Source: Bacteroidota bacterium (GTDB lineage: Bacteria > Bacteroidota > Bacteroidia > B-17B0 > Aurantibacillaceae). Taken from it: DNA of 64,000 bases. How positions within the stretch are numbered: the stretch's first letter is position 1; each line of letters begins with the position of its first letter. The position numbers and the translations under genes were made by a program. Below the pieces are notes generated by a model, which saw only the letters and a program-made list of their open reading frames with translations, did no database searches and had not been told where the DNA came from. The stretch covers positions 124,001 through 188,000 of the forward strand of contig CANFTW010000007.1 in the NCBI GenBank assembly GCA_947450025.1. The letters run 5' to 3'. This document shows, piece by piece, positions 1-64,000 of the stretch.

Positions 1-604
1 GAAATAAACGATACATCACACGTTGCCCTGCCCCATACATACTGTCGTAAGCAAATTTTAATCCTGAGTTTTTAATGGCAGTTAAATCAAAATTAGCCTC
101 AACATGTTTTACATACATATCTTCTAATGGCGTAATTTCCAATAACCCTTTATCTTCAGCTGCTTTTAAATCAATAGAATCTAGAAGAATGCTGCTTTTT
201 TCAGGAATAATATCTTCAATTTCTTGAACTTTTTCAGGACCTAATGGACCACCATAATAGCCCTTTAATTTATATCCGTTATAAGATGGTGGATTATGAG
301 AGGCTGTAATTATAATTCCTAAACTAGCTTTGTGTCTTACGGTTCCTAACGAAATCATGGGTGTGCTCACAAAATCTTTTGCTAAAAACACTTTTATATT
401 ATGAGCAACTAATATTTTAGCAGTGGTATGTGCAAATAATTCGCCTGCAAAGCGGCAATCATGGCCTAAAACAACCGAAGGATTTTCGAAATTTTTATTT
501 AACCAAATAGCTGTTGCTTCAGTCACACGTGCTACATTATCAACCGTAAAGTCTTGCGCTATAATGGCTCTCCAGCCGTCGGTTCCAAATTTAATTTTTG
601 TCAT
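1..604 (-). CDS. Phosphoglucomutase/phosphomannomutase family protein (partial, C-terminus off the window)
   Basis: Only the first 201 or so residues are present; the gene runs off the left edge. The N-terminus reads MTKIKFGTDGWRAIIA, the usual opening of alpha-D-phosphohexomutases. The phosphoserine loop TASHNP is visible, with the catalytic Ser at about residue 102, followed by the substrate-loop region NGYKLKGYYGG. Family knowledge: these enzymes move phosphate between C1 and C6 (or C2) of hexose phosphates in the cytoplasm and feed sugar-nucleotide synthesis. Substrate choice among glucose, mannose and glucosamine phosphate cannot be decided because domain 4 is missing. The start is the ATG at 604. 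Confidence 0.9.
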   Translation of the reverse strand, partial: MTKIKFGTDGWRAIIAQDFTVDNVARVTEATAIWLNKNFENPSVVLGHDCRFAGELFAHTTAKILVAHNIKVFLAKDFVSTPMISLGTVRHKASLGIIITASHNPPSYNGYKLKGYYGGPLGPEKVQEIEDIIPEKSSILLDSIDLKAAEDKGLLEITPLEDMYVKHVEANFDLTAIKNSGLKFAYDSMYGAGQRVMYRLF

Positions 605-667
605 ATATGAGTTCTATAATAGGATTTAAATATATCGAATTAATTATAATTGAACAAAGAATTTTCC

Positions 668-1162
668 TTATTCCATAATGGATTTTAAATGATCAAGAGT
701 AGATTCATCATCCCATTCAATATAGCCTACATGATTATATACAACCTCTCCTTTCTTATTTAAAAGATAGGTTACGGGAATAGAATTGATGCCTATTTCA
801 GGGAAGCTTTTGTTAAGGGATAAAAAGGTAAAAGGATATTGTTTTTTGTTTTTAAAGGATAACATTTTTTCTAAACCTTCATCGGTTATTGCTAAAACTT
901 CTACATCCGATAATTTTTGTTGTTTAATTGCATTAATGGTTTTTAACTCATCTAAACAATTTGGACACCATGAGGCATAAAAACTCACAATAACTTTTTT
1001 ACCTTTTAAAGAGGCAATATCAAATTTTGTAGTGTCGGCTGTGGTTAGTTCAAATTTTGTAAGATCAATAGGAGGTGCAACCCTATATTTATTAAATAAA
1101 TATAAGCCAACAACTCCTAAAATAGATAGGATAAGGATGATATATGTGTTTTTTTTACTCAT
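668..1162 (-). CDS. TlpA-family thioredoxin-like protein, membrane-anchored
   Basis: 164 residues. A single hydrophobic segment at residues 6-23 should anchor it in the inner membrane with the thioredoxin fold in the periplasm. The redox motif is WCPNC (Cys66 and Cys69), preceded by VIVSFYAS, and the cis-Pro loop is INSIPVTYLL. Family knowledge: TlpA/ResA proteins reduce disulfides during cytochrome c maturation or in other envelope thiol pathways. No cytochrome c genes lie nearby, so the partner is unknown. A good TAnnTTTG -10-type element (TAAGTTTG) lies about 40 nt upstream. It is divergent from mtgA. Confidence 0.85.
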   Translation of the reverse strand: MSKKNTYIILILSILGVVGLYLFNKYRVAPPIDLTKFELTTADTTKFDIASLKGKKVIVSFYASWCPNCLDELKTINAIKQQKLSDVEVLAITDEGLEKMLSFKNKKQYPFTFLSLNKSFPEIGINSIPVTYLLNKKGEVVYNHVGYIEWDDESTLDHLKSIME

Positions 1163-1202
1163 GTTATTAAAAAAGAAGTGTTGCTAAATTTTAATGAAAT
1201 AG

Positions 1203-1210
1203 CAAACTTA
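1203..1210 (-). promoter_or_regulatory. Candidate Bacteroidota -7 promoter element for the TlpA-like gene
   Basis: On the minus strand the sequence is TAAGTTTG, an exact match to the TAnnTTTG -7 consensus known from Bacteroidota sigma-ABfr promoters, about 40 nt before the ATG. I see no convincing TTTG -33 partner at the standard distance, so this rests on the -7 match and its position only. Confidence 0.4.
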
Positions 1211-1240
1211 AGGTAAATAATACAATAGTTTTACTGTTTT

Positions 1241-1975
1241 ATGAGAAAAATATTTGGAAGACTTTGGTCAATTGTATGGAAAGTAACTTTGAGTTTTTTC
1301 TTACTATCTGTTATTTCGGTGGTTGTTTATCGATGGGTTCGAGTTCCCATAACACCTTTAATGATGATTAGAAACATTGAACACTTTGGAAATGGAAAAG
1401 GATGGGAAATGAAGCATGACTGGGTAGAACTCGAGGACATTTCACCTAAACTTCAATTAGCTGTGGTGTGCAGTGAAGATCAAAATTATTTAAAACATTT
1501 TGGTGTAGATTGGGGAGCGATACAAAAAGCGATGAAAGAAAATGAAAAAGGAAAGAGAGTGAGGGGAGGTAGCACGATTACACAGCAAACTGCCAAAAAT
1601 GTTTTTTTATGGCAAGGCAGAAGTTATTTAAGAAAAGGATTGGAGTTATGGTTTACCCTATTAATTGAGGTGGTTTGGAGTAAAGAACGCATCATGGAAG
1701 TTTATTTAAATAGCATTGAAATGGGAGATGGTGTTTATGGAGCAGAGGCTGCATCGCAATATTGGTTTCATAAATCTGCTAAACAATTAAATAAGGATGA
1801 GGCATCTGCTATTGCGGCTATTTTGCCAAATCCAATTCGTTATAAGGCTAATCCTGCAAGTCAATATGTTTCAGGAAGAAAAATTTGGATTAAACAACAA
1901 ATGAATTTTTGGGGCAATACCTTGGATTATGATAAATACAAGGACGATGATGAACCAGTGAAAAATAAAAAGTGA
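1241..1975 (+). CDS. mtgA: Monofunctional biosynthetic peptidoglycan transglycosylase
   Basis: 244 residues, the normal length for MtgA. One N-terminal membrane segment (about residues 13-32) precedes a GT51 domain. The catalytic Glu lies in the motif SEDQNYLKHFG (Glu79), followed by RGGSTITQQTAKN and a KERIMEVYLN block, all GT51 hallmarks. There is no transpeptidase domain. Family knowledge: it polymerises lipid II into glycan strands on the periplasmic face of the inner membrane. Here it is a single gene divergent from the TlpA-like gene and convergent with pyrF. Confidence 0.95.
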   Translation: MRKIFGRLWSIVWKVTLSFFLLSVISVVVYRWVRVPITPLMMIRNIEHFGNGKGWEMKHDWVELEDISPKLQLAVVCSEDQNYLKHFGVDWGAIQKAMKENEKGKRVRGGSTITQQTAKNVFLWQGRSYLRKGLELWFTLLIEVVWSKERIMEVYLNSIEMGDGVYGAEAASQYWFHKSAKQLNKDEASAIAAILPNPIRYKANPASQYVSGRKIWIKQQMNFWGNTLDYDKYKDDDEPVKNKK

Positions 1976-2036
1976 TTATTTAATTTTTTAAAAGGCTTGT
2001 CACCCGATCGGTTTGACATGTTATACAGTAAGTCTC

Positions 2037-2849
2037 CTAAAAATAAGCCTTCATCTCATCAGCAACTTTTTTCGCTTCTTTAGCGGCTGCTTCCGCAAAA
2101 TCTTCTCCATTTGAGGCAAAAATAATGGCGCGAGATGAATTAATTAATAAACCAATATCATTTTTTATCAATCCGTGTTTACATACATCCGCTAAACTTC
2201 CACCTTGAGCACCCACGCCTGGTACCAATAAAAAGTGATTAGGAACAATGCGTCTGACATCATCAAACATATCTGCTTTAGTTGCACCAACCACATACAT
2301 CATATTGTCGGCTGTTCCCCATTGGCTTGAAGTTCTTAAAACATGTTTATAAAGAGGTTCTATTTTTCCTTCATCTAATTGAAAATCTTTAGCACCTTCA
2401 TTTGATGTTAAGGCTAAAACAATAGCCCATTTTCCTTCAAAATTTAAAAATGGTTTTACGGAGTCGCTACCCATGTATGGTGCAACCGTAATTGCATCTG
2501 AATGTAAACGATTAAAAAATGCTTTCGCATACATGGTTGAAGTATTACCAATGTCTCCACGTTTTGCATCAGCAATTAAAAAGTGCGAAGGATATTCGTG
2601 CTTAATGTATTTTATGGTTTTTTCTAAACTGGTTAAGCCACTTAAACCATAAGCTTCATAAAAAGCAGTGTTGGGTTTAAAAGCAACGCAATAAGGAGCC
2701 GTAGCGTCAATAATCTGACGATTAAATTCGAAAATAGGATCTTCTTCTTCTAATAAAAACGAAGGGATTTTATCAATATCTGGATCTAAGCCAACACATA
2801 AAAATGTTTTCTTAGTTTTAATTTCGTTTATTAATTCAGCTCGTGTCAT
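2037..2849 (-). CDS. pyrF: Orotidine 5'-phosphate decarboxylase (long, class 2 type)
   Basis: 270 residues, the longer bacterial class that resembles the mycobacterial enzyme. The catalytic Asp-Lys-Asp array is seen in [11 protein letters not shown] (Asp94, Lys96, Asp99), and the phosphate-binding loop is VPGVGAQGG. It catalyses the last step of UMP synthesis, OMP to UMP plus CO2, in the cytoplasm. It lies 48 bp downstream of prfA on the same strand, so the two are probably co-transcribed. The stop is TAG. Confidence 0.96.
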
Positions 2850-2897
2850 AATATTTTTTCTATATGGTCCCTAAAATTGTGTCTATCTTTTTAGTTT

Positions 2898-3968
2898 TTA
2901 CAAACCGCCTTCTTTCAATCGTTCTGCGTTTTCAGCAAACTGTAAGGCATCTATCATTTGTTGGATATAACCGTTTGTAAAATCTGTTAAGTTGTACAAG
3001 GTTAATCCTATGCGGTGATCAGTAATTCGGTTTTGGGGATAATTATAAGTTCTAATTTTTTCAGAACGGTCACCGGTGCTCACCATACTTTTTCTTCTAC
3101 TAGTTGTATCGGCTAATCGTTTTTGATATTCAAGATCGTATAATTTAGAACGTAACATTTCCATTGCCTTCTCGCGATTACCTAATTGGTTACGCTGTGT
3201 TTGACAAGTTACCACAATACCAGAAGGCTTGTGAGTTAAAATCACTTTCGATTCAACCTTATTGACATTTTGTCCACCAGCACCTCCACTTCGCGCTGTT
3301 GCCATTTCAATGTCGGCAGGTTTAATTTCAATATCCCATTCTTCTGCTTCTGGCAAAACCGCTACTGTTGCCGCTGATGTATGAACACGCCCAGCCGCTT
3401 CTGTAGCCGGAACTCGTTGTACACGATGTACACCGCTTTCAAATTTCATTGTTCCAAAAGCATTATCACCTTTTACATTAAATACAATTTCTTTAAAACC
3501 TCCCATTGAGCCTGGGCTTTCATCAACCACTTCTAATTGAAAGCCTTTTATTTCACAATAACGGCGATACATGTCAAATAAATCTCCTGCAAAAATCGCA
3601 GCTTCATCTCCACCAGTTCCACCTCTAATTTCCATTGTACAATTCTTGGCATCTTCAGGATCTTTAGGAATTAATAGCAAACGAACTTCTTCTTGTAATT
3701 TTTCTTCAGCAAGTCTATTCTCTTCTAATTCAGCTTTTGCCATATCCAAAAAGTCTTTATCCTTTTCTGTAGCTAATACTTCTTTAGCACCATTAATATT
3801 ATCGGTAATTTGCTTGTATTTATAGTAAGCTTCAACAACCGGTTGTAAACTTTTGTATTCAATATTTAATTTTTTAAATAAACGCATGTCACCAATAACA
3901 CCAGGGTCACCTAGTTTTGCTTCCACATCGTTGTATCGTCTTTTAATTTCTTCTAATTTATCTAACAT
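2898..3968 (-). CDS. prfA: Peptide chain release factor 1
   Basis: 356 residues. The hydrolysis motif GGQ is at residues 231-233 inside [11 protein letters not shown], and the codon-recognition tripeptide PAT is at 187-189 in [15 protein letters not shown]. That tripeptide marks RF1 (UAA/UAG) rather than RF2, which has SPF. The N-terminal coiled-coil domain 1 covers roughly residues 1-100. The Gln of GGQ is the usual target of PrmC methylation, which is not encoded in this window. The gene heads a probable prfA-pyrF operon. A near-consensus -7 element (TATCTTCG) lies 22 nt upstream. Confidence 0.97.
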
Positions 3969-3989
3969 AATATTTTCAGTAACAATTCG

Positions 3990-3997
3990 CGAAGATA
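3990..3997 (-). promoter_or_regulatory. Candidate -7 promoter element for prfA-pyrF
   Basis: The minus strand reads TATCTTCG, 7 of 8 to TAnnTTTG, 21 bases before the prfA ATG. The same TAnnTTCG form precedes several other starts in this window. No clear -33 box was identified. Confidence 0.35.
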
Positions 3998-4080
3998 CTA
4001 AATGTAACGTGATTGCCCATTATTTGACTTCACTTTTATAAAATATACCGATTTTTTATTTTTTATTGTCAATATTATCT

Positions 4081-4088
4081 TATTTTTG
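4081..4088 (+). promoter_or_regulatory. Candidate -7 promoter element for the OmpA/TSP3 gene
   Basis: TATTTTTG matches TAnnTTTG exactly and lies 24 nt before the ATG at 4113. The surrounding DNA is very T-rich, so chance matches are likely and the call is weak. Confidence 0.3.
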
Positions 4089-4112
4089 AAAGACTAAACT
4101 TAACGTGTCTCT

Positions 4113-6518
4113 ATGAAAAAAGTTCTATTTGTTTTAACAATGGCTATCAGCCATTTTGTTTATTCTCAAGATTTTGCAGGATTTAATCAAAGTAATTATG
4201 CAGGCGTATCCGGTGTGTTTTTGCAACCAGCTAGTATTGTCGATAGTCGAATGAAATTTGACATGAACCTTATTGGGTTTAATGTGGCGGCCTATAATAA
4301 CTATGTTGGGATTGACAGAAGTGCCTTTAAAAGAGCTAAAGATGCTAATGGAAACATCACGTTACCAGCCTTTAATGATACGGCATTTGCTGATAAATAT
4401 TTATCTGAACATATTACTGGAAAGGATAAGAGTATTTATGTAAATAACCGTATTGCAGGCCCATCTTTTATGGTATCGCTCAATCATAAAAATGCCATTG
4501 CAATTACGAGTAATGTAAGAACCTTTGTAAACATTGACGGGATTTCTCCAGACTTAGCTAAATTAGCATATAATGAGTTTAAATATCCAAGTTTATGGGT
4601 CACGAATCTAAATAATAAAAACCTCAGCATACAGGAAATGACTTGGGCAGAATATGGTTTTACTTTTGCTCATGTGTTTAAGGAAGATAATGAACATTAT
4701 TTTAAAGGCGGTGCTACCGTAAAGCTATTACAAGGTATTCAATCGGCTTATATGTTTGTGAAAGATTTAGACTATAACTTTCAAACAAAAGATACTTTAA
4801 GCATTTTTAAATCCGATGTTAATTATGGTCACTCTAGTAATTTAAATTTAAAAGATATTCAGCTAGGAGGTGCCCAAACAGGAACAAAAGTATTTGATTA
4901 TAGTCAATCTTACCCTGGTATTGGTTTTGATTTTGGATTTGTTTACGAATGGCGACCAGATTATATGAAATATAAATATGATATGGATGGTGAGAAGAAC
5001 TTATGGCGTAAAGACAAAAATAAATATAAATTAAAAGTTGGTGTTTCGGTAACCGATTTAGGATCTATTAAATTTAAAAAAGGTTCAACTAGTGGCGACT
5101 TTCGTGCCAATGTTGGATTTTGGAATTTGAGACCAATTAATCCAAAGTCGGTTGGTGAATTTGATGATACCTTAAAAGGACGATTTGTTTCAAATAATTC
5201 GAGTTCATCTTATAAAATGAATTTACCGACGGCTTTGAGTATGCAAATTGATTATCAAATTTGGAAAGATGTGTATGTGAATTTAACACCATTTATTGCC
5301 TTTCAATTTAAACACAATGATACTAAAGTACATGATTTAAGTAACGTGACTTTAACCCCACGCTGGGATCATAAATGGTTTGGTGTATTTATTCCCGTTC
5401 AGTATAATTTCTTAGATGGATTTAGAGCTGGCGCTGCTGTTAGGTTAGGGCCAGTTATTGTTGGGTCATCAAATTTAGCGCCATTGGTAGGCCAAAAAAC
5501 CATCTATGGTGCCGATGTGTATGCTATGTTTAAAATACCAGTACCTTATGGAAGACCAAAAGATAAAGACAAGGATGGTATTTCAAATAAAAAAGATTTA
5601 TGTAGAGATGTGCCAGGCACGTGGGAGTTTATGGGATGTCCTGATAAAGATGGGGATCATATTCAAGATAAAGATGATAAATGCCCAGATATACCAGGTG
5701 TTAAAGAATTACAAGGTTGCCCTGATAAAGACGGAGATGGGATTACAGATGCAGAAGATAATTGTCCAGATGAAAAAGGTTTAGTGGAGTTTAAAGGTTG
5801 CCCTGATAGAGATGGCGATAAAATTATCGATAAGGATGATGAGTGTCCAGATGACGCAGGATTAGCTGAGTTTTTTGGATGTCCTGATAGAGATGGCGAT
5901 AAAACCCCTGATAAATTTGATACTTGCCCAGATGTAGCTGGCCCTAAAGAATATAAAGGTTGCCCAGATAAAGATGGTGATACCGTATTAGATAAAGATG
6001 ATGCTTGTCCGGATGTAGCTGGTGCTGTGGAAAATAAAGGTTGTCCTTGGCCAGATACCGATAAAGATGGCGTAGTGGACAGAGAAGATCAATGTCCTAC
6101 AACTCCAGGCTTAGTAGAGTTAAAAGGATGTCCACCAGCTCCAGTATTAAAAGTAGAGGAGCAAAAAATATTAGAGAAAGCCTTTGCAAGTTTAGAGTTC
6201 GCTACTGGAAAAGATATTATTAAACCAGTATCCTTACCATCATTAAATGACTTAGCTAGATTAATGAAAGAGCACTCTACTGATTGGACTTTGAAATTAT
6301 CTGGACATACCGATAACCAGGGCGATGCGGCTAAAAACTTATTATTATCAGAAAAACGTTCGAAAGCGGTTAAGAAATATTTAGTAAGCAAAGGGGTATT
6401 GGCTGATAAGGTTGTTGTTGAATGGTTTGGACAAACCGTGCCAATTGCCGATAACGCAACGGCAGAAGGACGTCAGAAAAATCGCCGGGTAGAGATGAAA
6501 GTCGAATACAAAAAATAA
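4113..6518 (+). CDS. Outer-membrane OmpA-family protein with DUF5723-like barrel and thrombospondin type-3 repeats
   Basis: 801 residues. A signal peptide (MKKVLFVLTMAISHFVYSQ) precedes a large beta-rich region (about residues 20-480) that looks like the DUF5723 outer-membrane domain common in Bacteroidota. Residues 484-674 are seven 27-residue calcium-binding TSP3 units with the pattern DxDGDxxxDxxDxCP...GCP. The C-terminal OmpA domain (about 690-800) contains LSGHTDNQGD and SEKRSKAVKKYL, the peptidoglycan-binding signature. The likely role is a cell-envelope tether: barrel in the outer membrane, stiff Ca-loaded stalk, OmpA domain on the cell wall. The gene is transcribed alone and ends in a strong terminator. 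Confidence 0.88.
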   Translation: MKKVLFVLTMAISHFVYSQDFAGFNQSNYAGVSGVFLQPASIVDSRMKFDMNLIGFNVAAYNNYVGIDRSAFKRAKDANGNITLPAFNDTAFADKYLSEHITGKDKSIYVNNRIAGPSFMVSLNHKNAIAITSNVRTFVNIDGISPDLAKLAYNEFKYPSLWVTNLNNKNLSIQEMTWAEYGFTFAHVFKEDNEHYFKGGATVKLLQGIQSAYMFVKDLDYNFQTKDTLSIFKSDVNYGHSSNLNLKDIQLGGAQTGTKVFDYSQSYPGIGFDFGFVYEWRPDYMKYKYDMDGEKNLWRKDKNKYKLKVGVSVTDLGSIKFKKGSTSGDFRANVGFWNLRPINPKSVGEFDDTLKGRFVSNNSSSSYKMNLPTALSMQIDYQIWKDVYVNLTPFIAFQFKHNDTKVHDLSNVTLTPRWDHKWFGVFIPVQYNFLDGFRAGAAVRLGPVIVGSSNLAPLVGQKTIYGADVYAMFKIPVPYGRPKDKDKDGISNKKDLCRDVPGTWEFMGCPDKDGDHIQDKDDKCPDIPGVKELQGCPDKDGDGITDAEDNCPDEKGLVEFKGCPDRDGDKIIDKDDECPDDAGLAEFFGCPDRDGDKTPDKFDTCPDVAGPKEYKGCPDKDGDTVLDKDDACPDVAGAVENKGCPWPDTDKDGVVDREDQCPTTPGLVELKGCPPAPVLKVEEQKILEKAFASLEFATGKDIIKPVSLPSLNDLARLMKEHSTDWTLKLSGHTDNQGDAAKNLLLSEKRSKAVKKYLVSKGVLADKVVVEWFGQTVPIADNATAEGRQKNRRVEMKVEYKK
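5562..6134 (+). repeat. Seven in-frame 81-bp repeats encoding TSP3 calcium-binding units
   Basis: Seven consecutive 27-codon units (one followed by an extra Trp-Pro) begin at the Asp codon at 5562. Each has the shape D[KRT]DxD...DxC[PR]...G...GCP. The first unit is slightly degenerate (DLCRD in place of DxCPD). Each unit has two Cys, consistent with disulfide linkage between or within units. Confidence 0.85.
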
Positions 6519-6538
6519 AACACATCATGCTCATTAAA

Positions 6539-6577
6539 AAAATCCCCTTGCTGAAATTAGTAAGGGGATTTTTTTGT
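6539..6577 (+). terminator. Rho-independent terminator of the OmpA/TSP3 gene
   Basis: The stem AATCCCCTT pairs with AAGGGGATT across a loop of about 12 nt, followed by a run of seven T on the plus strand. It lies just downstream of the stop at 6518. Confidence 0.85.
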
Positions 6578-6581
6578 TGTA

Positions 6582-6620
6582 TAAAAAAAGCCTCATCTGT
6601 ATATTATAGATGAGGCTTTT
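6582..6620 (-). terminator. Rho-independent terminator of the malic enzyme gene
   Basis: The stem AAAAGCCTCATCT / AGATGAGGCTTTT encloses a 9-nt loop. On the minus strand it is followed by seven T. It lies directly after the malic enzyme stop and back-to-back with the opposing terminator at 6539-6577, so the two convergent genes are well insulated. Confidence 0.85.
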
Positions 6621-6636
6621 TAAAAGGATTATTTAT

Positions 6637-8907
6637 TTACTTTTTATTTTGTGCATCCACCACTGCAATGGTAATCATGTTCACAATTTCACGTACCGAG
6701 CTACCTAGTTGTAATACATGAACTGGTTTTTTTAAGCCCATTAATACAGGTCCAATAGCCTCAGCGCCACCTAATTCTTGTAATAATTTATAAGCAATAT
6801 TACCTGATGCTAGATTTGGGAAAATAAAGGTATTTACATCTTTATTCACTAAAGTGCTAAAGGGAAATTGTTCCTTTAATAAATCATTATTCACAGCAAA
6901 GTTTGCTTGTACATCACCATCTGCAATTAAGCCAGGATAATTAGTGTGTAATAATTTTACAGCCTCTTGCATTTTTTTAGGAACTTCTCCTTCAGCAGAA
7001 CCAAAATTAGAGTAAGATAACATTGCAATGCGAGGAGTGATATTAAACTGCTTAACGGTACTTGCTGTTAATACCGCAATATCAGCTAATTGTTGAGCTG
7101 TAGGGTCGGTATTCATGGTGGTATCAGCAAAAAAGTAAGGGCCACGTTTGGTAATCATCATGTATAATCCCGCCACACGGCTTACACCTTCTTGCACACC
7201 AATAATTTCTAAAGCAGGTTTAATAGGCGCACCATATTTACGAGTTAAACCCGAAATCATAGCGTCTGCTAATCCTTGCTCTACCATCATTGCTCCAAAG
7301 TAATTGCGATCACGCATTAACTTTCTAGCATCGTATTGGGTTAATCCTCGGCGTTGTTGTTTTACCCATAATAAATCGCCAAACTCCGCACGTCTCGATT
7401 CTTCTTCAGCTAACCAAGTATCAATAATAGGAGTATCTCCCATATCAATTTGATGTTCTTCTAATAAGGCTAATATTTTTTCTTTATTACCTAATAAAAT
7501 TGGTTTTGCAATACCTTCATCTTTGGCAACTTGAGCTGCTTTTAAAATTTTGTAATTATCTGCCTCAGTAAATACAACTCGTTTAGGATTTGATTTTGCT
7601 TTATTAGCAATGCTTCGCATTAACTTATTGTCTTTACCTAAACGGTTATCTAATTCCATTCGGTAAGCATCCCAATCCGTAATCACACGTTTAGCAACAC
7701 CACTATCAATAGCCGCTTTAGCCACAGCTGAACTAACAATAGAAATTAAACGGTTATCAATTGGTTTTGGAATAATGTATTCTGTACCAAAGGTTAAGTT
7801 TTTAGAGCCATAGGCTAAGTTTACATAATCAGGAACACTTTCTTTAGCCAAGGCCGCAATTGCTAAAGCTGCCGCTAACTTCATTTCCTCATTAATACAT
7901 GTGGCACGCACATCTAAAGCTCCTCTAAAAATAAAAGGAAAACCTAACACATTATTAACTTGGTTAGGATGATCACTTCGACCAGTAGCGATAATAATAT
8001 CAGGACGAGCGGCTACAGCTTCTTCGTAACTAATTTCAGGTGTTGGGTTAGCTAATGCAAATACGATACAGTTAGGAGCCATTGAACGTACCATGTCTTG
8101 CGACAAGATATTTCCTTTAGATAAACCAACAAATACATCAGCGCCTTTAATTGCTTCTTCTAGTGTATTTACGCTCACATTATCCGAAGCAAAAAATGTT
8201 TTGTATTGATCAAGGTCTTTACGGTTTTTATTAATAACACCTTTGCTGTCCAACATTAAAATGTTTTCTTTTTTTACTCCAACCGCAATGTACATTTTAG
8301 CACACGAGTTAGCTGAAGCACCAGCGCCATTAATAACGACTTTTACCTGGTTCATTTTTTTACCCGATAATTCAACTGCGTTTAATAAACCAGCCGACGA
8401 AATAATAGCTGTACCATGCTGATCATCGTGCATTAAAGGAATATTTAATTCTTCCTTTAAACGACGCTCAATTTCAAAACACTCAGGTGCTTTAATATCT
8501 TCTAGATTAATACCACCAAACGTGCATGAAATATTTTTGACAGTATTTACAAATTCATCAATATTTTTGGTGTCAACTTCAATGTCAAATACATCAATAT
8601 CAGCAAAGATTTTAAATAATAAACCTTTACCTTCCATTACAGGTTTTGAAGCTAGTGCACCAATATCTCCTAGTCCTAAAACAGCAGTTCCGTTACTAAT
8701 CACAGCTACCAAGTTTCCTTTAGCAGTGTACTTATAGGCGTCTTCTTGGTTTTTTTCTATCTCTAAGCAGGGTTCTGCAACACCTGGAGAATAAGCTAAG
8801 GTTAAGTCTCTTTGAGTACTATATGGTTTTGTGGGAATAACTTCAATTTTTCCGGGTCTTCCTTGAGAGTGATAATCAAGGGCATCTTGTTTTCTAAATT
8901 TTGCCAT
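6637..8907 (-). CDS. maeB: NADP-dependent malic enzyme fused to a phosphotransacetylase domain
   Basis: 756 residues from the ATG at 8907. The longer frame from 8973 would use a TTG and lie upstream of the candidate promoter, so I reject it. Residues 1 to about 430 are malic enzyme: TREE of landmarks includes SNGTAVLGLGDIG, the catalytic-Lys segment PVMEGKGLLFK and DDQHGTAI. Residues from about 440 are the phosphate acetyl/butyryl-transferase domain, which in MaeB proteins is mostly regulatory (acetyl-CoA inhibition). It decarboxylates malate to pyruvate and yields NADPH in the cytoplasm. The near-consensus -7 box TACTTTCG is at 8928-8935. Confidence 0.95.
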   Translation of the reverse strand: MAKFRKQDALDYHSQGRPGKIEVIPTKPYSTQRDLTLAYSPGVAEPCLEIEKNQEDAYKYTAKGNLVAVISNGTAVLGLGDIGALASKPVMEGKGLLFKIFADIDVFDIEVDTKNIDEFVNTVKNISCTFGGINLEDIKAPECFEIERRLKEELNIPLMHDDQHGTAIISSAGLLNAVELSGKKMNQVKVVINGAGASANSCAKMYIAVGVKKENILMLDSKGVINKNRKDLDQYKTFFASDNVSVNTLEEAIKGADVFVGLSKGNILSQDMVRSMAPNCIVFALANPTPEISYEEAVAARPDIIIATGRSDHPNQVNNVLGFPFIFRGALDVRATCINEEMKLAAALAIAALAKESVPDYVNLAYGSKNLTFGTEYIIPKPIDNRLISIVSSAVAKAAIDSGVAKRVITDWDAYRMELDNRLGKDNKLMRSIANKAKSNPKRVVFTEADNYKILKAAQVAKDEGIAKPILLGNKEKILALLEEHQIDMGDTPIIDTWLAEEESRRAEFGDLLWVKQQRRGLTQYDARKLMRDRNYFGAMMVEQGLADAMISGLTRKYGAPIKPALEIIGVQEGVSRVAGLYMMITKRGPYFFADTTMNTDPTAQQLADIAVLTASTVKQFNITPRIAMLSYSNFGSAEGEVPKKMQEAVKLLHTNYPGLIADGDVQANFAVNNDLLKEQFPFSTLVNKDVNTFIFPNLASGNIAYKLLQELGGAEAIGPVLMGLKKPVHVLQLGSSVREIVNMITIAVVDAQNKK

Positions 8908-8927
8908 AAATGTTAAATTTAAGAGAA

Positions 8928-8935
8928 CGAAAGTA
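8928..8935 (-). promoter_or_regulatory. Candidate -7 promoter element for maeB
   Basis: The minus strand reads TACTTTCG (7 of 8 to TAnnTTTG), 20 nt before the ATG at 8907. Its position supports the shorter start of maeB. Confidence 0.3.
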
Positions 8936-9022
8936 CTGATTTTAATGGAAAAATGTAAATTATTATAGTACAAAGAGTCATGACTATTTGTTATATTAGC
9001 AATAAATCCATATCCAACTTTT

Positions 9023-10171
9023 ATGAAAAAACCGGCTGTTGTATTTATTTTTAGTTTTTTATGGCTTTTTGGTGTTTCACAATCAACTGTGGTTGATAGT
9101 ATTTACTCAGGAGGGATATATCGTAATTACAGATTGTATATTCCAGCAGCCTATAATGGATTAAGCGCAAGGCCTTTAATATTAAATTTGCATGGTTATA
9201 CCAGCAATGCTAGTCAACAACAATTATATAGCAATTTTATGCCGATTGCCGACACGGCTAATTTTTTAATGGTATATCCCAATGGCACTTTATTATCAGG
9301 ACAACCATTTTGGAATGCAGGCATTTCTTCAACTTTAGTCAATGATATTAATTTTTTATCCAATTTAATGGATTCGTTAAGAACTCAATATAATATTGAT
9401 GTGAATAGCATTTATTCAACAGGAATGAGCAATGGTGGGTTTATGAGTCATACCTTAGCCTGCGAATTAAGTCATCGTATTGCTGCTATCGCTTCAGTGA
9501 CAGGTAGTATTTTTAATACGCAATATGGTAGTTTGTGTCATCCGTCTCGACCAGTGCCTGTTATGCAAATTCATGGAACCTCTGATCCAACGGTACCTTA
9601 CGCAGGAAATAGTGCTCAAGCGATGATGCCGATTGATTCAGTTGTAAATTATTGGGTTACAAAAAACGGATGTAATCCTATCCCTTTTTTTGCAGCTATC
9701 CCAAATAGTAATACTTCAGATGGTTGCACTGCCGAACATTATGTTTATTCTGGTGGTTACTCAGGCAGTAGCGTTGAATTATATAAAATTATTGGAGGAA
9801 CACATACATGGCCAGGCTTTCCTTTAGGAGGTGTTGGAACTAATCTAGATATCAATGCTTCAAAAGAGATTTGGCGTTTTTTTAGACAATATAAATTGAA
9901 TCAATTAACCTCGGTGAATGAAATCAATCAACAATCCTTACATTTTTTAATGTACCCAAATCCGGCACAAACTATTTTACACGTTGAAATGGATATTTTA
10001 TCAGATGCTTTGATTGAATATCAATTATATAATGTTTTGGGAGAAATTGTTTTATCTGAAGAAACAGCTCGTCAGCAAATTAATATGACTGATTTACCAT
10101 CTGGAATGTATACCTTGCAAGTATTACAGAATCATCAAGCATTAGTCAAAGCAAAATTAGTAAAAGAGTAA
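9023..10171 (+). CDS. Secreted CE1-like esterase (PHB depolymerase/feruloyl esterase fold) with T9SS type-A sorting domain
   Basis: 382 residues. A signal peptide (about residues 1-19) leads into an alpha/beta hydrolase. The oxyanion region is LNLHGYTSN, the nucleophile is Ser136 in GMSNGG, and the probable acid and base are Asp188 (HGTSDPTVPY) and His261 (GGTHTWPG). Residues about 310-382 form a T9SS type-A C-terminal domain beginning LYPNP-like (MYPNPAQTILHVEM) and ending KAKLVKE, so it is exported through the type IX system to the surface or medium. CE1-like esterases act on polyester or on acyl/feruloyl groups of plant polysaccharides; the substrate cannot be told from sequence. It is monocistronic. 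Confidence 0.85.
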   Translation: MKKPAVVFIFSFLWLFGVSQSTVVDSIYSGGIYRNYRLYIPAAYNGLSARPLILNLHGYTSNASQQQLYSNFMPIADTANFLMVYPNGTLLSGQPFWNAGISSTLVNDINFLSNLMDSLRTQYNIDVNSIYSTGMSNGGFMSHTLACELSHRIAAIASVTGSIFNTQYGSLCHPSRPVPVMQIHGTSDPTVPYAGNSAQAMMPIDSVVNYWVTKNGCNPIPFFAAIPNSNTSDGCTAEHYVYSGGYSGSSVELYKIIGGTHTWPGFPLGGVGTNLDINASKEIWRFFRQYKLNQLTSVNEINQQSLHFLMYPNPAQTILHVEMDILSDALIEYQLYNVLGEIVLSEETARQQINMTDLPSGMYTLQVLQNHQALVKAKLVKE

Positions 10172-10172
10172 A

Positions 10173-10187
10173 TGTAAAATATTTACA
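10173..10187. repeat. Short inverted repeat upstream of the Nramp-like gene
   Basis: TGTAAA-ATA-TTTACA: perfect 6-bp arms around 3 nt, in the 65-bp gap between the esterase stop and the Nramp-like start. There is no T-tract, so it is not a typical terminator. Its size fits a dimeric repressor or activator site. No regulator has been identified. Confidence 0.35.
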
Positions 10188-10236
10188 GAGCGTTGTTTGA
10201 ATTTTTAATTACACCCGTTTATTTATCTATTATAAA

Positions 10237-11508
10237 ATGACTACGAAAAGTAATAGTACAATTTCAAAAATCAAACAAGCGTTTCGCACCATTGGACCCG
10301 GTTTAGTAACCGGAGCAAGTGATGATGATCCATCTGGTATTGCAACGTATTCGCAAGCAGGCGCACAATTCGGATTATCAACTTTATGGACATCTATCGT
10401 AGCCTTCCCTTTAATGGCTGCAATACAACAAATGTGTGCACGTATTGGTATTGTTACCTCTCAAGGTTTAACAGGAACGCTAAAAAAACATTATCCTAAA
10501 CCTATTTTATATTTGATGTTGTTATTTAGTTTTCCGGCTATTGTTATGAATATAGGTGCTGATATTGCAGGAATGGGAGCTGTGGGTAATTTACTATTTC
10601 CTAGTATTGATGCCACTTTTTTTAGTGTATTTTTTACTGTTCTATTGTTAGGTTTAATAATTTATTTACCTTATCAAAAAATAGCTTCCGTATTAAAATA
10701 TTTATGTGTGGTGATGTTGGTATATTTTATTGTACCTTTTTTATATCATCAAGATATTTCTAATATTTTAAAATCAACATTTATCCCTACTATAAAATTT
10801 GATAAGGATTTTTTAGCGATTTTGGTTGGCATTTTAGGCACAACCATATCACCGTATTTATTTTTTTGGCAAGCATCTGTTGAAGTAGAAGAGATGAAGC
10901 ATAAGAAAAAGCATATTGTGGTAAATAAAAAAATGATTCATGACATGAAACAAGATGTTGATTTTGGAATGACGGTCTCCGGTTTTGTGATGTATTTTAT
11001 TATTCTTACTACAGGCACGGTTTTGTTTAATGGTGGCGTTCATCAAATCGACACGGTTGAACAGGCTGCTATGGCTTTAAAACCCTTAGCTGGTAATTTA
11101 GCCTATTTATTATTTGCGGTAGGCGTTATTGGTACAGGTTTAATTGCAATCCCTGTTTTAAGTGGTTCTTTATCTTACATTTTTACAGAAACCTTTGGAT
11201 GGGAGCAAGGCTTAGATAAAAAATTTCATGAAGCAAAAGGCTTTTATGTGATTATTGCCATTTCTTTAATATTAGGACTTTCTATGAATTATATAGGCAT
11301 TTCTCCGATTAAGGCGTTAATTTTTACGGCCATTTTATATGGTATAACGGCACCTGTATTAATTGCTATTATTCTTCATATATCAAATAATAAAGCAATT
11401 ATGGGTGAGTATGTGAATACAAGACTAGCAAATATATTAGGCTTTTTAGCACTTTTGATTATGGCTGTAGCCGCAGGACTTTTAATCTATTTTCAGTTTG
11501 TAGGATAG
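10237..11508 (+). CDS. Nramp-family divalent metal transporter homologue with non-canonical metal-site residues
   Basis: 423 residues with about 11 hydrophobic segments. The N-terminal conserved stretch GPGLVTGASDDDPSGIATY and overall layout place it in the Nramp (SLC11/COG1914) family. The TM1 metal-binding motif DPGN of canonical Nramps is DPSG here (Asp31-Gly34). The TM6 motif with a metal-binding Met (xMPH) is ISPY (Ser205, Pro206, Tyr207). Loss of the selective Met and change of Asn suggest a different ion preference, such as Mg or Mn or something not yet assigned; that is inference. It is not safe to call it MntH. A TGTAAA-N3-TTTACA repeat lies about 50 nt upstream. Confidence 0.8.
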   Translation: MTTKSNSTISKIKQAFRTIGPGLVTGASDDDPSGIATYSQAGAQFGLSTLWTSIVAFPLMAAIQQMCARIGIVTSQGLTGTLKKHYPKPILYLMLLFSFPAIVMNIGADIAGMGAVGNLLFPSIDATFFSVFFTVLLLGLIIYLPYQKIASVLKYLCVVMLVYFIVPFLYHQDISNILKSTFIPTIKFDKDFLAILVGILGTTISPYLFFWQASVEVEEMKHKKKHIVVNKKMIHDMKQDVDFGMTVSGFVMYFIILTTGTVLFNGGVHQIDTVEQAAMALKPLAGNLAYLLFAVGVIGTGLIAIPVLSGSLSYIFTETFGWEQGLDKKFHEAKGFYVIIAISLILGLSMNYIGISPIKALIFTAILYGITAPVLIAIILHISNNKAIMGEYVNTRLANILGFLALLIMAVAAGLLIYFQFVG

Positions 11509-11514
11509 TTGTTT

Positions 11515-12312
11515 TTAAAATTTTAAAACAAACTGTTCTTTGAATTTGTGTTCAGTTCTAAAAAATACAATTCCCATATAAAATAAATCTAAACTTAAGG
11601 TCACTTCTGGATGATTTGAAATTTCTTGCCAAGCCTGTTGCATACCATCGCTCCAATAAATGTCGTCGAAAATAAAAATGGATTGCGAGGTTTTTTTCTC
11701 AAGAGCCATATTAAAGTAACGCATGGTTGATTCATAAGTGTGGTTACCATCAATGTACAAAAAATCAACAGAGGATAGGGATGATAAAAGTTTAGGAAAT
11801 GCATCGTTAAAATTCCCTTCAATAGAGTGGATATTATTTAGGTTATGTTGAACAAATAATGAGCTTGAAAATTTTTTCAAATTAGGACAGCCTTCAATGG
11901 TGTATACTTGAGAAGAAGAAGATGCTTTTGCTAAATACATGGTCGTTAATCCAACAGAGGTACCTAATTCAATAATGGTGTTAGGTTTAAAATGATTAAC
12001 CAATCGGTATAAAAACTCAGCTTGTTTTTTTGAAGCAATTCCATGATTTGTGATGTCAGAAATTTTCCGAGTTTTAGTTTGACCGATGTTAGATAATTTT
12101 TTTGATCCAGCACCTAAATCTGTAAATTCAATTAATGATTGATTTAACAGTAATTGTTGTCGTAGTGTGTGTAAGTGAATGAAATCTTGAAATGGATATT
12201 CATTTTTAATGAATTCCATATAAAAATGATACACAAATGGCGAATGTAAATCGTGTTCTGTAAACGAAGTTAGTTGGTAATTAATGTATTTTAAAATCGT
12301 TTTAAGCCTCAT
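11515..12312 (-). CDS. Class I SAM-dependent methyltransferase
   Basis: 265 residues from the ATG at 12312; an upstream TTG at 12330 would overlap the preceding gene. The Rossmann motif I is TIIELGTSVGLTTMYLA, followed by an acidic loop VYTIEGCP and SVDFLYIDGNHTYEST. The DGNH(T)YE block is typical of the Methyltransf_24/O-methyltransferase group that includes sugar and catechol O-methyltransferases. No signal or membrane segment is visible, so it is cytoplasmic. Its start lies two bases after the stop of the HTTM membrane protein, implying translational coupling and perhaps a shared pathway. Substrate unknown. Confidence 0.8.
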   Translation of the reverse strand: MRLKTILKYINYQLTSFTEHDLHSPFVYHFYMEFIKNEYPFQDFIHLHTLRQQLLLNQSLIEFTDLGAGSKKLSNIGQTKTRKISDITNHGIASKKQAEFLYRLVNHFKPNTIIELGTSVGLTTMYLAKASSSSQVYTIEGCPNLKKFSSSLFVQHNLNNIHSIEGNFNDAFPKLLSSLSSVDFLYIDGNHTYESTMRYFNMALEKKTSQSIFIFDDIYWSDGMQQAWQEISNHPEVTLSLDLFYMGIVFFRTEHKFKEQFVLKF

Positions 12313-12314
12313 GA

Positions 12315-13691
12315 TTAATGATCTTGACAATTACAAACAGCAGTTTTTACAATGGGTTTAGTTTCATAATTAGGCAAACTCGTTTCTTTCATAAAGAAAA
12401 TGGTTAAATCAGAAATATAATTTTCAGGATGTTCTTTATTCCATTTCTTTAATAAATAGTGGCAATAAAAAGGTCGCATGTAATTATTGTTGTTAAAGGT
12501 ATAATTCTCCTGAAACTTTCTCCATCGATCACTTTCAAATTCACAAACCATGGGTGTTGGTTTATCAAAAGACACCGTTGGTTGATTGTGTTTTATGTCG
12601 ATGTATTGATGTTTTTTGTTAAAACCACTATATACAAACCATCCATCATCTTTTAAAATAAATGGAGAAAACATTCCCCAGTTTTGCTCTAAACGAAACA
12701 TTTTTCCATAGCTCACAATTGTTGGTTCAAGTGCATAAGGGAATTTTTTTATGCTTCCTAAATTCATCATTAAACAAAATAGGATAATAGCAATAATGAA
12801 ATAATTTTTAAACGTGTAAAAGAGTTGTAATAAAAAAGAAGGTGCTGTTTCTTCTGTCTTATTTGTAGGTTGAGTTGGATTTTTATAAAGGTGTTTTTCA
12901 AACCAATCCATCAATGAGGAGGGGAGCATACCGATAAGCGAAACAATACCAATGATATAAAATAAACCGACGTATAACGTATTCATGATTGCTAAAAACA
13001 TGCACAAATAGCATAGGATACCAAATACACGAACAGCTTTAGGCACCAATGGTATAATAATAAAAATAGGAGCAAGCAGCTCAATATAAAATACCACAAA
13101 GGTGAGTATTTTAAGAAGTGTTGGAAATTGATAAATAAAAGTTCCTAAGGGTAATCTAATTTGATCTAAACTTAAGGCATAATATAATGCTGTGCCTTCT
13201 GAACGCCACTCGGGAGAGGTTTTTAGTAACGCTGAAAAAAAGAAAATGGAAAAGGGAACTAACATATAGCCAATGTTGGCTAATGAAAAATAACGAGTAG
13301 AATACTCTGATTTTTTTAAAATAGAGTATCGTTCACCCCATGGCAATAAGATAGCCCAAAATAAAAGAAGTCTTAATAAATCATCACCCCCTTGTAGGAT
13401 AAAAGGATTTCTATTTTGAATAGAGGTAAGGAACACCCAACAAACAAATGTCAGTAATCGTGTTCTGTATCCTATTAACAGTAATATTACACAAAAAGCA
13501 TTTAAAATAAACAGACTAATTTGCCACCATAAATCACCACTTAAGGCATGAAATGAAAAGTATACTGAACTCCAATTATACTGTTTTAAGGTGGTAATAG
13601 GTAATACGCCTTCATTCGTAAAAAATGCCCTAATCGATAGTGAGCGAATACATAAATCAATCAATAAAATGAGACTGACACCTATACGCAT
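12315..13691 (-). CDS. HTTM-domain integral membrane protein (vitamin K-dependent gamma-carboxylase-like)
   Basis: 458 residues with many membrane segments up to about residue 310, then a soluble tail. The pattern at the N-terminus (RIGVSLILLIDLCIRS ... FFTNEGVLP) and the middle motif NRNPFILQGGDDLLRLLLFW are characteristic of HTTM proteins, which share the membrane fold of vitamin K-dependent gamma-carboxylase. Most bacterial members are uncharacterised. The tail ends with a Cys-x-Cys (AVCNCQDH). The frame stays open for about 30 codons upstream of this ATG, and the residues there (LDLRALGI) also fit the family, so the true start may be earlier at a non-standard codon. It is followed immediately by the methyltransferase gene. 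Confidence 0.8.
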   Translation of the reverse strand: MRIGVSLILLIDLCIRSLSIRAFFTNEGVLPITTLKQYNWSSVYFSFHALSGDLWWQISLFILNAFCVILLLIGYRTRLLTFVCWVFLTSIQNRNPFILQGGDDLLRLLLFWAILLPWGERYSILKKSEYSTRYFSLANIGYMLVPFSIFFFSALLKTSPEWRSEGTALYYALSLDQIRLPLGTFIYQFPTLLKILTFVVFYIELLAPIFIIIPLVPKAVRVFGILCYLCMFLAIMNTLYVGLFYIIGIVSLIGMLPSSLMDWFEKHLYKNPTQPTNKTEETAPSFLLQLFYTFKNYFIIAIILFCLMMNLGSIKKFPYALEPTIVSYGKMFRLEQNWGMFSPFILKDDGWFVYSGFNKKHQYIDIKHNQPTVSFDKPTPMVCEFESDRWRKFQENYTFNNNNYMRPFYCHYLLKKWNKEHPENYISDLTIFFMKETSLPNYETKPIVKTAVCNCQDH

Positions 13692-13765
13692 GATTCCTAG
13701 CGCTCTCAGGTCAAGAGTATAAGATTCTTTTACGCGATTAATTATGTGATAAAATGTTTTCGTAA

Positions 13766-13797
13766 ATAAAAAAGGCTCTGCTTATATGCAGAGCCTT
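13766..13797 (-). terminator. Rho-independent terminator of the small lipoprotein gene
   Basis: The hairpin AAGGCTCTGC-TTATAT-GCAGAGCCTT is followed on the minus strand by a run of six T. It sits just after the stop of the lipoprotein gene at 13818 and upstream of the HTTM gene, separating the two units. Confidence 0.85.
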
Positions 13798-13817
13798 AAA
13801 ATTAATATTCTTTATGA

Positions 13818-14384
13818 TTATAAACAACCAACTTGTCCAGTAACTGTTACTGAATAGAATGTGCCAGGAGCTTTATAACATGCAATATTTGTAAATGATG
13901 CAGTAATACTTGTTCCTGAGATTGTTACAGTTACCGAGCCACCACCAGAAGAATACCAAGTACTTCCTGCATCTTGGCTAGGAGGATTTGTAATCGTCAT
14001 AAATGCTTTTCCTGGAGCTAATTGACCGCTAGTTCCAACTAATTGGTATGTACCAGCTGTTGGAGGCGTGAAAAAACAAAGTGATATGGTGGTTGATGTA
14101 CTATTGTTAACATTGGTTAAACATGTTTGACCAGTTTGACAACCAGAGCTAAACCAAGTAGCGTCACCTACATTGGTAATACTAGAATTTTGTTGAGTAG
14201 AAGTTGTAGCAACTGTACCAGTAGTCGTAACATTAGTAATGTTAGGGTTATTACCTGTACCACTAGATGCTTCATCTTTATAGGTAGGTGTAATCGCATC
14301 GTTGTCATTTTTTGATTTACAAGAAATAAAAAGGATACTTCCTACTACAAATATTGAAAGGGCTGATAAAATGATTTTTTTCAT
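13818..14384 (-). CDS. Small Thr/Ser-rich lipoprotein of unknown function
   Basis: 188 residues. The N-terminus MKKIILSALSIFVVGSILF is a signal peptide ending in a lipobox-like FISC (Cys22), followed by KSKNDND, so it is likely lipidated; a Lys/Ser start after the Cys is common for Bacteroidota lipoproteins. The mature part is rich in Thr, Ser and Gly and looks like a small all-beta domain. It contains four further Cys (SGCQTGQTCLTN, ISLCFF, NIACYKAP) and ends GQVGCL. I do not recognise a family. It has its own terminator. Confidence 0.7.
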   Translation of the reverse strand: MKKIILSALSIFVVGSILFISCKSKNDNDAITPTYKDEASSGTGNNPNITNVTTTGTVATTSTQQNSSITNVGDATWFSSGCQTGQTCLTNVNNSTSTTISLCFFTPPTAGTYQLVGTSGQLAPGKAFMTITNPPSQDAGSTWYSSGGGSVTVTISGTSITASFTNIACYKAPGTFYSVTVTGQVGCL

Positions 14385-14468
14385 TTTTGGTTTTTTTTAT
14401 TATCAAATATATATACTATTAATATAATTTCCAAATAGTTACACTCAAAGGTTAGTCACATTGAATAG

Positions 14469-15638
14469 TTAATAAAACACTTTGCCTTGTTTTACCATTT
14501 GTTTTAGAAGAACACAAGCTCTATATCTGTCCTCTTCATAATCTTGATAAAGAGTATTTAAAGTATTTAAAACATTAGCAAGTCCAATTTCTTCGCCCCA
14601 TGCTAAAAGCCCTTGAGGATAATTCACACCTTTTGCCATGGCTAAGTCAATATCCTTAACAGAAGCAATGCCTAAATAATTGGTATCAATAGCTTCGTTA
14701 ATTAATAAACAAATTATTCGATTGACTATATATTTCGCTAAAACATCATCTTTTTTAGGTTCAGGTAAAATCGCTCCTTCTCTATAATCATAAAATCCAC
14801 GAAGTGTTTTTTTACCCAAAAATTTGGCTTCTAGTAAACGCTTTTGTGTTAAAGAGGGTTTAAAACGAGGGTCGTAATAAAATTGTTTCCATACAGTTTC
14901 TGTGACCACATAATTCACATCGTGTCCAATGAGATCCATTAATTCAAATGGCCCCATTTTAAATCCTCCAAATTCACGCATAGCCCAATCAATGGTAGCC
15001 ATATCAGCAATTTGTTCATCATAAATACGAAGCGCTTCGCTATAAAATGGTCTTGCAACACGATTGACAATAAAGCCAGGTGTGTCTTTAGCCATAACCG
15101 TTACTTTGCCCCAGCTATTAATAAGTTCCTGACATTGTTTAGCAATTTCTATATCGGTAGCAACACTCGGAATTATTTCTACCAAAGGCATTAAGGTTGC
15201 TGGATTAAAGAAATGAATGCCAATTACTTTTTCTGGTTTTTGACAAGCAGATGCAATAGAAGTGATGGATAAGGAAGAGGTGTTGGAAGCCAATACGCAT
15301 TTTGCTGACGTAATGTTTTCTAATTCTTTAAATACCGTTTGTTTCACTTCACTATTTTCAACAATAGCTTCAATAACTAAATCACAAGATTTAAAATCTT
15401 GAATTTGGTTAGAGTAGGTGGTTAAACTTAAAATTGATTGCGCTTTTTCGGCAGTAATCTTTTGTTTTTCAACTAATTTATTTAACGAATTAGTTAAGCT
15501 AAGTTTAGCTTTTTCAAGTGCTGCTGAATTAGTATCGTATACAATGGTTTTATGTCCTGCAGTTGCTGCAACTTGAGCGATGCCACTTCCCATAGCGCCA
15601 GAACCTACGATACCAATGATGGAATTTTTTGAGAACAT
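14469..15638 (-). CDS. 3-hydroxyacyl-CoA dehydrogenase, NAD-binding
   Basis: 389 residues, with one N-terminal Rossmann domain and two copies of the C-terminal 3HCDH domain (about 187-285 and 300-385). The NAD loop is VGSGAMGSGIAQ (from residue 11), and the catalytic His142 lies in GIHFFNPATLMPLVEII with its Glu partner downstream. It oxidises L-3-hydroxyacyl-CoA to 3-ketoacyl-CoA in beta-oxidation, or acts in butanoate or phenylacetate pathways. No thiolase or enoyl-CoA hydratase is adjacent, so the pathway is open. It lies 4 bp after the choice-of-anchor-B gene on the same strand, probably co-transcribed. Confidence 0.9.
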   Translation of the reverse strand: MFSKNSIIGIVGSGAMGSGIAQVAATAGHKTIVYDTNSAALEKAKLSLTNSLNKLVEKQKITAEKAQSILSLTTYSNQIQDFKSCDLVIEAIVENSEVKQTVFKELENITSAKCVLASNTSSLSITSIASACQKPEKVIGIHFFNPATLMPLVEIIPSVATDIEIAKQCQELINSWGKVTVMAKDTPGFIVNRVARPFYSEALRIYDEQIADMATIDWAMREFGGFKMGPFELMDLIGHDVNYVVTETVWKQFYYDPRFKPSLTQKRLLEAKFLGKKTLRGFYDYREGAILPEPKKDDVLAKYIVNRIICLLINEAIDTNYLGIASVKDIDLAMAKGVNYPQGLLAWGEEIGLANVLNTLNTLYQDYEEDRYRACVLLKQMVKQGKVFY

Positions 15639-15642
15639 ATAT

Positions 15643-17079
15643 TTAGTGCTTAATAATTATTTTTTTAGTTTCATTTATGGAGACACCTTTTAGTGTGATA
15701 AAGTAACATCCATTATTTAGATGACGCGTATTAATGGTGATTTTATCAAAGTCATCTTTTGCAGTTAAGGTTTGCTCTTCAACATGATTTCCCAAAATAT
15801 CTGTAATAGTGTATGTCATTTGCTGATGATATTGATTAGCAATTATACAAGTAATGTCATCAGAAGATGGATTTGGGTATACTGAAAACAAAGATCCAAA
15901 AGTTGTTTTATCCTTTATCCCTAAAGAGTTTTTATAAATAGCATCTCCATCTAAAATAAAAATACCGTTTTGCATATCGCAAGCAATAATGATTTTACTT
16001 GGCAAATAGGGGTAAGCCCCCCAATTTCCTCTATAAGCACTGGTACTAAAATTATCATTCACGCCATGTTGTGGATGGGTATCAAAATATCCATGAATAC
16101 TAGTATTGCTAGGATTAGAAATATCATATAGGTAAAGACCATCTTGGTAGGTGCTTATCCAACACCAATTATTACCAATAATATACGGATTGTGTGGAGT
16201 CGCTAAAGCATGAGAATTAATCGTGTCAACAACGGTTATGTTATTTAAATTACTGACATCAATAACTTTTGCTGGTAAAGACGCGGGAACTTCATCAGCA
16301 AATACAATTGTTTTTCTATCATCAGTTTGCCACGAACTATGATTATATCCATTGTATGCGTAGCCTGTAAACGATTGAATGACAGAAAAAGTATTGGTTG
16401 CTGAATTAAAGGTTAGTACCTGTAATCCTTTCCATCCGGTAGATGCAAAGATGGTATCGTTTCTCACAAACATATCATGAACATAATCAATCACGGTTGA
16501 GTTTACATCATCTTCTAATCGTCTTAAAAGAACTGGCGATTGTGGGTTAGCTAAACTGTATACTCGCATTGGTGATTGATATCCCGTAACGGCATCCTTA
16601 GGGGCTCCGCAATACATTTTATTTTGATCGATAAAAACAGTGTGGCTTAATTCAAATAAAGCATTGCTATCATATACCACATGAACCGAATCGGGAAGAT
16701 ATTGCATGTCGACAATTTGTAAACCGTTGGGTTGACATTGATCACTTACAATATAACAGTAATTTTGATAGGTTTTCATTTCGCGCCATGTGCAACCTGT
16801 GTGTTTAGCTCCCACCGAATCAGAAATTATTGGGGCAGAAGGATTTGTAACATCTATGAAATAAGTTTGTTTACTTGTTCCTACAATAGCATATTCTTTA
16901 TGTTTGGCAGCTTGATACCACCCCCAACAACCTGAATACTTTCTGCTATCGGTACCTGTAAGGTCTGTTTCCGGATCTAAATGTGCTAGTAAGTTCATAT
17001 TTAAACTAGCATAAGTTTGCGCCTTTAGGTAGTTAAATAAACACATAGAGCACACGATGAGAAATAATAATTTTTTCAT
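15643..17079 (-). CDS. Choice-of-anchor B family surface protein with T9SS type-A sorting domain
   Basis: 478 residues. A signal peptide (residues 1-20) is followed by LVIVD-type beta-propeller repeats. The motif CWGWYQ...KEYAIVGTSKQTYFIDVTNP is diagnostic of the choice-of-anchor B family. The C-terminal 75 residues (SVYPNPSSDDITCII ... GCYFITLKG ... IIIKH) form a type-A sorting domain, so it should be exported by T9SS. Function of the family is unknown; propellers of this type usually bind other proteins or glycans. It lies 4 bp upstream of the acyl-CoA dehydrogenase gene, an unexpected pairing. Confidence 0.8.
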   Translation of the reverse strand: MKKLLFLIVCSMCLFNYLKAQTYASLNMNLLAHLDPETDLTGTDSRKYSGCWGWYQAAKHKEYAIVGTSKQTYFIDVTNPSAPIISDSVGAKHTGCTWREMKTYQNYCYIVSDQCQPNGLQIVDMQYLPDSVHVVYDSNALFELSHTVFIDQNKMYCGAPKDAVTGYQSPMRVYSLANPQSPVLLRRLEDDVNSTVIDYVHDMFVRNDTIFASTGWKGLQVLTFNSATNTFSVIQSFTGYAYNGYNHSSWQTDDRKTIVFADEVPASLPAKVIDVSNLNNITVVDTINSHALATPHNPYIIGNNWCWISTYQDGLYLYDISNPSNTSIHGYFDTHPQHGVNDNFSTSAYRGNWGAYPYLPSKIIIACDMQNGIFILDGDAIYKNSLGIKDKTTFGSLFSVYPNPSSDDITCIIANQYHQQMTYTITDILGNHVEEQTLTAKDDFDKITINTRHLNNGCYFITLKGVSINETKKIIIKH

Positions 17080-17139
17080 TAAGGTATTTTAAGTCCTCAC
17101 AAAGTACAAAAAAATAATGGTTTCAAAAAGCATTTATAA

Positions 17140-18459
17140 CTAGTTTATGCCTGCTAACTTCATTGCATCTAGCTTTATGGCTGAGTCTAGTGGAATTTGT
17201 AAATCTTGTGATTTTTTTGTTGCTTTTTTTAACAATACAGGTTTTTCTCTAATTTGCTTTTCAAATTCTTTAATCGTTTTGTTTTTTGCTATTCGAGCAT
17301 GATATCCTTTTGGATTGGTATATAATTCATACGCATCTTCAATAAAAGTATTTGCGTAGGTTGGCAGGTTACCATCTGAGTATAATAACATTATGACTTG
17401 GTTACTTTCTATTTGTTGTTTTAAATCTAATTGCCAAACTTCTACTTTTTCCCCAGGAGTAGGAGATGGAATAACTTTATTATAATAGTACCAAAATTGT
17501 CCACCAGCAAAACTACTCTGCCCAACTCCCATATAAACGGGGCCATACCAATAACTATCTGCAATAGTTAATACACGAGTTCTGTTTTTAGTAGAATCTT
17601 GTTCAAACATCACCTCTGGATATGCTAGTTTCATGTTTTGAACAGGATTTTTATACAAGTTCATACTCTTTAAAACATCAGCATCTCTACTTCTTGAAGA
17701 ATCAACCACATCAATTTTTTTCCATACAATATCAGGCAAATCGCAATGATGAAGATTTTCTATATGTCCAATAATAGTATCTACAGCTAAGCATTCTCCA
17801 TAAAAACTCCAGTGATGTCCAAATTTCGGGAATAATGGATAGGGTGTTGTTGGTTTTAATTTTTGAAAATAGGCTTTTAAGTCTAGAACATTGATGCCTA
17901 ATTTTTTTGATTCAGTAATGTACGTTTGGTAATTAGTATGGGTGATAGGATGTTTATATTTATCTTCAATTTGTTCTATACAATATTCACCTTTGCCAGG
18001 CGCAAAAACCAATAATAAGTCAATTCCTTTTTTCTTTAAAGAATCTTGAACTATTTTTGCTTTTTGCAATTTAGAGAGAATTTTATCTTCGCCGACATAA
18101 TCATCTCCAAAGGCCGAGAATATGTATCCTTCACTGTATACATAATTATCCTTTCCTAATACAAATGCATTAACTCTAATTTGATTAAAAGCTTTGTAAT
18201 AAAATTGGTTGTTTAATCTTACAAAAGTTTCCTTAAATGCCCAATGGTCATTATTGTAGTCATCTTTTAAAGATTGATACTCTCCGCTAAACCACATGCC
18301 TTTATCTAGTTTTAATAAAGAATCGGGTTTTACATTATTGATCACGATACCTGTTAAATTAGGTTTATTGTCTTTTTTAAGAATACCCATGATCATTGGA
18401 TACGAAATCGCTGCAAAAGCAATGAAAACAAATATATTATAGGTTTTACGTTTTGTCAT
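17140..18459 (-). CDS. AlgX/AlgJ-like SGNH O-acetyltransferase-related protein
   Basis: 439 residues. One N-terminal membrane segment (about 8-26) places the rest in the periplasm. The fold resembles the SGNH-like acetyltransferase domain of AlgX: a block with GHHWSFYGE (Gly214, His215, His216, Trp217) in the place of the catalytic DxHW, and the nucleophile region TIADSYW with Ser302. It starts 3 bp after the MBOAT gene, so the pair matches the AlgI-AlgJ/X logic: the membrane protein passes acetyl groups out and this protein places them on a polysaccharide. The Asp of the classical triad seems replaced by Gly214. Confidence 0.75.
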   Translation of the reverse strand: MTKRKTYNIFVFIAFAAISYPMIMGILKKDNKPNLTGIVINNVKPDSLLKLDKGMWFSGEYQSLKDDYNNDHWAFKETFVRLNNQFYYKAFNQIRVNAFVLGKDNYVYSEGYIFSAFGDDYVGEDKILSKLQKAKIVQDSLKKKGIDLLLVFAPGKGEYCIEQIEDKYKHPITHTNYQTYITESKKLGINVLDLKAYFQKLKPTTPYPLFPKFGHHWSFYGECLAVDTIIGHIENLHHCDLPDIVWKKIDVVDSSRSRDADVLKSMNLYKNPVQNMKLAYPEVMFEQDSTKNRTRVLTIADSYWYGPVYMGVGQSSFAGGQFWYYYNKVIPSPTPGEKVEVWQLDLKQQIESNQVIMLLYSDGNLPTYANTFIEDAYELYTNPKGYHARIAKNKTIKEFEKQIREKPVLLKKATKKSQDLQIPLDSAIKLDAMKLAGIN

Positions 18460-18462
18460 GAT

Positions 18463-19890
18463 TTAGAATCTGAAATAAATAAATGGATTAAAATCGAGAG
18501 CAGCGATATAACTTAATGATATATAAAATAACAAAATACTTATACCCATCATGAAGGTATTTGAAATGGTTGATTGATTTTCTCCGTATACTTTTGCTTG
18601 AATGTTTTTTGTAAAAGGAATAAAAGCAAAGAACGAAAAGAAAATTGCAAGACTCATAGAAAAATAAAAGTCGTTATGTAAAGCAAATTTTCCATCTGTA
18701 AAATGGAAGCTAAACATTGATTTTATGAAATGATTAGCTTGGGTTAAATTTTCTGCTCTAAAATAAACCCATCCAACTATGACAATTAAAAAGGTGAGAG
18801 TTGTAGAAAGTATTTTTCCTGTTTTATTATAAATATTTAATAAGAACAGTCTTTCAAGTACTAGAAATAAACCATGAAATGCGCCCCATATAATAAAATT
18901 CCAGCTAGCTCCATGCCATAATCCAGAAAGTAAAAACACAATAAATAAATTGCGGTATAACTTAAAATTTGAGTCAACTTTATTTCCTCCTAAAGGAATG
19001 TATAAGTAATTTTTCATCCAACTTCCTAATGTGATATGCCATCTTCGCCAAAACTCTGTAATACTTGATGATAAGTAAGGATTATTAAAGTTTTCTGGTA
19101 AACGAATTCCCATGATTTTACATAAACCAATGGCCATATCACTATATCCACTAAAATCAAAATAAATTTGAAATGTATAAGCAATTGCTCCAACCCAAGC
19201 GGCGGCAGAATCAATATGCTGAAGATCTAATTTAAATACATCATCAGCCTGAGATCCAATTGTATTAGCTATAATGACTTTTTTTGCTAAGCCAATGCAA
19301 AATGTATAGAAGCCACTTAGCTTAACTTCAGCGGTGTAATTTTTCTCTCTATCGGTAATTTGATCGGCAATATCATGGTAACGAACAATAGGCCCTGCTA
19401 TTAATTTCGGGAACAATAAAATGTATGTTTGATAATGCCAAAAGTTTTTTAAAGGTTTATGAATACCACGGTATACATCTACTACATAGGTTACACTCTC
19501 AAATGTATAAAAAGAAATCCCTATTGGTAACACGATTTTTAACCAAGCGATTTCTTTTACGCCTGCTAAACTCATCAAGCCATTGATATTATCAATAAAG
19601 AAGTTAGAATATTTAAAGTAAAATAATAAGCCTAAGTTCAGTACCAAAGAAATAATCAGTAATTGTTTTTTTGTACTTTCTGATTTTGATTGAGCCATTT
19701 GTTTTACCAAAAAAAAATCGACAAAAGTAGTGCCTAGAATCACAAAAATAAATTTAGGCCCACCCCAAGCATAAAAAACAATACTAAAAATTAAGATGCA
19801 GGCATTTTTAAATTTATTGGGAGTTAAGTGATACGCCAATAAAAAGATTGGCAAAAAATATACTAAAAAGGTAATGCTACTAAAAACCAT
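18463..19890 (-). CDS. MBOAT-family O-acyltransferase (AlgI/PatA-like)
   Basis: 475 residues with about 10-12 membrane segments. The MBOAT signature contains the invariant His326 in SGLWHGASWNF, preceded by the conserved WRRWHITLGSWMKNY and IPLGGN blocks that are typical of AlgI. It should carry acetyl from cytoplasmic acetyl-CoA across the inner membrane for O-acetylation of an exported polysaccharide. Immediately downstream is the AlgX-like partner, and upstream is rfbB and the initiating sugar transferase, so the substrate is probably the exopolysaccharide made by this cluster rather than alginate itself. Confidence 0.92.
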   Translation of the reverse strand: MVFSSITFLVYFLPIFLLAYHLTPNKFKNACILIFSIVFYAWGGPKFIFVILGTTFVDFFLVKQMAQSKSESTKKQLLIISLVLNLGLLFYFKYSNFFIDNINGLMSLAGVKEIAWLKIVLPIGISFYTFESVTYVVDVYRGIHKPLKNFWHYQTYILLFPKLIAGPIVRYHDIADQITDREKNYTAEVKLSGFYTFCIGLAKKVIIANTIGSQADDVFKLDLQHIDSAAAWVGAIAYTFQIYFDFSGYSDMAIGLCKIMGIRLPENFNNPYLSSSITEFWRRWHITLGSWMKNYLYIPLGGNKVDSNFKLYRNLFIVFLLSGLWHGASWNFIIWGAFHGLFLVLERLFLLNIYNKTGKILSTTLTFLIVIVGWVYFRAENLTQANHFIKSMFSFHFTDGKFALHNDFYFSMSLAIFFSFFAFIPFTKNIQAKVYGENQSTISNTFMMGISILLFYISLSYIAALDFNPFIYFRF

Positions 19891-19925
19891 AGTTTAAATT
19901 ATAAATGTTTTCTACATTTAAAATT

Positions 19926-20975
19926 TTAGTGTTGGTATTGTTTTTCGTAATAGTTAGCGTATGCACCAGAAGTAACATTCGTTAACCATTCTTCGTTTTG
20001 TAAATACCAATCAACTGTTTTTGATAAGCCTTCTTCAAATTGAAGGGATGGTTTCCAACCTAAATCTTTTTGTAATTTTGTTGAATCAATAGCATAGCGT
20101 AAATCGTGCCCAGCTCTATCCGTTACAAAGGTGATTAATTTTTGATTGGTTCCTTTTTCTCTTCCTAATTTCTCATCCATCATATCACATAATAAGCGAA
20201 TGACGTCAATATTTGTCCATTCGTTATGTCCTCCAATATTATAAGTGCTTCCTAATGCTGCTGTATGAAATATTACATCAATGGCACGCGCGTGATCTTC
20301 AACAAATAGCCAATCACGAACATTTTCTCCTTTACCATAAATTGGTAATGGTTTATTATTTTTAATATTATTAATACATAATGGAATTAATTTTTCAGGA
20401 AAGTGAAACGGTCCATAATTATTTGAACAATTTGAAATAACACATGGTAATTTGTATGTATCGTGATAAGCTCTAACAAAATGGTCTGAACTAGCTTTAG
20501 ATGCAGAATAAGGACTATGTGGATCGTAAGCCGTACTTTCTGTAAATAAGCCTGTATCTCCTAATGAACCATATACTTCATCCGTAGAAACATGATAAAA
20601 TTTGGTAAACTTAGTTGAATCAGCTTTATGCAATTCTTTAGCAGCATTTAGTAAATTCACGGTTCCAATAACATTGGTATATACAAATTCTAATGGGTTT
20701 GTAATACTTCTATCAACATGACTTTCGGCTGCTAAATGAATAACCGCATTAAATTGGTGTTCTTTAAATAATTGATTTATAAAGGTGGCATCCACGATAT
20801 CTCCTTTTACAAACGAGTAATTCGGTTTGTTTTCAATATCTTTTAAGTTAGCTAAATTACCAGCATAAGTTAATTTATCGAGGTTTACGATACTGTAATT
20901 TGGATATTTATTTACAAATAATCTTACAACGTGTGAACCAATAAAGCCAGCGCCTCCAGTAATTAATATTTTCAT
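19926..20975 (-). CDS. rfbB: dTDP-glucose 4,6-dehydratase
   Basis: 349 residues, extended SDR fold. The NAD loop is GGAGFIGSH (residues 7-15), the catalytic triad pieces are TDE at 131-133 in VSTDEVYGSLG, and YSASK with Tyr156 and Lys160. These are the residues used by RfbB/RmlB to form dTDP-4-keto-6-deoxyglucose. The other dTDP-rhamnose genes (rmlA, C, D) are not in this window. It sits within the polysaccharide cluster between the sugar transferase and the MBOAT gene. A near-consensus -7 (TATATTCG) is at 20997-21004. Confidence 0.95.
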   Translation of the reverse strand: MKILITGGAGFIGSHVVRLFVNKYPNYSIVNLDKLTYAGNLANLKDIENKPNYSFVKGDIVDATFINQLFKEHQFNAVIHLAAESHVDRSITNPLEFVYTNVIGTVNLLNAAKELHKADSTKFTKFYHVSTDEVYGSLGDTGLFTESTAYDPHSPYSASKASSDHFVRAYHDTYKLPCVISNCSNNYGPFHFPEKLIPLCINNIKNNKPLPIYGKGENVRDWLFVEDHARAIDVIFHTAALGSTYNIGGHNEWTNIDVIRLLCDMMDEKLGREKGTNQKLITFVTDRAGHDLRYAIDSTKLQKDLGWKPSLQFEEGLSKTVDWYLQNEEWLTNVTSGAYANYYEKQYQH

Positions 20976-20996
20976 GATGTTTGTTTTTATCAGTGG

Positions 20997-21004
20997 CGAA
21001 TATA
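20997..21004 (-). promoter_or_regulatory. Candidate -7 promoter element for rfbB and the acetyltransferase genes
   Basis: The minus strand reads TATATTCG (TAnnTTCG form), 21 nt before the rfbB ATG. It suggests that rfbB, the MBOAT gene and the AlgX-like gene can be transcribed separately from the sugar transferase upstream. Confidence 0.3.
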
Positions 21005-21061
21005 CAAAATGATGATGATGAAAGGAAGTACTTTTATGGATTTAATCCATAAAAAACACAA

Positions 21062-22483
21062 TTATTTTCCTCTTCCTTGAACGACAATTAATACGGTATG
21101 AACTAATATCTTAAAATCAATAAGTAAGCTCATGTTTTCAATATAAAGCAAATCAAACTTAATACGTGATACCATTTGCTCAATATTAGATGCATAGCCA
21201 TATTTCACTTGTCCGTAACCTGTAATACCTGGTCTAACCCTATGTAAATGAACGTAATGTGGAGCATGAACTACAATTTGATCAATAAAGAACTTACGCT
21301 CAGGTCGCGGCCCCACTAAGCTCATATCGCCTTTAATCACGTTATAAAATTGTGGAATTTCATCTAATCGAACTTTTCTTAAAAAACGACCGATATTTGT
21401 AATTCTTGGGTCGTCTGTTTTAGATAATAATGGACCGTGTTTTTCGGCATCGGTATACATCGTTCTATATTTAATAATGTTAAAAGGTTTCCCTCCTTTA
21501 CCGATGCGTTCTTGCTTAAAAAATACAGGACCTTTTGAACTCACTTTAACCACAACAATTAAAATAATATATACCCAAAAAAATAGAATTAAGACTAAAA
21601 CAGAAACCAAAACATCTATAAATCGTTTAACAGATTGTTGCCAATTAGGCATTGCCTGTTTGTTTAACACAATTAAGGCGGTTTCTGAAATAGAGTTCAT
21701 TTTTACCTGACCAGATAAAATATCATACATGTCAGGAATGATTTTAATAATGGCTTCAAAATCATTTAATTCATTAATAATTTTCTCAAGGTAGCCATGC
21801 TCCCATGATTCAATTGCAATGATAATTTCTTCGATTTGATGTGTTTGAACAATTTCTTTTAAGTCTTTGTATTCTCCTAAATGAGCAAGTTTTTCTTTTA
21901 ATTGTTCTGAAAAACCATTTTTTTCATCTAGATGTATAAAACCAATAAATTGGTTGCCAGAAGATTTATAACTTGATGTGATTTCTTCGTAAATTTTTAA
22001 TGCCCTTTGATTACTACCAATAATGACGGTGTTAAATCCAATTTTACCTTGACTAATTTTATAGTTAGTCATCGTTGATAAGACAAATCTAAAAATAGCA
22101 GTAATAAAAAAGTGAAGGGCAAATAATACGGTGTAAACTTTATAATAAGCTTTGTAATTAGATACAAAATCATCTAATAGTATAAAAAAGAAAATAAAAG
22201 TTACGCCAATAATAGATGTAGCAAGGGTTTGTATAAATTCATTAATTCTTGATTTTCGATAGATATCTTTATAAAATCCAGTTAAATAATAAGCTAATAA
22301 CCAACCAAGAGGTAAAATAATGATTCCTAAGATATATTGTCTATCAAAAACTTGCTCAGGTAAAATTCCAAATTTATCTGGCTCAATATAAAATTTACGA
22401 TATAGGTAAAATAAACTCCAAGCTAAACCTGCCGACAAATAATCAGCCAAAACATATTTTAATGTTTGGAGTGTTTTGTTCAC
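21062..22483 (-). CDS. Undecaprenyl-phosphate sugar phosphotransferase (WbaP/WcaJ-type initiating enzyme)
   Basis: 473 residues. Four or five N-terminal membrane segments, a cytoplasmic CoA-binding-like Rossmann domain (about 150-250), then the catalytic bacterial sugar transferase domain from about 275. Signature blocks: KRFIDVLVS, GPVFFKQERIGKGGKPF, IIKYRTM, and DEIPQFYNVIKGDMSLVGPRP. It transfers a sugar-1-phosphate from UDP-sugar to undecaprenyl phosphate, the first step of exopolysaccharide or O-unit assembly. The start codon is GTG at 22483, directly abutting the TAA of the preceding lipoprotein gene, so translation is probably coupled. Confidence 0.92.
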   Translation of the reverse strand: MNKTLQTLKYVLADYLSAGLAWSLFYLYRKFYIEPDKFGILPEQVFDRQYILGIIILPLGWLLAYYLTGFYKDIYRKSRINEFIQTLATSIIGVTFIFFFILLDDFVSNYKAYYKVYTVLFALHFFITAIFRFVLSTMTNYKISQGKIGFNTVIIGSNQRALKIYEEITSSYKSSGNQFIGFIHLDEKNGFSEQLKEKLAHLGEYKDLKEIVQTHQIEEIIIAIESWEHGYLEKIINELNDFEAIIKIIPDMYDILSGQVKMNSISETALIVLNKQAMPNWQQSVKRFIDVLVSVLVLILFFWVYIILIVVVKVSSKGPVFFKQERIGKGGKPFNIIKYRTMYTDAEKHGPLLSKTDDPRITNIGRFLRKVRLDEIPQFYNVIKGDMSLVGPRPERKFFIDQIVVHAPHYVHLHRVRPGITGYGQVKYGYASNIEQMVSRIKFDLLYIENMSLLIDFKILVHTVLIVVQGRGK

Positions 22484-23338
22484 TTATTGATAAATTAATT
22501 TTACGTTGTCGATATAAATTTCAGGAGACGCAACTGTTTTGTCGGCATGAATAAATACTTGATAACTAGAGTAGGTTGGTTGAGTACTTACCACACTGGA
22601 TAATTGAACATAAATTTTATTCCATTCATTGGATGTATTAACTGTAAGAGCAGTTCTTCTATCGCTTCCTCCACCAATAACCCCAACAGTAAATGGTTGA
22701 TTGCACTTGTAATTTAATTCTAAGTAGATGGTTGCTCCGCCTGAAGGCAAAAAGTAAGGAATGGTTTGAAGCATTTCAGCATTTGGATGTGCATCACTCA
22801 TCGTCATATAAATAGAACCAGCTCCTTCAAAAGATTTCGTGGGATCAAAACTAGCGGTGTTTGAATAGGATGTAGCGCCATTTGATACAAAATAACTTCC
22901 ACCGCCCACTACTGAGTCGAAATTATCAAAATAATAAAAATAGGCACCTGTATTATATTGAAAAACTGGAGAAATGGTATAGGTTTTTCCAGGTTCAAAG
23001 TTTTGATTGTAAGTAATAGAATTATAAAATGGGTAGGGTAGACGTGTTGCAGAAATGCCATTGTTTTTTATCCCAGCAAATAAGGTAATTTCTGCATTGC
23101 CAGAGGCAACCACTGGCATCACATTTCCTATAGGAAATATACCTTTAAATTGGCCGTTTACGTAGTACCAAATGTCTGTTATTTTTTGACTATTAGAGCC
23201 TTGTGCAGGTGTTGTGGTTAAGGTTACTGGAGCGGTCACAAGAAATGCTGATTCTGGCGCTTTAAGTTTATCTTTATTACAAGAACTTAGTAATATCAGA
23301 CTACAAAATAAAAAAACGTACTGTAAATATCTTTGCAT
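22484..23338 (-). CDS. Lipoprotein with predicted beta-sandwich C-terminal domain, encoded with the sugar transferase
   Basis: 284 residues. The signal peptide ends in a clear lipobox LLSSC (Cys20), followed by NKDKLKAPES. Residues about 30-125 look like a DUF4397-like small beta domain. From about 130 onward (YYFDNFDSV ... NEWNKIYVQLSSV ... EIYIDNVKLIY) the pattern is that of a carbohydrate-binding-module-like jelly roll. No enzyme motif is visible. Its stop is immediately followed by the GTG of the initiating sugar transferase, so a role in polysaccharide binding, retention or export is a fair inference. The -7-like TATCTTTA is at 23354-23361. Confidence 0.7.
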   Translation of the reverse strand: MQRYLQYVFLFCSLILLSSCNKDKLKAPESAFLVTAPVTLTTTPAQGSNSQKITDIWYYVNGQFKGIFPIGNVMPVVASGNAEITLFAGIKNNGISATRLPYPFYNSITYNQNFEPGKTYTISPVFQYNTGAYFYYFDNFDSVVGGGSYFVSNGATSYSNTASFDPTKSFEGAGSIYMTMSDAHPNAEMLQTIPYFLPSGGATIYLELNYKCNQPFTVGVIGGGSDRRTALTVNTSNEWNKIYVQLSSVVSTQPTYSSYQVFIHADKTVASPEIYIDNVKLIYQ

Positions 23339-23353
23339 ATCGTATGTAAAACG

Positions 23354-23361
23354 TAAAGATA
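23354..23361 (-). promoter_or_regulatory. Candidate -7 promoter element for the lipoprotein-sugar transferase pair
   Basis: The minus strand reads TATCTTTA (7 of 8 to TAnnTTTG), 15 nt before the ATG at 23338. Confidence 0.3.
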
Positions 23362-23410
23362 ACAGTACTTATTGTATTGCCATAAAAAAAATGATTTTCA
23401 CATCATTTCT

Positions 23411-24379
23411 TTATTTTTTCATAGGTCTAATTTGTGCCTCAATATCTTGAACAACCTTTAGAGCAACTTCAGCATCCATTAACGAAACGGTTAATGGAAA
23501 GTCATGATGGATGCTTTTATAAAAACATTCTAATTCTGTTTTTATAGCATTCACAGGATTGACAATAGGTTGATTTTGAATGATTTCAAATTTTTGGTGC
23601 CCAACTCCTGGATCTATCATAATTCCTTTTGACTGAGAAGTTGTTGGTTGAATTTTATGTATAGTGGTTGATTTGTTTAGCAAATCAATGTTTATGAAGG
23701 TGTTTTCTTGAAAAATTTCCATTTTTCTAACATTTTGCAAAGCAACTCGGTTCGCCGTTAAATTTGCCACACAGCCATTTTCAAATTCAATTCTCACATG
23801 AGCAATATCGGCAGACTTGCTTACAATATCTGACCCAGTAGCTGATATTTTTCGAATTTTACTTTTGATGGTATGTAATAACAAATCAATATCATGAATC
23901 ATTATATCCAAAACTACCGAAACATCAGTGCCTCTTGGATTATAACAGGCTAAGCGCTCAATATGAATATGCAGAGGGTTGTTAATATGATTTTTAGCTG
24001 CGGTAAATGCCGGATTAAATCGCTCAACATGCCCCACTTGAACAACAACACCTGCTTCCTTCGCTAGTCTAATTAGTTTCTTTGTATCCTCTAAATCATC
24101 CGTCGCAGGTTTTTCAATAAAAACATGCTTACCTTTTTTGATAGCTTCACTAGCCAAATGATAATGGGTTGGAGTAGGGGTAATGACTAAGACGCCATCA
24201 CAATGATTCAGCAACTCATCATAACTATTGCAAATCATCACATTATTTTGATAGGATAAATTTGCAGTCACATTTTTATCTATATCATAAATCGCACTTA
24301 TATTAAATTCAGGTAGTTCACTTGCTAATTTCAAGTGAATTTTACCTAAATGACCCAATCCTACAATACCTACATTCAT
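23411..24379 (-). CDS. Gfo/Idh/MocA-family NAD(P)-dependent oxidoreductase
   Basis: 322 residues from the ATG at 24379; a TTG nine bases earlier is less likely. The Rossmann motif is VGIVGLGHLGKIH, then the family EKPATDD block (FIEKPAT) and VGHVERFNP. The C-terminal part is the usual alpha/beta substrate domain, with MIHDIDLLLH carrying the conserved HDxD. Many members oxidise or epimerise sugar nucleotides such as UDP-GlcNAc(A). Placement at the head of the polysaccharide cluster fits a sugar-modifying role, but the substrate is not determined. Confidence 0.88.
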   Translation of the reverse strand: MNVGIVGLGHLGKIHLKLASELPEFNISAIYDIDKNVTANLSYQNNVMICNSYDELLNHCDGVLVITPTPTHYHLASEAIKKGKHVFIEKPATDDLEDTKKLIRLAKEAGVVVQVGHVERFNPAFTAAKNHINNPLHIHIERLACYNPRGTDVSVVLDIMIHDIDLLLHTIKSKIRKISATGSDIVSKSADIAHVRIEFENGCVANLTANRVALQNVRKMEIFQENTFINIDLLNKSTTIHKIQPTTSQSKGIMIDPGVGHQKFEIIQNQPIVNPVNAIKTELECFYKSIHHDFPLTVSLMDAEVALKVVQDIEAQIRPMKK

Positions 24380-24482
24380 TAAAACCAATTTTTTGGTAAA
24401 TGTACTATCTATTAAAAACTAATTGTTAGAAATGATTTTTTAATATTAAAACTACATTGTTTATTATAATTAATTTTAGGGC

Positions 24483-25160
24483 ATGCAAATTCATATTAGT
24501 AAAGAAGACGATTACCTGTACCAAGGAAAAAGAAAACGTTTAGTTGAACAATTAAAAGAAAAGGGAATTTTAAGTCAATCCGTTTTAAATTCGATATTAA
24601 AGATACCGAGACATTTATTTTTTGACCAATCTACTGAACGCCCTGCTTTACTAGATCATGCTTATTCAGATAAAGCACTTAAAATTGGCGCTGGTCAAAC
24701 TATTTCCCATCCATTTACAGTGGCTTTTCAAACAGAAAAATTAGAAATTAAAAAAGGAGATAAGATTTTAGAGATAGGAACGGGTTGTGGTTATCAAACC
24801 GCCGTGCTATTAGAAATGGGAGCAAAAGTGTTTTCTATTGAACGTCAGAGAGAATTGTACGATAAAACGAAAATATTTTTACCCTTACTAGGATATAAAG
24901 GTGCCAAATTAGTATATGGGGATGGTTATAAAGGTTTACCACAATTTGCACCTTTTGATAAAATCATTGTAACAGCTGCAGCGCCTTATATTCCCCAAGA
25001 TTTATTAGCCCAATTAATTGTAGGAGGTATTTTAGTTATTCCATTGGGAGAAGGCGAGGAACAAGTGATGAATGTGATTGTTAAAAAAAGCGAGACTCAG
25101 TTTGATAAACAGGCCTTTGGCAAGTTTAAATTTGTACCAATGCTGCAAAATAAGCAGTAA
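24483..25160 (+). CDS. pcm: Protein-L-isoaspartate O-methyltransferase
   Basis: 225 residues. Family blocks in order: IPRHLFF, the substrate motif ALKIGAGQTISHPFTVAFQ, SAM motif I ILEIGTGCGYQTAVL, and PLGEGEEQ near the C-terminus. It methylates L-isoaspartyl residues in aged proteins as the first step of repair. It is a single gene on the plus strand, divergent from the Gfo/Idh/MocA gene and upstream of an outer-membrane protein gene. Confidence 0.95.
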   Translation: MQIHISKEDDYLYQGKRKRLVEQLKEKGILSQSVLNSILKIPRHLFFDQSTERPALLDHAYSDKALKIGAGQTISHPFTVAFQTEKLEIKKGDKILEIGTGCGYQTAVLLEMGAKVFSIERQRELYDKTKIFLPLLGYKGAKLVYGDGYKGLPQFAPFDKIIVTAAAPYIPQDLLAQLIVGGILVIPLGEGEEQVMNVIVKKSETQFDKQAFGKFKFVPMLQNKQ

Positions 25161-25284
25161 TAGTTATTAACATTGTTAACAATTACCTGTTTATAAGACA
25201 ATGTTTGGTCTCTTTAAATATCTTCAGAATATATTCATATTTGCTGTGTTAATTTAAAAATAATAACAAACAAAACAACAAATT

Positions 25285-26160
25285 ATGAAAAAATCAATCG
25301 CTCTAGTAGCTTTAGCATTCGGTGTAACTGGTGCTTTCGCTCAAGATTTAACTTCAAAAAAAGGTGAACCATTTTTACCAGAAGCTGGTGATTATGCAAT
25401 CGGTGTTGATGCAACTCCATTCTTAAATTACGTAGGTAATTTCTTTGGAAAATCTACAGCAAACAACGCTCCAACATTCAACTTTTTAAACAACAGTAAT
25501 CTTATGATTATGGGTAAAAAGTTTGTTGATGCTAATACAGCTTACCGTGTAGGTTTAAATTTAAACTTTGGTTCAACTAAATACACTAACAATGTATTAG
25601 ATCAAACTAGTACAGCTACTCCTCAAGCTTATGTTCAAGACACTCGTAAAGTTGGAAATACATTTGTAGGATTAACTGCAGGTATCGAAAAACGTCGTGG
25701 TAAAACTCGTTTACAAGGTGTTTATGGTGCTGAGGCTGGATTATCTTTTGGTTCAACTAAGTCTAAATATGCTTATGGTAACACAATGGATAATACTCAT
25801 ACAACTCCGCAATCTACTGATTGGGCAACTTGGAATGGTACTTCTGCTAATTCTACTGCTAATGGAAACAGAACTACTGAAACTAAATCAGGTGTTGCTA
25901 TCGGATTTGGTGTTCGTGCTTTTGTAGGTGCTGAGTATTTCGTAGCTCCTAAAGTTTCTATCGGTGGTGAATTCGGATGGGGATTAGGTTTAACACTTCA
26001 AGGAAAAGGTTCTTCAACTTCTGAGGCTTTAAATGCTTCTGGTGCTGCTACCTCAACTACAACTGATACTGGTAAAACTTCTACTTTTGGTTTAGGAACT
26101 GATAACAGAAATTCTGTATTTGGACCATCAGCTTCATTACGTTTAAACTTACATTTCTAA
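25285..26160 (+). CDS. Putative outer-membrane beta-barrel protein, probably highly expressed
   Basis: 291 residues. The signal peptide MKKSIALVALAFGVTGAFA is cleaved before QDLTSKKG. The mature part consists of alternating short amphipathic strands (YAIGVDATPFLNYVGNFFG, TAYRVGLNLNFGSTKY, SGVAIGFGVRAFVGAEYF) and ends ASLRLNLHF with the terminal Phe used by BAM. Codon use is unusually uniform (GGT, GCT, ACT), as in abundant proteins. It has a long AT-rich leader and a very GC-rich terminator. No specific family is recognised; it resembles small porin-like Bacteroidota OMPs of unknown function. Confidence 0.75.
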   Translation: MKKSIALVALAFGVTGAFAQDLTSKKGEPFLPEAGDYAIGVDATPFLNYVGNFFGKSTANNAPTFNFLNNSNLMIMGKKFVDANTAYRVGLNLNFGSTKYTNNVLDQTSTATPQAYVQDTRKVGNTFVGLTAGIEKRRGKTRLQGVYGAEAGLSFGSTKSKYAYGNTMDNTHTTPQSTDWATWNGTSANSTANGNRTTETKSGVAIGFGVRAFVGAEYFVAPKVSIGGEFGWGLGLTLQGKGSSTSEALNASGAATSTTTDTGKTSTFGLGTDNRNSVFGPSASLRLNLHF

Positions 26161-26181
26161 TTAGAAATCAAGTATAATCAT

Positions 26182-26209
26182 AAGCCCCGCATTAGCGGGG
26201 CTTTTTTTA
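26182..26209 (+). terminator. Strong rho-independent terminator
   Basis: AAGCCCCGC-ATTA-GCGGGGCTT followed by seven T. It is the most GC-rich hairpin in the window and lies 21 nt after the stop of the outer-membrane protein gene. Confidence 0.92.
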
Positions 26210-26254
26210 TGCAATAAAGTTATCTTAAATGTTTAAATATTAATTGATTAATAC

Positions 26255-26262
26255 TAAATTTG
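26255..26262 (+). promoter_or_regulatory. Candidate -7 promoter element for the deoxyhypusine-synthase-like gene
   Basis: TAAATTTG is an exact TAnnTTTG match, 22 nt before the ATG at 26285 and downstream of the terminator of the previous gene. No -33 box is clear. Confidence 0.4.
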
Positions 26263-26284
26263 CCCCACATTAAAAAACACTATT

Positions 26285-27271
26285 ATGTCAACAGCAGCTA
26301 ACAAAGGTCCTATTTCTAAATTTATAGAACATCATTATAAACATTTTAACGCAGCCGCATTAGTAGATGCTGCAAAAGGTTATGAAACGCATTTAACTGA
26401 AGGTGGCAAAATGATGGTAACCTTAGCTGGTGCAATGAGTACTGCTGAGTTAGGTAAATCATTAGCTGAAATGATTCGTCAAGGAAAAATTGATATCATT
26501 TCATGTACTGGTGCCAATTTAGAAGAAGATATTATGAACCTTGTAGCGCATAGCCACTATAAGCGTGTTCCTAATTATCGTGATTTATCGCCTCAAGAAG
26601 AGTGGGATTTATTAGAAAATCATTATAACCGTGTAACGGATACTTGTATTCCTGAGGAAGAAGCATTCCGTCGTTTACAAAAACATATTCATAAAATTTG
26701 GAAAGATGCAGATACAGCAGGTGAGCGTTACTTCCCACATGAGTATATGTACAAAATTTTATTAAGCGGAGAGTTAAAACAATATTATGAAATTGATCCA
26801 AAAGATAGTTGGATGTTAGCCGCTGCAGAGCGCAATTTACCAATTGTTGTTCCAGGTTGGGAAGATAGTACAATGGGTAATATTTTTGCATCTTACGTCA
26901 TTAAAGGAGAGATTAAAGCTAGCACGATGAAAAGTGGTATTGAATATATGGCTTGGTTAGCGCATTGGTACCCAAAAAACAGTGGTGGTAAAGGAGTAGG
27001 CTTCTTTCAAATTGGTGGGGGTATTGCTGGTGATTTTCCAATTTGTGTGGTTCCAATGTTATATCAAGATATGGAAATGCATGATGTTCCTTTCTGGAGT
27101 TATTTCTGTCAAATTTCAGATTCAACAACTTCATATGGTTCATACTCAGGAGCAGTGCCAAACGAAAAAATTACTTGGGGTAAATTAGATATTCACACAC
27201 CTAAATTTATTGTAGAAAGTGATGCGACTATCGTAGCGCCATTAATTTTCTCTTGGGTTTTAGGATGGTAG
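26285..27271 (+). CDS. Deoxyhypusine-synthase-family protein
   Basis: 328 residues across the whole deoxyhypusine synthase fold. NAD-site blocks include VTLAGAMSTAELGKSLAEM, DIISCTGANLEED and GGGIAGDFPI. The catalytic Lys that carries the aminobutyl group in eukaryotic DHS is conserved as Lys300 in ITWGKLD. In eukaryotes and archaea the enzyme modifies eIF5A/aIF5A with spermidine; bacteria have no such factor. Some bacterial homologues are thought to be homospermidine synthase-like or to act on other amines. It is monocistronic between its own promoter and terminator, with no polyamine genes nearby. Confidence 0.88.
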   Translation: MSTAANKGPISKFIEHHYKHFNAAALVDAAKGYETHLTEGGKMMVTLAGAMSTAELGKSLAEMIRQGKIDIISCTGANLEEDIMNLVAHSHYKRVPNYRDLSPQEEWDLLENHYNRVTDTCIPEEEAFRRLQKHIHKIWKDADTAGERYFPHEYMYKILLSGELKQYYEIDPKDSWMLAAAERNLPIVVPGWEDSTMGNIFASYVIKGEIKASTMKSGIEYMAWLAHWYPKNSGGKGVGFFQIGGGIAGDFPICVVPMLYQDMEMHDVPFWSYFCQISDSTTSYGSYSGAVPNEKITWGKLDIHTPKFIVESDATIVAPLIFSWVLGW

Positions 27272-27300
27272 TAAAATAATTCGTTATTGAATCTAACTTA

Positions 27301-27335
27301 AAAGAGCTCTGCATCGTTTTGCAGAGCTCTTTTTT
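27301..27335 (+). terminator. Rho-independent terminator between convergent genes
   Basis: AAAGAGCTCTGC-ATCGTTTT-GCAGAGCTCTTT plus a T-run. It serves the deoxyhypusine-synthase-like gene, and its right end touches the stop codon (27334-27336) of the convergent OmpA-domain gene, so it may act for both. Confidence 0.85.
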
Positions 27336-29418
27336 AATTTGAAACTATTTTCCCAAGTTCATTAGTGGTTTTTAAATTTTGAATTGGATGAACTTTAAAG
27401 ATGACTTTTTGATTATTTTTTTCATTAACGTATTTTTTAAATTCATCCGCACTACAATAATAACTTTTTTCATTCTCATCAACAGCTATGAGAACTGGAT
27501 TGTCCGACTTACCATAAACAAATTTATAAGGACCATAATCCATAAAACCATCATATCTAATAATGCCATTAATACTTCTAAGACTTATAAAAATGGCTAT
27601 TATTTTAAGAGGCTTATTGTTTTCGTTGATATAGGAGGCTAAAATTTCTTCAGGTTCTGAAATTTGTTTAACTTGATCAGCATTATAAACGCCGGTTTCA
27701 CTAATGCCAAATTTAGCAAATGCGTTTTTTCGTAAATTTTCAGCACTATCTCGTCTCGCAACGATTGCTCTTTCTAAAGAGTCTTTTCGGATTAATTGAG
27801 CTTTGTATTCATCACAATTAAAATTGGAAGAGAATACGGCTATTTTTTTTGCTAGCAAGTCTCGGTGAAGATTAAAGTCTCCAATATTTAATAGAACTTT
27901 TTCATCACTGGTATATAAAAATGAACGATAAAAGTAATCCATGCAAGAAAGCGTATCTTCGCCATATTTAGAGATATTTTCATCTGGTTTATTTACTAAA
28001 TCTCTTAAATCATTTTCTAAAATCTTTTCTTTGTTATCTAAATCGTTGGTATATTTTAAATACGATTTATAATTTTTTTTATGGAGCCTTTTTGTTTTTC
28101 CATCAGAATAACTATTGTTTTTAGGTTCACCTGTAACATGATAAATTTGATTTTCAATTTCTATATCAAATTTATTTTTTCCTCTGTAAATGATTTTTAC
28201 ATATGAACAACCTTGTTGGTATTGGTTTTTGACGCCTTTGTTGAATTCGTTTTTATTGAAAGTCCAAACGTAATTTGAAAAATTACCAAATTTATTATGG
28301 GTGTTTTGTGAGATAAACTCAACGGTTTTTAAAGAAGTATCAATGGACAATTTGTAATATGGAGATTTAAAATCAATCAGATAGTTTTTTACAAATTTAA
28401 AGGGGTAGTTCAATCTAATGGGTTCTTCATGATTTAAAAAATAACGAATCTTTTTCACCATTCCATTAATGTATTCGCAAGTATCTCCATAAACACAATT
28501 TCTGAAATTAGTATAGTCTCTTACAAAACTACTTGCTACTGCAAAAGATGATGACCCATTAAATGGCATTAATAAATTGCCATGAACATTCGTGATATTT
28601 GGAGCTTGACTATTCCATTGATTTTTGGTTGAATCAAAATTAAAAAATTGTTGATTGATGAAATTACTTAAAGGAAAATCTAAATTTATTTGTTTGTCTT
28701 TTGCTGTTTTTAAAACCAATTCTTCATTATTTTGGTAAGCTTTAATGTTAAACATACCTGCTGAATTAAAATGATTTACAGTGTTATTTAATTTTATAGA
28801 CATAGGGATGCCACTTAAAATAAAATCAGCAGGGTTTCTAAATTCTTGGTAACTTATTTCAATGTCTCCGGTAACTTCAGTTCCATTTTGATGAACAAAT
28901 GAATTTGGGGCAATCGTAATATTTGTGGAGTCGTAAGTAATAGTTCCTCCATTATCTTCAATAAATTTATATTTTTTAGGACTAAAATCTTTGATGCCAA
29001 GTATTTTAACCATATTCAATGGTCTGATAAACACGTTCACTTCAACTCTTCGATTTCTCCATAAAGACTCATCTGTGTTTTCAACTAAGGGCTGGCTATA
29101 AGCATAATACGTTAAACTAGAGTCTACCACTTTAAATTGTTTTCTTGTTAAATATTGAAATACAGAGTTTGCTCTGTTTTTAGAAAGTTGAGTGTTTAAA
29201 GCTAATGAGCCTTTATTATCGGTATGTCCAGTAACTTTAACATAATATGCCTGAGGTATATTGGGTAATGTGGATATAATAGAATCCAGTTGCTTTAACT
29301 GATTCGTATTTAAATGATACTGATTAGACTCGAAGTTTATGGAGAATGTTTTTACCAATTGCGCATAAGACATCATGTGGTAACAAAACATTAAGAGGAG
29401 TAAACAAAATTTCTTCAT
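27334..29418 (-). CDS. Exported protein with an N-terminal OmpA domain and a large uncharacterised C-terminal region
   Basis: 694 residues. The signal peptide (about 1-20) is followed directly by an OmpA/MotB domain (about 24-133): INFESNQYHLNTNQLKQL, VTGHTDNKGS, LSKNRANSVFQYL, NRRVEVNVF. This order is the reverse of the usual barrel-then-OmpA layout. The remaining 560 residues show alternating beta strands, with a segment of calcium- or metal-free appearance and a charged helix region near 460-560 (KLHKKNYKSYLKYTNDLDNKEK); I recognise no family there. It is probably peptidoglycan-attached and periplasmic or outer-membrane-associated. An exact -7 box TAGTTTTG lies 33 nt upstream. Confidence 0.75.
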   Translation of the reverse strand: MKKFCLLLLMFCYHMMSYAQLVKTFSINFESNQYHLNTNQLKQLDSIISTLPNIPQAYYVKVTGHTDNKGSLALNTQLSKNRANSVFQYLTRKQFKVVDSSLTYYAYSQPLVENTDESLWRNRRVEVNVFIRPLNMVKILGIKDFSPKKYKFIEDNGGTITYDSTNITIAPNSFVHQNGTEVTGDIEISYQEFRNPADFILSGIPMSIKLNNTVNHFNSAGMFNIKAYQNNEELVLKTAKDKQINLDFPLSNFINQQFFNFDSTKNQWNSQAPNITNVHGNLLMPFNGSSSFAVASSFVRDYTNFRNCVYGDTCEYINGMVKKIRYFLNHEEPIRLNYPFKFVKNYLIDFKSPYYKLSIDTSLKTVEFISQNTHNKFGNFSNYVWTFNKNEFNKGVKNQYQQGCSYVKIIYRGKNKFDIEIENQIYHVTGEPKNNSYSDGKTKRLHKKNYKSYLKYTNDLDNKEKILENDLRDLVNKPDENISKYGEDTLSCMDYFYRSFLYTSDEKVLLNIGDFNLHRDLLAKKIAVFSSNFNCDEYKAQLIRKDSLERAIVARRDSAENLRKNAFAKFGISETGVYNADQVKQISEPEEILASYINENNKPLKIIAIFISLRSINGIIRYDGFMDYGPYKFVYGKSDNPVLIAVDENEKSYYCSADEFKKYVNEKNNQKVIFKVHPIQNLKTTNELGKIVSN

Positions 29419-29450
29419 ACTTTTATAAGACTAATGTCTAATAAAAGTAA

Positions 29451-29458
29451 CAAAACTA
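29451..29458 (-). promoter_or_regulatory. Candidate -7 promoter element for the N-terminal-OmpA gene
   Basis: The minus strand reads TAGTTTTG, an exact TAnnTTTG match 32 nt before the ATG at 29418 and downstream of the lon terminator. Confidence 0.4.
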
Positions 29459-29481
29459 TAGTATTATTTAGCTAATGATTA

Positions 29482-29520
29482 AAATAAAAAAGGCTTAATG
29501 AAAATATCATTAAGCCTTTT
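29482..29520 (-). terminator. Rho-independent terminator of lon
   Basis: The stem AAAAGGCTTAATGA / TCATTAAGCCTTTT encloses a 5-nt loop; on the minus strand a T-run follows. It lies 18 nt after the lon stop. Confidence 0.9.
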
Positions 29521-29537
29521 ATTATAGTTATAATAAA

Positions 29538-31955
29538 TTACTTTAATAAGGCTAGTTGTAATACCTCTGTCATTTGGGTCACATATTTAAAGGTTAAGCC
29601 TTTAAGGTAATCAATTTTGATATCATCAACATCTTTTTTGTTATCAGAACATAAAATAATTTCTTTAATACCAGCTCTTTTAGCAGCTAATATTTTTTCT
29701 TTAATTCCACCTACTGGTAATACTTTACCACGTAAAGTAATTTCTCCTGTCATGGCTAAATTCTTTTTTACTTTACGTTTTGTTAAAGCCGAAACCAATG
29801 AGGTTAACATGGCAATACCAGCACTTGGACCATCTTTTGGTGTTGCTCCTTCAGGAACATGAATGTGAATATTATAGTTCTCAAATAGTTCAGAATCAAT
29901 TTTAAATTCATCATTATGAGCTTTAATGAATTCTAAGGCAAGCGTTGCACTTTCCTTCATCACATCACCTAAGTTTCCTGTAAGAGTTAATTTGGCACCT
30001 TTACCTTTTGATAAAGAGGTCTCTATAAATAAAATATCTCCACCAACTTGAGTCCACGCTAAACCGGTAACCACACCAGCAACATCATTCCCTTGGTATT
30101 TTGATTTTTCGTGAGATGGCCCTAAGATTTTAGAAATTGTTTCTTCACTAATTTTCGGTAAAGTTTCATCTTTTACCACATGAACAGCCACAAAACGAGC
30201 AATTTTAGAAATTCTTTTTTCTAAATTACGCACACCACTTTCAGCAGTATAGTTTTCAATAATATATTCTAATTGCTTATCGGTTAATTTTAATTGCGAT
30301 TTTTTTAATCCATTTTCTTCCACTTGTTTTGGCAACAAATGTTGTTTTGCAATTTCTATTTTTTCCTCAACTGTATATCCGCTTACATCAATAATTTCCA
30401 TGCGGTCGCGCAAAGCAGGTTGTATGGTTGCTAAATTATTACAGGTTGCAATAAACATGACTTTACTTAAATCGTAATCAGCTTCTAGGAAGTTATCATA
30501 AAAGCTTGAGTTTTGTTCAGGGTCCAAAACTTCTAATAAAGCAGAGGAAGGGTCGCCATGATAATCGCTACCAACTTTGTCAATTTCATCTAATATAAAA
30601 ACAGGATTTGAGGATTGTACTTTTTTTAGGTTTTGTAAAATACGTCCCGGCATAGCGCCAATGTATGTTTTACGATGTCCGCGAATTTCGCTTTCATCTT
30701 TCAAACCACCTAAACTCATGCGTACATATTTTCGTCCAAGCGCTTTGGCGATACTTTTCCCTAAGGATGTTTTACCAACACCTGGAGGTCCATATAAACA
30801 TAGAATTGGAGCTTTTAAGTCACCTTTTAATTTTAAAACAGCTAAATGCTCAAGTATTCTTTCTTTTACTTTTTCTAAACCAAAATGATCTTCATTTAAA
30901 GTAGCTTCGGCATGCTTTAAATCAAAATTATCCTGTGTGTATTCTCCCCAAGGTAAATCAAGTAATAATTCTAAATAATTTGTTTGCACGCCAAATTCAG
31001 GAGAATTAGGATTCATGCGAGATAACTTGCCAATTTGTTTTTCAAAAGTATCAGCAATCTCTTTATTCCATTTTTTTGATTTAGCTCTTACTTTTAAATC
31101 TTCAACATCTTGCTCGTGACTTTTTTCACCAAGCTCTTCTTGAATGGTTTTAATTTGTTGATGTAAAAAGTAATCTCGTTGTTGTTTATCAATATCTACT
31201 TTTACTTTATTTTGAATTTGATTTTTTAATTCAAGCATTTGTAAGTCTTTGCTTAAATGAGCTAACACCATGGTGGCTCTGTCTTTTAAGCTAGGAACTT
31301 CTAGCATACGTTGCTTTTCGGTAGAGCTGGCATTCATATTCGATGAAATAAAATTCACCATAAAATTTTGGCTTTCAATATTATTTAAGGCAAAGCCAGC
31401 TTCTGTAGGTATATGTTGAGATTTTTGAATAATCTGTAACGCGGTGTCTTTTAAACTCGACACAATAGCTTGAAATTCCTTGTCATCTTTTTCAGGTCGG
31501 GTTTCTTCAAAACGCTGTGTTTTAGCTCGGTAGTATGGTTCAGCCTGAGTAAATTCTTGTATTCGGAAACGCTTTTTGCCTTGAATGATGACAGTTGTAT
31601 TCCCATCTGGCATACGCAGCATTTTGATAATCTGAGCAACCGTTCCAACAGCATGTAAATCTTCTGGTTGAGGATCCTCAATACTATCATTTTTTTGAGT
31701 AACTACACCTATAGTCTTATCACCTTTATAAGCATCTTTAATCAAACTAATGGATTTATCTCGACCAACGGTTATTGGAATAACGACACCTGGGAATAAA
31801 ACGGTGTTTCGTAACGGTAAAATTGACAGTATATCTGGTATTTTTTCTGCATGCATATTGTCCTCATCTTCTGCTGAAAGCAATGGAATGAAATCGCTAT
31901 CCTCGTCAAGCATTGGTTCAAAGGGCATTTTATCAGAATCATTAAAAAAGTTCAT
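29538..31955 (-). CDS. lon: Endopeptidase La (ATP-dependent Lon protease)
   Basis: 805 residues from the ATG at 31955; the frame extends to a TTG at 31982, which I consider less likely. The N-terminal LON substrate domain begins LPLRNTVLFPG; the AAA+ domain has Walker A GPPGVGKTSLGKS and Walker B FILDEIDKV; the protease domain has the Ser-Lys dyad Ser711 (PKDGPSAGIAM) and Lys754 (GGIKEKILAAKRAG). It degrades damaged and regulatory proteins in the cytoplasm. The first 40 residues are acidic and poorly conserved, as in other Bacteroidota Lon proteins. It is transcribed alone, divergent from the cobalamin riboswitch. Confidence 0.97.
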   Translation of the reverse strand: MNFFNDSDKMPFEPMLDEDSDFIPLLSAEDEDNMHAEKIPDILSILPLRNTVLFPGVVIPITVGRDKSISLIKDAYKGDKTIGVVTQKNDSIEDPQPEDLHAVGTVAQIIKMLRMPDGNTTVIIQGKKRFRIQEFTQAEPYYRAKTQRFEETRPEKDDKEFQAIVSSLKDTALQIIQKSQHIPTEAGFALNNIESQNFMVNFISSNMNASSTEKQRMLEVPSLKDRATMVLAHLSKDLQMLELKNQIQNKVKVDIDKQQRDYFLHQQIKTIQEELGEKSHEQDVEDLKVRAKSKKWNKEIADTFEKQIGKLSRMNPNSPEFGVQTNYLELLLDLPWGEYTQDNFDLKHAEATLNEDHFGLEKVKERILEHLAVLKLKGDLKAPILCLYGPPGVGKTSLGKSIAKALGRKYVRMSLGGLKDESEIRGHRKTYIGAMPGRILQNLKKVQSSNPVFILDEIDKVGSDYHGDPSSALLEVLDPEQNSSFYDNFLEADYDLSKVMFIATCNNLATIQPALRDRMEIIDVSGYTVEEKIEIAKQHLLPKQVEENGLKKSQLKLTDKQLEYIIENYTAESGVRNLEKRISKIARFVAVHVVKDETLPKISEETISKILGPSHEKSKYQGNDVAGVVTGLAWTQVGGDILFIETSLSKGKGAKLTLTGNLGDVMKESATLALEFIKAHNDEFKIDSELFENYNIHIHVPEGATPKDGPSAGIAMLTSLVSALTKRKVKKNLAMTGEITLRGKVLPVGGIKEKILAAKRAGIKEIILCSDNKKDVDDIKIDYLKGLTFKYVTQMTEVLQLALLK

Positions 31956-32065
31956 AAAAAAAGGTGTTTTAGTGGTATACAATATACGATTATTGTGCCA
32001 TGGATATTTTAAGACTTTGTGGCAGAATACGAACTAATCTTATCATAAGATTTATTATTTTTTTG

Positions 32066-32073
32066 TACATTTG
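32066..32073 (+). promoter_or_regulatory. Candidate -7 promoter element ahead of the cobalamin riboswitch
   Basis: TACATTTG matches TAnnTTTG exactly. Transcription would begin about 7 nt later, precisely where the conserved riboswitch core begins, which supports the call. Confidence 0.45.
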
Positions 32074-32240
32074 AATCGTTGGAAAAGGGAATTTGGTGTA
32101 AGTCCAAAACTGTACCCGCAGCTGTAAGTTCTTAATAGATTATGCTTTTTTGCCACTGTTTAAATACGGGAAGGCGCATAATTTTGAACAAGTCAGAAGA
32201 CCTCCCAATAAATCGATGTTTAGAATTCCGGGAAAAGGGT
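32070..32240 (+). promoter_or_regulatory. Cobalamin (adenosylcobalamin-type) riboswitch
   Basis: The conserved core is clear and in order: GGGAAtttGGTGtaAgTCC (around 32087-32105), aCTGtacCCGCagCTGTaAg (around 32109-32127, containing the GCAGCTGTAAG B12-box part), a CCACTG segment near 32153, GGGAAGGCG near 32168, and AAGTCAGAAGACC (about 32190-32202). It lies in the 5' leader of the T9SS protein gene that starts at 32266. The segment CCGGGAAAAGGG just before the start codon could pair with the core to hide the ribosome-binding site. It is expected to shut expression when B12 is plentiful. Confidence 0.93.
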
Positions 32241-32265
32241 TCACAAAGACATTGTATCAGATTAA

Positions 32266-33249
32266 ATGAAGCAAACCTTTATGTTTAGTGCCTTGTTGAG
32301 CTTATTTTTTTTTAGCTTGACGTCTTATGCACAGTATGCTCCACCACAAGGTGAAGTAGGGTCAACAGCTATTTTTAAAGATAGCACTGTATTTATTGCA
32401 TGGGCTAGTAGTTGTAAAATAACTCGTGGATTTCAAGATATTTCTGCTCCATCAAATTCCTATACCGATGTGGGTGATAGTTTAAGTGCAGTTGGAATGG
32501 CGGGTATAAACGGCGTATTGAGTTTAGGCGATGGTGGTTCTGCTATTTTAAAATTTAATACTCCAATTACTAACGGGACAGGATTTGATTTTGCTGTTTT
32601 TGAAAATAGTTTCGACGGTTATTTTTTAGAGTTAGCATTTGTTGAAGTGAGTAGCGATGGAATTCATTTTTTTAGATTTCCTGCTATTAGCTTAGTTGAT
32701 ACGACTGTTCAAACAGGAACTTTTGGATTAACAGATGCGACTAAACTAAATAATTTGGCAGGAAAGTACAGGGCAGAGTATGGAACGCCATTTGATTTAG
32801 CGGATTTGCCTGATAATCCCTTATTAAACAAGCAAAATATTACGCATGTAAAAGTAATCGATGTAATTGGTTGTATTCAAAATCTTTATTGTTCAAGAGA
32901 CGCAAATCTGCATATCATTAATGATCCTTGGCCTACTGCTTTTGGAAGTGGTGGTTTTGATTTAGACGCAATTGGTGTTATTCATTGCCAGACTCTTGGA
33001 TTCACTGAAAATAATTTATTTTCAGTGAATGTATATCCTAATCCTGCTAATGAGATTATTCATATTCAAGTTGATATGAATCAAGCTTATGATTTGAAAA
33101 TATCTAATTTATTAGGAGAAACGATTAAGGAATATAAAAATGAAATTCAATCATCGGTCATAATTATGAAAGATTTTATATCAGGAGTTTATTTTGTTAC
33201 CATTACAAATGGTTTAAGTTCTAAGCAAGTAAAGATTATTAAATCTTAG
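32266..33249 (+). CDS. B12-riboswitch-controlled surface protein with T9SS type-A sorting domain
   Basis: 327 residues. The signal peptide (about 1-22) is followed by a beta-rich domain with motifs typical of cell-surface proteins found in B12-uptake loci: FDFAVFENSFDG, LAFVEVSSDG and FGSGGFDLDAIGVIH. The last 75 residues (VNVYPNPANEIIHIQVDM ... GVYFVTIT ... KQVKIIKS) are a type-A sorting domain. Control by the cobalamin riboswitch argues for a role in capturing corrinoids at the cell surface (inference). There is no BtuB-like TonB receptor next to it; the following genes are on the opposite strand. Related proteins elsewhere are often adjacent to btuB. Confidence 0.85.
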   Translation: MKQTFMFSALLSLFFFSLTSYAQYAPPQGEVGSTAIFKDSTVFIAWASSCKITRGFQDISAPSNSYTDVGDSLSAVGMAGINGVLSLGDGGSAILKFNTPITNGTGFDFAVFENSFDGYFLELAFVEVSSDGIHFFRFPAISLVDTTVQTGTFGLTDATKLNNLAGKYRAEYGTPFDLADLPDNPLLNKQNITHVKVIDVIGCIQNLYCSRDANLHIINDPWPTAFGSGGFDLDAIGVIHCQTLGFTENNLFSVNVYPNPANEIIHIQVDMNQAYDLKISNLLGETIKEYKNEIQSSVIIMKDFISGVYFVTITNGLSSKQVKIIKS

Positions 33250-33274
33250 GGCTTTTTTGAATGCCTTTCATGAC

Positions 33275-33754
33275 TTAGTTAAACCAAGATCTAAACGAAT
33301 CATAAAAAAATAAGAACAAAAAGTATAAAAGAATGCACCAAAAAATAGCAGAAATACTTAAGTAAAGAATTACTTTCTTTTTGTCTTTATAAAAGCGTTC
33401 GGCTAAAAAAGCACCTATTGGGATTGATAAAAAAATAGGAGTTAAAATTGCAATGCCAGTTAAGCCAAAGCGATGTTTGATTCTAATAATTCGGCGATTA
33501 GATTTAGTGAATATTTTTTTTGGATGTTTAGAACTAAACATTCCAAATTTTAAGTTATTCCACCATTTTAAGATTCCAGCAAACAAATAGGTAAAAATTA
33601 CAGTGCCAATTATAGAGCCACTGCAACTACTGGCAATGGCCATAATATAATTTGATTTATAAATCGCTATGACTGTTGGAATTCCAATTTTTGATAATGA
33701 AATCGTACAAGCCAACGCGGCTGAGATAAAGTGCCAGATTTCAGAACTATTCAT
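33275..33754 (-). CDS. Small integral membrane protein of unknown function
   Basis: 159 residues with about four hydrophobic segments (residues 10-30, 36-60, 96-115 and 128-152) separated by a very basic stretch (KHPKKIFTKSNRRIIRIKHR). The motif FGLTGIAILTPIFLSIPIGA recalls small membrane proteins of the SNARE-associated/small multidrug-export type, but the match is not firm enough to name it. It lies 24 bp downstream of upp, probably in the same transcript. Confidence 0.6.
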   Translation of the reverse strand: MNSSEIWHFISAALACTISLSKIGIPTVIAIYKSNYIMAIASSCSGSIIGTVIFTYLFAGILKWWNNLKFGMFSSKHPKKIFTKSNRRIIRIKHRFGLTGIAILTPIFLSIPIGAFLAERFYKDKKKVILYLSISAIFWCILLYFLFLFFYDSFRSWFN

Positions 33755-33778
33755 TTGGTTTAGTAAGGAGGTTATGAT

Positions 33779-34429
33779 TTATATTTTCTCACCAAAAGCT
33801 AAATCTCCAGCATCACCTAATCCAGGAACAATGTATGAATGCGCGGTTAATTCTTCGTCTAAGGCTCCACACCAAATCGTGAAATTTTTGGTTGGCAAAT
33901 TAGCTTTCACAAAATCAACACCTTCTTTGCTACTAATGGCAGATATGATATGAACATGTTTCGGTGTACCTTTTGCTAAAATAGCTTTGTATGCTAAAAC
34001 AATGGAAGCTCCGGTGGCAATCATTGGATCACATAAAATTAATACTTTGTCATTTAAACTAGGGCTAGAGACATATTCAACATGAATATCAAAAGTGTTG
34101 TCTTTATGATGTCTTCTATAGGCTGATATAAAGGCATTTTGAGCTTGATCAAAATAGTTTAACACGCCCATGTGCATAGGTAAGCCAGCACGAAGAATGG
34201 TTGCTATGACAGGCTGAGATAAGAGGTGACTTGTTGTTGCTATACCTAGTGGGGTTTGTGTATCACGTGTCGTGTATTCTAATGTTTTGGATAATTCATA
34301 ACTAATAATTTCTCCCATGCGCTCTAAATTTCTTCGAAATCGCATACTATCTTTTTGTATAGTAATATCTCGTAATTCAGCAACAAATTGATTGAAAATA
34401 GAATTTTTTTCGGATAAAATATGAACCAT
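33779..34429 (-). CDS. upp: Uracil phosphoribosyltransferase
   Basis: 216 residues. The PRPP-binding motif is VLILCDPMIATGAS, the family block ATILRAGLPM is present, and the uracil-binding C-terminal block is PGLGDAGDLAFG. It converts uracil plus PRPP to UMP in pyrimidine salvage. A small membrane protein gene follows at 24 bp, though it has no resemblance to the UraA uracil permease. Confidence 0.96.
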   Translation of the reverse strand: MVHILSEKNSIFNQFVAELRDITIQKDSMRFRRNLERMGEIISYELSKTLEYTTRDTQTPLGIATTSHLLSQPVIATILRAGLPMHMGVLNYFDQAQNAFISAYRRHHKDNTFDIHVEYVSSPSLNDKVLILCDPMIATGASIVLAYKAILAKGTPKHVHIISAISSKEGVDFVKANLPTKNFTIWCGALDEELTAHSYIVPGLGDAGDLAFGEKI

Positions 34430-34498
34430 GGCGACAAGTTTTTTAGAGAATACAATACTTTGTTTAACGATGTCTAATGTATCATTTATAATTTATAA

Positions 34499-35395
34499 TT
34501 AATAATTTTTTGATGTTTTTCTACTAGCTAAATACACGCCTGAAATGATTAAAGAGGCAGAAATAACCTTTATGGTTGTGAGTTCATCTTTGCCTAAAAA
34601 AATAGCGACAAGAGTAGCAAAAAAAGGTTGTAAGTAAATATACATACTCACCACCGATGAACTTAACGTTTTTAAAGCATACGTATTCATTAAATACACT
34701 AAAAAGGTTGTGGCAATCACCACAAAACTCATCGCAAATAGTGTTTGAGATGATAATTCAAGCCATTTAACTTCCAATAATTGTGGCATGCCAAATGGAA
34801 ACACATATATAAAACCAAATAAAAAAATCCATTTCATAACCGTAACAGTTTGATATTTTTGCATCATAGGTTTAGCCATTACAACAAAAACAGCCCATGA
34901 TAAAGAATTGACAAGAGTCATCATATCGCCAACAATCGTGTCACTTCCAATTGCAAAGGCTCCATGAGATTTAAATAATAATAAGGTTAAGGCACCAATA
35001 ACCCCAAAACCAAGACCAGTAAGTTTTAAAAAAGTCATTTTTTCTTTAAACACCAATATGGTAAATATCATTACCGCAATGGGGTTACTAACCATAATTA
35101 TGGCTGAGTTTATAGGTTTGGTTAAACTCAGTCCCCAAATAAAAAATAATTGATTAACAGCTACACCAAAAACAGCTAATAACATTAGTTTTTTTAAATC
35201 ACCTTTTTCTAATTTCTCAGTTTTATAAAAGAAGGATAGTAACCAAAACAATAAACAAGCTCCTGTAACTCTCATCATCACTAAGCCAAAGGGTTTGATA
35301 GATAAGGGCATTAAATCTTTAGCAATAGAGTAATTTAATGCATAAATTACCTGTGCAGTCAATAATGATAGATGTGCTTTAAGAGAAGAATTCAT
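34499..35395 (-). CDS. EamA/DMT-family transporter
   Basis: 298 residues with ten hydrophobic segments in two repeated EamA halves (about 7-138 and 152-292). The conserved block PINSAIIMVSNPIAVMIFT in the first half and SVVSMYIYLQPFFATLVAIF in the second are typical of drug/metabolite transporters of the RhaT/YdcZ group. Substrate unknown. It is divergent from the BtuF-like gene with very little space between them. Confidence 0.88.
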   Translation of the reverse strand: MNSSLKAHLSLLTAQVIYALNYSIAKDLMPLSIKPFGLVMMRVTGACLLFWLLSFFYKTEKLEKGDLKKLMLLAVFGVAVNQLFFIWGLSLTKPINSAIIMVSNPIAVMIFTILVFKEKMTFLKLTGLGFGVIGALTLLLFKSHGAFAIGSDTIVGDMMTLVNSLSWAVFVVMAKPMMQKYQTVTVMKWIFLFGFIYVFPFGMPQLLEVKWLELSSQTLFAMSFVVIATTFLVYLMNTYALKTLSSSVVSMYIYLQPFFATLVAIFLGKDELTTIKVISASLIISGVYLASRKTSKNY

Positions 35396-35438
35396 TTAGG
35401 TAGCAAATATGCAGTATTATTCTCAATTTTGTAACATG

Positions 35439-36209
35439 GTTTTTAAAGATCAATTACACCAAAATATACAATTGCCATCGTTCCCAAAACGAATTGTTTC
35501 GATTGTGCCTTCTCAATCAGAATTGTTATGGGATTTAGGTTTAAGAGATGAGTTGGTGGGAATTACCAAGTTTTGTATTCATCCTCATATAATGTATAAA
35601 AGGATTGAAAGGGTGGGAGGGACTAAGCAATTGAATCTTGAAAAGATAAGAGCTTTGAAGCCTGATCTGATTATTGGTAATAAGGAAGAGAATGAGCAAT
35701 CTCAAATTATTGAATTACAAAAAGAGTTTCCTGTCTGGATGAGTGATATTTATAATTTAGACGATGCTCTTCAAATGATTGAATTAGTAGGAGAATTAGT
35801 CAATCAAGAAAGTAAGGCTCATGTTATAAAACATACGATAGAACAATCGTTTTTAAATTTATCAATAGGATACAAAACAGTCCTATATCTTATTTGGAAT
35901 AAACCTTATATGGCTGCCGGTAGAGCAACATTTATTGGGGATCTATTACATCAGATGGGACTAGAAAATGTCTTAGAAAATCATACGCGATACCCAGAAT
36001 TGAGCATTGAAGATATTGTTTCACTTCAACCTGATTTTATATTATTATCATCAGAACCTTATCCATTTAAGCAAGATCATATGTTGGAATTACAAATAAC
36101 GCTACCTCACACTAAAATTTTATTAGTAGATGGTGAATTATTTAGTTGGTATGGAAGTCGCTTAACCAAGAGTGTCGATTATTTTAATAAAATTTTAAAA
36201 ACACTTTAA
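35439..36209 (+). CDS. BtuF-like helical-backbone metal receptor without signal peptide
   Basis: 256 residues from the ATG at 35439; a possible earlier ATG at 35409 adds ten residues and no signal peptide. The N-terminus MVFKDQLHQNIQLPS and the motif PKRIVSIVPSQSELLWDLGL, followed by VVGITKFC-like GITKFCIHP, match the soluble cobalamin/ferric-type periplasmic-binding fold. BtuF proteins normally have a signal peptide; none is visible here, so this one may act in the cytoplasm or be exported in an unusual way. The link to B12 is suggested only by fold and by the riboswitch 3 kb upstream. It has its own terminator. Confidence 0.78.
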   Translation, partial: VFKDQLHQNIQLPSFPKRIVSIVPSQSELLWDLGLRDELVGITKFCIHPHIMYKRIERVGGTKQLNLEKIRALKPDLIIGNKEENEQSQIIELQKEFPVWMSDIYNLDDALQMIELVGELVNQESKAHVIKHTIEQSFLNLSIGYKTVLYLIWNKPYMAAGRATFIGDLLHQMGLENVLENHTRYPELSIEDIVSLQPDFILLSSEPYPFKQDHMLELQITLPHTKILLVDGELFSWYGSRLTKSVDYFNKILKTL

Positions 36210-36211
36210 AC

Positions 36212-36242
36212 AAAAAAGCTGCCATTCTAGGCAGCTTTTTTG
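36212..36242 (+). terminator. Rho-independent terminator of the BtuF-like gene
   Basis: AAAAAAGCTGCC-ATTCTA-GGCAGCTTTTTT, a perfect 12-bp stem with a 6-nt loop and T-run. It is symmetrical, so it may also act for the convergent porP-like gene. Confidence 0.9.
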
Positions 36243-36262
36243 TTTATTATTAATCTAAATAA

Positions 36263-37306
36263 TTATTTATAGGTAGGTCTATTTAAGCTCTTACCTAGAG
36301 ATTTACCATATCCAGGACTCACGTTAAAACGTAAACTAAATTCAAGTCCCCCTTTAGTTTTTGAAGCACCTGCTAATTGAGAAATGTTTAAATCATAACT
36401 CACACAAAACGCATATTTATCGTATTGAAATAATAAAGATGGAATAACCGCATCTCCAAAACGATAGTAACCACCAATTGCTATAGCACAAGGTTTTTTA
36501 ATTCCGGTGTATACAGATTGATCCTGAATAATATATTTCACTAAACATCCAACATTCATTTCTTTTGATGGACCTTGCTTCATATAAATAAAACTAGGAA
36601 CTAAAGCAATGCCGGTATTTTTAAATCCAATATCAAAATTACCATGTAAGGCATATTTTACAAATTGTCTGTCACCACTATTAACGTATGAATATTTTGG
36701 CATGTTGTAATGGAAAACCGAAAAACCTAAATCAAATTTTGTTCCATCTTGAGCACTAATGTATCGTTCGCTTTTTGCATAATGGTAAGCTAAACCACCA
36801 ACAAAATCACCTTGTAAAAATGAACTACGTGGTGTAGTTTCTCCAGAAGCAATTGTTTCGTCGTAGCTATAGCCATTGTATTGACTTTCCCATTTCAATT
36901 TTGATGCATTAATGGTTCTATAGTTGACACCACCACCAATACCAGCAGATAATTTAGAGTACTGCCCTGTTTTTATAACTGTATTGAAACCTAAATTCAC
37001 TAACAATGAACCTAATGCTGCATCACCAGCTTTGTCGTTATAAACACTTAAGGACATGCCCGTGTAGGCTTTTTTGAGTTTTAAATGTTTTAACGCTCTT
37101 TCCACACTAATCCCGTATGTTTGATATGGGCTTGTGACACTAGCCCATTGATTTTTGTAATTTGCTATCACACGCGTATCAAAAGCCGTGCAGCTCATTG
37201 CTGGATTAATGAGAACAGGCGTTTCATTAAATTGGGAGAAATGAATATCCTGCGCTTTCGTGATCAAAGAAATGAGGATTATATTTGCTAAAATTATTTT
37301 TTTCAT
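36263..37306 (-). CDS. PorP/SprF-family type IX secretion outer-membrane protein
   Basis: 347 residues. The signal peptide (1-18) precedes the family start QDIHFSQFNETPVLINPA, which is diagnostic of PorP/SprF. The rest is a beta barrel with conserved NYKNQWASV and ending SPGYGKSLG. These proteins are needed for, or specific partners of, T9SS type-B cargo. It lies 33 bp downstream of the 1291-residue type-B protein gene, the usual cargo-partner arrangement (as with SprB and SprF in Flavobacterium). Confidence 0.93.
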   Translation of the reverse strand: MKKIILANIILISLITKAQDIHFSQFNETPVLINPAMSCTAFDTRVIANYKNQWASVTSPYQTYGISVERALKHLKLKKAYTGMSLSVYNDKAGDAALGSLLVNLGFNTVIKTGQYSKLSAGIGGGVNYRTINASKLKWESQYNGYSYDETIASGETTPRSSFLQGDFVGGLAYHYAKSERYISAQDGTKFDLGFSVFHYNMPKYSYVNSGDRQFVKYALHGNFDIGFKNTGIALVPSFIYMKQGPSKEMNVGCLVKYIIQDQSVYTGIKKPCAIAIGGYYRFGDAVIPSLLFQYDKYAFCVSYDLNISQLAGASKTKGGLEFSLRFNVSPGYGKSLGKSLNRPTYK

Positions 37307-37339
37307 AGTTACTTTTTTTTGATTGACAGTAAAATATTT

Positions 37340-40300
37340 TTATCTAATAAGAGTGATGTTTCCTTTCGTTTTAAATTCTTTACCATCAATAGATACTCCT
37401 TCTGCTTTATAAACAAATACACCAGTATCTAGTTTTTGTCCTCTAAATGTTCCGTCCCAACTATCCGTGAGTGAGGTTGTTTCAAACACTTTTTCTCCCC
37501 AACGATTAAATATTTGAAGTATAAATGTTGAGATACATTTTCCATGAATATTGACCATATCATTTAACCCATCTCCATTTGGAGAGAACGCATTAGGTAC
37601 AAAAAATTCACCACATACAATTTCAACAATGATTGTTACTGTATCCTGAACTCTACAATAAGGTGTGTTAGAAGCTACTACTATATAATTTGTGGTAGAA
37701 GATGGTTGCACAATAGTTGTAGAACATGTAGGGCAGGAAATAGAACCATTTACGTTTGGAGACCAATTATAAGATGTTGCACCCGTTGCATTTGCAAAAA
37801 TGGTAGCGCTTTCTCCAATATTAATGGTTGTATCTCCATAAGCAACTAAAACAGGTAAATCAAATACTTTGATACAATTTGTTTTAACAACAGTATCTGA
37901 TCCACAACCATTTGAGGCAATCATCATCACTGAATAAGTACCTGCAGATGGATAGCAAGCTTGTGGAGTAATACCTACTGAGGACGTTCCTACACCACTG
38001 CCATAATACCATTGATAATTATTTAAATTCCCTCCAGAAGTGGTTGAACTAAAAGTTACACAACCTCCAGCACAAATTGTATCGTTAGTGCTTAGTATGA
38101 AATTGGCAACAGGAGGAGTTGCAATTTGGATCTGAATAGTTTTTGTTCCAACACAAACTCCATTTGAGATGATAACGGAATATGTTACAGGAGCAGAACT
38201 AATTGGAAGTGCTGTAATAGTTGGAGTGTTATTCGAACCTTGAATGGCAGAACTAGGACTCCATGTGTATGTTAATCCTGCAGCGGATGGCGCTGCTGAA
38301 ATGGAAATTGAACTACCAAGGCATGCAGTAGGACTACTAGCTGTTAGGGTAGGTGTAACATTCGCTAATACACTAACTGTAACAACAGATGGCATTAAAA
38401 CGCAACCTTGAGCGCTTACACCAGCAACCGTATAGTTTGTTGTCGTTGATGGACTCACATTTACATTAGGTGTAGACATTGAACCTGGAACCCAAGAATA
38501 TGTATTAGCTCCAGATGCAGTTAATGTAGCAGTTCCACCAACACAAATTAAAGTATTAGCACCGCTAGCCGTTATTGTTCCAATTGGCGCTAAAGCAATT
38601 GAAATAGTTCTAGTAGATGAACATCCATTTAAGGTGCCTGTAACAGAGTATATGGTTGTTGCAGAAACGGTTGCGGTTACCACAGAACCTGAAGTAGAAT
38701 TTAATCCTGTGCTTGGAGACCATGAATAGGTTGCTGCACCACTTCCTGTTAAAGTTACTGGAGTACCTCCTAAACAATAACTTGGAGACGAAGCAGTTAA
38801 TGTCGCGGAAACAGTTGTAACACTAACGGTAGCTGATGCTGAATTAGTACATACACCATTGCTTCCAATTAAAGTATAGGTTGTTGTTGTGATAGGATTA
38901 ACTGTATTATTTGCAAGCGAACTAGATCCAGGTAACCATGTATAGGTTGTTGCACCGTTTGCATTTAGTGTGGTGGATGAACCAATACAAATATTAGTGT
39001 TTGAAGGTGTTATTGATAACGTTAAGGTTGGAGAAATACTAACGGTAGCAATTGCTGTAGTTGTACAGGTTCCTGTTCCGGAAAGTACTGTATAAGTTGT
39101 CGTTGTCGTTGGATTTACGGTAACGGTTCCTGAATTTGTAGGATTTGTTCCACTACTTGCTGTCCAAATGAAAGGTCCTCCACTTGAAACTGTTAATGAG
39201 GTGGATTGACCATTACAAATAATGGTAGAACTTGGTGTTATCGAAATACTAGGAACGGTGTTAATTGAAACGGTAGATACGGCAGATGTTGTGCAAGATC
39301 CTGTACCTGAAATAACTGTATAAGTTGTTGTAGAAGTTGGAGAAACGGTAACATTAGCGACACTTGCAGGATTAGTTCCGCTACTTGCAGTCCATCCAAA
39401 AGGACCTGCTCCAGTTGCAGAAAGAGCAACGCTTTGTCCAACACATATTGCAGAAAAAGTAGGGGTAACCGTAACTTGCACTGCAGGAGATAAATTTACA
39501 GTGGCAGTTGCAGAAGATGTACATGTTCCTATACCTGATACGACAGTGTAGGTTGTTAAAGATGTTGGAGTCACTGTTACGTTTGCGGCACTAGGTGGAT
39601 TTGTTCCACTACTCGCAGTCCAAATAAATGGACCAGAACCTGAAGATGATAAAGAAGCACTTTGTCCTATACAAATAGTTGATGAAGATGGTGTAATCGT
39701 TATAGGAGATGTACTTGAGACATTCACAATAGCAACTGCAGAAGTTGTACAACTTCCTACACCTGATTTTACAGTATATGTAGTCGTGATTGCAGGTGAT
39801 ACAGTTACATTGGCAGCCGCTACTGGAAATACGCCACTACTAGCTACCCAGTTAAATGGCCCAGGTCCACTAGCTGATAATCCAACACTTTGCCCAACGC
39901 ATATGGTTGTAAGTGATGGAGTAACTGCTACAGTAGGAGTTACAGAGACAGAGACGGTCACAACAGTTGAGTTGGTGCAAGTGCCTGATGTTTGAATAAC
40001 AGTATAGGTAGTATTGGATGGTGGGGAGGCCACTACAACTGAACCCGTTGTTGCACTTAAACCCGTAGAAGGGTTCCATGAATAAGAGCCAGTTCCTCCA
40101 GTAGCAGTTAAAGTGGCACTTTGTCCAGAGCAAATAACACCTGTAGGGCTTTTGGTTACTGTAAAAGTACTGATTGGCGCATAGTTAAGCGCAACTGTTG
40201 TTGTTACAGGAAATCCCGGACAAGTATTAATATCAGAATATTTTAATGTGTAAGTTGTTGCAGCTGTTGGATTGGCTGTAACTACAGATCCCGATGTTGC

Positions 40301-41215
40301 AGCTAGTCCTCCAGAAGCCGGGGCGCTCCATGTATAGGTTCCAATTGGTAATCCTCCAGCAGCTGTTAAAGTGACTGTTTGAGCACTGCAGATAGAACTT
40401 GGATTTACAGAGGCTGTAATAGTGGGTTGATTGGCACATGATAATCCGTTAACATCTAAAAACACTCCAGAGTCATATAATCCATCTGTATCATCCCAAA
40501 CACCAATGGTCATAGTGTAGGTTTGACAAGGCGTTACTGATGCAGATGCCGTTAATACAGTAGTGGCACCATCATAAATTAATCCAGGAGGACTATCAAT
40601 ATAATAAGCGCAATTGACACAAGGACCAGTGTTAGTGGAACCATTATTTACATTTTGAATTGATACAACATTCGAAGTGGTTGTTGTGACTGGAAGAGTG
40701 GCGATATTGGTATTTGCATAGGCTGGTCCAGATGGATTAGGACCTGTTAACACAAATCCAAAAGCATCATTAATCGTGCCTGTGGCAAATTCAGGATATT
40801 CTTCAGAAGCAAATACATAATTAATACTAAGGGTGGCGCATGTTGGAGTTAACTGAAAGGTCATATAACAGCCATCAAAGGTAGTTCCGTTAGATAAACT
40901 ATTGCCAAGAGCAGAGCCACCAGCGCCACTACTCACACTAATGAAAGAAGATGGTGGACCTGCAACATTTGTTGCGGATCCCGTTGTTAGCAAAATACCA
41001 GAATTTAAACTTGCATTCCCTAAGGCAGCCGCTCCATTGCCAAATGTGGCATAAGCTCCTGCTGGGCAAGTTAAACTTAAGCCTGTCACCGTTACTCCAT
41101 TTCCTTGCAATAAGGCTTGCATTTGAGCAATGGATGGATTAACAGTTGTTGTAATTTGTCCAAAAGAAATTGAAAACAAACTTGTTAGTAAAATTATTAG
41201 TATGAATTTTTTCAT
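37340..41215 (-). CDS. Giant repeat-containing surface adhesin with choice-of-anchor L domain and T9SS type-B C-terminus
   Basis: 1291 residues. The signal peptide (1-19) is followed by a choice-of-anchor L domain (about 25-260) with LSLTCPAGAYATFGNGAA and VFASEEYPEF. Next come nine Ig/PKD-like modules of about 76 residues, each with an ICxGQS motif, a central Trp and a CT near the end, suggesting one disulfide per module, then a PKD domain (about 1040-1110). The last 90 residues (FVPNAFSPNGDGLNDMVNI ... TGVFVYKAEG) are the gliding-motility-associated type-B sorting domain. The role is probably adhesion or motility at the cell surface. The PorP/SprF gene follows in the same operon. Confidence 0.9.
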   Translation of the reverse strand: MKKFILIILLTSLFSISFGQITTTVNPSIAQMQALLQGNGVTVTGLSLTCPAGAYATFGNGAAALGNASLNSGILLTTGSATNVAGPPSSFISVSSGAGGSALGNSLSNGTTFDGCYMTFQLTPTCATLSINYVFASEEYPEFATGTINDAFGFVLTGPNPSGPAYANTNIATLPVTTTTSNVVSIQNVNNGSTNTGPCVNCAYYIDSPPGLIYDGATTVLTASASVTPCQTYTMTIGVWDDTDGLYDSGVFLDVNGLSCANQPTITASVNPSSICSAQTVTLTAAGGLPIGTYTWSAPASGGLAATSGSVVTANPTAATTYTLKYSDINTCPGFPVTTTVALNYAPISTFTVTKSPTGVICSGQSATLTATGGTGSYSWNPSTGLSATTGSVVVASPPSNTTYTVIQTSGTCTNSTVVTVSVSVTPTVAVTPSLTTICVGQSVGLSASGPGPFNWVASSGVFPVAAANVTVSPAITTTYTVKSGVGSCTTSAVAIVNVSSTSPITITPSSSTICIGQSASLSSSGSGPFIWTASSGTNPPSAANVTVTPTSLTTYTVVSGIGTCTSSATATVNLSPAVQVTVTPTFSAICVGQSVALSATGAGPFGWTASSGTNPASVANVTVSPTSTTTYTVISGTGSCTTSAVSTVSINTVPSISITPSSTIICNGQSTSLTVSSGGPFIWTASSGTNPTNSGTVTVNPTTTTTYTVLSGTGTCTTTAIATVSISPTLTLSITPSNTNICIGSSTTLNANGATTYTWLPGSSSLANNTVNPITTTTYTLIGSNGVCTNSASATVSVTTVSATLTASSPSYCLGGTPVTLTGSGAATYSWSPSTGLNSTSGSVVTATVSATTIYSVTGTLNGCSSTRTISIALAPIGTITASGANTLICVGGTATLTASGANTYSWVPGSMSTPNVNVSPSTTTNYTVAGVSAQGCVLMPSVVTVSVLANVTPTLTASSPTACLGSSISISAAPSAAGLTYTWSPSSAIQGSNNTPTITALPISSAPVTYSVIISNGVCVGTKTIQIQIATPPVANFILSTNDTICAGGCVTFSSTTSGGNLNNYQWYYGSGVGTSSVGITPQACYPSAGTYSVMMIASNGCGSDTVVKTNCIKVFDLPVLVAYGDTTINIGESATIFANATGATSYNWSPNVNGSISCPTCSTTIVQPSSTTNYIVVASNTPYCRVQDTVTIIVEIVCGEFFVPNAFSPNGDGLNDMVNIHGKCISTFILQIFNRWGEKVFETTSLTDSWDGTFRGQKLDTGVFVYKAEGVSIDGKEFKTKGNITLIR
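38492..40330 (-). repeat. Array of about eight tandem Ig-like modules with an exact 228-bp period
   Basis: Using the conserved Trp codon as a ruler, the modules lie at plus-strand positions 40328, 40076, 39848, 39620, 39392, 39164, 38936, 38720 and 38492. Five intervals in a row are exactly 228 bp (76 residues); the first is 252, one is 216 and the last is 228. The four central copies share GPFxWxASSG (GPFIW twice, GPFNW and GPFGW once). Such constancy suggests recent tandem duplication. Confidence 0.85.
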
Positions 41216-41367
41216 AATATTCTCTAAAGAAATGATTAAATAATCCTTAAATATAAAAAAACGAGATTAGTTTAACAAATTTATTCTTCGTTAAACTAGT
41301 AAAGCTATCAATTGAATTAGTGAAATGGTAAATATCTTAAAATCAGCTCTTTTTAGCCATTAAATTG

Positions 41368-41375
41368 TATCTTCG
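41368..41375 (+). promoter_or_regulatory. Candidate -7 promoter element for the CvfB-like gene
   Basis: TATCTTCG (TAnnTTCG form) is 16 nt before the ATG at 41392, identical to the element upstream of prfA. Confidence 0.35.
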
Positions 41376-41391
41376 CGTAAATAAAAAAATA

Positions 41392-42255
41392 ATGATACGC
41401 TTAGGAAAAACAAATAGCTTAACAATTTTACGTCAAACGCCTCCTGGTATGTTTTTAGGAGAAGAGGGTGGAGAAGTTGTGTTATTACCAAATAAATATA
41501 TTGAAGCTGAATTTGAAATTGGTCAAGAAATTGACGTTTTTGTTTATAGAGATTCTGAAGATCGTTTAATTGCAACTAGATTAAAACCTTATGTTGAAGT
41601 GAATCATTTTGCTTATTTAAATGTTTCAGAAGTTAGTAAAGTTGGTGCTTTTTTGGATTGGGGATTAGAGAAAGACTTGTTCGTGCCTTTTAAAGAACAA
41701 AAACAAAAAATGATTGAGGGTCAAAGTTATGTGATATACATCTATATTGATGATTTAACAGAACGTATTGTGGCTTCTAGTAAAATCAATAAATTCATTA
41801 GCAATGAAGTATTAAAAGTAGAGCAAGGAGAAGAAGTTGATTTGTTAGTATACAATGAAACCGATTTAGGTTTTACCTGTGTGATTAATGAAATGCACAA
41901 AGGATTAATTTATCATAATGATGTATTTACTGACTTAGCCGTTGGAGATCAAACAAAAGGATATATTAAATTAATTCGTGAAGGAAATTTAATTGATTTG
42001 AGTTTGCAAAACTTAGGATTTAAACATGTTCTTTCTTCTACCGAAAAAATTTTAGAATACTTAAATACTCATGAAGGTTATTTAGAATTGACTGACAAAA
42101 GTTCTCCTGATTTAATTGAAAGACGTTTCGATATGAGTAAATCTACTTTTAAAAAATCTATAGGTGTTTTATATCGTCAACGAAAAGTAACACTTCATGA
42201 AGATGGTGTGAGGTTAGTTGCTAATAAAGAAGGAGAAGAAGTAAAAGGAGTTTAA
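41392..42255 (+). CDS. CvfB-family S1-like RNA-binding protein
   Basis: 287 residues from the ATG at 41392; the upstream TTG at 41365 is part of the promoter region. Successive S1-type OB folds: residues about 5-65 (LGKTNSLTILRQTPPGMFLG), 70-130 (LNVSEVSKVGAFLDWGLEKDLFVPF), 140-215 (VINEMHKGLIYHNDVF). The C-terminal winged helix (about 225-275) contains RRFDMSKSTFKKSIGVLYRQ. This domain order is that of CvfB of Staphylococcus. In that organism CvfB binds RNA and affects virulence gene expression; the role here is unknown. It is divergent from the giant adhesin gene. Confidence 0.88.
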   Translation: MIRLGKTNSLTILRQTPPGMFLGEEGGEVVLLPNKYIEAEFEIGQEIDVFVYRDSEDRLIATRLKPYVEVNHFAYLNVSEVSKVGAFLDWGLEKDLFVPFKEQKQKMIEGQSYVIYIYIDDLTERIVASSKINKFISNEVLKVEQGEEVDLLVYNETDLGFTCVINEMHKGLIYHNDVFTDLAVGDQTKGYIKLIREGNLIDLSLQNLGFKHVLSSTEKILEYLNTHEGYLELTDKSSPDLIERRFDMSKSTFKKSIGVLYRQRKVTLHEDGVRLVANKEGEEVKGV

Positions 42256-42269
42256 AATTTAATAAAACC

Positions 42270-43493
42270 TTAATCTTGTAAATGCACTAAATCATTTTTA
42301 GTAAACACTCTTACTGGGTATAAGGCTGCTATAAATCCAATACACATCACAATGGATAAAATCCATATAAAGTCTTGTAGTTTCATTTGGATAGGATAAT
42401 AGGCAATAACAGATTGGTCATCAAAGGTTATAAGGTGAAAGTGTTGTTGTAATAAACAAATCACTAATCCAATAAATAACCCAATCAATGCTCCTACGGA
42501 GGTAATTAATAATCCCTCTTTCATAAAGATATTTCGTATGAATTTTTGATCAGCCCCCAGGTGATATAATGTTTTAATATCTTTTTTCTTTTCAATAATT
42601 AACATGGTAAGAGCCCCAATAATATTAAATGTGGCTATAATTAATATAAATGCTAAAATTAAAAATGTCCAAAGTTTTTCAGTTTCTAATGTTTTAAATA
42701 ATACATCGTTTAATTGAAATCTATTTTTGACTAAATAATTTGATCCTAATTTATTTTGAAGTTCTTCTTGAATCGCTTTAAATTGATGTTTATCAGTAAT
42801 ACTTAGTTCAATCATTGAATAGGATTTTGGGCAATCAAATAGTTGTTGTGCAGCTTTTAAGTCAATTAAAACGTATTTAAAATCAAAATCATCATTTAAA
42901 GAAAAAATCCCAGCTGGACTAATGGATAACTTATTAAAGGCGTCTTCAGGATTAATACTTTCTGTTTTACCTCTAATGGGCGCATATATAGAAATTGGAG
43001 AAATAAAATCATGAACATTAATATCTAGTCTACTTGCAATGCCTCTTCCAAATACACCAAAAAATTGATGATTATTTAGGAATTGATACTTTCCTTCTAC
43101 AACCACTGTGTCAAATTGAGTTAATTTTTTAAATTCTTCATCAACTCCTTTAATTGTTACAATTGCTTGTTTGTCATCTAATTTCATTAAAGCGTTTTCT
43201 TCAATAGAATAGGAGATGTGTTTTATACCTGGTATTGATTTTAATTTTGAAGTTAATGAATCTTGATCATTGAAGTACTTTGAGTGAATAGAAGTGATTT
43301 TTAAATCAGGTTCAATGGCATGATACAAATCAGCAACAACAGAGGTTAGTCCATTCATAGCAGATAGAACAATTACTAATGCGGCAGTGGTTAAGGCAAT
43401 AGCAATAATACTAATCCATGAAATGATATTAATAGCATTATTAGATTTTTTTGAAATCAAATATCGCTTGGCTATAAAAAAAGATAAATTCAA
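42270..43493 (-). CDS. ABC transporter permease of the FtsX/LolC-LolE type
   Basis: 407 residues with one N-terminal membrane segment (about 23-46), a periplasmic domain (about 50-270) and three C-terminal segments (about 275-300, 325-350, 375-395), the LolC/E layout. The typical start block FIAKRYLISKKSNNAINIIS is present from residue 6. The start codon is TTG at 43493: an in-frame stop lies three codons upstream and the next Met is residue 46. It probably acts with an unlinked ATPase in lipoprotein release or a related export, extracting lipoproteins from the inner membrane. Confidence 0.88.
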   Translation of the reverse strand: MNLSFFIAKRYLISKKSNNAINIISWISIIAIALTTAALVIVLSAMNGLTSVVADLYHAIEPDLKITSIHSKYFNDQDSLTSKLKSIPGIKHISYSIEENALMKLDDKQAIVTIKGVDEEFKKLTQFDTVVVEGKYQFLNNHQFFGVFGRGIASRLDINVHDFISPISIYAPIRGKTESINPEDAFNKLSISPAGIFSLNDDFDFKYVLIDLKAAQQLFDCPKSYSMIELSITDKHQFKAIQEELQNKLGSNYLVKNRFQLNDVLFKTLETEKLWTFLILAFILIIATFNIIGALTMLIIEKKKDIKTLYHLGADQKFIRNIFMKEGLLITSVGALIGLFIGLVICLLQQHFHLITFDDQSVIAYYPIQMKLQDFIWILSIVMCIGFIAALYPVRVFTKNDLVHLQD

Positions 43494-43611
43494 TTTCGGT
43501 TACTGTCTTTTAGGTAAAATTAGAAACTTTTAGACTTTAATGAAATTTTTACTAAAATGAATCATAGAATCGGTTAAAAACTATTCTATTAACCTTTCTA
43601 ATTGATTATGC

Positions 43612-43956
43612 TTAAATAGGCTTGTTAAATAAGGCATTTATTTTTTCAGCATAGTCGTAAGAGTCATCTATAAAGAAGTTTAATTCAGGAACAACACGCA
43701 CTTGTTTGCCAATACTAAAACCTAAGATTTTTCTGATGTGTTGTTTTTGGTCATTAATAGATTTAAACAAAGCATTAACGTCTTGCGTAGCCATTATACT
43801 TAGGTAAATTTTAGCGGAACTTAAATCGGAACTTACACGAACAATTGTTACTGTAATAAAGCCATTATTAAATAATGTTTTCGAGTTAGCTCTAAAAATT
43901 TCAGCTAATTCTTTTTGCAATAGTTTAGCTACTTTACTTTGTCTTACACTTTCCAT
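43612..43956 (-). CDS. rbfA: Ribosome-binding factor A
   Basis: 114 residues, the normal length. RbfA motifs: SVRQSKVAKLLQKELAEIF, VTIVRVSSDLSSAKIYLSI and the RVVPELNFFIDDSYDYA block at the C-terminal part. It binds the 30S subunit during maturation and 16S processing. On the minus strand it is followed by the FtsX-type permease 118 bp away, a gene order seen in other Bacteroidota. Confidence 0.95.
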   Translation of the reverse strand: MESVRQSKVAKLLQKELAEIFRANSKTLFNNGFITVTIVRVSSDLSSAKIYLSIMATQDVNALFKSINDQKQHIRKILGFSIGKQVRVVPELNFFIDDSYDYAEKINALFNKPI

Positions 43957-44006
43957 AATGTAAAGGTAGTAATTTTGATTCGTTTTTTATTTATAATTTT
44001 AAGTAA

Positions 44007-45482
44007 CTAAAGAAGTGATTCAACTGGAGTACAGACGTTGTTTTCGCAAACAAAACATTTCAATTTATCCTTAAAAATGTATGATTTGTATATTGATTTA
44101 CCTAATAACATGCGTAAACACTCTTGAACGCCTTCAATAATACTTGGATGAGGGTGCATCATATCGGCAAGTTCTCTAATACCTTGATTAGTATGAATTA
44201 AATAGGCAACTGCTTGAATTGCAGAACTGGCGTGTTCGCCAACGGCACGCATACCCAAAATTCTCATGCCATTATCATTGGTTACAATAATTTTAAAGAA
44301 GCCTTTTGTTTTTCTCATTGTAATGGCTCTGGCATTGGTACTATAATCTAGTTTTACCACTTTGTGTGCTAACCCCTTTTTATTACAATCTTGTTCACTC
44401 ATGCCAACACTAGCAACCTCTGGATTTAAAAACATAATGGTGGAAATGTTTTGGTAGGATAATGGTTTAATGGTTGGACCAAACATTCTCACCACGGCAT
44501 GTCTTGCTTCCCTTTCACCAACATTCACTAAAGCCATTTCGGTAGTAACATCACCAGCCACATAAATATTAGAGATGTTTGTTTGTGTATCATCATCCCA
44601 AATACTCCCTCTGTCATTTAATTTCACTCCTGCGTTTTCTAATTTTAATTCTTCTACATTGGCAACCCTTCCTACCGAAACTAATGCTTTTTCAACAGTA
44701 ATAACTTCAGTTAAACCATCCTTATATTCCAATTCATATTCTACTTGTTCATTTTTTATTTCCATTCGTTTTAAAGATGAGCCGTGATGAATGGTAGCGC
44801 CATGTTTTTCTAAACTTTCGCTTATTAATTCAGCAACATCATCGTCTTCAAAAGGTAAAATTCTATCAGCTTTATCAATTAAATACACTTTTGTTTTACC
44901 CATATTTGAAAAGATGGTTGCGAATTCACAACCAATAACTCCTGCTCCTAAAACAACTAGGCTTTTAGGTATTTGACTAATGTTTTTTACTCCATCACTA
45001 GTCATAATAATATGCTCATCAATAGGAATATTTGGAAGGTAGCGTGGACGACTTCCTGTCGCAATGAGAATATGTTCAGCTTGCACTTGCTTTGAAGTTC
45101 CATCTTGTTTTTTAATAAAGATCGTATGTTTATTAATAAACGAAGCAGAACCATTTTCGTAAAAAAATAATCTTGATGGTTGTTCTTCCAGCAAATCTAA
45201 ATGATGAGTCATCTGAGTTTTTCGTTCATGAACAGCTTCTTTTAATGTTTTAACTATATCCTGATAATCGGCATCGTAATTAGGAATCATTTCACGAATA
45301 GAACATACTTTTTGAGAATACTCCCATAATGTTTTTGAAGTTAAAACACCATCATAAACTCCTGCACCACCAATACGATTTTTTTCAATTAATAAAACTT
45401 TTTTCTTAAAGTCTAAAGCTCGCATAGCACCAGCGTATCCGCTAGGACCTCCTCCAATGACTATTAAATCGTACTGTTCCAT
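44007..45482 (-). CDS. FAD-dependent pyridine nucleotide-disulfide oxidoreductase relative lacking both redox-active cysteines
   Basis: 491 residues, built like dihydrolipoyl dehydrogenase or soluble transhydrogenase SthA: FAD motif GGGPSGYAGAM (residues 10-20), NAD motif VLGAGVIGCEFATIF, second FAD motif IYVAGDVT, and the C-terminal active-site block MMHPHPSIIEGVQE with the His-His pair. The redox disulfide GGxCxxxGCxPSK is instead GGAGVYDGVLTSK, with Gly41 and Val46 at the two Cys positions. A unique tail holds Cys476, Cys479 and Cys484 (KCFVCENNVCTPV). The ATG overlaps the stop of the LtaS-like gene by one base, so the two are translationally coupled. Confidence 0.87.
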   Translation of the reverse strand: MEQYDLIVIGGGPSGYAGAMRALDFKKKVLLIEKNRIGGAGVYDGVLTSKTLWEYSQKVCSIREMIPNYDADYQDIVKTLKEAVHERKTQMTHHLDLLEEQPSRLFFYENGSASFINKHTIFIKKQDGTSKQVQAEHILIATGSRPRYLPNIPIDEHIIMTSDGVKNISQIPKSLVVLGAGVIGCEFATIFSNMGKTKVYLIDKADRILPFEDDDVAELISESLEKHGATIHHGSSLKRMEIKNEQVEYELEYKDGLTEVITVEKALVSVGRVANVEELKLENAGVKLNDRGSIWDDDTQTNISNIYVAGDVTTEMALVNVGEREARHAVVRMFGPTIKPLSYQNISTIMFLNPEVASVGMSEQDCNKKGLAHKVVKLDYSTNARAITMRKTKGFFKIIVTNDNGMRILGMRAVGEHASSAIQAVAYLIHTNQGIRELADMMHPHPSIIEGVQECLRMLLGKSIYKSYIFKDKLKCFVCENNVCTPVESLL

Positions 45483-47383
45483 TATTTCTTAGTTTTATGA
45501 ATGTAATTAACCTTATTGTCAATTAAATCATTTGTGTAATTTTGAATATAAGCTTTACAGAAATTAAGAACTTCTAAATCCTTTTGAGTTTTTATGAGAT
45601 TATTTTTCAATAGACTGTCTTTTTTGAAATTATATTTTTCAATGAGTTTAAAATCACTTAATACATATAATAAACTATCTGTGATTGCACAGTAATTTGG
45701 ACTCATGTAATAGATACAAGGTTGTTTACTATTAGATAACATACTTTTTCCTAATGAATAATATGGCTTATCAAAATTTAAGTAATCTAATACAGTTGGT
45801 AATATATCAATTTGCTGCACAGTTTTTTCATCAATTGAAGCAGTCATCCCTTGTTTATATATTAAGATTGGAATAGAATATTGCCCTACTGTATTAGAAT
45901 AAAAGTGGTCGTTTGAAATACTTGAATGGTCGGATGTAATAACAAATAATGTGTTTTTGAACCAAATTTGTTTACTTGCATTTTTAAAAAATTGTTTTAA
46001 GGCATAGTCGGCATAACCTATAGATTCTGTTATTTCGTAATTTCCTTTTGGAAATTTTCCACGATATTTTTCTGGTACTTTATATGGATTGTGAGAACTG
46101 AGCGTAAATATTGATGTAAAAAAAGGCTGTTTTAAACTTGAAATTTCTTGCACACTTTTTTGTAAAAAAGGTTCATCCCAAATGCCCCATTGTCCATCAT
46201 AATCTTTATCATTGTTGTATTCGGTACGCCCATAATATTTGTCGTACCCAGCAAGCTCAGCAAATGAATTGAAATTAAGCGTACCGTTAGTACCTCCATG
46301 AAAGAAAACAGAATGATATCCTTTTTCTCTTAGTAAGTTAGGGAGCGTTTGTAAATTGTTATTACAATATAGTGAGTTTAAGTAATGGTTTTCTAAATAA
46401 CATGGCATCGAGGCAATTACAGCAGGAATTCCATTGATAGAAGTTTTATCATTGGCAATCGCATTTGGAAAAACAAGTGATTTAGACATTAAGCTATCTA
46501 AAAATGGAGTATAACTAACTCGCTTTCCGATAGCCGTAAATTCTTTAGAAAAACTCTCTAAAATAATCACACAAACATTTAGTCTTTTAAATTCTCCAGT
46601 GTCTGGTGCATGAATGGGCGTATATGTTTTTTCAAGCTGTTCTTGGCTTAATAAATGTAAGGGCTCTAATTGATTTAAGTCGGCTGATTTTAAAAATGAA
46701 AATGGTGTGTTAAGGAGTATAGAAACATATTTTGGTTTGGCGTAGTTGTTGGCATCTAATAAAACAATAGGTCGTTCAGATAATCCGCCTCTTATTCCTA
46801 AAACGGTAGTTGTAACTAGCAATAAAAAAATAAGGCTATAAATACTGAGATTTTTTATACTAAAATCAACTAACTCTTTTTGTTCTGTTTTTCGGATTTT
46901 GAAATGAAATTTTATGAAAAGCCAAATAAAAATAACAAAGACCAATAAGATATACCAATATTGCAAAATGAAGTGTGGTAATAGTTTTGTGAATTCTGTT
47001 TGTCCACCAAAGACCATTTGACTTACTTCAAAAGTGGTTCTTTTTTTTGTAAATGGAAAGTAAGCAAAATCTATAAAATTCAAGGATAGCGCAATAGAAT
47101 TTGTAACGATAAAAATAATGGAAGTTGTTTTTTGATACCATTTTGAATAATAAAACTTAAATGGTAATGAACAAAGGAGGATATACAAAGCATTTGTTGC
47201 CGAAATACTAAAGGCGTCAAATTTTAATCCAAAAAACATAAGTGAAACTAATTCACCGAAACCAAGGTCTTGAAAGGCAGAATAGTTAAATGCAAAAAAT
47301 AATAATCTACAAATAGCATACAGTAAAAATATAAATGCAATTTGTTTTAGTAAATGAATAATTTGTGATTGATAGGACGTCAT
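45482..47383 (-). CDS. LTA synthase-like (MdoB/alkaline-phosphatase fold) phosphotransferase
   Basis: 633 residues. Five N-terminal membrane segments (to about residue 200) and a periplasmic sulfatase/alkaline-phosphatase domain. Metal and nucleophile residues: Glu276 in VIILESFSKEF, Thr314 in NDKTSINGIPAVIASMP, and the DH pair in FVITSDHSS. This matches LtaS, MdoB and related enzymes that transfer phosphoglycerol or phosphoethanolamine from phospholipids. Bacteroidota have no classical LTA, so the acceptor is more likely a glycan or lipid A type molecule (inference). It lies 3 bp after the M1 peptidase-barrel gene and one base over the oxidoreductase gene. Confidence 0.88.
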   Translation of the reverse strand: MTSYQSQIIHLLKQIAFIFLLYAICRLLFFAFNYSAFQDLGFGELVSLMFFGLKFDAFSISATNALYILLCSLPFKFYYSKWYQKTTSIIFIVTNSIALSLNFIDFAYFPFTKKRTTFEVSQMVFGGQTEFTKLLPHFILQYWYILLVFVIFIWLFIKFHFKIRKTEQKELVDFSIKNLSIYSLIFLLLVTTTVLGIRGGLSERPIVLLDANNYAKPKYVSILLNTPFSFLKSADLNQLEPLHLLSQEQLEKTYTPIHAPDTGEFKRLNVCVIILESFSKEFTAIGKRVSYTPFLDSLMSKSLVFPNAIANDKTSINGIPAVIASMPCYLENHYLNSLYCNNNLQTLPNLLREKGYHSVFFHGGTNGTLNFNSFAELAGYDKYYGRTEYNNDKDYDGQWGIWDEPFLQKSVQEISSLKQPFFTSIFTLSSHNPYKVPEKYRGKFPKGNYEITESIGYADYALKQFFKNASKQIWFKNTLFVITSDHSSISNDHFYSNTVGQYSIPILIYKQGMTASIDEKTVQQIDILPTVLDYLNFDKPYYSLGKSMLSNSKQPCIYYMSPNYCAITDSLLYVLSDFKLIEKYNFKKDSLLKNNLIKTQKDLEVLNFCKAYIQNYTNDLIDNKVNYIHKTKK

Positions 47384-47386
47384 ATA

Positions 47387-50300
47387 CTAAAAAGCTCTAT
47401 TGATACCAATCATCCAGCGCGTTTGCAAATAATCTTTTTCAGCATACGGTAAACGATTAATAAAGAATGGCATATCTAAACGAATAGTTAATGGTTTTAA
47501 ACCAGTTAAAGGTCCCCATTTTTGAATACTCACTGCAACACCAACGCCGGCATCTATTATTAAGTTTGACATCACAGTAGCTTTATTTGGTGCATTTGTA
47601 TTAATGGTTCCTGCATCTCCAAAGAGATAGGGGTTTATCTTTATAGTATTATTTAATTTTTTGATATTCATAAAACTAAATAATTCTCCAAATTCAATTT
47701 CAGCACTTGCAGAAGCTCCAGTAGTTCCTTTGTAATTATATACCACAAATCCATTAGCATCTGTAGAAGCTAAAACATAACCAGAGTAACCTCTTAAATT
47801 TAAGCCTCCACCAGAGGTGAAATGATTAGTGGTTGTTCCATATTTTCCCCAACTAGGCGGAATAAAACCATTAGAGCGTGTGTATTTATTGTCCATTAAG
47901 TCTTCTGGATTTGAACCTGATGCAAATAACATCGATTCATCAGCTAATAGAGTTCCAAAACCTAGTTGAGCAAAAACTCTAGTATTAATATTTATTTTAC
48001 CTAGGTCATTTTTATTAATGGCCGTATATTGAATATTGGAGTAATCATAATCTCTAGTTAAGGCGCTAGCTCTCATGTTTAAATTCATAGAACCATTTCC
48101 TCTGTTATAATTGTAATTATGATCTATCCCAACATTTAAATAACTATTCATTTTTTGAATTTGCCACTCGCTTTGATTAATTAGATAAACTAAGTCATTT
48201 GGTAAATCTCTCACCATTGCTTTGTATTGAATATAAATTCGATTCTTTTCGTTGTTACTCTTTTTTTCAAAACCAATTAATCCACTTTCTAATCCATCTA
48301 AAGATTTTAAAGTCATGTAGATATTTGATTTTTTAATAAACTTAGCGGTTGATGTTTTGTAGTTTAATAAAAAGGAAATAGTGTTGTAGCTATTTTTTTT
48401 AGTCGTTGAATCTAAATATGCTTGACCTAATCCTGTGCTAAACCATGCGGTAATATCAAAAACATGTTTGGTGTTCATATAACCTCCATTTAAATGAGCA
48501 CCTACTTTTATTCCATCAAATCCATTATACCATAAACTTGGGCGAGCTTTTAATTCATAGTGTTTCCAATCCAACGGATTATAAATTTTTGAATCAAAGG
48601 CAATATTTATTTTTTGATGTTTAACATTATTCATCATGTCTACATCTGCTAAACGACGAGAAGGATCAATAATCACATTTTTTATTTTTCCATTTAATTG
48701 TACTTTAGCCACATACTTTGGCTTTACTTTTCCCCAACCAATCCATCGAGGCAATACATTTGATTTAACCGGTTTTTCGAACCATGTATTAGGGATATGA
48801 TACATGTAGGCTGAATCGTTTTTGTCAATGACTGCAAAATCGATTGGCATTTGCATATCGCCTTTGCGTTTAAATTTAATAAAATATTCTCCTTTTTGTT
48901 TTCCTTTTTTTATAGTCCCAACTTTGTAGTCAATTTTTTTTGTGGTTTCTAGCCATTGATCAAAAAACCAATTTAAATCAACGCCACTATATTGTATGAT
49001 GGAGTTTCTAAAATCTTCGGGATAGGGATGAGCAAATTTCCACTGATTAAAATAGTGCTGCATACATTTATCAAATAATGAACGTCCTAGAACGTATTCT
49101 AAATTTTTGAGCATCGCGGCTGTTTTTGTATATACAGCGCTATATCCTCCTCCATGACGAATACCTCCATTATAATCATCACTGTGTGTATTTAGTGTTA
49201 CTTCTTCTCCTCGAACAGTGACTGAATTCATATAGCCATTATATATCTGGTCATCTAATATTCTATTTTGTTCAGTGAAACGGCGAACGTATTTACTTTT
49301 TGGTTGTTGTTCAATTTTATTTGGTCCATCAATAAACTGATAAGTGTCGGCTGTGTAAAATTGTGTAAACCCTTCATCTAAAAAGGCACGATAAGTTTCA
49401 TTGTTTCCAACCATCCCAAAAAACCAATTATGAGTCATTTCATGAACTAATAAATCTCTATAGTTAGGATCATAACCGCCATCTAAAGTTAACATAGGGT
49501 ATTCAACACCATCTTGTGCATCGGCGCAAATCATTTTAGGGTAGTGGTAGGGGCCGATATTATAAGTGTTTACTTCTAATACTTTGGCTATATATTGCGG
49601 GCATGTTTGCCAGCCTGCAGCATGTGGTTCTTGAACTAAAGCCACACATTTAATACCTTGCCACATATATTCTCCAATACGGTAAGTAGGGTCAGCAGTT
49701 AAAGCGAAATCATGAACGTTTAAGGCAGAGAACTTCCATGTTTTGTTCGTTCCATCACGTTTAATAATATTACTTGGTGCTGAATTCCAAGGTTTCTTAG
49801 AGAAGTTAGAAATATCTAAACGCTGACGTAAAGAATCAGGTAAAACCTCTTTTTCATTTTGTAATACACCAGTTGCATCTAATACATAATGGTTTGGTAA
49901 AGTAAATTCCACATAAAAAGAACCAAAGTCACCATAAAATTCATGATCCATATGTTGATCTGTATCCCAACCAAATTTTCTGTCGTAAACAGAAATACGA
50001 GGATACCAGTGTGTGACATCATAATGTTTATTACCAAACGCATTAAATAGTTTCATGCGATTACGAATCACTTCTTTGGCATAATACGTTTTAAAGTCTA
50101 AATCAAATGTTATGGATTCGCCTGGTTTTAATGGATGGTCGAGGAATACTTTCATGACCGTGTTATCTAACTCAGTTTTTAATTCGGTCGTTCCATGTTT
50201 GATGTTTATGACTTCAGTACCTTTTCCATCGTTTCGGTATTTGTTAAACTTTAAATGGTAATTGTTATTCTTGTATAAATCAGCTAGATAAGAATCTTTA

Positions 50301-50581
50301 GTTTGTGCGTTATTGTATAAGTGAAAATAGACAAAGTATAATTCTTTTGGAGAGTTGTTCCAGTAAGTTAACTCTTCATGCCCCGAAATAATATCGGTTG
50401 AATCATTTAGGGTCGCCTTAATGGTGTAATGCACATCTTGTTGCCAATAGTCGGCAAACGGTTTTCTATTTTTCCAATACAGAGGATTTGTTTGAGATCG
50501 ATAATCGATATATTCATTTTGAGAAGATAGTTCGGTAATTGAAATAATGCCCAAAATTAGGAGTAAGCTTAGTTTCTTCAT
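47387..50581 (-). CDS. M1-family metallopeptidase fused to an Omp85-like outer-membrane barrel
   Basis: 1064 residues, about 400 longer than a plain periplasmic M1 peptidase. The signal peptide is about residues 1-20. The peptidase domain has HEMTH (His380, Glu381, His384), the third ligand Glu403 in AFLDEGFTQF, and DGVEYPML as the GAMEN-equivalent. From about residue 660 to the end the sequence is amphipathic beta: SLWYNGFDGIKVGAHLNGG, the loop motif LRGYSGY (Arg930), FGDAG (Asp989) and a terminal RWMIGINRAF ending in Phe. The RGY and DAG positions (134 and 75 residues from the end) fit an Omp85 barrel. First gene of a tight three-gene operon. Confidence 0.85.
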   Translation of the reverse strand: MKKLSLLLILGIISITELSSQNEYIDYRSQTNPLYWKNRKPFADYWQQDVHYTIKATLNDSTDIISGHEELTYWNNSPKELYFVYFHLYNNAQTKDSYLADLYKNNNYHLKFNKYRNDGKGTEVINIKHGTTELKTELDNTVMKVFLDHPLKPGESITFDLDFKTYYAKEVIRNRMKLFNAFGNKHYDVTHWYPRISVYDRKFGWDTDQHMDHEFYGDFGSFYVEFTLPNHYVLDATGVLQNEKEVLPDSLRQRLDISNFSKKPWNSAPSNIIKRDGTNKTWKFSALNVHDFALTADPTYRIGEYMWQGIKCVALVQEPHAAGWQTCPQYIAKVLEVNTYNIGPYHYPKMICADAQDGVEYPMLTLDGGYDPNYRDLLVHEMTHNWFFGMVGNNETYRAFLDEGFTQFYTADTYQFIDGPNKIEQQPKSKYVRRFTEQNRILDDQIYNGYMNSVTVRGEEVTLNTHSDDYNGGIRHGGGYSAVYTKTAAMLKNLEYVLGRSLFDKCMQHYFNQWKFAHPYPEDFRNSIIQYSGVDLNWFFDQWLETTKKIDYKVGTIKKGKQKGEYFIKFKRKGDMQMPIDFAVIDKNDSAYMYHIPNTWFEKPVKSNVLPRWIGWGKVKPKYVAKVQLNGKIKNVIIDPSRRLADVDMMNNVKHQKINIAFDSKIYNPLDWKHYELKARPSLWYNGFDGIKVGAHLNGGYMNTKHVFDITAWFSTGLGQAYLDSTTKKNSYNTISFLLNYKTSTAKFIKKSNIYMTLKSLDGLESGLIGFEKKSNNEKNRIYIQYKAMVRDLPNDLVYLINQSEWQIQKMNSYLNVGIDHNYNYNRGNGSMNLNMRASALTRDYDYSNIQYTAINKNDLGKININTRVFAQLGFGTLLADESMLFASGSNPEDLMDNKYTRSNGFIPPSWGKYGTTTNHFTSGGGLNLRGYSGYVLASTDANGFVVYNYKGTTGASASAEIEFGELFSFMNIKKLNNTIKINPYLFGDAGTINTNAPNKATVMSNLIIDAGVGVAVSIQKWGPLTGLKPLTIRLDMPFFINRLPYAEKDYLQTRWMIGINRAF

Positions 50582-50598
50582 AGTGAATTAATAACCCT

Positions 50599-50606
50599 TA
50601 AAGGTA
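50599..50606 (-). promoter_or_regulatory. Candidate -7 promoter element for the M1-barrel operon
   Basis: The minus strand reads TACCTTTA, 7 of 8 to TAnnTTTG, 17 nt before the ATG at 50581. Confidence 0.3.
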
Positions 50607-50675
50607 GTTATTTTATGTAAGAAAAAAAGGTTTTTATACAAACTGATTGCTCCAAATTGATTACTCAATAGAGCT

Positions 50676-51413
50676 TTAGGATTTCATTAACTCTAAAAAT
50701 TTAGCTAAGGCTTTTCTTTTATCATCATCTAAATGATAGGAGATTTTATTTTTTAAATAATCTAAGGCTTGATTACCTAATGCTTGATTTGGTTTTTCTA
50801 TCACCGATTCTTCAATATGCTTTACTCCAAAAGCTAAGGTTTTGTTAAAATCATTTATAAAACTGGGTTCTAAAGGAATATTACTGACCCAACAGGCAAA
50901 TACAAATGGTAAACCAGTGAATGTTTGCCATTCTTCTGCTAAATCATATTGATAAGGGTGAGTGTTTAACCCAAAAGTTCTGTCTCCAATAATAACAGCT
51001 CCAGTAGTTCCTGAAATTTTCGATTCAAAACCTTCAGAGGCATGTATAAACTGAATGTTTTTTTTCCAAAAATGTTTATTTAAAACCTGAACTAAAGTGA
51101 CGGAAGTTTTCGATTGATAATCAAGTAATACATGCGTTAATTGATCAAGTGGCTTTTGAGAAAATAGTTTGACACTGTCTACTTTTCCAATAGCGCCAAT
51201 GCAATAATCCGTAATGATATGATAACTGTCTAATTCAGGTAAAATTGCTACAGGCACTAATCCAATTTCTACTTGTTTGTTTTTTAATTTTTGAGCACAA
51301 ACACTTGGTATATCCAATTCTAATTTTATTTGAGATTTAAAATCAGAATGGTTTATTCCATATAAAAACGGTGTAGTATTGTAATAGTTAACTATAGAAA
51401 TAGAATGGAGCAT
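50676..51413 (-). CDS. mqnA: Chorismate dehydratase, futalosine menaquinone pathway
   Basis: 245 residues. The start block SIVNYYNTTPFLYGI, the segment PSVCAQKLKNKQVEIGLVPVA, and the middle part with GDRTFGLN and DLAEEWQTFTGLPFVFACWVS are typical of MqnA. The enzyme dehydrates chorismate to 3-enolpyruvylbenzoate, the first committed step of the futalosine route. This implies that the organism makes menaquinone without the classical Men enzymes; the other mqn genes are elsewhere. It is monocistronic. Confidence 0.93.
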   Translation of the reverse strand: MLHSISIVNYYNTTPFLYGINHSDFKSQIKLELDIPSVCAQKLKNKQVEIGLVPVAILPELDSYHIITDYCIGAIGKVDSVKLFSQKPLDQLTHVLLDYQSKTSVTLVQVLNKHFWKKNIQFIHASEGFESKISGTTGAVIIGDRTFGLNTHPYQYDLAEEWQTFTGLPFVFACWVSNIPLEPSFINDFNKTLAFGVKHIEESVIEKPNQALGNQALDYLKNKISYHLDDDKRKALAKFLELMKS

Positions 51414-51481
51414 GTTTTATGATTAAGAGTTTATAAGGACATTTGATAACGTTTATTTTATCAAATATCCTTATTTCTCAA

Positions 51482-52639
51482 TTACTTTAAAGCTTGTTTT
51501 AAATCTTCAATTAAATCCTCATAATCTTCAACACCAACACTTAATCGTAATAGATTTTCAACAACACCTGCTTTGTCGCGCTCAGCTTTAGGTATAGAAG
51601 CATGCGTCATGGTTACAGGATGATTTATAAGCGATTCAACACCACCTAATGATTCAGCTAGAGAAAACACTTTAAATGAAGATGCGATTTTGAATGTATC
51701 TTCTAATGATGCTCCTTTTAAGACAATGGATATCATTCCTCCAAAATCGCGCATTTGTTTTTTAGCAATATCGTGATTTGGATGATCAGTAAAACCAGGC
51801 CAATATATTTTTTCAATGCGAGGATGAGTTTTTAAAAACTCCGCAATCTTACGTCCGTTAAAGCAATGACGTTCCATCCGTAAGTGTAACGTTTTTATCC
51901 CACGCATCACTAAAAAACAATCCATTGGACCAGGATTTGCTCCACAGCTATTTAAAATAAAATAAATTTGTTCGTGTAATTTGTCATTATTTGTAATTAA
52001 TGCTCCCATAACCACATCACTATGTCCGCCTAGATATTTTGTTACAGAATGCATCACAATATCAGCCCCTAAAGCTAAAGGGTTTTGAAGATATGGTGAA
52101 GCGAACGTATTATCTACCGCTAATAATAAATTATTTTCTTTTGCAATTTGAGCACAAGCTGCAATATCAATAATTTGCATCGTAGGATTGGTTGGTGTTT
52201 CAGCCCAAATTAATTTTGTATTGGCATTGATGTATTTTTTAATATTGTAAGCATCTGTTAAATTTATAAAGTGAAATTTAATGCCATAGTTCTCATAAAT
52301 TTTAGTGAACATACGGTAAGATCCTCCATATAAATCATCTCCTGTGATGACTTCATCACCTGGACGTAACATACGCATTACGGCATCTGTTGCTCCCATT
52401 CCTGAGCTAAAACATACACAATGTTTACCACCTTCTAATGCAGCAATGTTTTTTTGTAAGGCTTCTCTTGTTGGGTTTTTGCCTCGCGCATATCCATAAC
52501 CTTTATTGGTTCCAGGAGATTCCTGAACATACGTTGATGTTTGAAAAATAGGTGTCATAATAGCACCAGTTGATGGATCGGGTTCAGCACCAGCATGAAT
52601 AGCTTTGGTTCCAAATTTATGATTAGAGAAATCTGACAT
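51482..52639 (-). CDS. Trans-sulfuration PLP enzyme (cystathionine gamma-synthase/lyase type)
   Basis: 385 residues, fold-type I PLP enzyme of the Cys/Met metabolism family. Landmarks: KFGTKAIHAGAEPDPSTGAI, YARGKNPTR, the PLP-contacting FSSGMGAT, and the Schiff-base Lys in SVTKYLGGHSD. Residues near the end (SLAESLGGVESLINHPVTMTHAS) bind the substrate carboxylate. Whether it acts as the synthase (MetB), the lyase or an O-acetylhomoserine sulfhydrylase cannot be decided here. It is divergent from the lipoprotein gene at 52.7 kb. Confidence 0.9.
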   Translation of the reverse strand: MSDFSNHKFGTKAIHAGAEPDPSTGAIMTPIFQTSTYVQESPGTNKGYGYARGKNPTREALQKNIAALEGGKHCVCFSSGMGATDAVMRMLRPGDEVITGDDLYGGSYRMFTKIYENYGIKFHFINLTDAYNIKKYINANTKLIWAETPTNPTMQIIDIAACAQIAKENNLLLAVDNTFASPYLQNPLALGADIVMHSVTKYLGGHSDVVMGALITNNDKLHEQIYFILNSCGANPGPMDCFLVMRGIKTLHLRMERHCFNGRKIAEFLKTHPRIEKIYWPGFTDHPNHDIAKKQMRDFGGMISIVLKGASLEDTFKIASSFKVFSLAESLGGVESLINHPVTMTHASIPKAERDKAGVVENLLRLSVGVEDYEDLIEDLKQALK

Positions 52640-52759
52640 AAGGTTATAATTTTGGACGAATTTAAGCTTATTTTTATATTGTAAATAGTATTTTTATTAG
52701 TAATTTTAAATATCAAAATTATCTATAACATAGTTGTTTTACTTGTTTTTTTAGTAGGC

Positions 52760-53443
52760 ATGTCTTGCAAGAAAAAAACAGAAACTCCTCCAGACGTGGG
52801 TTATGCTTATGCGCCTACAACTATAGGAAAATATGTGGTATATGATGTTGATTCTACTGTTTATGATGATTTTTTTCAGGATACTACTTATTTTAAATAT
52901 AGAATTAAAGAAAAATTAGAGGAAGAATATATTGATAATTCAGGGCGAACTGCCATAAAAATGATTCGTTATATTAAAACATATAATGCTTCTGTTAATT
53001 ATGATCAAATGCCTTGGGTGGTAAAAGATGTGTGGAGTTATTTGAAAACAAGTACAACTTTAGAAGTTGTAGAAGAAGATGTTCGCTTTACGAAACTAAT
53101 TTTCCCAATTAAGGTTGATGCAACATGGAATGGAAATGCGCAAAACACCATAGGGGAGTGGGATTATACTTACAGTTACATGGATAGAACAGAGATAGTG
53201 AACAATGTGAAGTTTGATAATGCTTTGTTGGTGGTTCAAAAAGATGATAAAAATAAAAACGCCATTCATCGTCAATATTACATTGAAAAATATGCGAAGG
53301 ATGTTGGATTGATTTATAGAGAGATTAAAGATTTATATTCAAATACGATAATTGTTGTTAATGGTGCAGTAACGCCCGTTGAAACACGAATTGAAAAAGG
53401 CATTATTTATAAACTAACTTACGTCACTCATGGTACCGAATAA
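52760..53443 (+). CDS. Lipoprotein of unknown function (start probably upstream at an unusual codon)
   Basis: 227 residues from the first ATG, but that Met is inside a lipobox: the frame remains open upstream for 25 codons and reads IIYNIVVLLVFLVGMSCKKK, a textbook lipoprotein signal peptide with the lipidated Cys two codons after the ATG. The needed start lies at about 52712, where the codon is ATC, in front of Lys-Ile-Ile. The mature part is beta-rich with no recognised motif. It ends one base before the ATG of the subtilase gene, so both are likely co-expressed. Confidence 0.65.
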   Translation: MSCKKKTETPPDVGYAYAPTTIGKYVVYDVDSTVYDDFFQDTTYFKYRIKEKLEEEYIDNSGRTAIKMIRYIKTYNASVNYDQMPWVVKDVWSYLKTSTTLEVVEEDVRFTKLIFPIKVDATWNGNAQNTIGEWDYTYSYMDRTEIVNNVKFDNALLVVQKDDKNKNAIHRQYYIEKYAKDVGLIYREIKDLYSNTIIVVNGAVTPVETRIEKGIIYKLTYVTHGTE

Positions 53444-53444
53444 A

Positions 53445-55076
53445 ATGAAAGCACTCGTCCTTACTTTTTCTTTTTGCTTAATAGCAGTTTTATTAAATGC
53501 TCAAACGCCAACGAAATATTGGGTGAAGTTTAAAAATAAAAATGGATCTCCATATTCAGTCAGTAATCCAAGCGCTTATTTATCTGCTAAATCTATCGCT
53601 CGAAGAACCAATCAAGGAATTGCTATTGATGTGACGGATATTCCCGTGAATCAAACTTACATTAATCAAGTAAATGCTACTGGTGCACAGGTTTTTCAAC
53701 GTTCCAAATGGTTAAATGCAGCTATTGTTATCATTAGTAATCCAGCTCAATTAACAGCCATTAATAGTTTAACTTGTGTATTAAGTTCATCGCCAGTAGC
53801 AAGAATTCATACATCTAAACCTGATGAAGATATTAAGCCTTTGGCTCAATCATTTAAGCGATCTGAAGTTACAACAGGTTATAATTATGGCCCTTCTTTT
53901 AGCCAAGTTAATCAAATAGGTGCAGATTGTATGCATGATTTAGGATATAGAGGACAGAATATGGTGATAGCGGTTATTGATGCTGGTTTCGAACAAGCTG
54001 ATGTCAATCCTGTTTTTGATTCATTAAGAAATGAAGGTCGTATTTTAGGAACAAGAGATTACGTTATGGGTAATACCTTAGTGTATGAAGATTATTTACA
54101 TGGTGCTAATTGCTTATCTCTTATGGCTGGTAATACTCCTGGGCAATTAATTGGAACTGGCCCTAAAGCAAGCTATTGGTTATTGCGCTCAGAAGATGCG
54201 CTGACCGAAAAAATTATTGAAGAAAACAATTGGGTCGTGGCTGCAGAATTTGCTGATAGTGTAGGAGCAGATATTACAACTACCTCTTTAGGATATACAA
54301 CGTTTGACATTTCTTCTCAAGACCATGTTTACGCAGATTTAAATGGAAAAACATCTGTAGCATCTATTGCAGCAACTATGGCTTCGCGAAAAGGGATGTT
54401 TGTATTAAATGCCGCTGGCAATGAAGGTGGCGGACCTTGGACTTATATTGGTGTTCCTGCTGATGCGGATAGTATTTGTACAGTGGGTTCGGTGAATAGT
54501 GGAGGATTTCATTCTAATTTTAGCTCCATAGGCCCTACCTCAGATGGACGTATTAAACCTGATTTAAGTTCAATGGGTGAGAATTCTTATGTATGTAGTC
54601 CTGGCTATAATTTCGGAACAGGTAGTGGAACATCTTATGCTACGCCAATTTTAGCAGGTGCAGTGGCTTGCTTATGGCAGGCAAACCCCACTAAAACAAA
54701 TATGCAAATTTTACAGGCATTAAAAGCTACAGCTTCTCAATCTGCTAGTCCCGATAATAATTACGGATGGGGCATTCCAAATATGTGTGCCGCACATAAT
54801 TATTTAAATCCTGTTTCTATAAAGCAATTAGATCAAACATTAGGATTTAAATTATTCCCAAATCCAACTTTAGAAAATTTATATTTTAATTTAAATCAAA
54901 CTCCACTAAAGGTTATACTGACTGATGTTTTAGGAAAAGAGATGGAGGTTTCTTTTATTGAAAATGATTCTCATCAATATGTAATCCACTTTAGTCACAA
55001 AATGGCTCCTGGAATTTATAGTCTCTCTATTAAAACTTCAGAAGGTTTCATCAACAGCAAGTTTATAAAGGAATAA
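53445..55076 (+). CDS. Subtilisin-family (S8) peptidase with T9SS type-A sorting domain
   Basis: 543 residues from the ATG at 53445, which opens a proper signal peptide MKALVLTFSFCLIAVLLNA; an ATG 15 bases earlier overlaps the lipoprotein gene. The triad is Asp179 in VIAVIDAGFE, His219 in YLHGANC and Ser397 in GSGTSYATP, with the oxyanion Asn326 in NAAGNEGG. The final 75 residues (LFPNPTLENLYFNL ... MAPGIYSLSI ... SKFIKE) form a type-A sorting domain, so the protease is exported by T9SS and perhaps surface-attached. The propeptide region spans about 20-140. It is preceded directly by a lipoprotein gene. Confidence 0.9.
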   Translation: MKALVLTFSFCLIAVLLNAQTPTKYWVKFKNKNGSPYSVSNPSAYLSAKSIARRTNQGIAIDVTDIPVNQTYINQVNATGAQVFQRSKWLNAAIVIISNPAQLTAINSLTCVLSSSPVARIHTSKPDEDIKPLAQSFKRSEVTTGYNYGPSFSQVNQIGADCMHDLGYRGQNMVIAVIDAGFEQADVNPVFDSLRNEGRILGTRDYVMGNTLVYEDYLHGANCLSLMAGNTPGQLIGTGPKASYWLLRSEDALTEKIIEENNWVVAAEFADSVGADITTTSLGYTTFDISSQDHVYADLNGKTSVASIAATMASRKGMFVLNAAGNEGGGPWTYIGVPADADSICTVGSVNSGGFHSNFSSIGPTSDGRIKPDLSSMGENSYVCSPGYNFGTGSGTSYATPILAGAVACLWQANPTKTNMQILQALKATASQSASPDNNYGWGIPNMCAAHNYLNPVSIKQLDQTLGFKLFPNPTLENLYFNLNQTPLKVILTDVLGKEMEVSFIENDSHQYVIHFSHKMAPGIYSLSIKTSEGFINSKFIKE

Positions 55077-55080
55077 GTTT

Positions 55081-55794
55081 TTAAAACCAGTGAAAGCGAT
55101 CGTTAGGAGAAGCGATTCGTTTTGCTAATTTTCCGTAAGGAAATCTGATTTTTAGTCCTGCAGTATAACATACATCCATAATGTTAATTGCTTTTTCTTG
55201 CCTACCTACACGCATTCGATAATCAATAAACAAACCTAAAATTCCAAAATTATGTTCGAGGCCCACTCCTAAATTCACACCAAACCATCGGTTTTTAATA
55301 ACAGAGTTCACTGGATAATATTCTCTTAGGTTTAAATAATCTGATTCGCCAGTAAAAAAGCCTGTATAGGTATTGTAGCTAAAGCCCGCAAACGGGTATA
55401 GTAATGTTTTTTGATTAGGAAATCTGGCTAAAATTTCCAAGTTAGATTCGTAAGTGTTTGCTTTGACATCTAACCAAGTAGGTTTAATATTAATTGGTCT
55501 AAATCGCGTATAAAGAGTTGAAACACGAACAAAATTATTTATTTCGTAGGTTAATCCTGCAGAATATCCTGGTTCATTATTGCTTTCTTTGACGTTTCTT
55601 GCCAAATAAATCACACTTAAATTGGCGCCAGTTTTTAAACTCCAACGAGTATAAGGTCTTTCTTTTTCGGCTTTATTAGCAATGACTGTTGCTTTTGAAG
55701 TGGGTTTTGTTGTTTTGTTAATTTGCGAAAAAACGGAATGACAGAATAGATTATTTACTATGTAAAAAAATAATATAAAACGTCTATTTCGCAT
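55081..55794 (-). CDS. Putative outer-membrane beta-barrel protein
   Basis: 237 residues. A hydrophobic N-terminus (about 5-23) is followed by alternating strands typical of eight-stranded barrels: WSLKTGANLSVIYLARN, AGLTYEINNFVRVSTLYTRF, LLYPFAGFSYNTYTG, FGVNLGVGLEHNFGILGLFIDYRM. The C-terminus ends RFHWF with a terminal Phe. No family name is justified. It is convergent with the subtilase gene, four bases apart, and no hairpin is seen between them. Confidence 0.65.
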   Translation of the reverse strand: MRNRRFILFFYIVNNLFCHSVFSQINKTTKPTSKATVIANKAEKERPYTRWSLKTGANLSVIYLARNVKESNNEPGYSAGLTYEINNFVRVSTLYTRFRPINIKPTWLDVKANTYESNLEILARFPNQKTLLYPFAGFSYNTYTGFFTGESDYLNLREYYPVNSVIKNRWFGVNLGVGLEHNFGILGLFIDYRMRVGRQEKAINIMDVCYTAGLKIRFPYGKLAKRIASPNDRFHWF

Positions 55795-55873
55795 TGCTTA
55801 AAAGTATGTAAAAATTATAATTTGACAATAGTGAGTCTCATAACTGGCAGCATTTAATTAATAAGTGGTCATA

Positions 55874-58297
55874 TTAACGTAAAACTGCTCCTAATTTTTC
55901 GGTATAAGTTTTAATGAGTTTCTGCATCACATTATCAATTTGTTTATCGTTTAAGGTTGCTTCTTCATCTTGTAACATAAAACTTACCGCATACGATTTT
56001 TTACCCACTTCTAATTTATCACCTTCGTAAATATCAAATAATTTGACATCTTTCAATAGCTTGCGTTCTGCATTATAGGCTAACTCTTCTAATTCTTTAT
56101 AGGTTACTTTTTTATCTAATAATAACGCTAAATCTCTTCGCACAGCTGGGAACTTTGGAATCTCAGTAAACTCCAATTTTGTTTTACCTATTAGTGATAT
56201 TACATTATCCCAATTAAAATCAGCATAAAATACCTCTGTATTTACATCTAATTTTTTGCAAATAGATTTATTTACTAAACCAAAGTTAACTAAGTGCTTA
56301 TTTTTTTGAGCATAAGATAAACCGTAACTAAAATTAGAATCGCTTAACTCATTGATTTTAAATTTAATCGATAGTTTATTTAAAATAGATTCAACACTTG
56401 CTTTTAAGAATGCAAAATCCACTTTGTTATTTTCTCCATAAGGATTTTCAGGATATTTACGTCCTGTAACAAATAGAGTTAAATGTTTGGTTTCTGCGTA
56501 TTTGAATTGCTCGTTATCAGTTTTTTCGTAAGTTTTTCCAAACTCAAATAATTTTAAATCAGATTGTTTACGATTGATGTTATAAGCTAATGATTCTAAG
56601 CCACCAAATAACATCGTGTTTCTCATCACATTTAAATCTGTACTTAAAGGATTTAACATTTTCACTAAAGGTGTTCCTTCAGGATAATAAGATTCTTTAG
56701 TTAATGATAATCCCATCATTTCGTTATAACCAAAACCAATTAATAAATTAGCTGTTGTGTTATCAGTAGCGGTTACTTTTTCTCTATCGGCATAGCTTGC
56801 TGAGAATTTAATTTGTGTACTTTCTTCAACGTTATTATAACCATAAATACGCATTACCTCTTCAATCACATCCGCTTCGCGTGTCACATCAGTTTTGTAT
56901 TGAGGCACTGATAATAATAAGCCATCATTACCTTCTTTTGTAATTGAAATTCCTAATGAGGTGATAATATGTTTAATAATATTTTTATCAATGTCTTTTC
57001 CAATTAAGGATTGACAATTATGATAAGAGAAAGTCACTTGAAATGGTTCTAATTTTTCAGGATAAATATCCACAATATCCATACTTAAAACACCCCCTGC
57101 ACATTCAAAAATTAATGCTGCGGCACGTTTTAAAGCCGTAATCGTCATTTCAGGATCTGTACCTCTCTCAAAACGAAAACTACTATCTGTTTTTAAACCA
57201 TGTTGTTTACTGGTTTTACGAACGAAGGCAGGATTGAAATACGCCGCTTCTAAAAAGATTGCCGTTGTTTCATTACTTACTCCGCTGTCTAAACCACCAA
57301 ATACACCCGCCATACACATTGGTTCGTGCGAATTACAAATCATTAAATCATTAGTTTGTAAAATTCGTTCTGTACCATCTAAGGTTTTAAATTTAGCGCC
57401 TTCTAATCCAGTTTTGACAATGATTTTATTGTCGGTTATTTTATTTAAATCAAACGCATGTAAAGGTTGCCCTAAATCATGCAATACAAAGTTAGTGATA
57501 TCTACAATGTTATTAATAGGACGTAAGCCTATGGCTAATAAATAGTTTTTTAACCAATCAGGAGATTGTTTTACAGTGATACCAGAAATCACTAATCCAC
57601 TGTAACGCTTGCAAGCATCGGTGTCTTCAATAGTAATATCCACTTTATTGATATTACTAGCTTCTGGTAATTCAAAAATATTATGAAGTTTTGCTTCGTA
57701 AGTATTGGTGTTGTTTTTGCAATTTAAAATAGCTGCTAAATCTCTAGCAACTCCATAATGAGAAGCCGCATCTGCACGATTAGGAGTTAAGCCTATTTCT
57801 AAAACATAATCATTTTCTAATTTAAAAAACTCTGCAGCTGGAGTACCAACCACGGCATGGTCTGGTAAAATTAAAATACCATCATGGCTATTTCCTAAAC
57901 CAATTTCATCTTCAGCACAAATCATTCCTTCGCTTGCCGCACCGCGTATTTTTGATTTCTTAATTTCAAATGGTTCTCCAGTTGTAGGATATAATTTAGC
58001 GCCAATCATGGCTACTAATACTTTTTGTCCAGCCGCTACATTTGGTGCGCCGCACACAATATTTAATAATTCGGCAGTACCAACGTTTACCTTTGTAATG
58101 CTTAATTTATCGGCATCTGGGTGTTTTTCTTTTTCAATGACTTCACCTATTACAATGCCTTTTAATCCACCTTTAATAGTTTCAAACGATTCTATACCTT
58201 CTACTTCTAAACCAGAAGAGGTAAGGTATTCATCCATTTGTTCGGGTGTTAAATCAGTATTTATTAAGCTTTTTAACCAGTTGTATGATATTTTCAT
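55874..58297 (-). CDS. pheT: Phenylalanyl-tRNA synthetase beta subunit
   Basis: 807 residues, full length. The N-terminal tRNA-binding (EMAP-like) domain covers about 39-150 (VNVGTAELLNIVCGAPNVAAGQ), then B3/B4 (about 210-380) with RPINNIVDITNFVLHDLGQP, B5 (about 405-475), the catalytic-like core and the C-terminal anticodon-binding FDX-ACB domain from about 715 (FPAVRRDLALLLDKK). It pairs with PheS, which is not in this window. The gene stands alone on the minus strand. Confidence 0.97.
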   Translation of the reverse strand: MKISYNWLKSLINTDLTPEQMDEYLTSSGLEVEGIESFETIKGGLKGIVIGEVIEKEKHPDADKLSITKVNVGTAELLNIVCGAPNVAAGQKVLVAMIGAKLYPTTGEPFEIKKSKIRGAASEGMICAEDEIGLGNSHDGILILPDHAVVGTPAAEFFKLENDYVLEIGLTPNRADAASHYGVARDLAAILNCKNNTNTYEAKLHNIFELPEASNINKVDITIEDTDACKRYSGLVISGITVKQSPDWLKNYLLAIGLRPINNIVDITNFVLHDLGQPLHAFDLNKITDNKIIVKTGLEGAKFKTLDGTERILQTNDLMICNSHEPMCMAGVFGGLDSGVSNETTAIFLEAAYFNPAFVRKTSKQHGLKTDSSFRFERGTDPEMTITALKRAAALIFECAGGVLSMDIVDIYPEKLEPFQVTFSYHNCQSLIGKDIDKNIIKHIITSLGISITKEGNDGLLLSVPQYKTDVTREADVIEEVMRIYGYNNVEESTQIKFSASYADREKVTATDNTTANLLIGFGYNEMMGLSLTKESYYPEGTPLVKMLNPLSTDLNVMRNTMLFGGLESLAYNINRKQSDLKLFEFGKTYEKTDNEQFKYAETKHLTLFVTGRKYPENPYGENNKVDFAFLKASVESILNKLSIKFKINELSDSNFSYGLSYAQKNKHLVNFGLVNKSICKKLDVNTEVFYADFNWDNVISLIGKTKLEFTEIPKFPAVRRDLALLLDKKVTYKELEELAYNAERKLLKDVKLFDIYEGDKLEVGKKSYAVSFMLQDEEATLNDKQIDNVMQKLIKTYTEKLGAVLR

Positions 58298-58377
58298 TGT
58301 AAAAGAGTTCTAATATAAAGGCTATAAAAATACAAAAATTACGGTTATAAAACAGGGTAAACAGCTATATTTGCTAT

Positions 58378-59334
58378 GTGGCAGAAATCGGAAAAGACAT
58401 ATTAAAAGCTAAAGGTTTTTTAGAAAAAGAACAATTAGTGGCCATCCCCACCGAAACGGTTTATGGTTTGGCTGCTAATGCTTTAAATCCTATTGCTGTG
58501 GCTAAAATTTTTGAAGCTAAAGAACGTCCAACTTTTGATCCGTTAATTGTACACACGCATTCTTTAAATGAGGTGAGTCGATTTGTAACTAGTATTCATC
58601 CTGATTTATTAAAATTGGCTCAAATTTTTTGGCCAGGACCATTAACCTTATTGTTACCTAAAAATGATAGTATTCCTAATTTAGTAACATCTGGTTTAGA
58701 AAGAGTAGGGGTTCGTGTACCAAATCACCCATTAACACTTGAACTATTATCTCAGTTAGATTTTCCTTTAGCGGCACCTAGTGCTAATCCATTTGGATAC
58801 ATTAGCCCAACCACAGCAGAGCATGTGAATAAGCAATTAGGAACTAAAGTTCCTTATATCTTAGATGGAGGTTCTTGTGAAGTTGGTTTAGAGTCTACCA
58901 TTGTAGGTGAAGAAAATGGAGAAATTATTATTTATCGTTTAGGAGGTTTATCCATAAATGATATAGAAGCTGTGGTAGGAAAAGTAAACGTGCAATTAAA
59001 TCAATCGAGTAATCCTAAAGCACCAGGGCAATTAAAAAGCCATTATGCTCCTAAAAAGCCTATTTACATTGGTGATATTATTGAATTACAAAATATATAC
59101 GCTGGTAAAAAAATAGGTGCTATTGTTTTTGGAGATAATATAAAATTGAATGAAACAACAACTGTAAAGAATTTATCTTCTTCAAAAAACTATCAAGAAG
59201 CAGCAGTCAATTTATTTTCATTTTTACGAGAGCTCGATGAAGATGCTGTTGATGTGATCATCACGGATTTATTACCCGAACAAGGCTTAGGTTTAGCCAT
59301 TAACGATAGATTAAGAAGGGCGGCTACTTTATAA
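58378..59334 (+). CDS. L-threonylcarbamoyladenylate synthase (Sua5/YwlC type)
   Basis: 318 residues with both the TsaC/YrdC catalytic domain (about 1-205) and the C-terminal Sua5 domain (about 230-318). Landmarks: LVAIPTETVYGLAANAL, KERPTFDPLIVH, WPGPLTLLL, RVPNHP, PSANPFGYISPTTA and the linker KAPGQLKSHYAPKKP. It makes threonylcarbamoyl-AMP for tRNA t6A37. The start is GTG at 58378; an ATG two bases upstream is in another frame. It is divergent from pheT. Confidence 0.95.
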   Translation: MAEIGKDILKAKGFLEKEQLVAIPTETVYGLAANALNPIAVAKIFEAKERPTFDPLIVHTHSLNEVSRFVTSIHPDLLKLAQIFWPGPLTLLLPKNDSIPNLVTSGLERVGVRVPNHPLTLELLSQLDFPLAAPSANPFGYISPTTAEHVNKQLGTKVPYILDGGSCEVGLESTIVGEENGEIIIYRLGGLSINDIEAVVGKVNVQLNQSSNPKAPGQLKSHYAPKKPIYIGDIIELQNIYAGKKIGAIVFGDNIKLNETTTVKNLSSSKNYQEAAVNLFSFLRELDEDAVDVIITDLLPEQGLGLAINDRLRRAATL

Positions 59335-59345
59335 ACTAGGACGTA

Positions 59346-59831
59346 TTATTCGTCGGTTTCTTTTTCTGAATTCTCTATTGGAATAATTACATTCTTAGAA
59401 ATTTCCGTATGTCTTATTTGACCTCCGAGATAGCCAGTTCTAGCAACCAATCCAAAGCTAATTAGTGAAATAAATAAAATGATAAAGGCTATTATTCTTA
59501 TTAATGGTGAATTTTTCAAAGTAAAAATAATCCCTAAAATAGAAGCAAACCCCAAAATAATTAATGATATTAATGAATATAATGCAACTTCCTCATGTTG
59601 TTTAATGGTAGCTTCGATAACACCTTGCAAATTTTCAACAGTTTCTTCTGCGGCTTCTCCTGTCAGATAAGCAATACCTGCCCCAAAAGCAGAAATAATA
59701 AAAATAGTATAAGCTGCAATTTTTGTTTGATGACTTTTTGTCCAAAGTCCTTGAGCAAGAACAAATCCACCGAAAAGTGCACCAAAAATTGGAAGATGGG
59801 TAATGAGTAAGTGAATATGTGTTTGGTTCAT
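59346..59831 (-). CDS. DUF2231-like small membrane protein
   Basis: 161 residues, four membrane segments (about 10-27, 36-57, 84-110 and 113-133). The opening HIHLLITHLPIFGALFGGFVLAQG with conserved His and Pro, and the loop GEAAEETVE, resemble DUF2231 proteins. Function unknown; some family members lie near haem or cytochrome genes. It shares the strand with the SDR and rubrerythrin genes to its right and may be in the same transcript. Confidence 0.7.
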   Translation of the reverse strand: MNQTHIHLLITHLPIFGALFGGFVLAQGLWTKSHQTKIAAYTIFIISAFGAGIAYLTGEAAEETVENLQGVIEATIKQHEEVALYSLISLIILGFASILGIIFTLKNSPLIRIIAFIILFISLISFGLVARTGYLGGQIRHTEISKNVIIPIENSEKETDE

Positions 59832-59897
59832 TATTGTTTTTATTAAGGTTACTGATTAATAAAATCTTGAATTACTAAAGTTTAATTTCAAAAATAG

Positions 59898-60659
59898 CTA
59901 TTGAGCGCTCATTCCACCATCAATGACTTGAGTCGTGCCAGTAATATATTGACTGTTATCACTTGCAAGAAATAAAACGAGTTGAGCAATTTCATTGGGC
60001 TCAGCATATCTTTTTAATGGAATAGTAGCTTCAAATTGTTTTTTTACTTCTTCTCCATGTCCGGCAGAAGCACTTTCTTCAATTGAGCGCATCATTCTAT
60101 TATTTACTGGAGCAGGATGAACAGAATTAACTCGAATTTTTAATGGCGCAGCTTCAATTGCAGTTGTTCTCATAATTCCAACAACAGCGTGTTTACTGGT
60201 AACATAAGCTCCTAAACCTGCAAAACCTAAAATTCCCGCTACAGAAGAGGTCATAATAATGCTCCCACCTTCGTTCATGTGAGGTAATACATATTTATTT
60301 CCAAGCCAGATTCCTTTAACATTTACAGAGATTACTTTATCAAATACATCTTCAGGGTAGTCAACAATAGGTTTTACCACACCTTCAATACCTGCGTTAT
60401 TGAAGAAGATATCAATTTTACCAAAAAGTGTTACCGCTTGATTAACATATGCCTCTACTTCATTAGCTTTTGAAACATCAGCAACATAATAGGCTGCATT
60501 TTCACTACCTAAATTACTAACAACTTCTTTTAATTGCTTTTCATTTATATCTACCAATAAAACTTTTGCTCCTTCAGCTATAAATAATTCTGCCGTTGTT
60601 TTTCCTATGCTTCCTGAGCCACCTGTAATTATTGCTACTTTATTTTCTAATTGTTTCAT
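59898..60659 (-). CDS. SDR-family oxidoreductase
   Basis: 253 residues, classical SDR. The cofactor motif is TGGSGSIGKTTA (residues 12-23), NNAG is at about 88-91, and the active site has SS...YVTSKHA (Ser, Tyr and Lys). An acidic residue after the second strand (VDIN) points to NAD. It resembles 2,5-dichloro-dihydrodiol dehydrogenase-like and glucose 1-dehydrogenase-like enzymes; the substrate is unknown. It lies 21 bp downstream of the rubrerythrin lipoprotein gene. Confidence 0.88.
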   Translation of the reverse strand: MKQLENKVAIITGGSGSIGKTTAELFIAEGAKVLLVDINEKQLKEVVSNLGSENAAYYVADVSKANEVEAYVNQAVTLFGKIDIFFNNAGIEGVVKPIVDYPEDVFDKVISVNVKGIWLGNKYVLPHMNEGGSIIMTSSVAGILGFAGLGAYVTSKHAVVGIMRTTAIEAAPLKIRVNSVHPAPVNNRMMRSIEESASAGHGEEVKKQFEATIPLKRYAEPNEIAQLVLFLASDNSQYITGTTQVIDGGMSAQ

Positions 60660-60680
60660 TATTTAAATTTTTATTTGTTG

Positions 60681-61352
60681 TTATTGAAATACGATAAATT
60701 TTTCTCTGTTGGTTAATGAAAAGTCGCAATGTTTTGGCGGACTATTAGCATATGTATTTCCGCAAGTTGGGCAGACAAAATATTTAGTTGGTAAGCTGTT
60801 TAAAGTATTACTGTTTATATCACCTAAAGCTTGTTCAAAAAAGAATTTATGTTTTAACTCCGTTTTCATTGCATAAGTCAGGCTTAAAAAAGCAAGTTGA
60901 TAGCCTGCTGTTTCTGCTGTTTTTAAAAAGTCAGGATACATGGTTTTGGCCTCATAGGCTTCTCCATCAATATCGTCGTGCAAATTTTCCTTGGTGGTTT
61001 TAATTTCATAATCTGGAGTTATGGTAGGAATGATTCCTCCTGCATCTTCAATGACTGCTTTATGATTTGTGGCATGAATGTTCTCCGCTGCTGAAACTGC
61101 ATTATATAACAATGCAATGTAATGATAACCTTCTTCCTCCGCTTTGTTTGAAAAAGCTTTGTATTTTGCTGTTGCCGTAGTTTCTCCTTTATATGCTGAT
61201 TGCATATTTTCAATAGTTTTAGTTCCTGCGTCCATATGCTCTTTGGTAGTTGTTTTTAATTCTGATGTTTTCTTTGTATTATCACAAGAAGTCATTGCTA
61301 AATAGCTAATTGTTGTTAAGAAAAAAGAGTAGTTTAAAATTTTGTTTTTCAT
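60681..61352 (-). CDS. Exported rubrerythrin-like lipoprotein with a three-Cys rubredoxin-like tail
   Basis: 223 residues. The N-terminal signal ends in a lipobox AMTSC (Cys23). The four-helix ferritin-like domain (about 43-175) has likely diiron ligands Glu57, Glu90 and His93 (AAENIHATNH), a Glu in ENLHDDIDGEAYE, and Glu165-His168 (TELKHKF). The C-terminal rubredoxin-like part has CPTCG (Cys194, Cys197) but the second knuckle is HCDFS, with Cys209 and Ser212 in place of the fourth Cys. Rubrerythrins reduce peroxide in the cytoplasm; a lipidated version would work in the periplasm. The promoter element TATCTTTG lies 28 nt upstream. Confidence 0.85.
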   Translation of the reverse strand: MKNKILNYSFFLTTISYLAMTSCDNTKKTSELKTTTKEHMDAGTKTIENMQSAYKGETTATAKYKAFSNKAEEEGYHYIALLYNAVSAAENIHATNHKAVIEDAGGIIPTITPDYEIKTTKENLHDDIDGEAYEAKTMYPDFLKTAETAGYQLAFLSLTYAMKTELKHKFFFEQALGDINSNTLNSLPTKYFVCPTCGNTYANSPPKHCDFSLTNREKFIVFQ

Positions 61353-61380
61353 TTTTAATGTTTTAAGATTAAATATGGTG

Positions 61381-61388
61381 CAAAGATA
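61381..61388 (-). promoter_or_regulatory. Candidate -7 promoter element for the rubrerythrin lipoprotein gene
   Basis: The minus strand reads TATCTTTG followed by C, an exact TAnnTTTG match and the clearest in the window, 28 nt before the ATG at 61352. The rest of the 291-bp gap up to the cmk gene shows no ORF, RNA or hairpin. Confidence 0.45.
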
Positions 61389-61643
61389 GTTCTGAGTTAA
61401 TTTTAGTAGTTACACAATTAATGATATAAATTGTATGATTCACACCCTGTCCATTGTTTCTGAAATGTTTGAGTGTTTGGCTTGTATTGCCTATAACCTT
61501 TTCTCGCTAATTATGGAGAAATACTAAAAATTATATAGATTAAATTGTGCTAACTGAAACATTATAATTTGAATAATATTTAGTTTTATATCTCACCTCC
61601 CGTTATTTTTTAATCCTTAAAAATTACATATCTTTATATCATT

Positions 61644-62366
61644 ATGTCTAAGATTACAGTTGCCATAGATGGTTATTCCTCGTGCGGAAAAAGCACGTTA
61701 GCAAAAGCATTGGCTCAAAAATTAAATTACAATTACATTGATACGGGGGCGATGTATCGTGCTGTAACTATTTATTGTTTAAGAAACGGAATCATCCAAA
61801 AATCTATTGTTAATCAAAAGAAATTGATGGATTGTTTAAGTGACATCGAAGTGTCATTTCGATATAATACTGTTACAAAAACATCAGAAGTTTTTTTAAA
61901 TGGAGAGCATGTTGAGAAAGAAATTCGGACGATGGAAGTTGCTAATCATGTCAGTGCTATTAGTTCTATTAAAGAAGTGAGAGAGAAGATGGTGATTTTA
62001 CAACGTGAAATGGGAAAACACAAGGGGGTGATTATGGATGGTAGAGATATTGGAACGCACGTATTTCCTTATGCTGAATTAAAATTATTTATGACGGCAG
62101 ATAATGATGTTAGAACACAACGCCGTTTAGATGAATTGAGTAGTAAAGGGGAGTATCATACGTTTGAAGATGTGAAACGTAATTTAGAGAAGCGAGATCA
62201 CGATGATACCACGCGCAAAGAAAATCCATTGATTAAAGCAGAAGATGCGGTGGTATTAGATAATACAGATATTAATAAAGAGGAACAATTAGAATTTGTA
62301 ATGAAGTTAATTGAGGATTTATTATTAACCAAAGACGAGTTTAATCAAGCCCCTTCAAAGCATTAA
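61644..62366 (+). CDS. cmk: Cytidylate kinase
   Basis: 240 residues. The P-loop is DGYSSCGKSTLAKALA (from residue 9), followed by YIDTGAMYRAVT, MDGRDIGTHVFPYAELKLFMTA and RRLDELSSKG, all CMK blocks. It phosphorylates CMP and dCMP with ATP. The next gene, of unknown function, starts 12 bp downstream on the same strand and may form an operon with it. Confidence 0.95.
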   Translation: MSKITVAIDGYSSCGKSTLAKALAQKLNYNYIDTGAMYRAVTIYCLRNGIIQKSIVNQKKLMDCLSDIEVSFRYNTVTKTSEVFLNGEHVEKEIRTMEVANHVSAISSIKEVREKMVILQREMGKHKGVIMDGRDIGTHVFPYAELKLFMTADNDVRTQRRLDELSSKGEYHTFEDVKRNLEKRDHDDTTRKENPLIKAEDAVVLDNTDINKEEQLEFVMKLIEDLLLTKDEFNQAPSKH

Positions 62367-62378
62367 TTTTTTTAATCA

Positions 62379-62918
62379 ATGATATCTTACGAAAGCAATG
62401 TATCTCCTTTTTTTAAGGTTAATGAACAGTTTTGTTTATCAATTGAAAATATATTCAAGAGCTTAAATGTTGAATGTATCGGTAATTGCAATAGCTGGGG
62501 TTATGAATTCACAGCTACTTGTAGTTTCAAAACATTTACCTATTTTTTTAAATTTCATAAAAGCACCAATACTCGAAATGGAGTTATAATACCTATGGAT
62601 TCTGTTATTAATGAAGAATTTGAACTCAAAATTTATGGATTAAATTCGCAACATAAATTATTTATTAAGCCATCTAAAATTAGAAGATGGATTATGTCTA
62701 AAGAATTAAAATCCTTAGTGCCATATCCTTACTATTATAGCTCTAATCAATCATTAAATTCAAATGATATTTCTAAATGGCTTGATTTTTTTCAAAAAAG
62801 AAATACGGATGTTTTGAAAATGAAAGATGGTGAATTACTAATTGAAATAAATAGAGTTGTAGTAGAACCTAATAAATTAATGGAAGAAGTTGAAGCGTTA
62901 GTAAAGTTTCATATTTAA
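62379..62918 (+). CDS. Hypothetical protein downstream of cmk
   Basis: 179 residues, no signal peptide or membrane segment, so probably cytoplasmic. It contains an aromatic-rich central part (CSFKTFTYFFKFHKSTNTRN) and a basic stretch KPSKIRRWIMSKELK. The C-terminal half is charged and helical (ISKWLDFFQKRNTDVLK ... NKLMEEVEALVKFHI). No family is recognised. It starts 12 bp after cmk and the frame is clean, with codon use like its neighbours, which supports a real gene. Confidence 0.6.
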   Translation: MISYESNVSPFFKVNEQFCLSIENIFKSLNVECIGNCNSWGYEFTATCSFKTFTYFFKFHKSTNTRNGVIIPMDSVINEEFELKIYGLNSQHKLFIKPSKIRRWIMSKELKSLVPYPYYYSSNQSLNSNDISKWLDFFQKRNTDVLKMKDGELLIEINRVVVEPNKLMEEVEALVKFHI

Positions 62919-62926
62919 GAAAAAAA

Positions 62927-63892
62927 TTATAATCCAACCATTTTTTGTTTTTCAAAATCCCAAACTTTTAATTTAAAACAAGCTATAACATCTTTTGGTT
63001 TTAAAGATGTGGTTTTGGCTGTGCGCATTTCTGGAATAGCTTCCCAAACTTCCGTTAATCGATAAAAAGGAATACGGGAATTCATATGATGAATATGATG
63101 ATAGCCTATGTTTGCAGTAACCCAATTCATAAAAGGATTTAATTTCATAAAACTGGAAGAGTCTAAAGCCGCTCCTTCATAAGTCCATTCTTCATTTCCT
63201 ACAAAGGTTGCTGAAGGGAAATTATGTTGGGCATAAAATAGATAACTACCCATAGCCCCAGAAATAAAATGCGGAATGGCACATAATAATATCCAAGTTT
63301 GCCATCCTAAAAAATAAAATACAGCTATTTGATAGGAGAAATGAAGAATTAAAGCAACCAAAGAATCGATGTTTTTACTGAAACGATTAATGATTGATTT
63401 GATGCACATGCCATACATGAAAGCAAAAATATAACCAAATAAAATTGTTAAAGGATGACGAATAAATAAATAGTGAAATTTTTCGGAGCTACTGCATTTT
63501 TCAAATTTTTGTTTGGTATATATCGGAAATGAACCAATACTCGCACTAAATAATTTACAATTATTTTTATGGTGATAATCATGACTGGCACTCCAAATAC
63601 CTGTTGGCGCTAAAACATAAAATCCAAATAGCGTAAAGATGATTTTGGCTAAGGGCGATTTATCTAGAATGGCTTTATGCTGATGATCATGATAAATTAC
63701 AAACATCCTTACAATCATTAATCCTGAAAAAATACTACAAGCGATTTTTAAGGACCAATGAAAATTATAAACAGTTCCAAATAAAGAGGCTATTAAAATC
63801 AATAAAGTTGATAAGGTATAATACCAACTTTTTGCTTTGTTTTCTTTAGTAAAAGGTTTGGTGGCTAATATGAGTTGTTTACCTTGTAACAT
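62927..63892 (-). CDS. Membrane fatty-acid desaturase
   Basis: 321 residues with about four to five membrane segments. Three His boxes are present: HDHQH (from His68), HDYHH (from His104) and YHHIHH (near residue 265), which bind the di-iron centre of acyl-lipid desaturases and related hydroxylases. The group is close to Bacteroidota fatty-acid desaturases acting on membrane lipids. A TGTAAATA-N16-TATTTACA inverted repeat lies just upstream and may be its control site. Confidence 0.88.
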   Translation of the reverse strand: MLQGKQLILATKPFTKENKAKSWYYTLSTLLILIASLFGTVYNFHWSLKIACSIFSGLMIVRMFVIYHDHQHKAILDKSPLAKIIFTLFGFYVLAPTGIWSASHDYHHKNNCKLFSASIGSFPIYTKQKFEKCSSSEKFHYLFIRHPLTILFGYIFAFMYGMCIKSIINRFSKNIDSLVALILHFSYQIAVFYFLGWQTWILLCAIPHFISGAMGSYLFYAQHNFPSATFVGNEEWTYEGAALDSSSFMKLNPFMNWVTANIGYHHIHHMNSRIPFYRLTEVWEAIPEMRTAKTTSLKPKDVIACFKLKVWDFEKQKMVGL

Positions 63893-63897
63893 TTGGC

Positions 63898-63929
63898 TGT
63901 AAATATATCATGTAAACGGTGTATTTACA
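63898..63929. repeat. Inverted repeat upstream of the desaturase gene
   Basis: TGTAAATA and TATTTACA are perfect 8-bp arms 16 nt apart. A second TGTAAA inside, seven bases from the right arm, makes nested TGTAAA/TTTACA halves. It lies within 40 nt upstream of the desaturase start, a fitting place for an operator. Confidence 0.35.
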
Positions 63930-63941
63930 AAAAAGTTTAAA

Positions 63942-63976
63942 AAAAAAGCTCATCAATTTGATGAGCTTTTTTTTAA
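63942..63976. terminator. Bidirectional-looking terminator at the right edge
   Basis: The stem AAGCTCATCAA/TTGATGAGCTT has T-runs on both strands (eight T on plus, nine on minus). It lies upstream of the desaturase gene, so it most likely ends a minus-strand gene whose stop would be near 63990, just past the window edge. Confidence 0.75.
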
Positions 63977-64000
63977 AGGATTTAAAAATTATTTTTTAGG

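Follow-up and report, generated by a model that had tools for sequence, protein, structure and literature searches.

The window (the whole 64,000-nucleotide stretch of DNA analysed here) contains a complete open reading frame whose product joins an M1 metallopeptidase to a C-terminal half predicted to be an Omp85-type barrel (Table 1). Both the fusion and the catalytic residues of the peptidase are conserved among related proteins. The folds of both halves are predicted with high confidence, and the protein is probably an outer-membrane-anchored periplasmic M1 zinc aminopeptidase on an Omp85-derived barrel scaffold.

Table 1. Features of the fusion gene and its product, with positions in the window
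Feature	Residues	Position	Strand	Basis
M1 peptidase–Omp85-type barrel fusion, complete ORF	1064 aa	47387..50581, stop included	(-)	
Sec signal-peptide-like N-terminus ending in Q21	1-21	50519..50581	(-)	sequence, by eye
M1 N-terminal beta domain	46-210 (approx.)	49952..50446	(-)	predicted strands; M1 chains align from 43-48
M1 catalytic domain	211-550 (approx.)	48932..49951	(-)	PF01433 at 375-543, VIA-align M1 chains, alignment; borders approximate
Catalytic-domain motifs	G358-V-E360-Y, H380-E381-x-x-H384, E403, Y484	within 48932..49951	(-)	
All-beta domain at the M1 domain III position, between catalytic domain and barrel	552-640	48662..48928	(-)	predicted secondary structure
Predicted 16-stranded Omp85-type outer-membrane barrel	675-1064	47390..48559	(-)	AlphaFold2, fold searches, profile comparison
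Strand 11-12 loop (Omp85 loop-6 position) with L929-R930-G931-Y932	876-954	47720..47956	(-)	model, alignment
Strand 13 FGDAG; alternation places D989 towards the lumen	987-991	47609..47623	(-)	model, alignment

The M1 peptidase half

The first-pass annotation had described the N-terminal half as a complete M1 peptidase, and the description holds. Pfam matched Peptidase_M1 (PF01433) with an E-value of 2e-15. The H380-E381-x-x-H384 motif and E403 were found where the annotation had placed them, and these residues, together with E360 and Y484, are identical in all 75 aligned proteins (here and below, conservation counts refer to 75 aligned proteins, query included). The HExxH-x18-E zinc site, the catalytic tyrosine and the glutamate of the GxMEN-like motif that characterize M1 enzymes are all present. 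The asparagine of GxMEN is replaced by tyrosine in 75/75, and the motif reads G-V/M-E-Y. From its sequence, the fused protein would be expected to bind zinc and to act as an aminopeptidase. In VIA-align, the full model matched tricorn-interacting factor F3 with Z 28.2, and both LTA4 hydrolase and a Deinococcus M1 with Z 26.7. Only M1 chains were among the matches listed in fold searches with the full-length model, and the barrel was therefore modelled alone.

The signal peptide was judged by eye. Glutamine occupies the residue-21 column in 67/75 proteins, and a cysteine is present somewhere within residues 15-28 in seven. Inspection of the signal-like N-terminus of this protein revealed no lipobox cysteine, and the lipoprotein reading was dropped for it for this reason. 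A T9SS cargo reading was discarded, the C-terminus being a predicted barrel.

Fold and sequence relationship of the C-terminal half

The first-pass annotation had proposed that the C-terminal part is amphipathic beta and forms an Omp85-like barrel, to be checked by structure prediction for 16 strands and an Omp85 match. AlphaFold2 models of the whole protein and of the barrel alone (mean pLDDT 87.5 and 87.0, respectively; pTM 0.82 in each case) both contain 16 DSSP-assigned strands, of which the last is short, and the pTM suggests a fixed docking between the peptidase and barrel halves. A Foldseek search of the PDB with the barrel model produced 95 matches at E <= 0.001 (best match 4c00, E 1.9e-8), and the best 50 of the 95 were without exception TamA, BamA or BAM entries, with moderate TM-scores of 0.37-0.49 by query length. 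In VIA-align, 49 of the 50 matches listed for the barrel were titled SAM, BAM/BamA or TamA. The remaining one (5ayw), a BAM entry, bears the general title 'Structure of a membrane complex'. The best match was 9nk7 (Z 19.5, rmsd 4.0 over 299 residues); F. johnsoniae BamAP (9n2e) and P. gingivalis BAM (9hjm) gave Z 18.6 and 18.0. Strand 16 is weakly predicted as well as short, and in the full model pLDDT is about 50 over the final four residues, so that closure of the barrel is not directly visible in the prediction. The proposed amphipathicity was evident from a strand alternation score of 3.07, compared to 1.30 +/- 0.24 in 2000 within-strand shuffles, none of which scored as high (on a hydropathy scale in which we raised the values of Trp and Tyr). 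The C-terminal half is thus predicted to be a 16-stranded outer-membrane barrel of the Omp85 fold.

Omp85 hallmarks are found in the expected places. The arginine of LRGY and the aspartate of GDAG lie 134 and 75 residues before the C-terminus, as had been noted from the sequence, and the final residue is indeed phenylalanine. The RGY at 930-932 falls in the long strand 11-12 loop, and its columns are nearly invariant (R930 in 75/75, G931 in 74/75, Y or F at 932 in 75/75), while methionine replaces residue 929 in 11/75. E961, D989 and F1064 are identical in 75/75, and E961, like D989, points to the lumen by strand alternation. In BamA the loop-6 arginine partners acidic lumen residues of strands 12 and 13; by analogy, E961 and D989 are candidate partners of R930. 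The LRGY sequence itself is carried in loop 6 by F. johnsoniae BamA (PMC12611786).

Direct detection of the barrel with HMM libraries was attempted, and Pfam and NCBIfam saw M1 but not Omp85. Pfam gave no PF01103 (Omp85) match at E <= 5 in the whole protein or in residues 628-1064, and none at E <= 0.01 in any of 75 barrel sequences, which exposes a blind spot of profile annotation. Besides M1-type matches, the two libraries returned one stray weak match for the fusion, and Pfam returned two stray matches, in one member each, over the 75 barrel sequences. Profile-profile comparison by hhalign was more sensitive: a broad family profile matched Omp85 barrels with 96.9% probability over 151 columns, compared to 0.1-1.1% for FadL, PorP and reversed Omp85 controls. 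The close family gave 87.4% and a broader set 95.1%, the controls ranging from 0.1 to 3.8% across all three comparisons. The match spans only about strands 10-16. Single distant fusions reached 0.2-69% against the Omp85 profile, two of 11 exceeding 50%.

That the C-terminal half is some other beta domain, a different outer-membrane barrel or a soluble sandwich, is highly improbable. The missing Pfam Omp85 match agrees with such a domain, as does a narrow profile of stand-alone barrels that scored almost as high against PorP as against Omp85 (41 vs 57%), though narrow profiles are noisy in these comparisons. However, the fold matches listed are Omp85 proteins, the broad profile selects Omp85 while no control exceeds 1.1%, and the motifs lie where loop 6 and strand 13 would place them. 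The Omp85-like barrel claimed by the first-pass annotation thus has strong support from the predicted structure, the fold matches, the profile scores and the placement of the motifs.

No Pfam match to POTRA was found in the fusion protein, and residues 552-662 are predicted to be all beta with a single four-residue helix, leaving no POTRA helices. Because of this we file the protein as an Omp85-type barrel fusion and not as a canonical Omp85 protein. PF00149, a calcineurin-like metallophosphoesterase and not a peptidase, was likewise not matched by Pfam at E <= 5 in the fusion protein.

Distribution and gene neighbourhood

Seventy genomes of the order (all under one family label, completeness at least 85) were counted from the match listing. 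Fifty-eight give a single match running from residue 19 or earlier to 1063, and the fusion is therefore not an assembly artefact. The match is in pieces or cut in 11 more, which brings the orthologue to 69/70; the remaining genome gives only weaker, paralogue-level matches. With narrow profiles the paralogue C-terminus seemed unrelated (1.9-10.8%), and with the broad one related (94.4%).

Across the phylum, the fusion recurs in 20 family labels. The literal motif (I/L/V/M)RG(Y/F/W) is missing from 8/11 distant fusions in one set and from the barrel part of 12/18 in another, and is thus typical of this and certain other subfamilies but not of the fused family at large. In a tree of 52 barrels, for which the tool flags long branches, 24 fused and 28 stand-alone barrels are split by a single branch with 100/100 support, so that a single origin is possible.

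No common partner gene was found across 80 loci, many of which are cut by contig ends. The neighbours in the window were named by eye. Of these, the sulfatase-like gene is seen again in 4/80 loci and the dihydrolipoamide-dehydrogenase-like gene in 5/80, in every case within the five nearest; the MqnA-like gene is found in three (one of them the distant L153) and the PLP-enzyme gene in two (one of them L170). The most frequent other neighbour cluster (18/80) is a large secreted-looking protein on either strand, followed by a cluster that is NadC-like by eye (13/80).

Proposed role and comparison with known systems

In the barrel model, loops after odd strands average 19.8 residues and turns after even strands 6.9. 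This asymmetry points to a periplasmic location of the N-terminal peptidase, and with 16 strands both barrel ends would lie on the same side. We propose that the M1 zinc aminopeptidase is exported to the periplasm, where it would be joined directly to a barrel spanning the outer membrane. As has been proposed for PlpD, the barrel would serve mainly as a scaffold that holds the peptidase on the periplasmic side of the outer membrane, where the enzyme may trim N-termini of arriving peptides or proteins.

The first-pass annotation had offered an outer-membrane-anchored aminopeptidase alongside a type-Vd-like exporter of its own protease domain. The former fits the data; self-export is improbable. 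PlpD, which has this domain order, was earlier proposed to be an export system (PMC4104836), but its patatin domain reportedly resides only in the periplasm (PMC11116518). Moreover, the M1 module of ~600 residues is predicted to be folded and is joined to strand 1 with no detected POTRA, and loop lengths place the N-terminus in the periplasm. For these reasons the exporter reading lacks positive support, and a periplasmic anchored peptidase is the better reading in view of the predicted topology and the precedent of PlpD.

It is also unlikely that the barrel is an active translocase/insertase or a peptide entry pore whose passing substrate is processed by an M1 module standing in the place of POTRA. 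Conservation of R930, E961 and D989 in 75/75, a lower mean column entropy in loop 6 (1.45 bits for residues 876-954) than in strands 1-11 (1.96 for residues 675-875) and the presence of the orthologue in 69/70 genomes of the order speak for such coupling. However, neither Pfam nor the predicted structure revealed a POTRA, no partner gene recurs, the literal loop-6 motif is missing in many distant fusions, conservation does not clearly favour inward over outward barrel residues (p 0.11), and the PlpD authors propose a reused scaffold (PMC11116518). The more specific version, in which M1 replaced the POTRAs of an active Omp85 pore and trims N-termini during insertion or import, is rather unlikely too. 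If true, it would be a core envelope device of many Bacteroidota, seen by profile libraries only as an M1 peptidase.

Returning to the anchored peptidase, the one-piece architecture suggests that an Omp85-type barrel was taken over as a scaffold to keep an enzyme at the cell envelope. With a second, unrelated enzyme on this scaffold and no detectable POTRA, the fusion would mean that the scaffold was put to such use on more than one occasion, and the protein is offered as a testable candidate for an enzyme at the Bacteroidota outer membrane. An enzyme on an Omp85-type barrel is already known from PlpD. The first-pass annotation knew of no described M1-Omp85 fusion, and our literature search, conducted mostly outside subscription journals and without bioRxiv preprints, likewise found none.

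With M1 aminopeptidases (factor F3, LTA4 hydrolase, ERAP1, Deinococcus M1) the fusion shares the N-terminal beta domain, the catalytic domain, the beta domain that follows and the active-site residues. ERAP1-type enzymes have a helical C-terminal domain; the fusion carries the predicted membrane barrel in its place and also differs in its GxMEN-like motif. With BamA, TamA and SAM50 it has in common the 16-stranded barrel and, in this subfamily, the loop-6 RGY, the strand 12/13 acidic residues and the C-terminal phenylalanine. In contrast, those proteins have POTRA domains and work in the insertion or assembly of outer-membrane proteins, whereas the fusion has a peptidase and no detected POTRA.

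The closest parallel is PlpD of Pseudomonas aeruginosa (patatin-like Omp85, formerly type Vd), a homodimer in which an N-terminal enzyme is likewise followed by a C-terminal 16-stranded Omp85 barrel. The enzyme side is periplasmic as reported for PlpD and by inference in the fusion. The fusion differs in having an M1 zinc peptidase, and the enzyme–POTRA–barrel order of type Vd was not found, as no POTRA was detected between enzyme and barrel. Before PlpD, all Omp85 proteins studied assembled or translocated proteins (PMC11116518). The Omp85 'Metallo' subfamily of Heinz and Lithgow (2014, PMC4104836) resembles the fusion in combining an Omp85 barrel with an N-terminal metal-dependent domain, for which the authors discuss periplasmic proteolysis or export, but that domain is PF00149 and not PF01433, and the word 'peptidase' is absent from the main text of that paper. 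Four propeller-Omp85 proteins (L114, L115, L116 and L298), comparable to the WD40 class of the same paper (PMC4104836), are also long with an Omp85-like C-terminus (PF01103 above the cut-off in L114 and L115 and below it in L116; a barrel-profile match in L298). Unlike the fusion, they contain no HExxH, and L114, L116 and L298 have propeller-type matches instead.

The fusion gene and the conservation of its two halves

The ORF at 47387–50581 on the minus strand of the window (C7:124001–188000, from a genome of 3.2 Mb in 28 contigs) is open for 1064 residues. Every motif position proposed for it in the first-pass annotation (M1 zinc and catalytic residues, LRGY, GDAG and the final Phe) was confirmed, and the assignment of the N-terminal half to M1 peptidases was borne out by Pfam (Peptidase_M1, residues 375–543, E 2e-15). 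A second Pfam match, to Calycin_like, was insignificant (E 0.68); NCBIfam returned aminopeptidase models only, all far under their own cut-offs. A signal peptide was assigned by eye.

Downstream, at a distance of 3 bases, the fusion gene is followed by a sulfatase/phosphoglycerol-transferase-like gene (named by eye; 45482–47383, minus strand). A relative of this gene stands in the corresponding place in 4 of 80 loci, which are all close to the query, and no recurrent partner gene was found among the neighbours compared across the 80 loci. Elsewhere in the window, a 1291-aa ORF (37340–41215) adjoins a PorP/SprF-family match (36326–37261, minus strand), one of 17 such matches in the genome.

Genomes retrieved for the order numbered 70, all under one family label; searched with the whole fusion protein, every one of them gave a match. 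As counted from the listing, 58 genomes contained a single match starting at or before residue 19 and ending at 1063; in 11 the orthologue was split into pieces or cut, and one (G001) gave weaker, paralogue-level matches only (best E 7.1e-38). A scan of named genome contigs gave 545 confirmed stretches, of which the top 80 (46–91% identity) were retained. All have MAG titles, with Bacteroidota names except one titled Azovibrio (L185). In an alignment of the query with 74 of these stretches, H380, E381, H384, E403, E360 and Y484 of the peptidase and R930, E961, F987, D989, G991, R1034, D1036, P1038 and F1064 of the barrel are invariant in all 75 rows; G931 is kept in 74, and residue 932 is Tyr or Phe in every row. 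Judged from these invariant residues, the peptidase half and the barrel half are both under constraint.

Predicted structure and relation to Omp85 proteins

AlphaFold2 models were built for the full protein (mean pLDDT 87.5, pTM 0.82) and separately for residues 655–1064 (pLDDT 87.0), with almost identical strands. From N- to C-terminus the full model comprises a beta-rich part, a mostly helical catalytic part, an all-beta domain (552–640) and the barrel strands, the last of which is weakly predicted. The loop between strands 11 and 12 is 79 residues long and holds RGY, while FGDAG lies in strand 13.

Barrel elements in the AlphaFold2 model of the full protein
Element	Residues	Remark
Strands 1–4	675–686, 690–701, 705–715, 735–744	
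Strands 5–8	752–761, 764–774, 780–790, 812–825	
Strands 9–12	828–839, 848–859, 864–875, 955–963	
Strands 13–16	980–994, 1008–1019, 1031–1041, 1057–1060	last strand short
Extra short stretches	937–940, 946–949	within strand 11–12 loop

Fold matches of the full model were M1 chains (VIA-align Z 28.2 for 1z1w, 26.7 for 5ni4 and 6iff). For the predicted barrel, the Omp85 fold proposed in the first-pass annotation was recovered by both programs used. All 50 matches listed by Foldseek were TamA, BamA or BAM (E ≤ 0.001 for 95 matches overall), with moderate TM-scores by query length of 0.37–0.49. SAM, BAM or TamA titles accounted for 49 of the 50 matches listed by VIA-align (Z 19.5 to 17.3, rmsd 3.9–5.9, 273–314 residues), the odd one, 5ayw, being titled membrane complex only.

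Four proteins of this genome match PF01103, the fusion protein not among them. With hhalign, its barrel profile matched a set of 31 Omp85 barrels at 87.4% probability, compared with 0.3% for FadL (13 sequences) and 3.8% for PorP (30 sequences). The value rose to 95.1% after stand-alone and distant barrels were added, and a 43-sequence profile reached 96.9% (FadL 0.4%, PorP 1.1%, reversed Omp85 0.1%), the aligned stretch spanning approximately strands 10–16. Against the Omp85 link, the stand-alone barrel set by itself gave 57% for Omp85 and 41% for PorP, and 11 single distant fusions gave 0.2–69%. The profile alignment pairs several features of the query with Omp85 counterparts, namely R-G-Y, the E in strand 12, F-x-D-A-G, A/S-G-x-G and the last F; LRGY is reported in loop 6 of F. 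johnsoniae BamA (PMC12611786). Judged by its predicted barrel, the fusion protein belongs with Omp85 proteins.

The stretch that links the catalytic domain to strand 1 matched no POTRA family in Pfam; AlphaFold2 predicts it as all beta with one short helix. Ten Omp85 subfamilies are described in PMC4104836. One of these, 'noNterm', has no N-terminal extension at all, and another, 'Metallo' (PF00149), is absent from the main clusters that the paper lists as having predicted POTRAs.

Related fusions in the genome and the phylum

Two further M1 proteins of this genome match the query, L002 (1022 aa) and L003 (789 aa). The former, a diverged M1 protein (L002:1435–4503), has relatives (L246–L275) in 65 of the 70 genomes of the order by our count, pieces included. 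No RGY motif was seen in it by eye. Since the broad barrel profile and the C-terminus of the L002 set (30 sequences) align at 94.4% probability, the genome probably encodes two M1-barrel fusions, L002 being the second; narrow profiles gave no match.

Across 392 genomes of the phylum, matches were found in 60 with the query barrel alone and in 123 with a 29-row barrel profile. Two main forms were seen, a stand-alone barrel in open frames of ~400–470 residues (mostly family label f25) versus a fusion of ~990–1200 residues, and in a tree of 52 barrels one branch separates fused from stand-alone rows. Among distant loci from the query-barrel search, 11 of 12 contain a long ORF with HExxH, and L074 is cut at a contig end; PF01433 was present in all five distant fusions among nine proteins scanned with Pfam. 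When 20 loci were hand-picked from the 29-row-profile search, 18 ORFs in 17 of them matched both the M1 and barrel models built in this analysis; no such ORF was found in L298, L299 or L300. By our count the fusion occurs in 20 family labels, the window's family included, with f22 counted through a partial barrel match only. Of the 11 distant fusions, 8 lack the literal (I/L/V/M)RG(Y/F/W) motif, as do 12 of the 18 ORFs in their barrel part; on these sequences, therefore, the loop-6 motif is a mark of the query's subfamily plus a few others, not of every fusion.

The stand-alone barrels (L035–L062, e.g. L036:1405–2589) adjoin acetate kinase- or NUDIX hydrolase-like genes (by eye) in several loci. 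L035, the only one scanned, matched no Pfam family; stand-alone barrels may be 'noNterm' Omp85 proteins overlooked by Pfam. A 1602-aa fusion (L285:1256–6061) carries ~590 residues ahead of its M1 domain, with no Pfam match there at E ≤ 0.1, and two distinct M1-barrel fusion genes lie side by side at L282:1015–7637. Proteins of ~1070–1120 aa in L114, L115, L116 (2689–5988) and L298 (815–4165) have an Omp85-like C-terminus, with propeller-type matches in L114, L116 and L298. By eye, the N-terminal part in L114–L116 resembles a degenerate gluzincin without HExxH.

Location and function

No described M1-Omp85 fusion was found in the literature searched, though absence there is not proof, and the word 'peptidase' does not occur in the main text of PMC4827864.

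In the model, the connections are longer after odd strands (loops, mean 19.8 residues) than after even ones (turns, mean 6.9), the pattern expected if the N-terminal peptidase lies on the periplasmic side. The whole-chain pTM (0.82) points to docking of the two halves onto each other, not to a loose link. Because of the loop lengths, this predicted docking and the precedent of PlpD, we favour a periplasmic aminopeptidase that would be fixed at the outer membrane through its Omp85-type barrel. The main rival is a machine in which peptidase and pore are coupled; the loop-6 motif is gone from many distant fusions, which would speak for a scaffold more than for a functioning translocase.

Of the two readings in the first-pass annotation, the outer-membrane-anchored aminopeptidase is thus the favoured one, and type-Vd-like self-export of the peptidase domain becomes a lesser rival. 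In PlpD, the prototype for enzymes carried by an Omp85 barrel, export of the enzyme domain was once assumed, but this domain is now reported to be periplasmic (PMC11116518).
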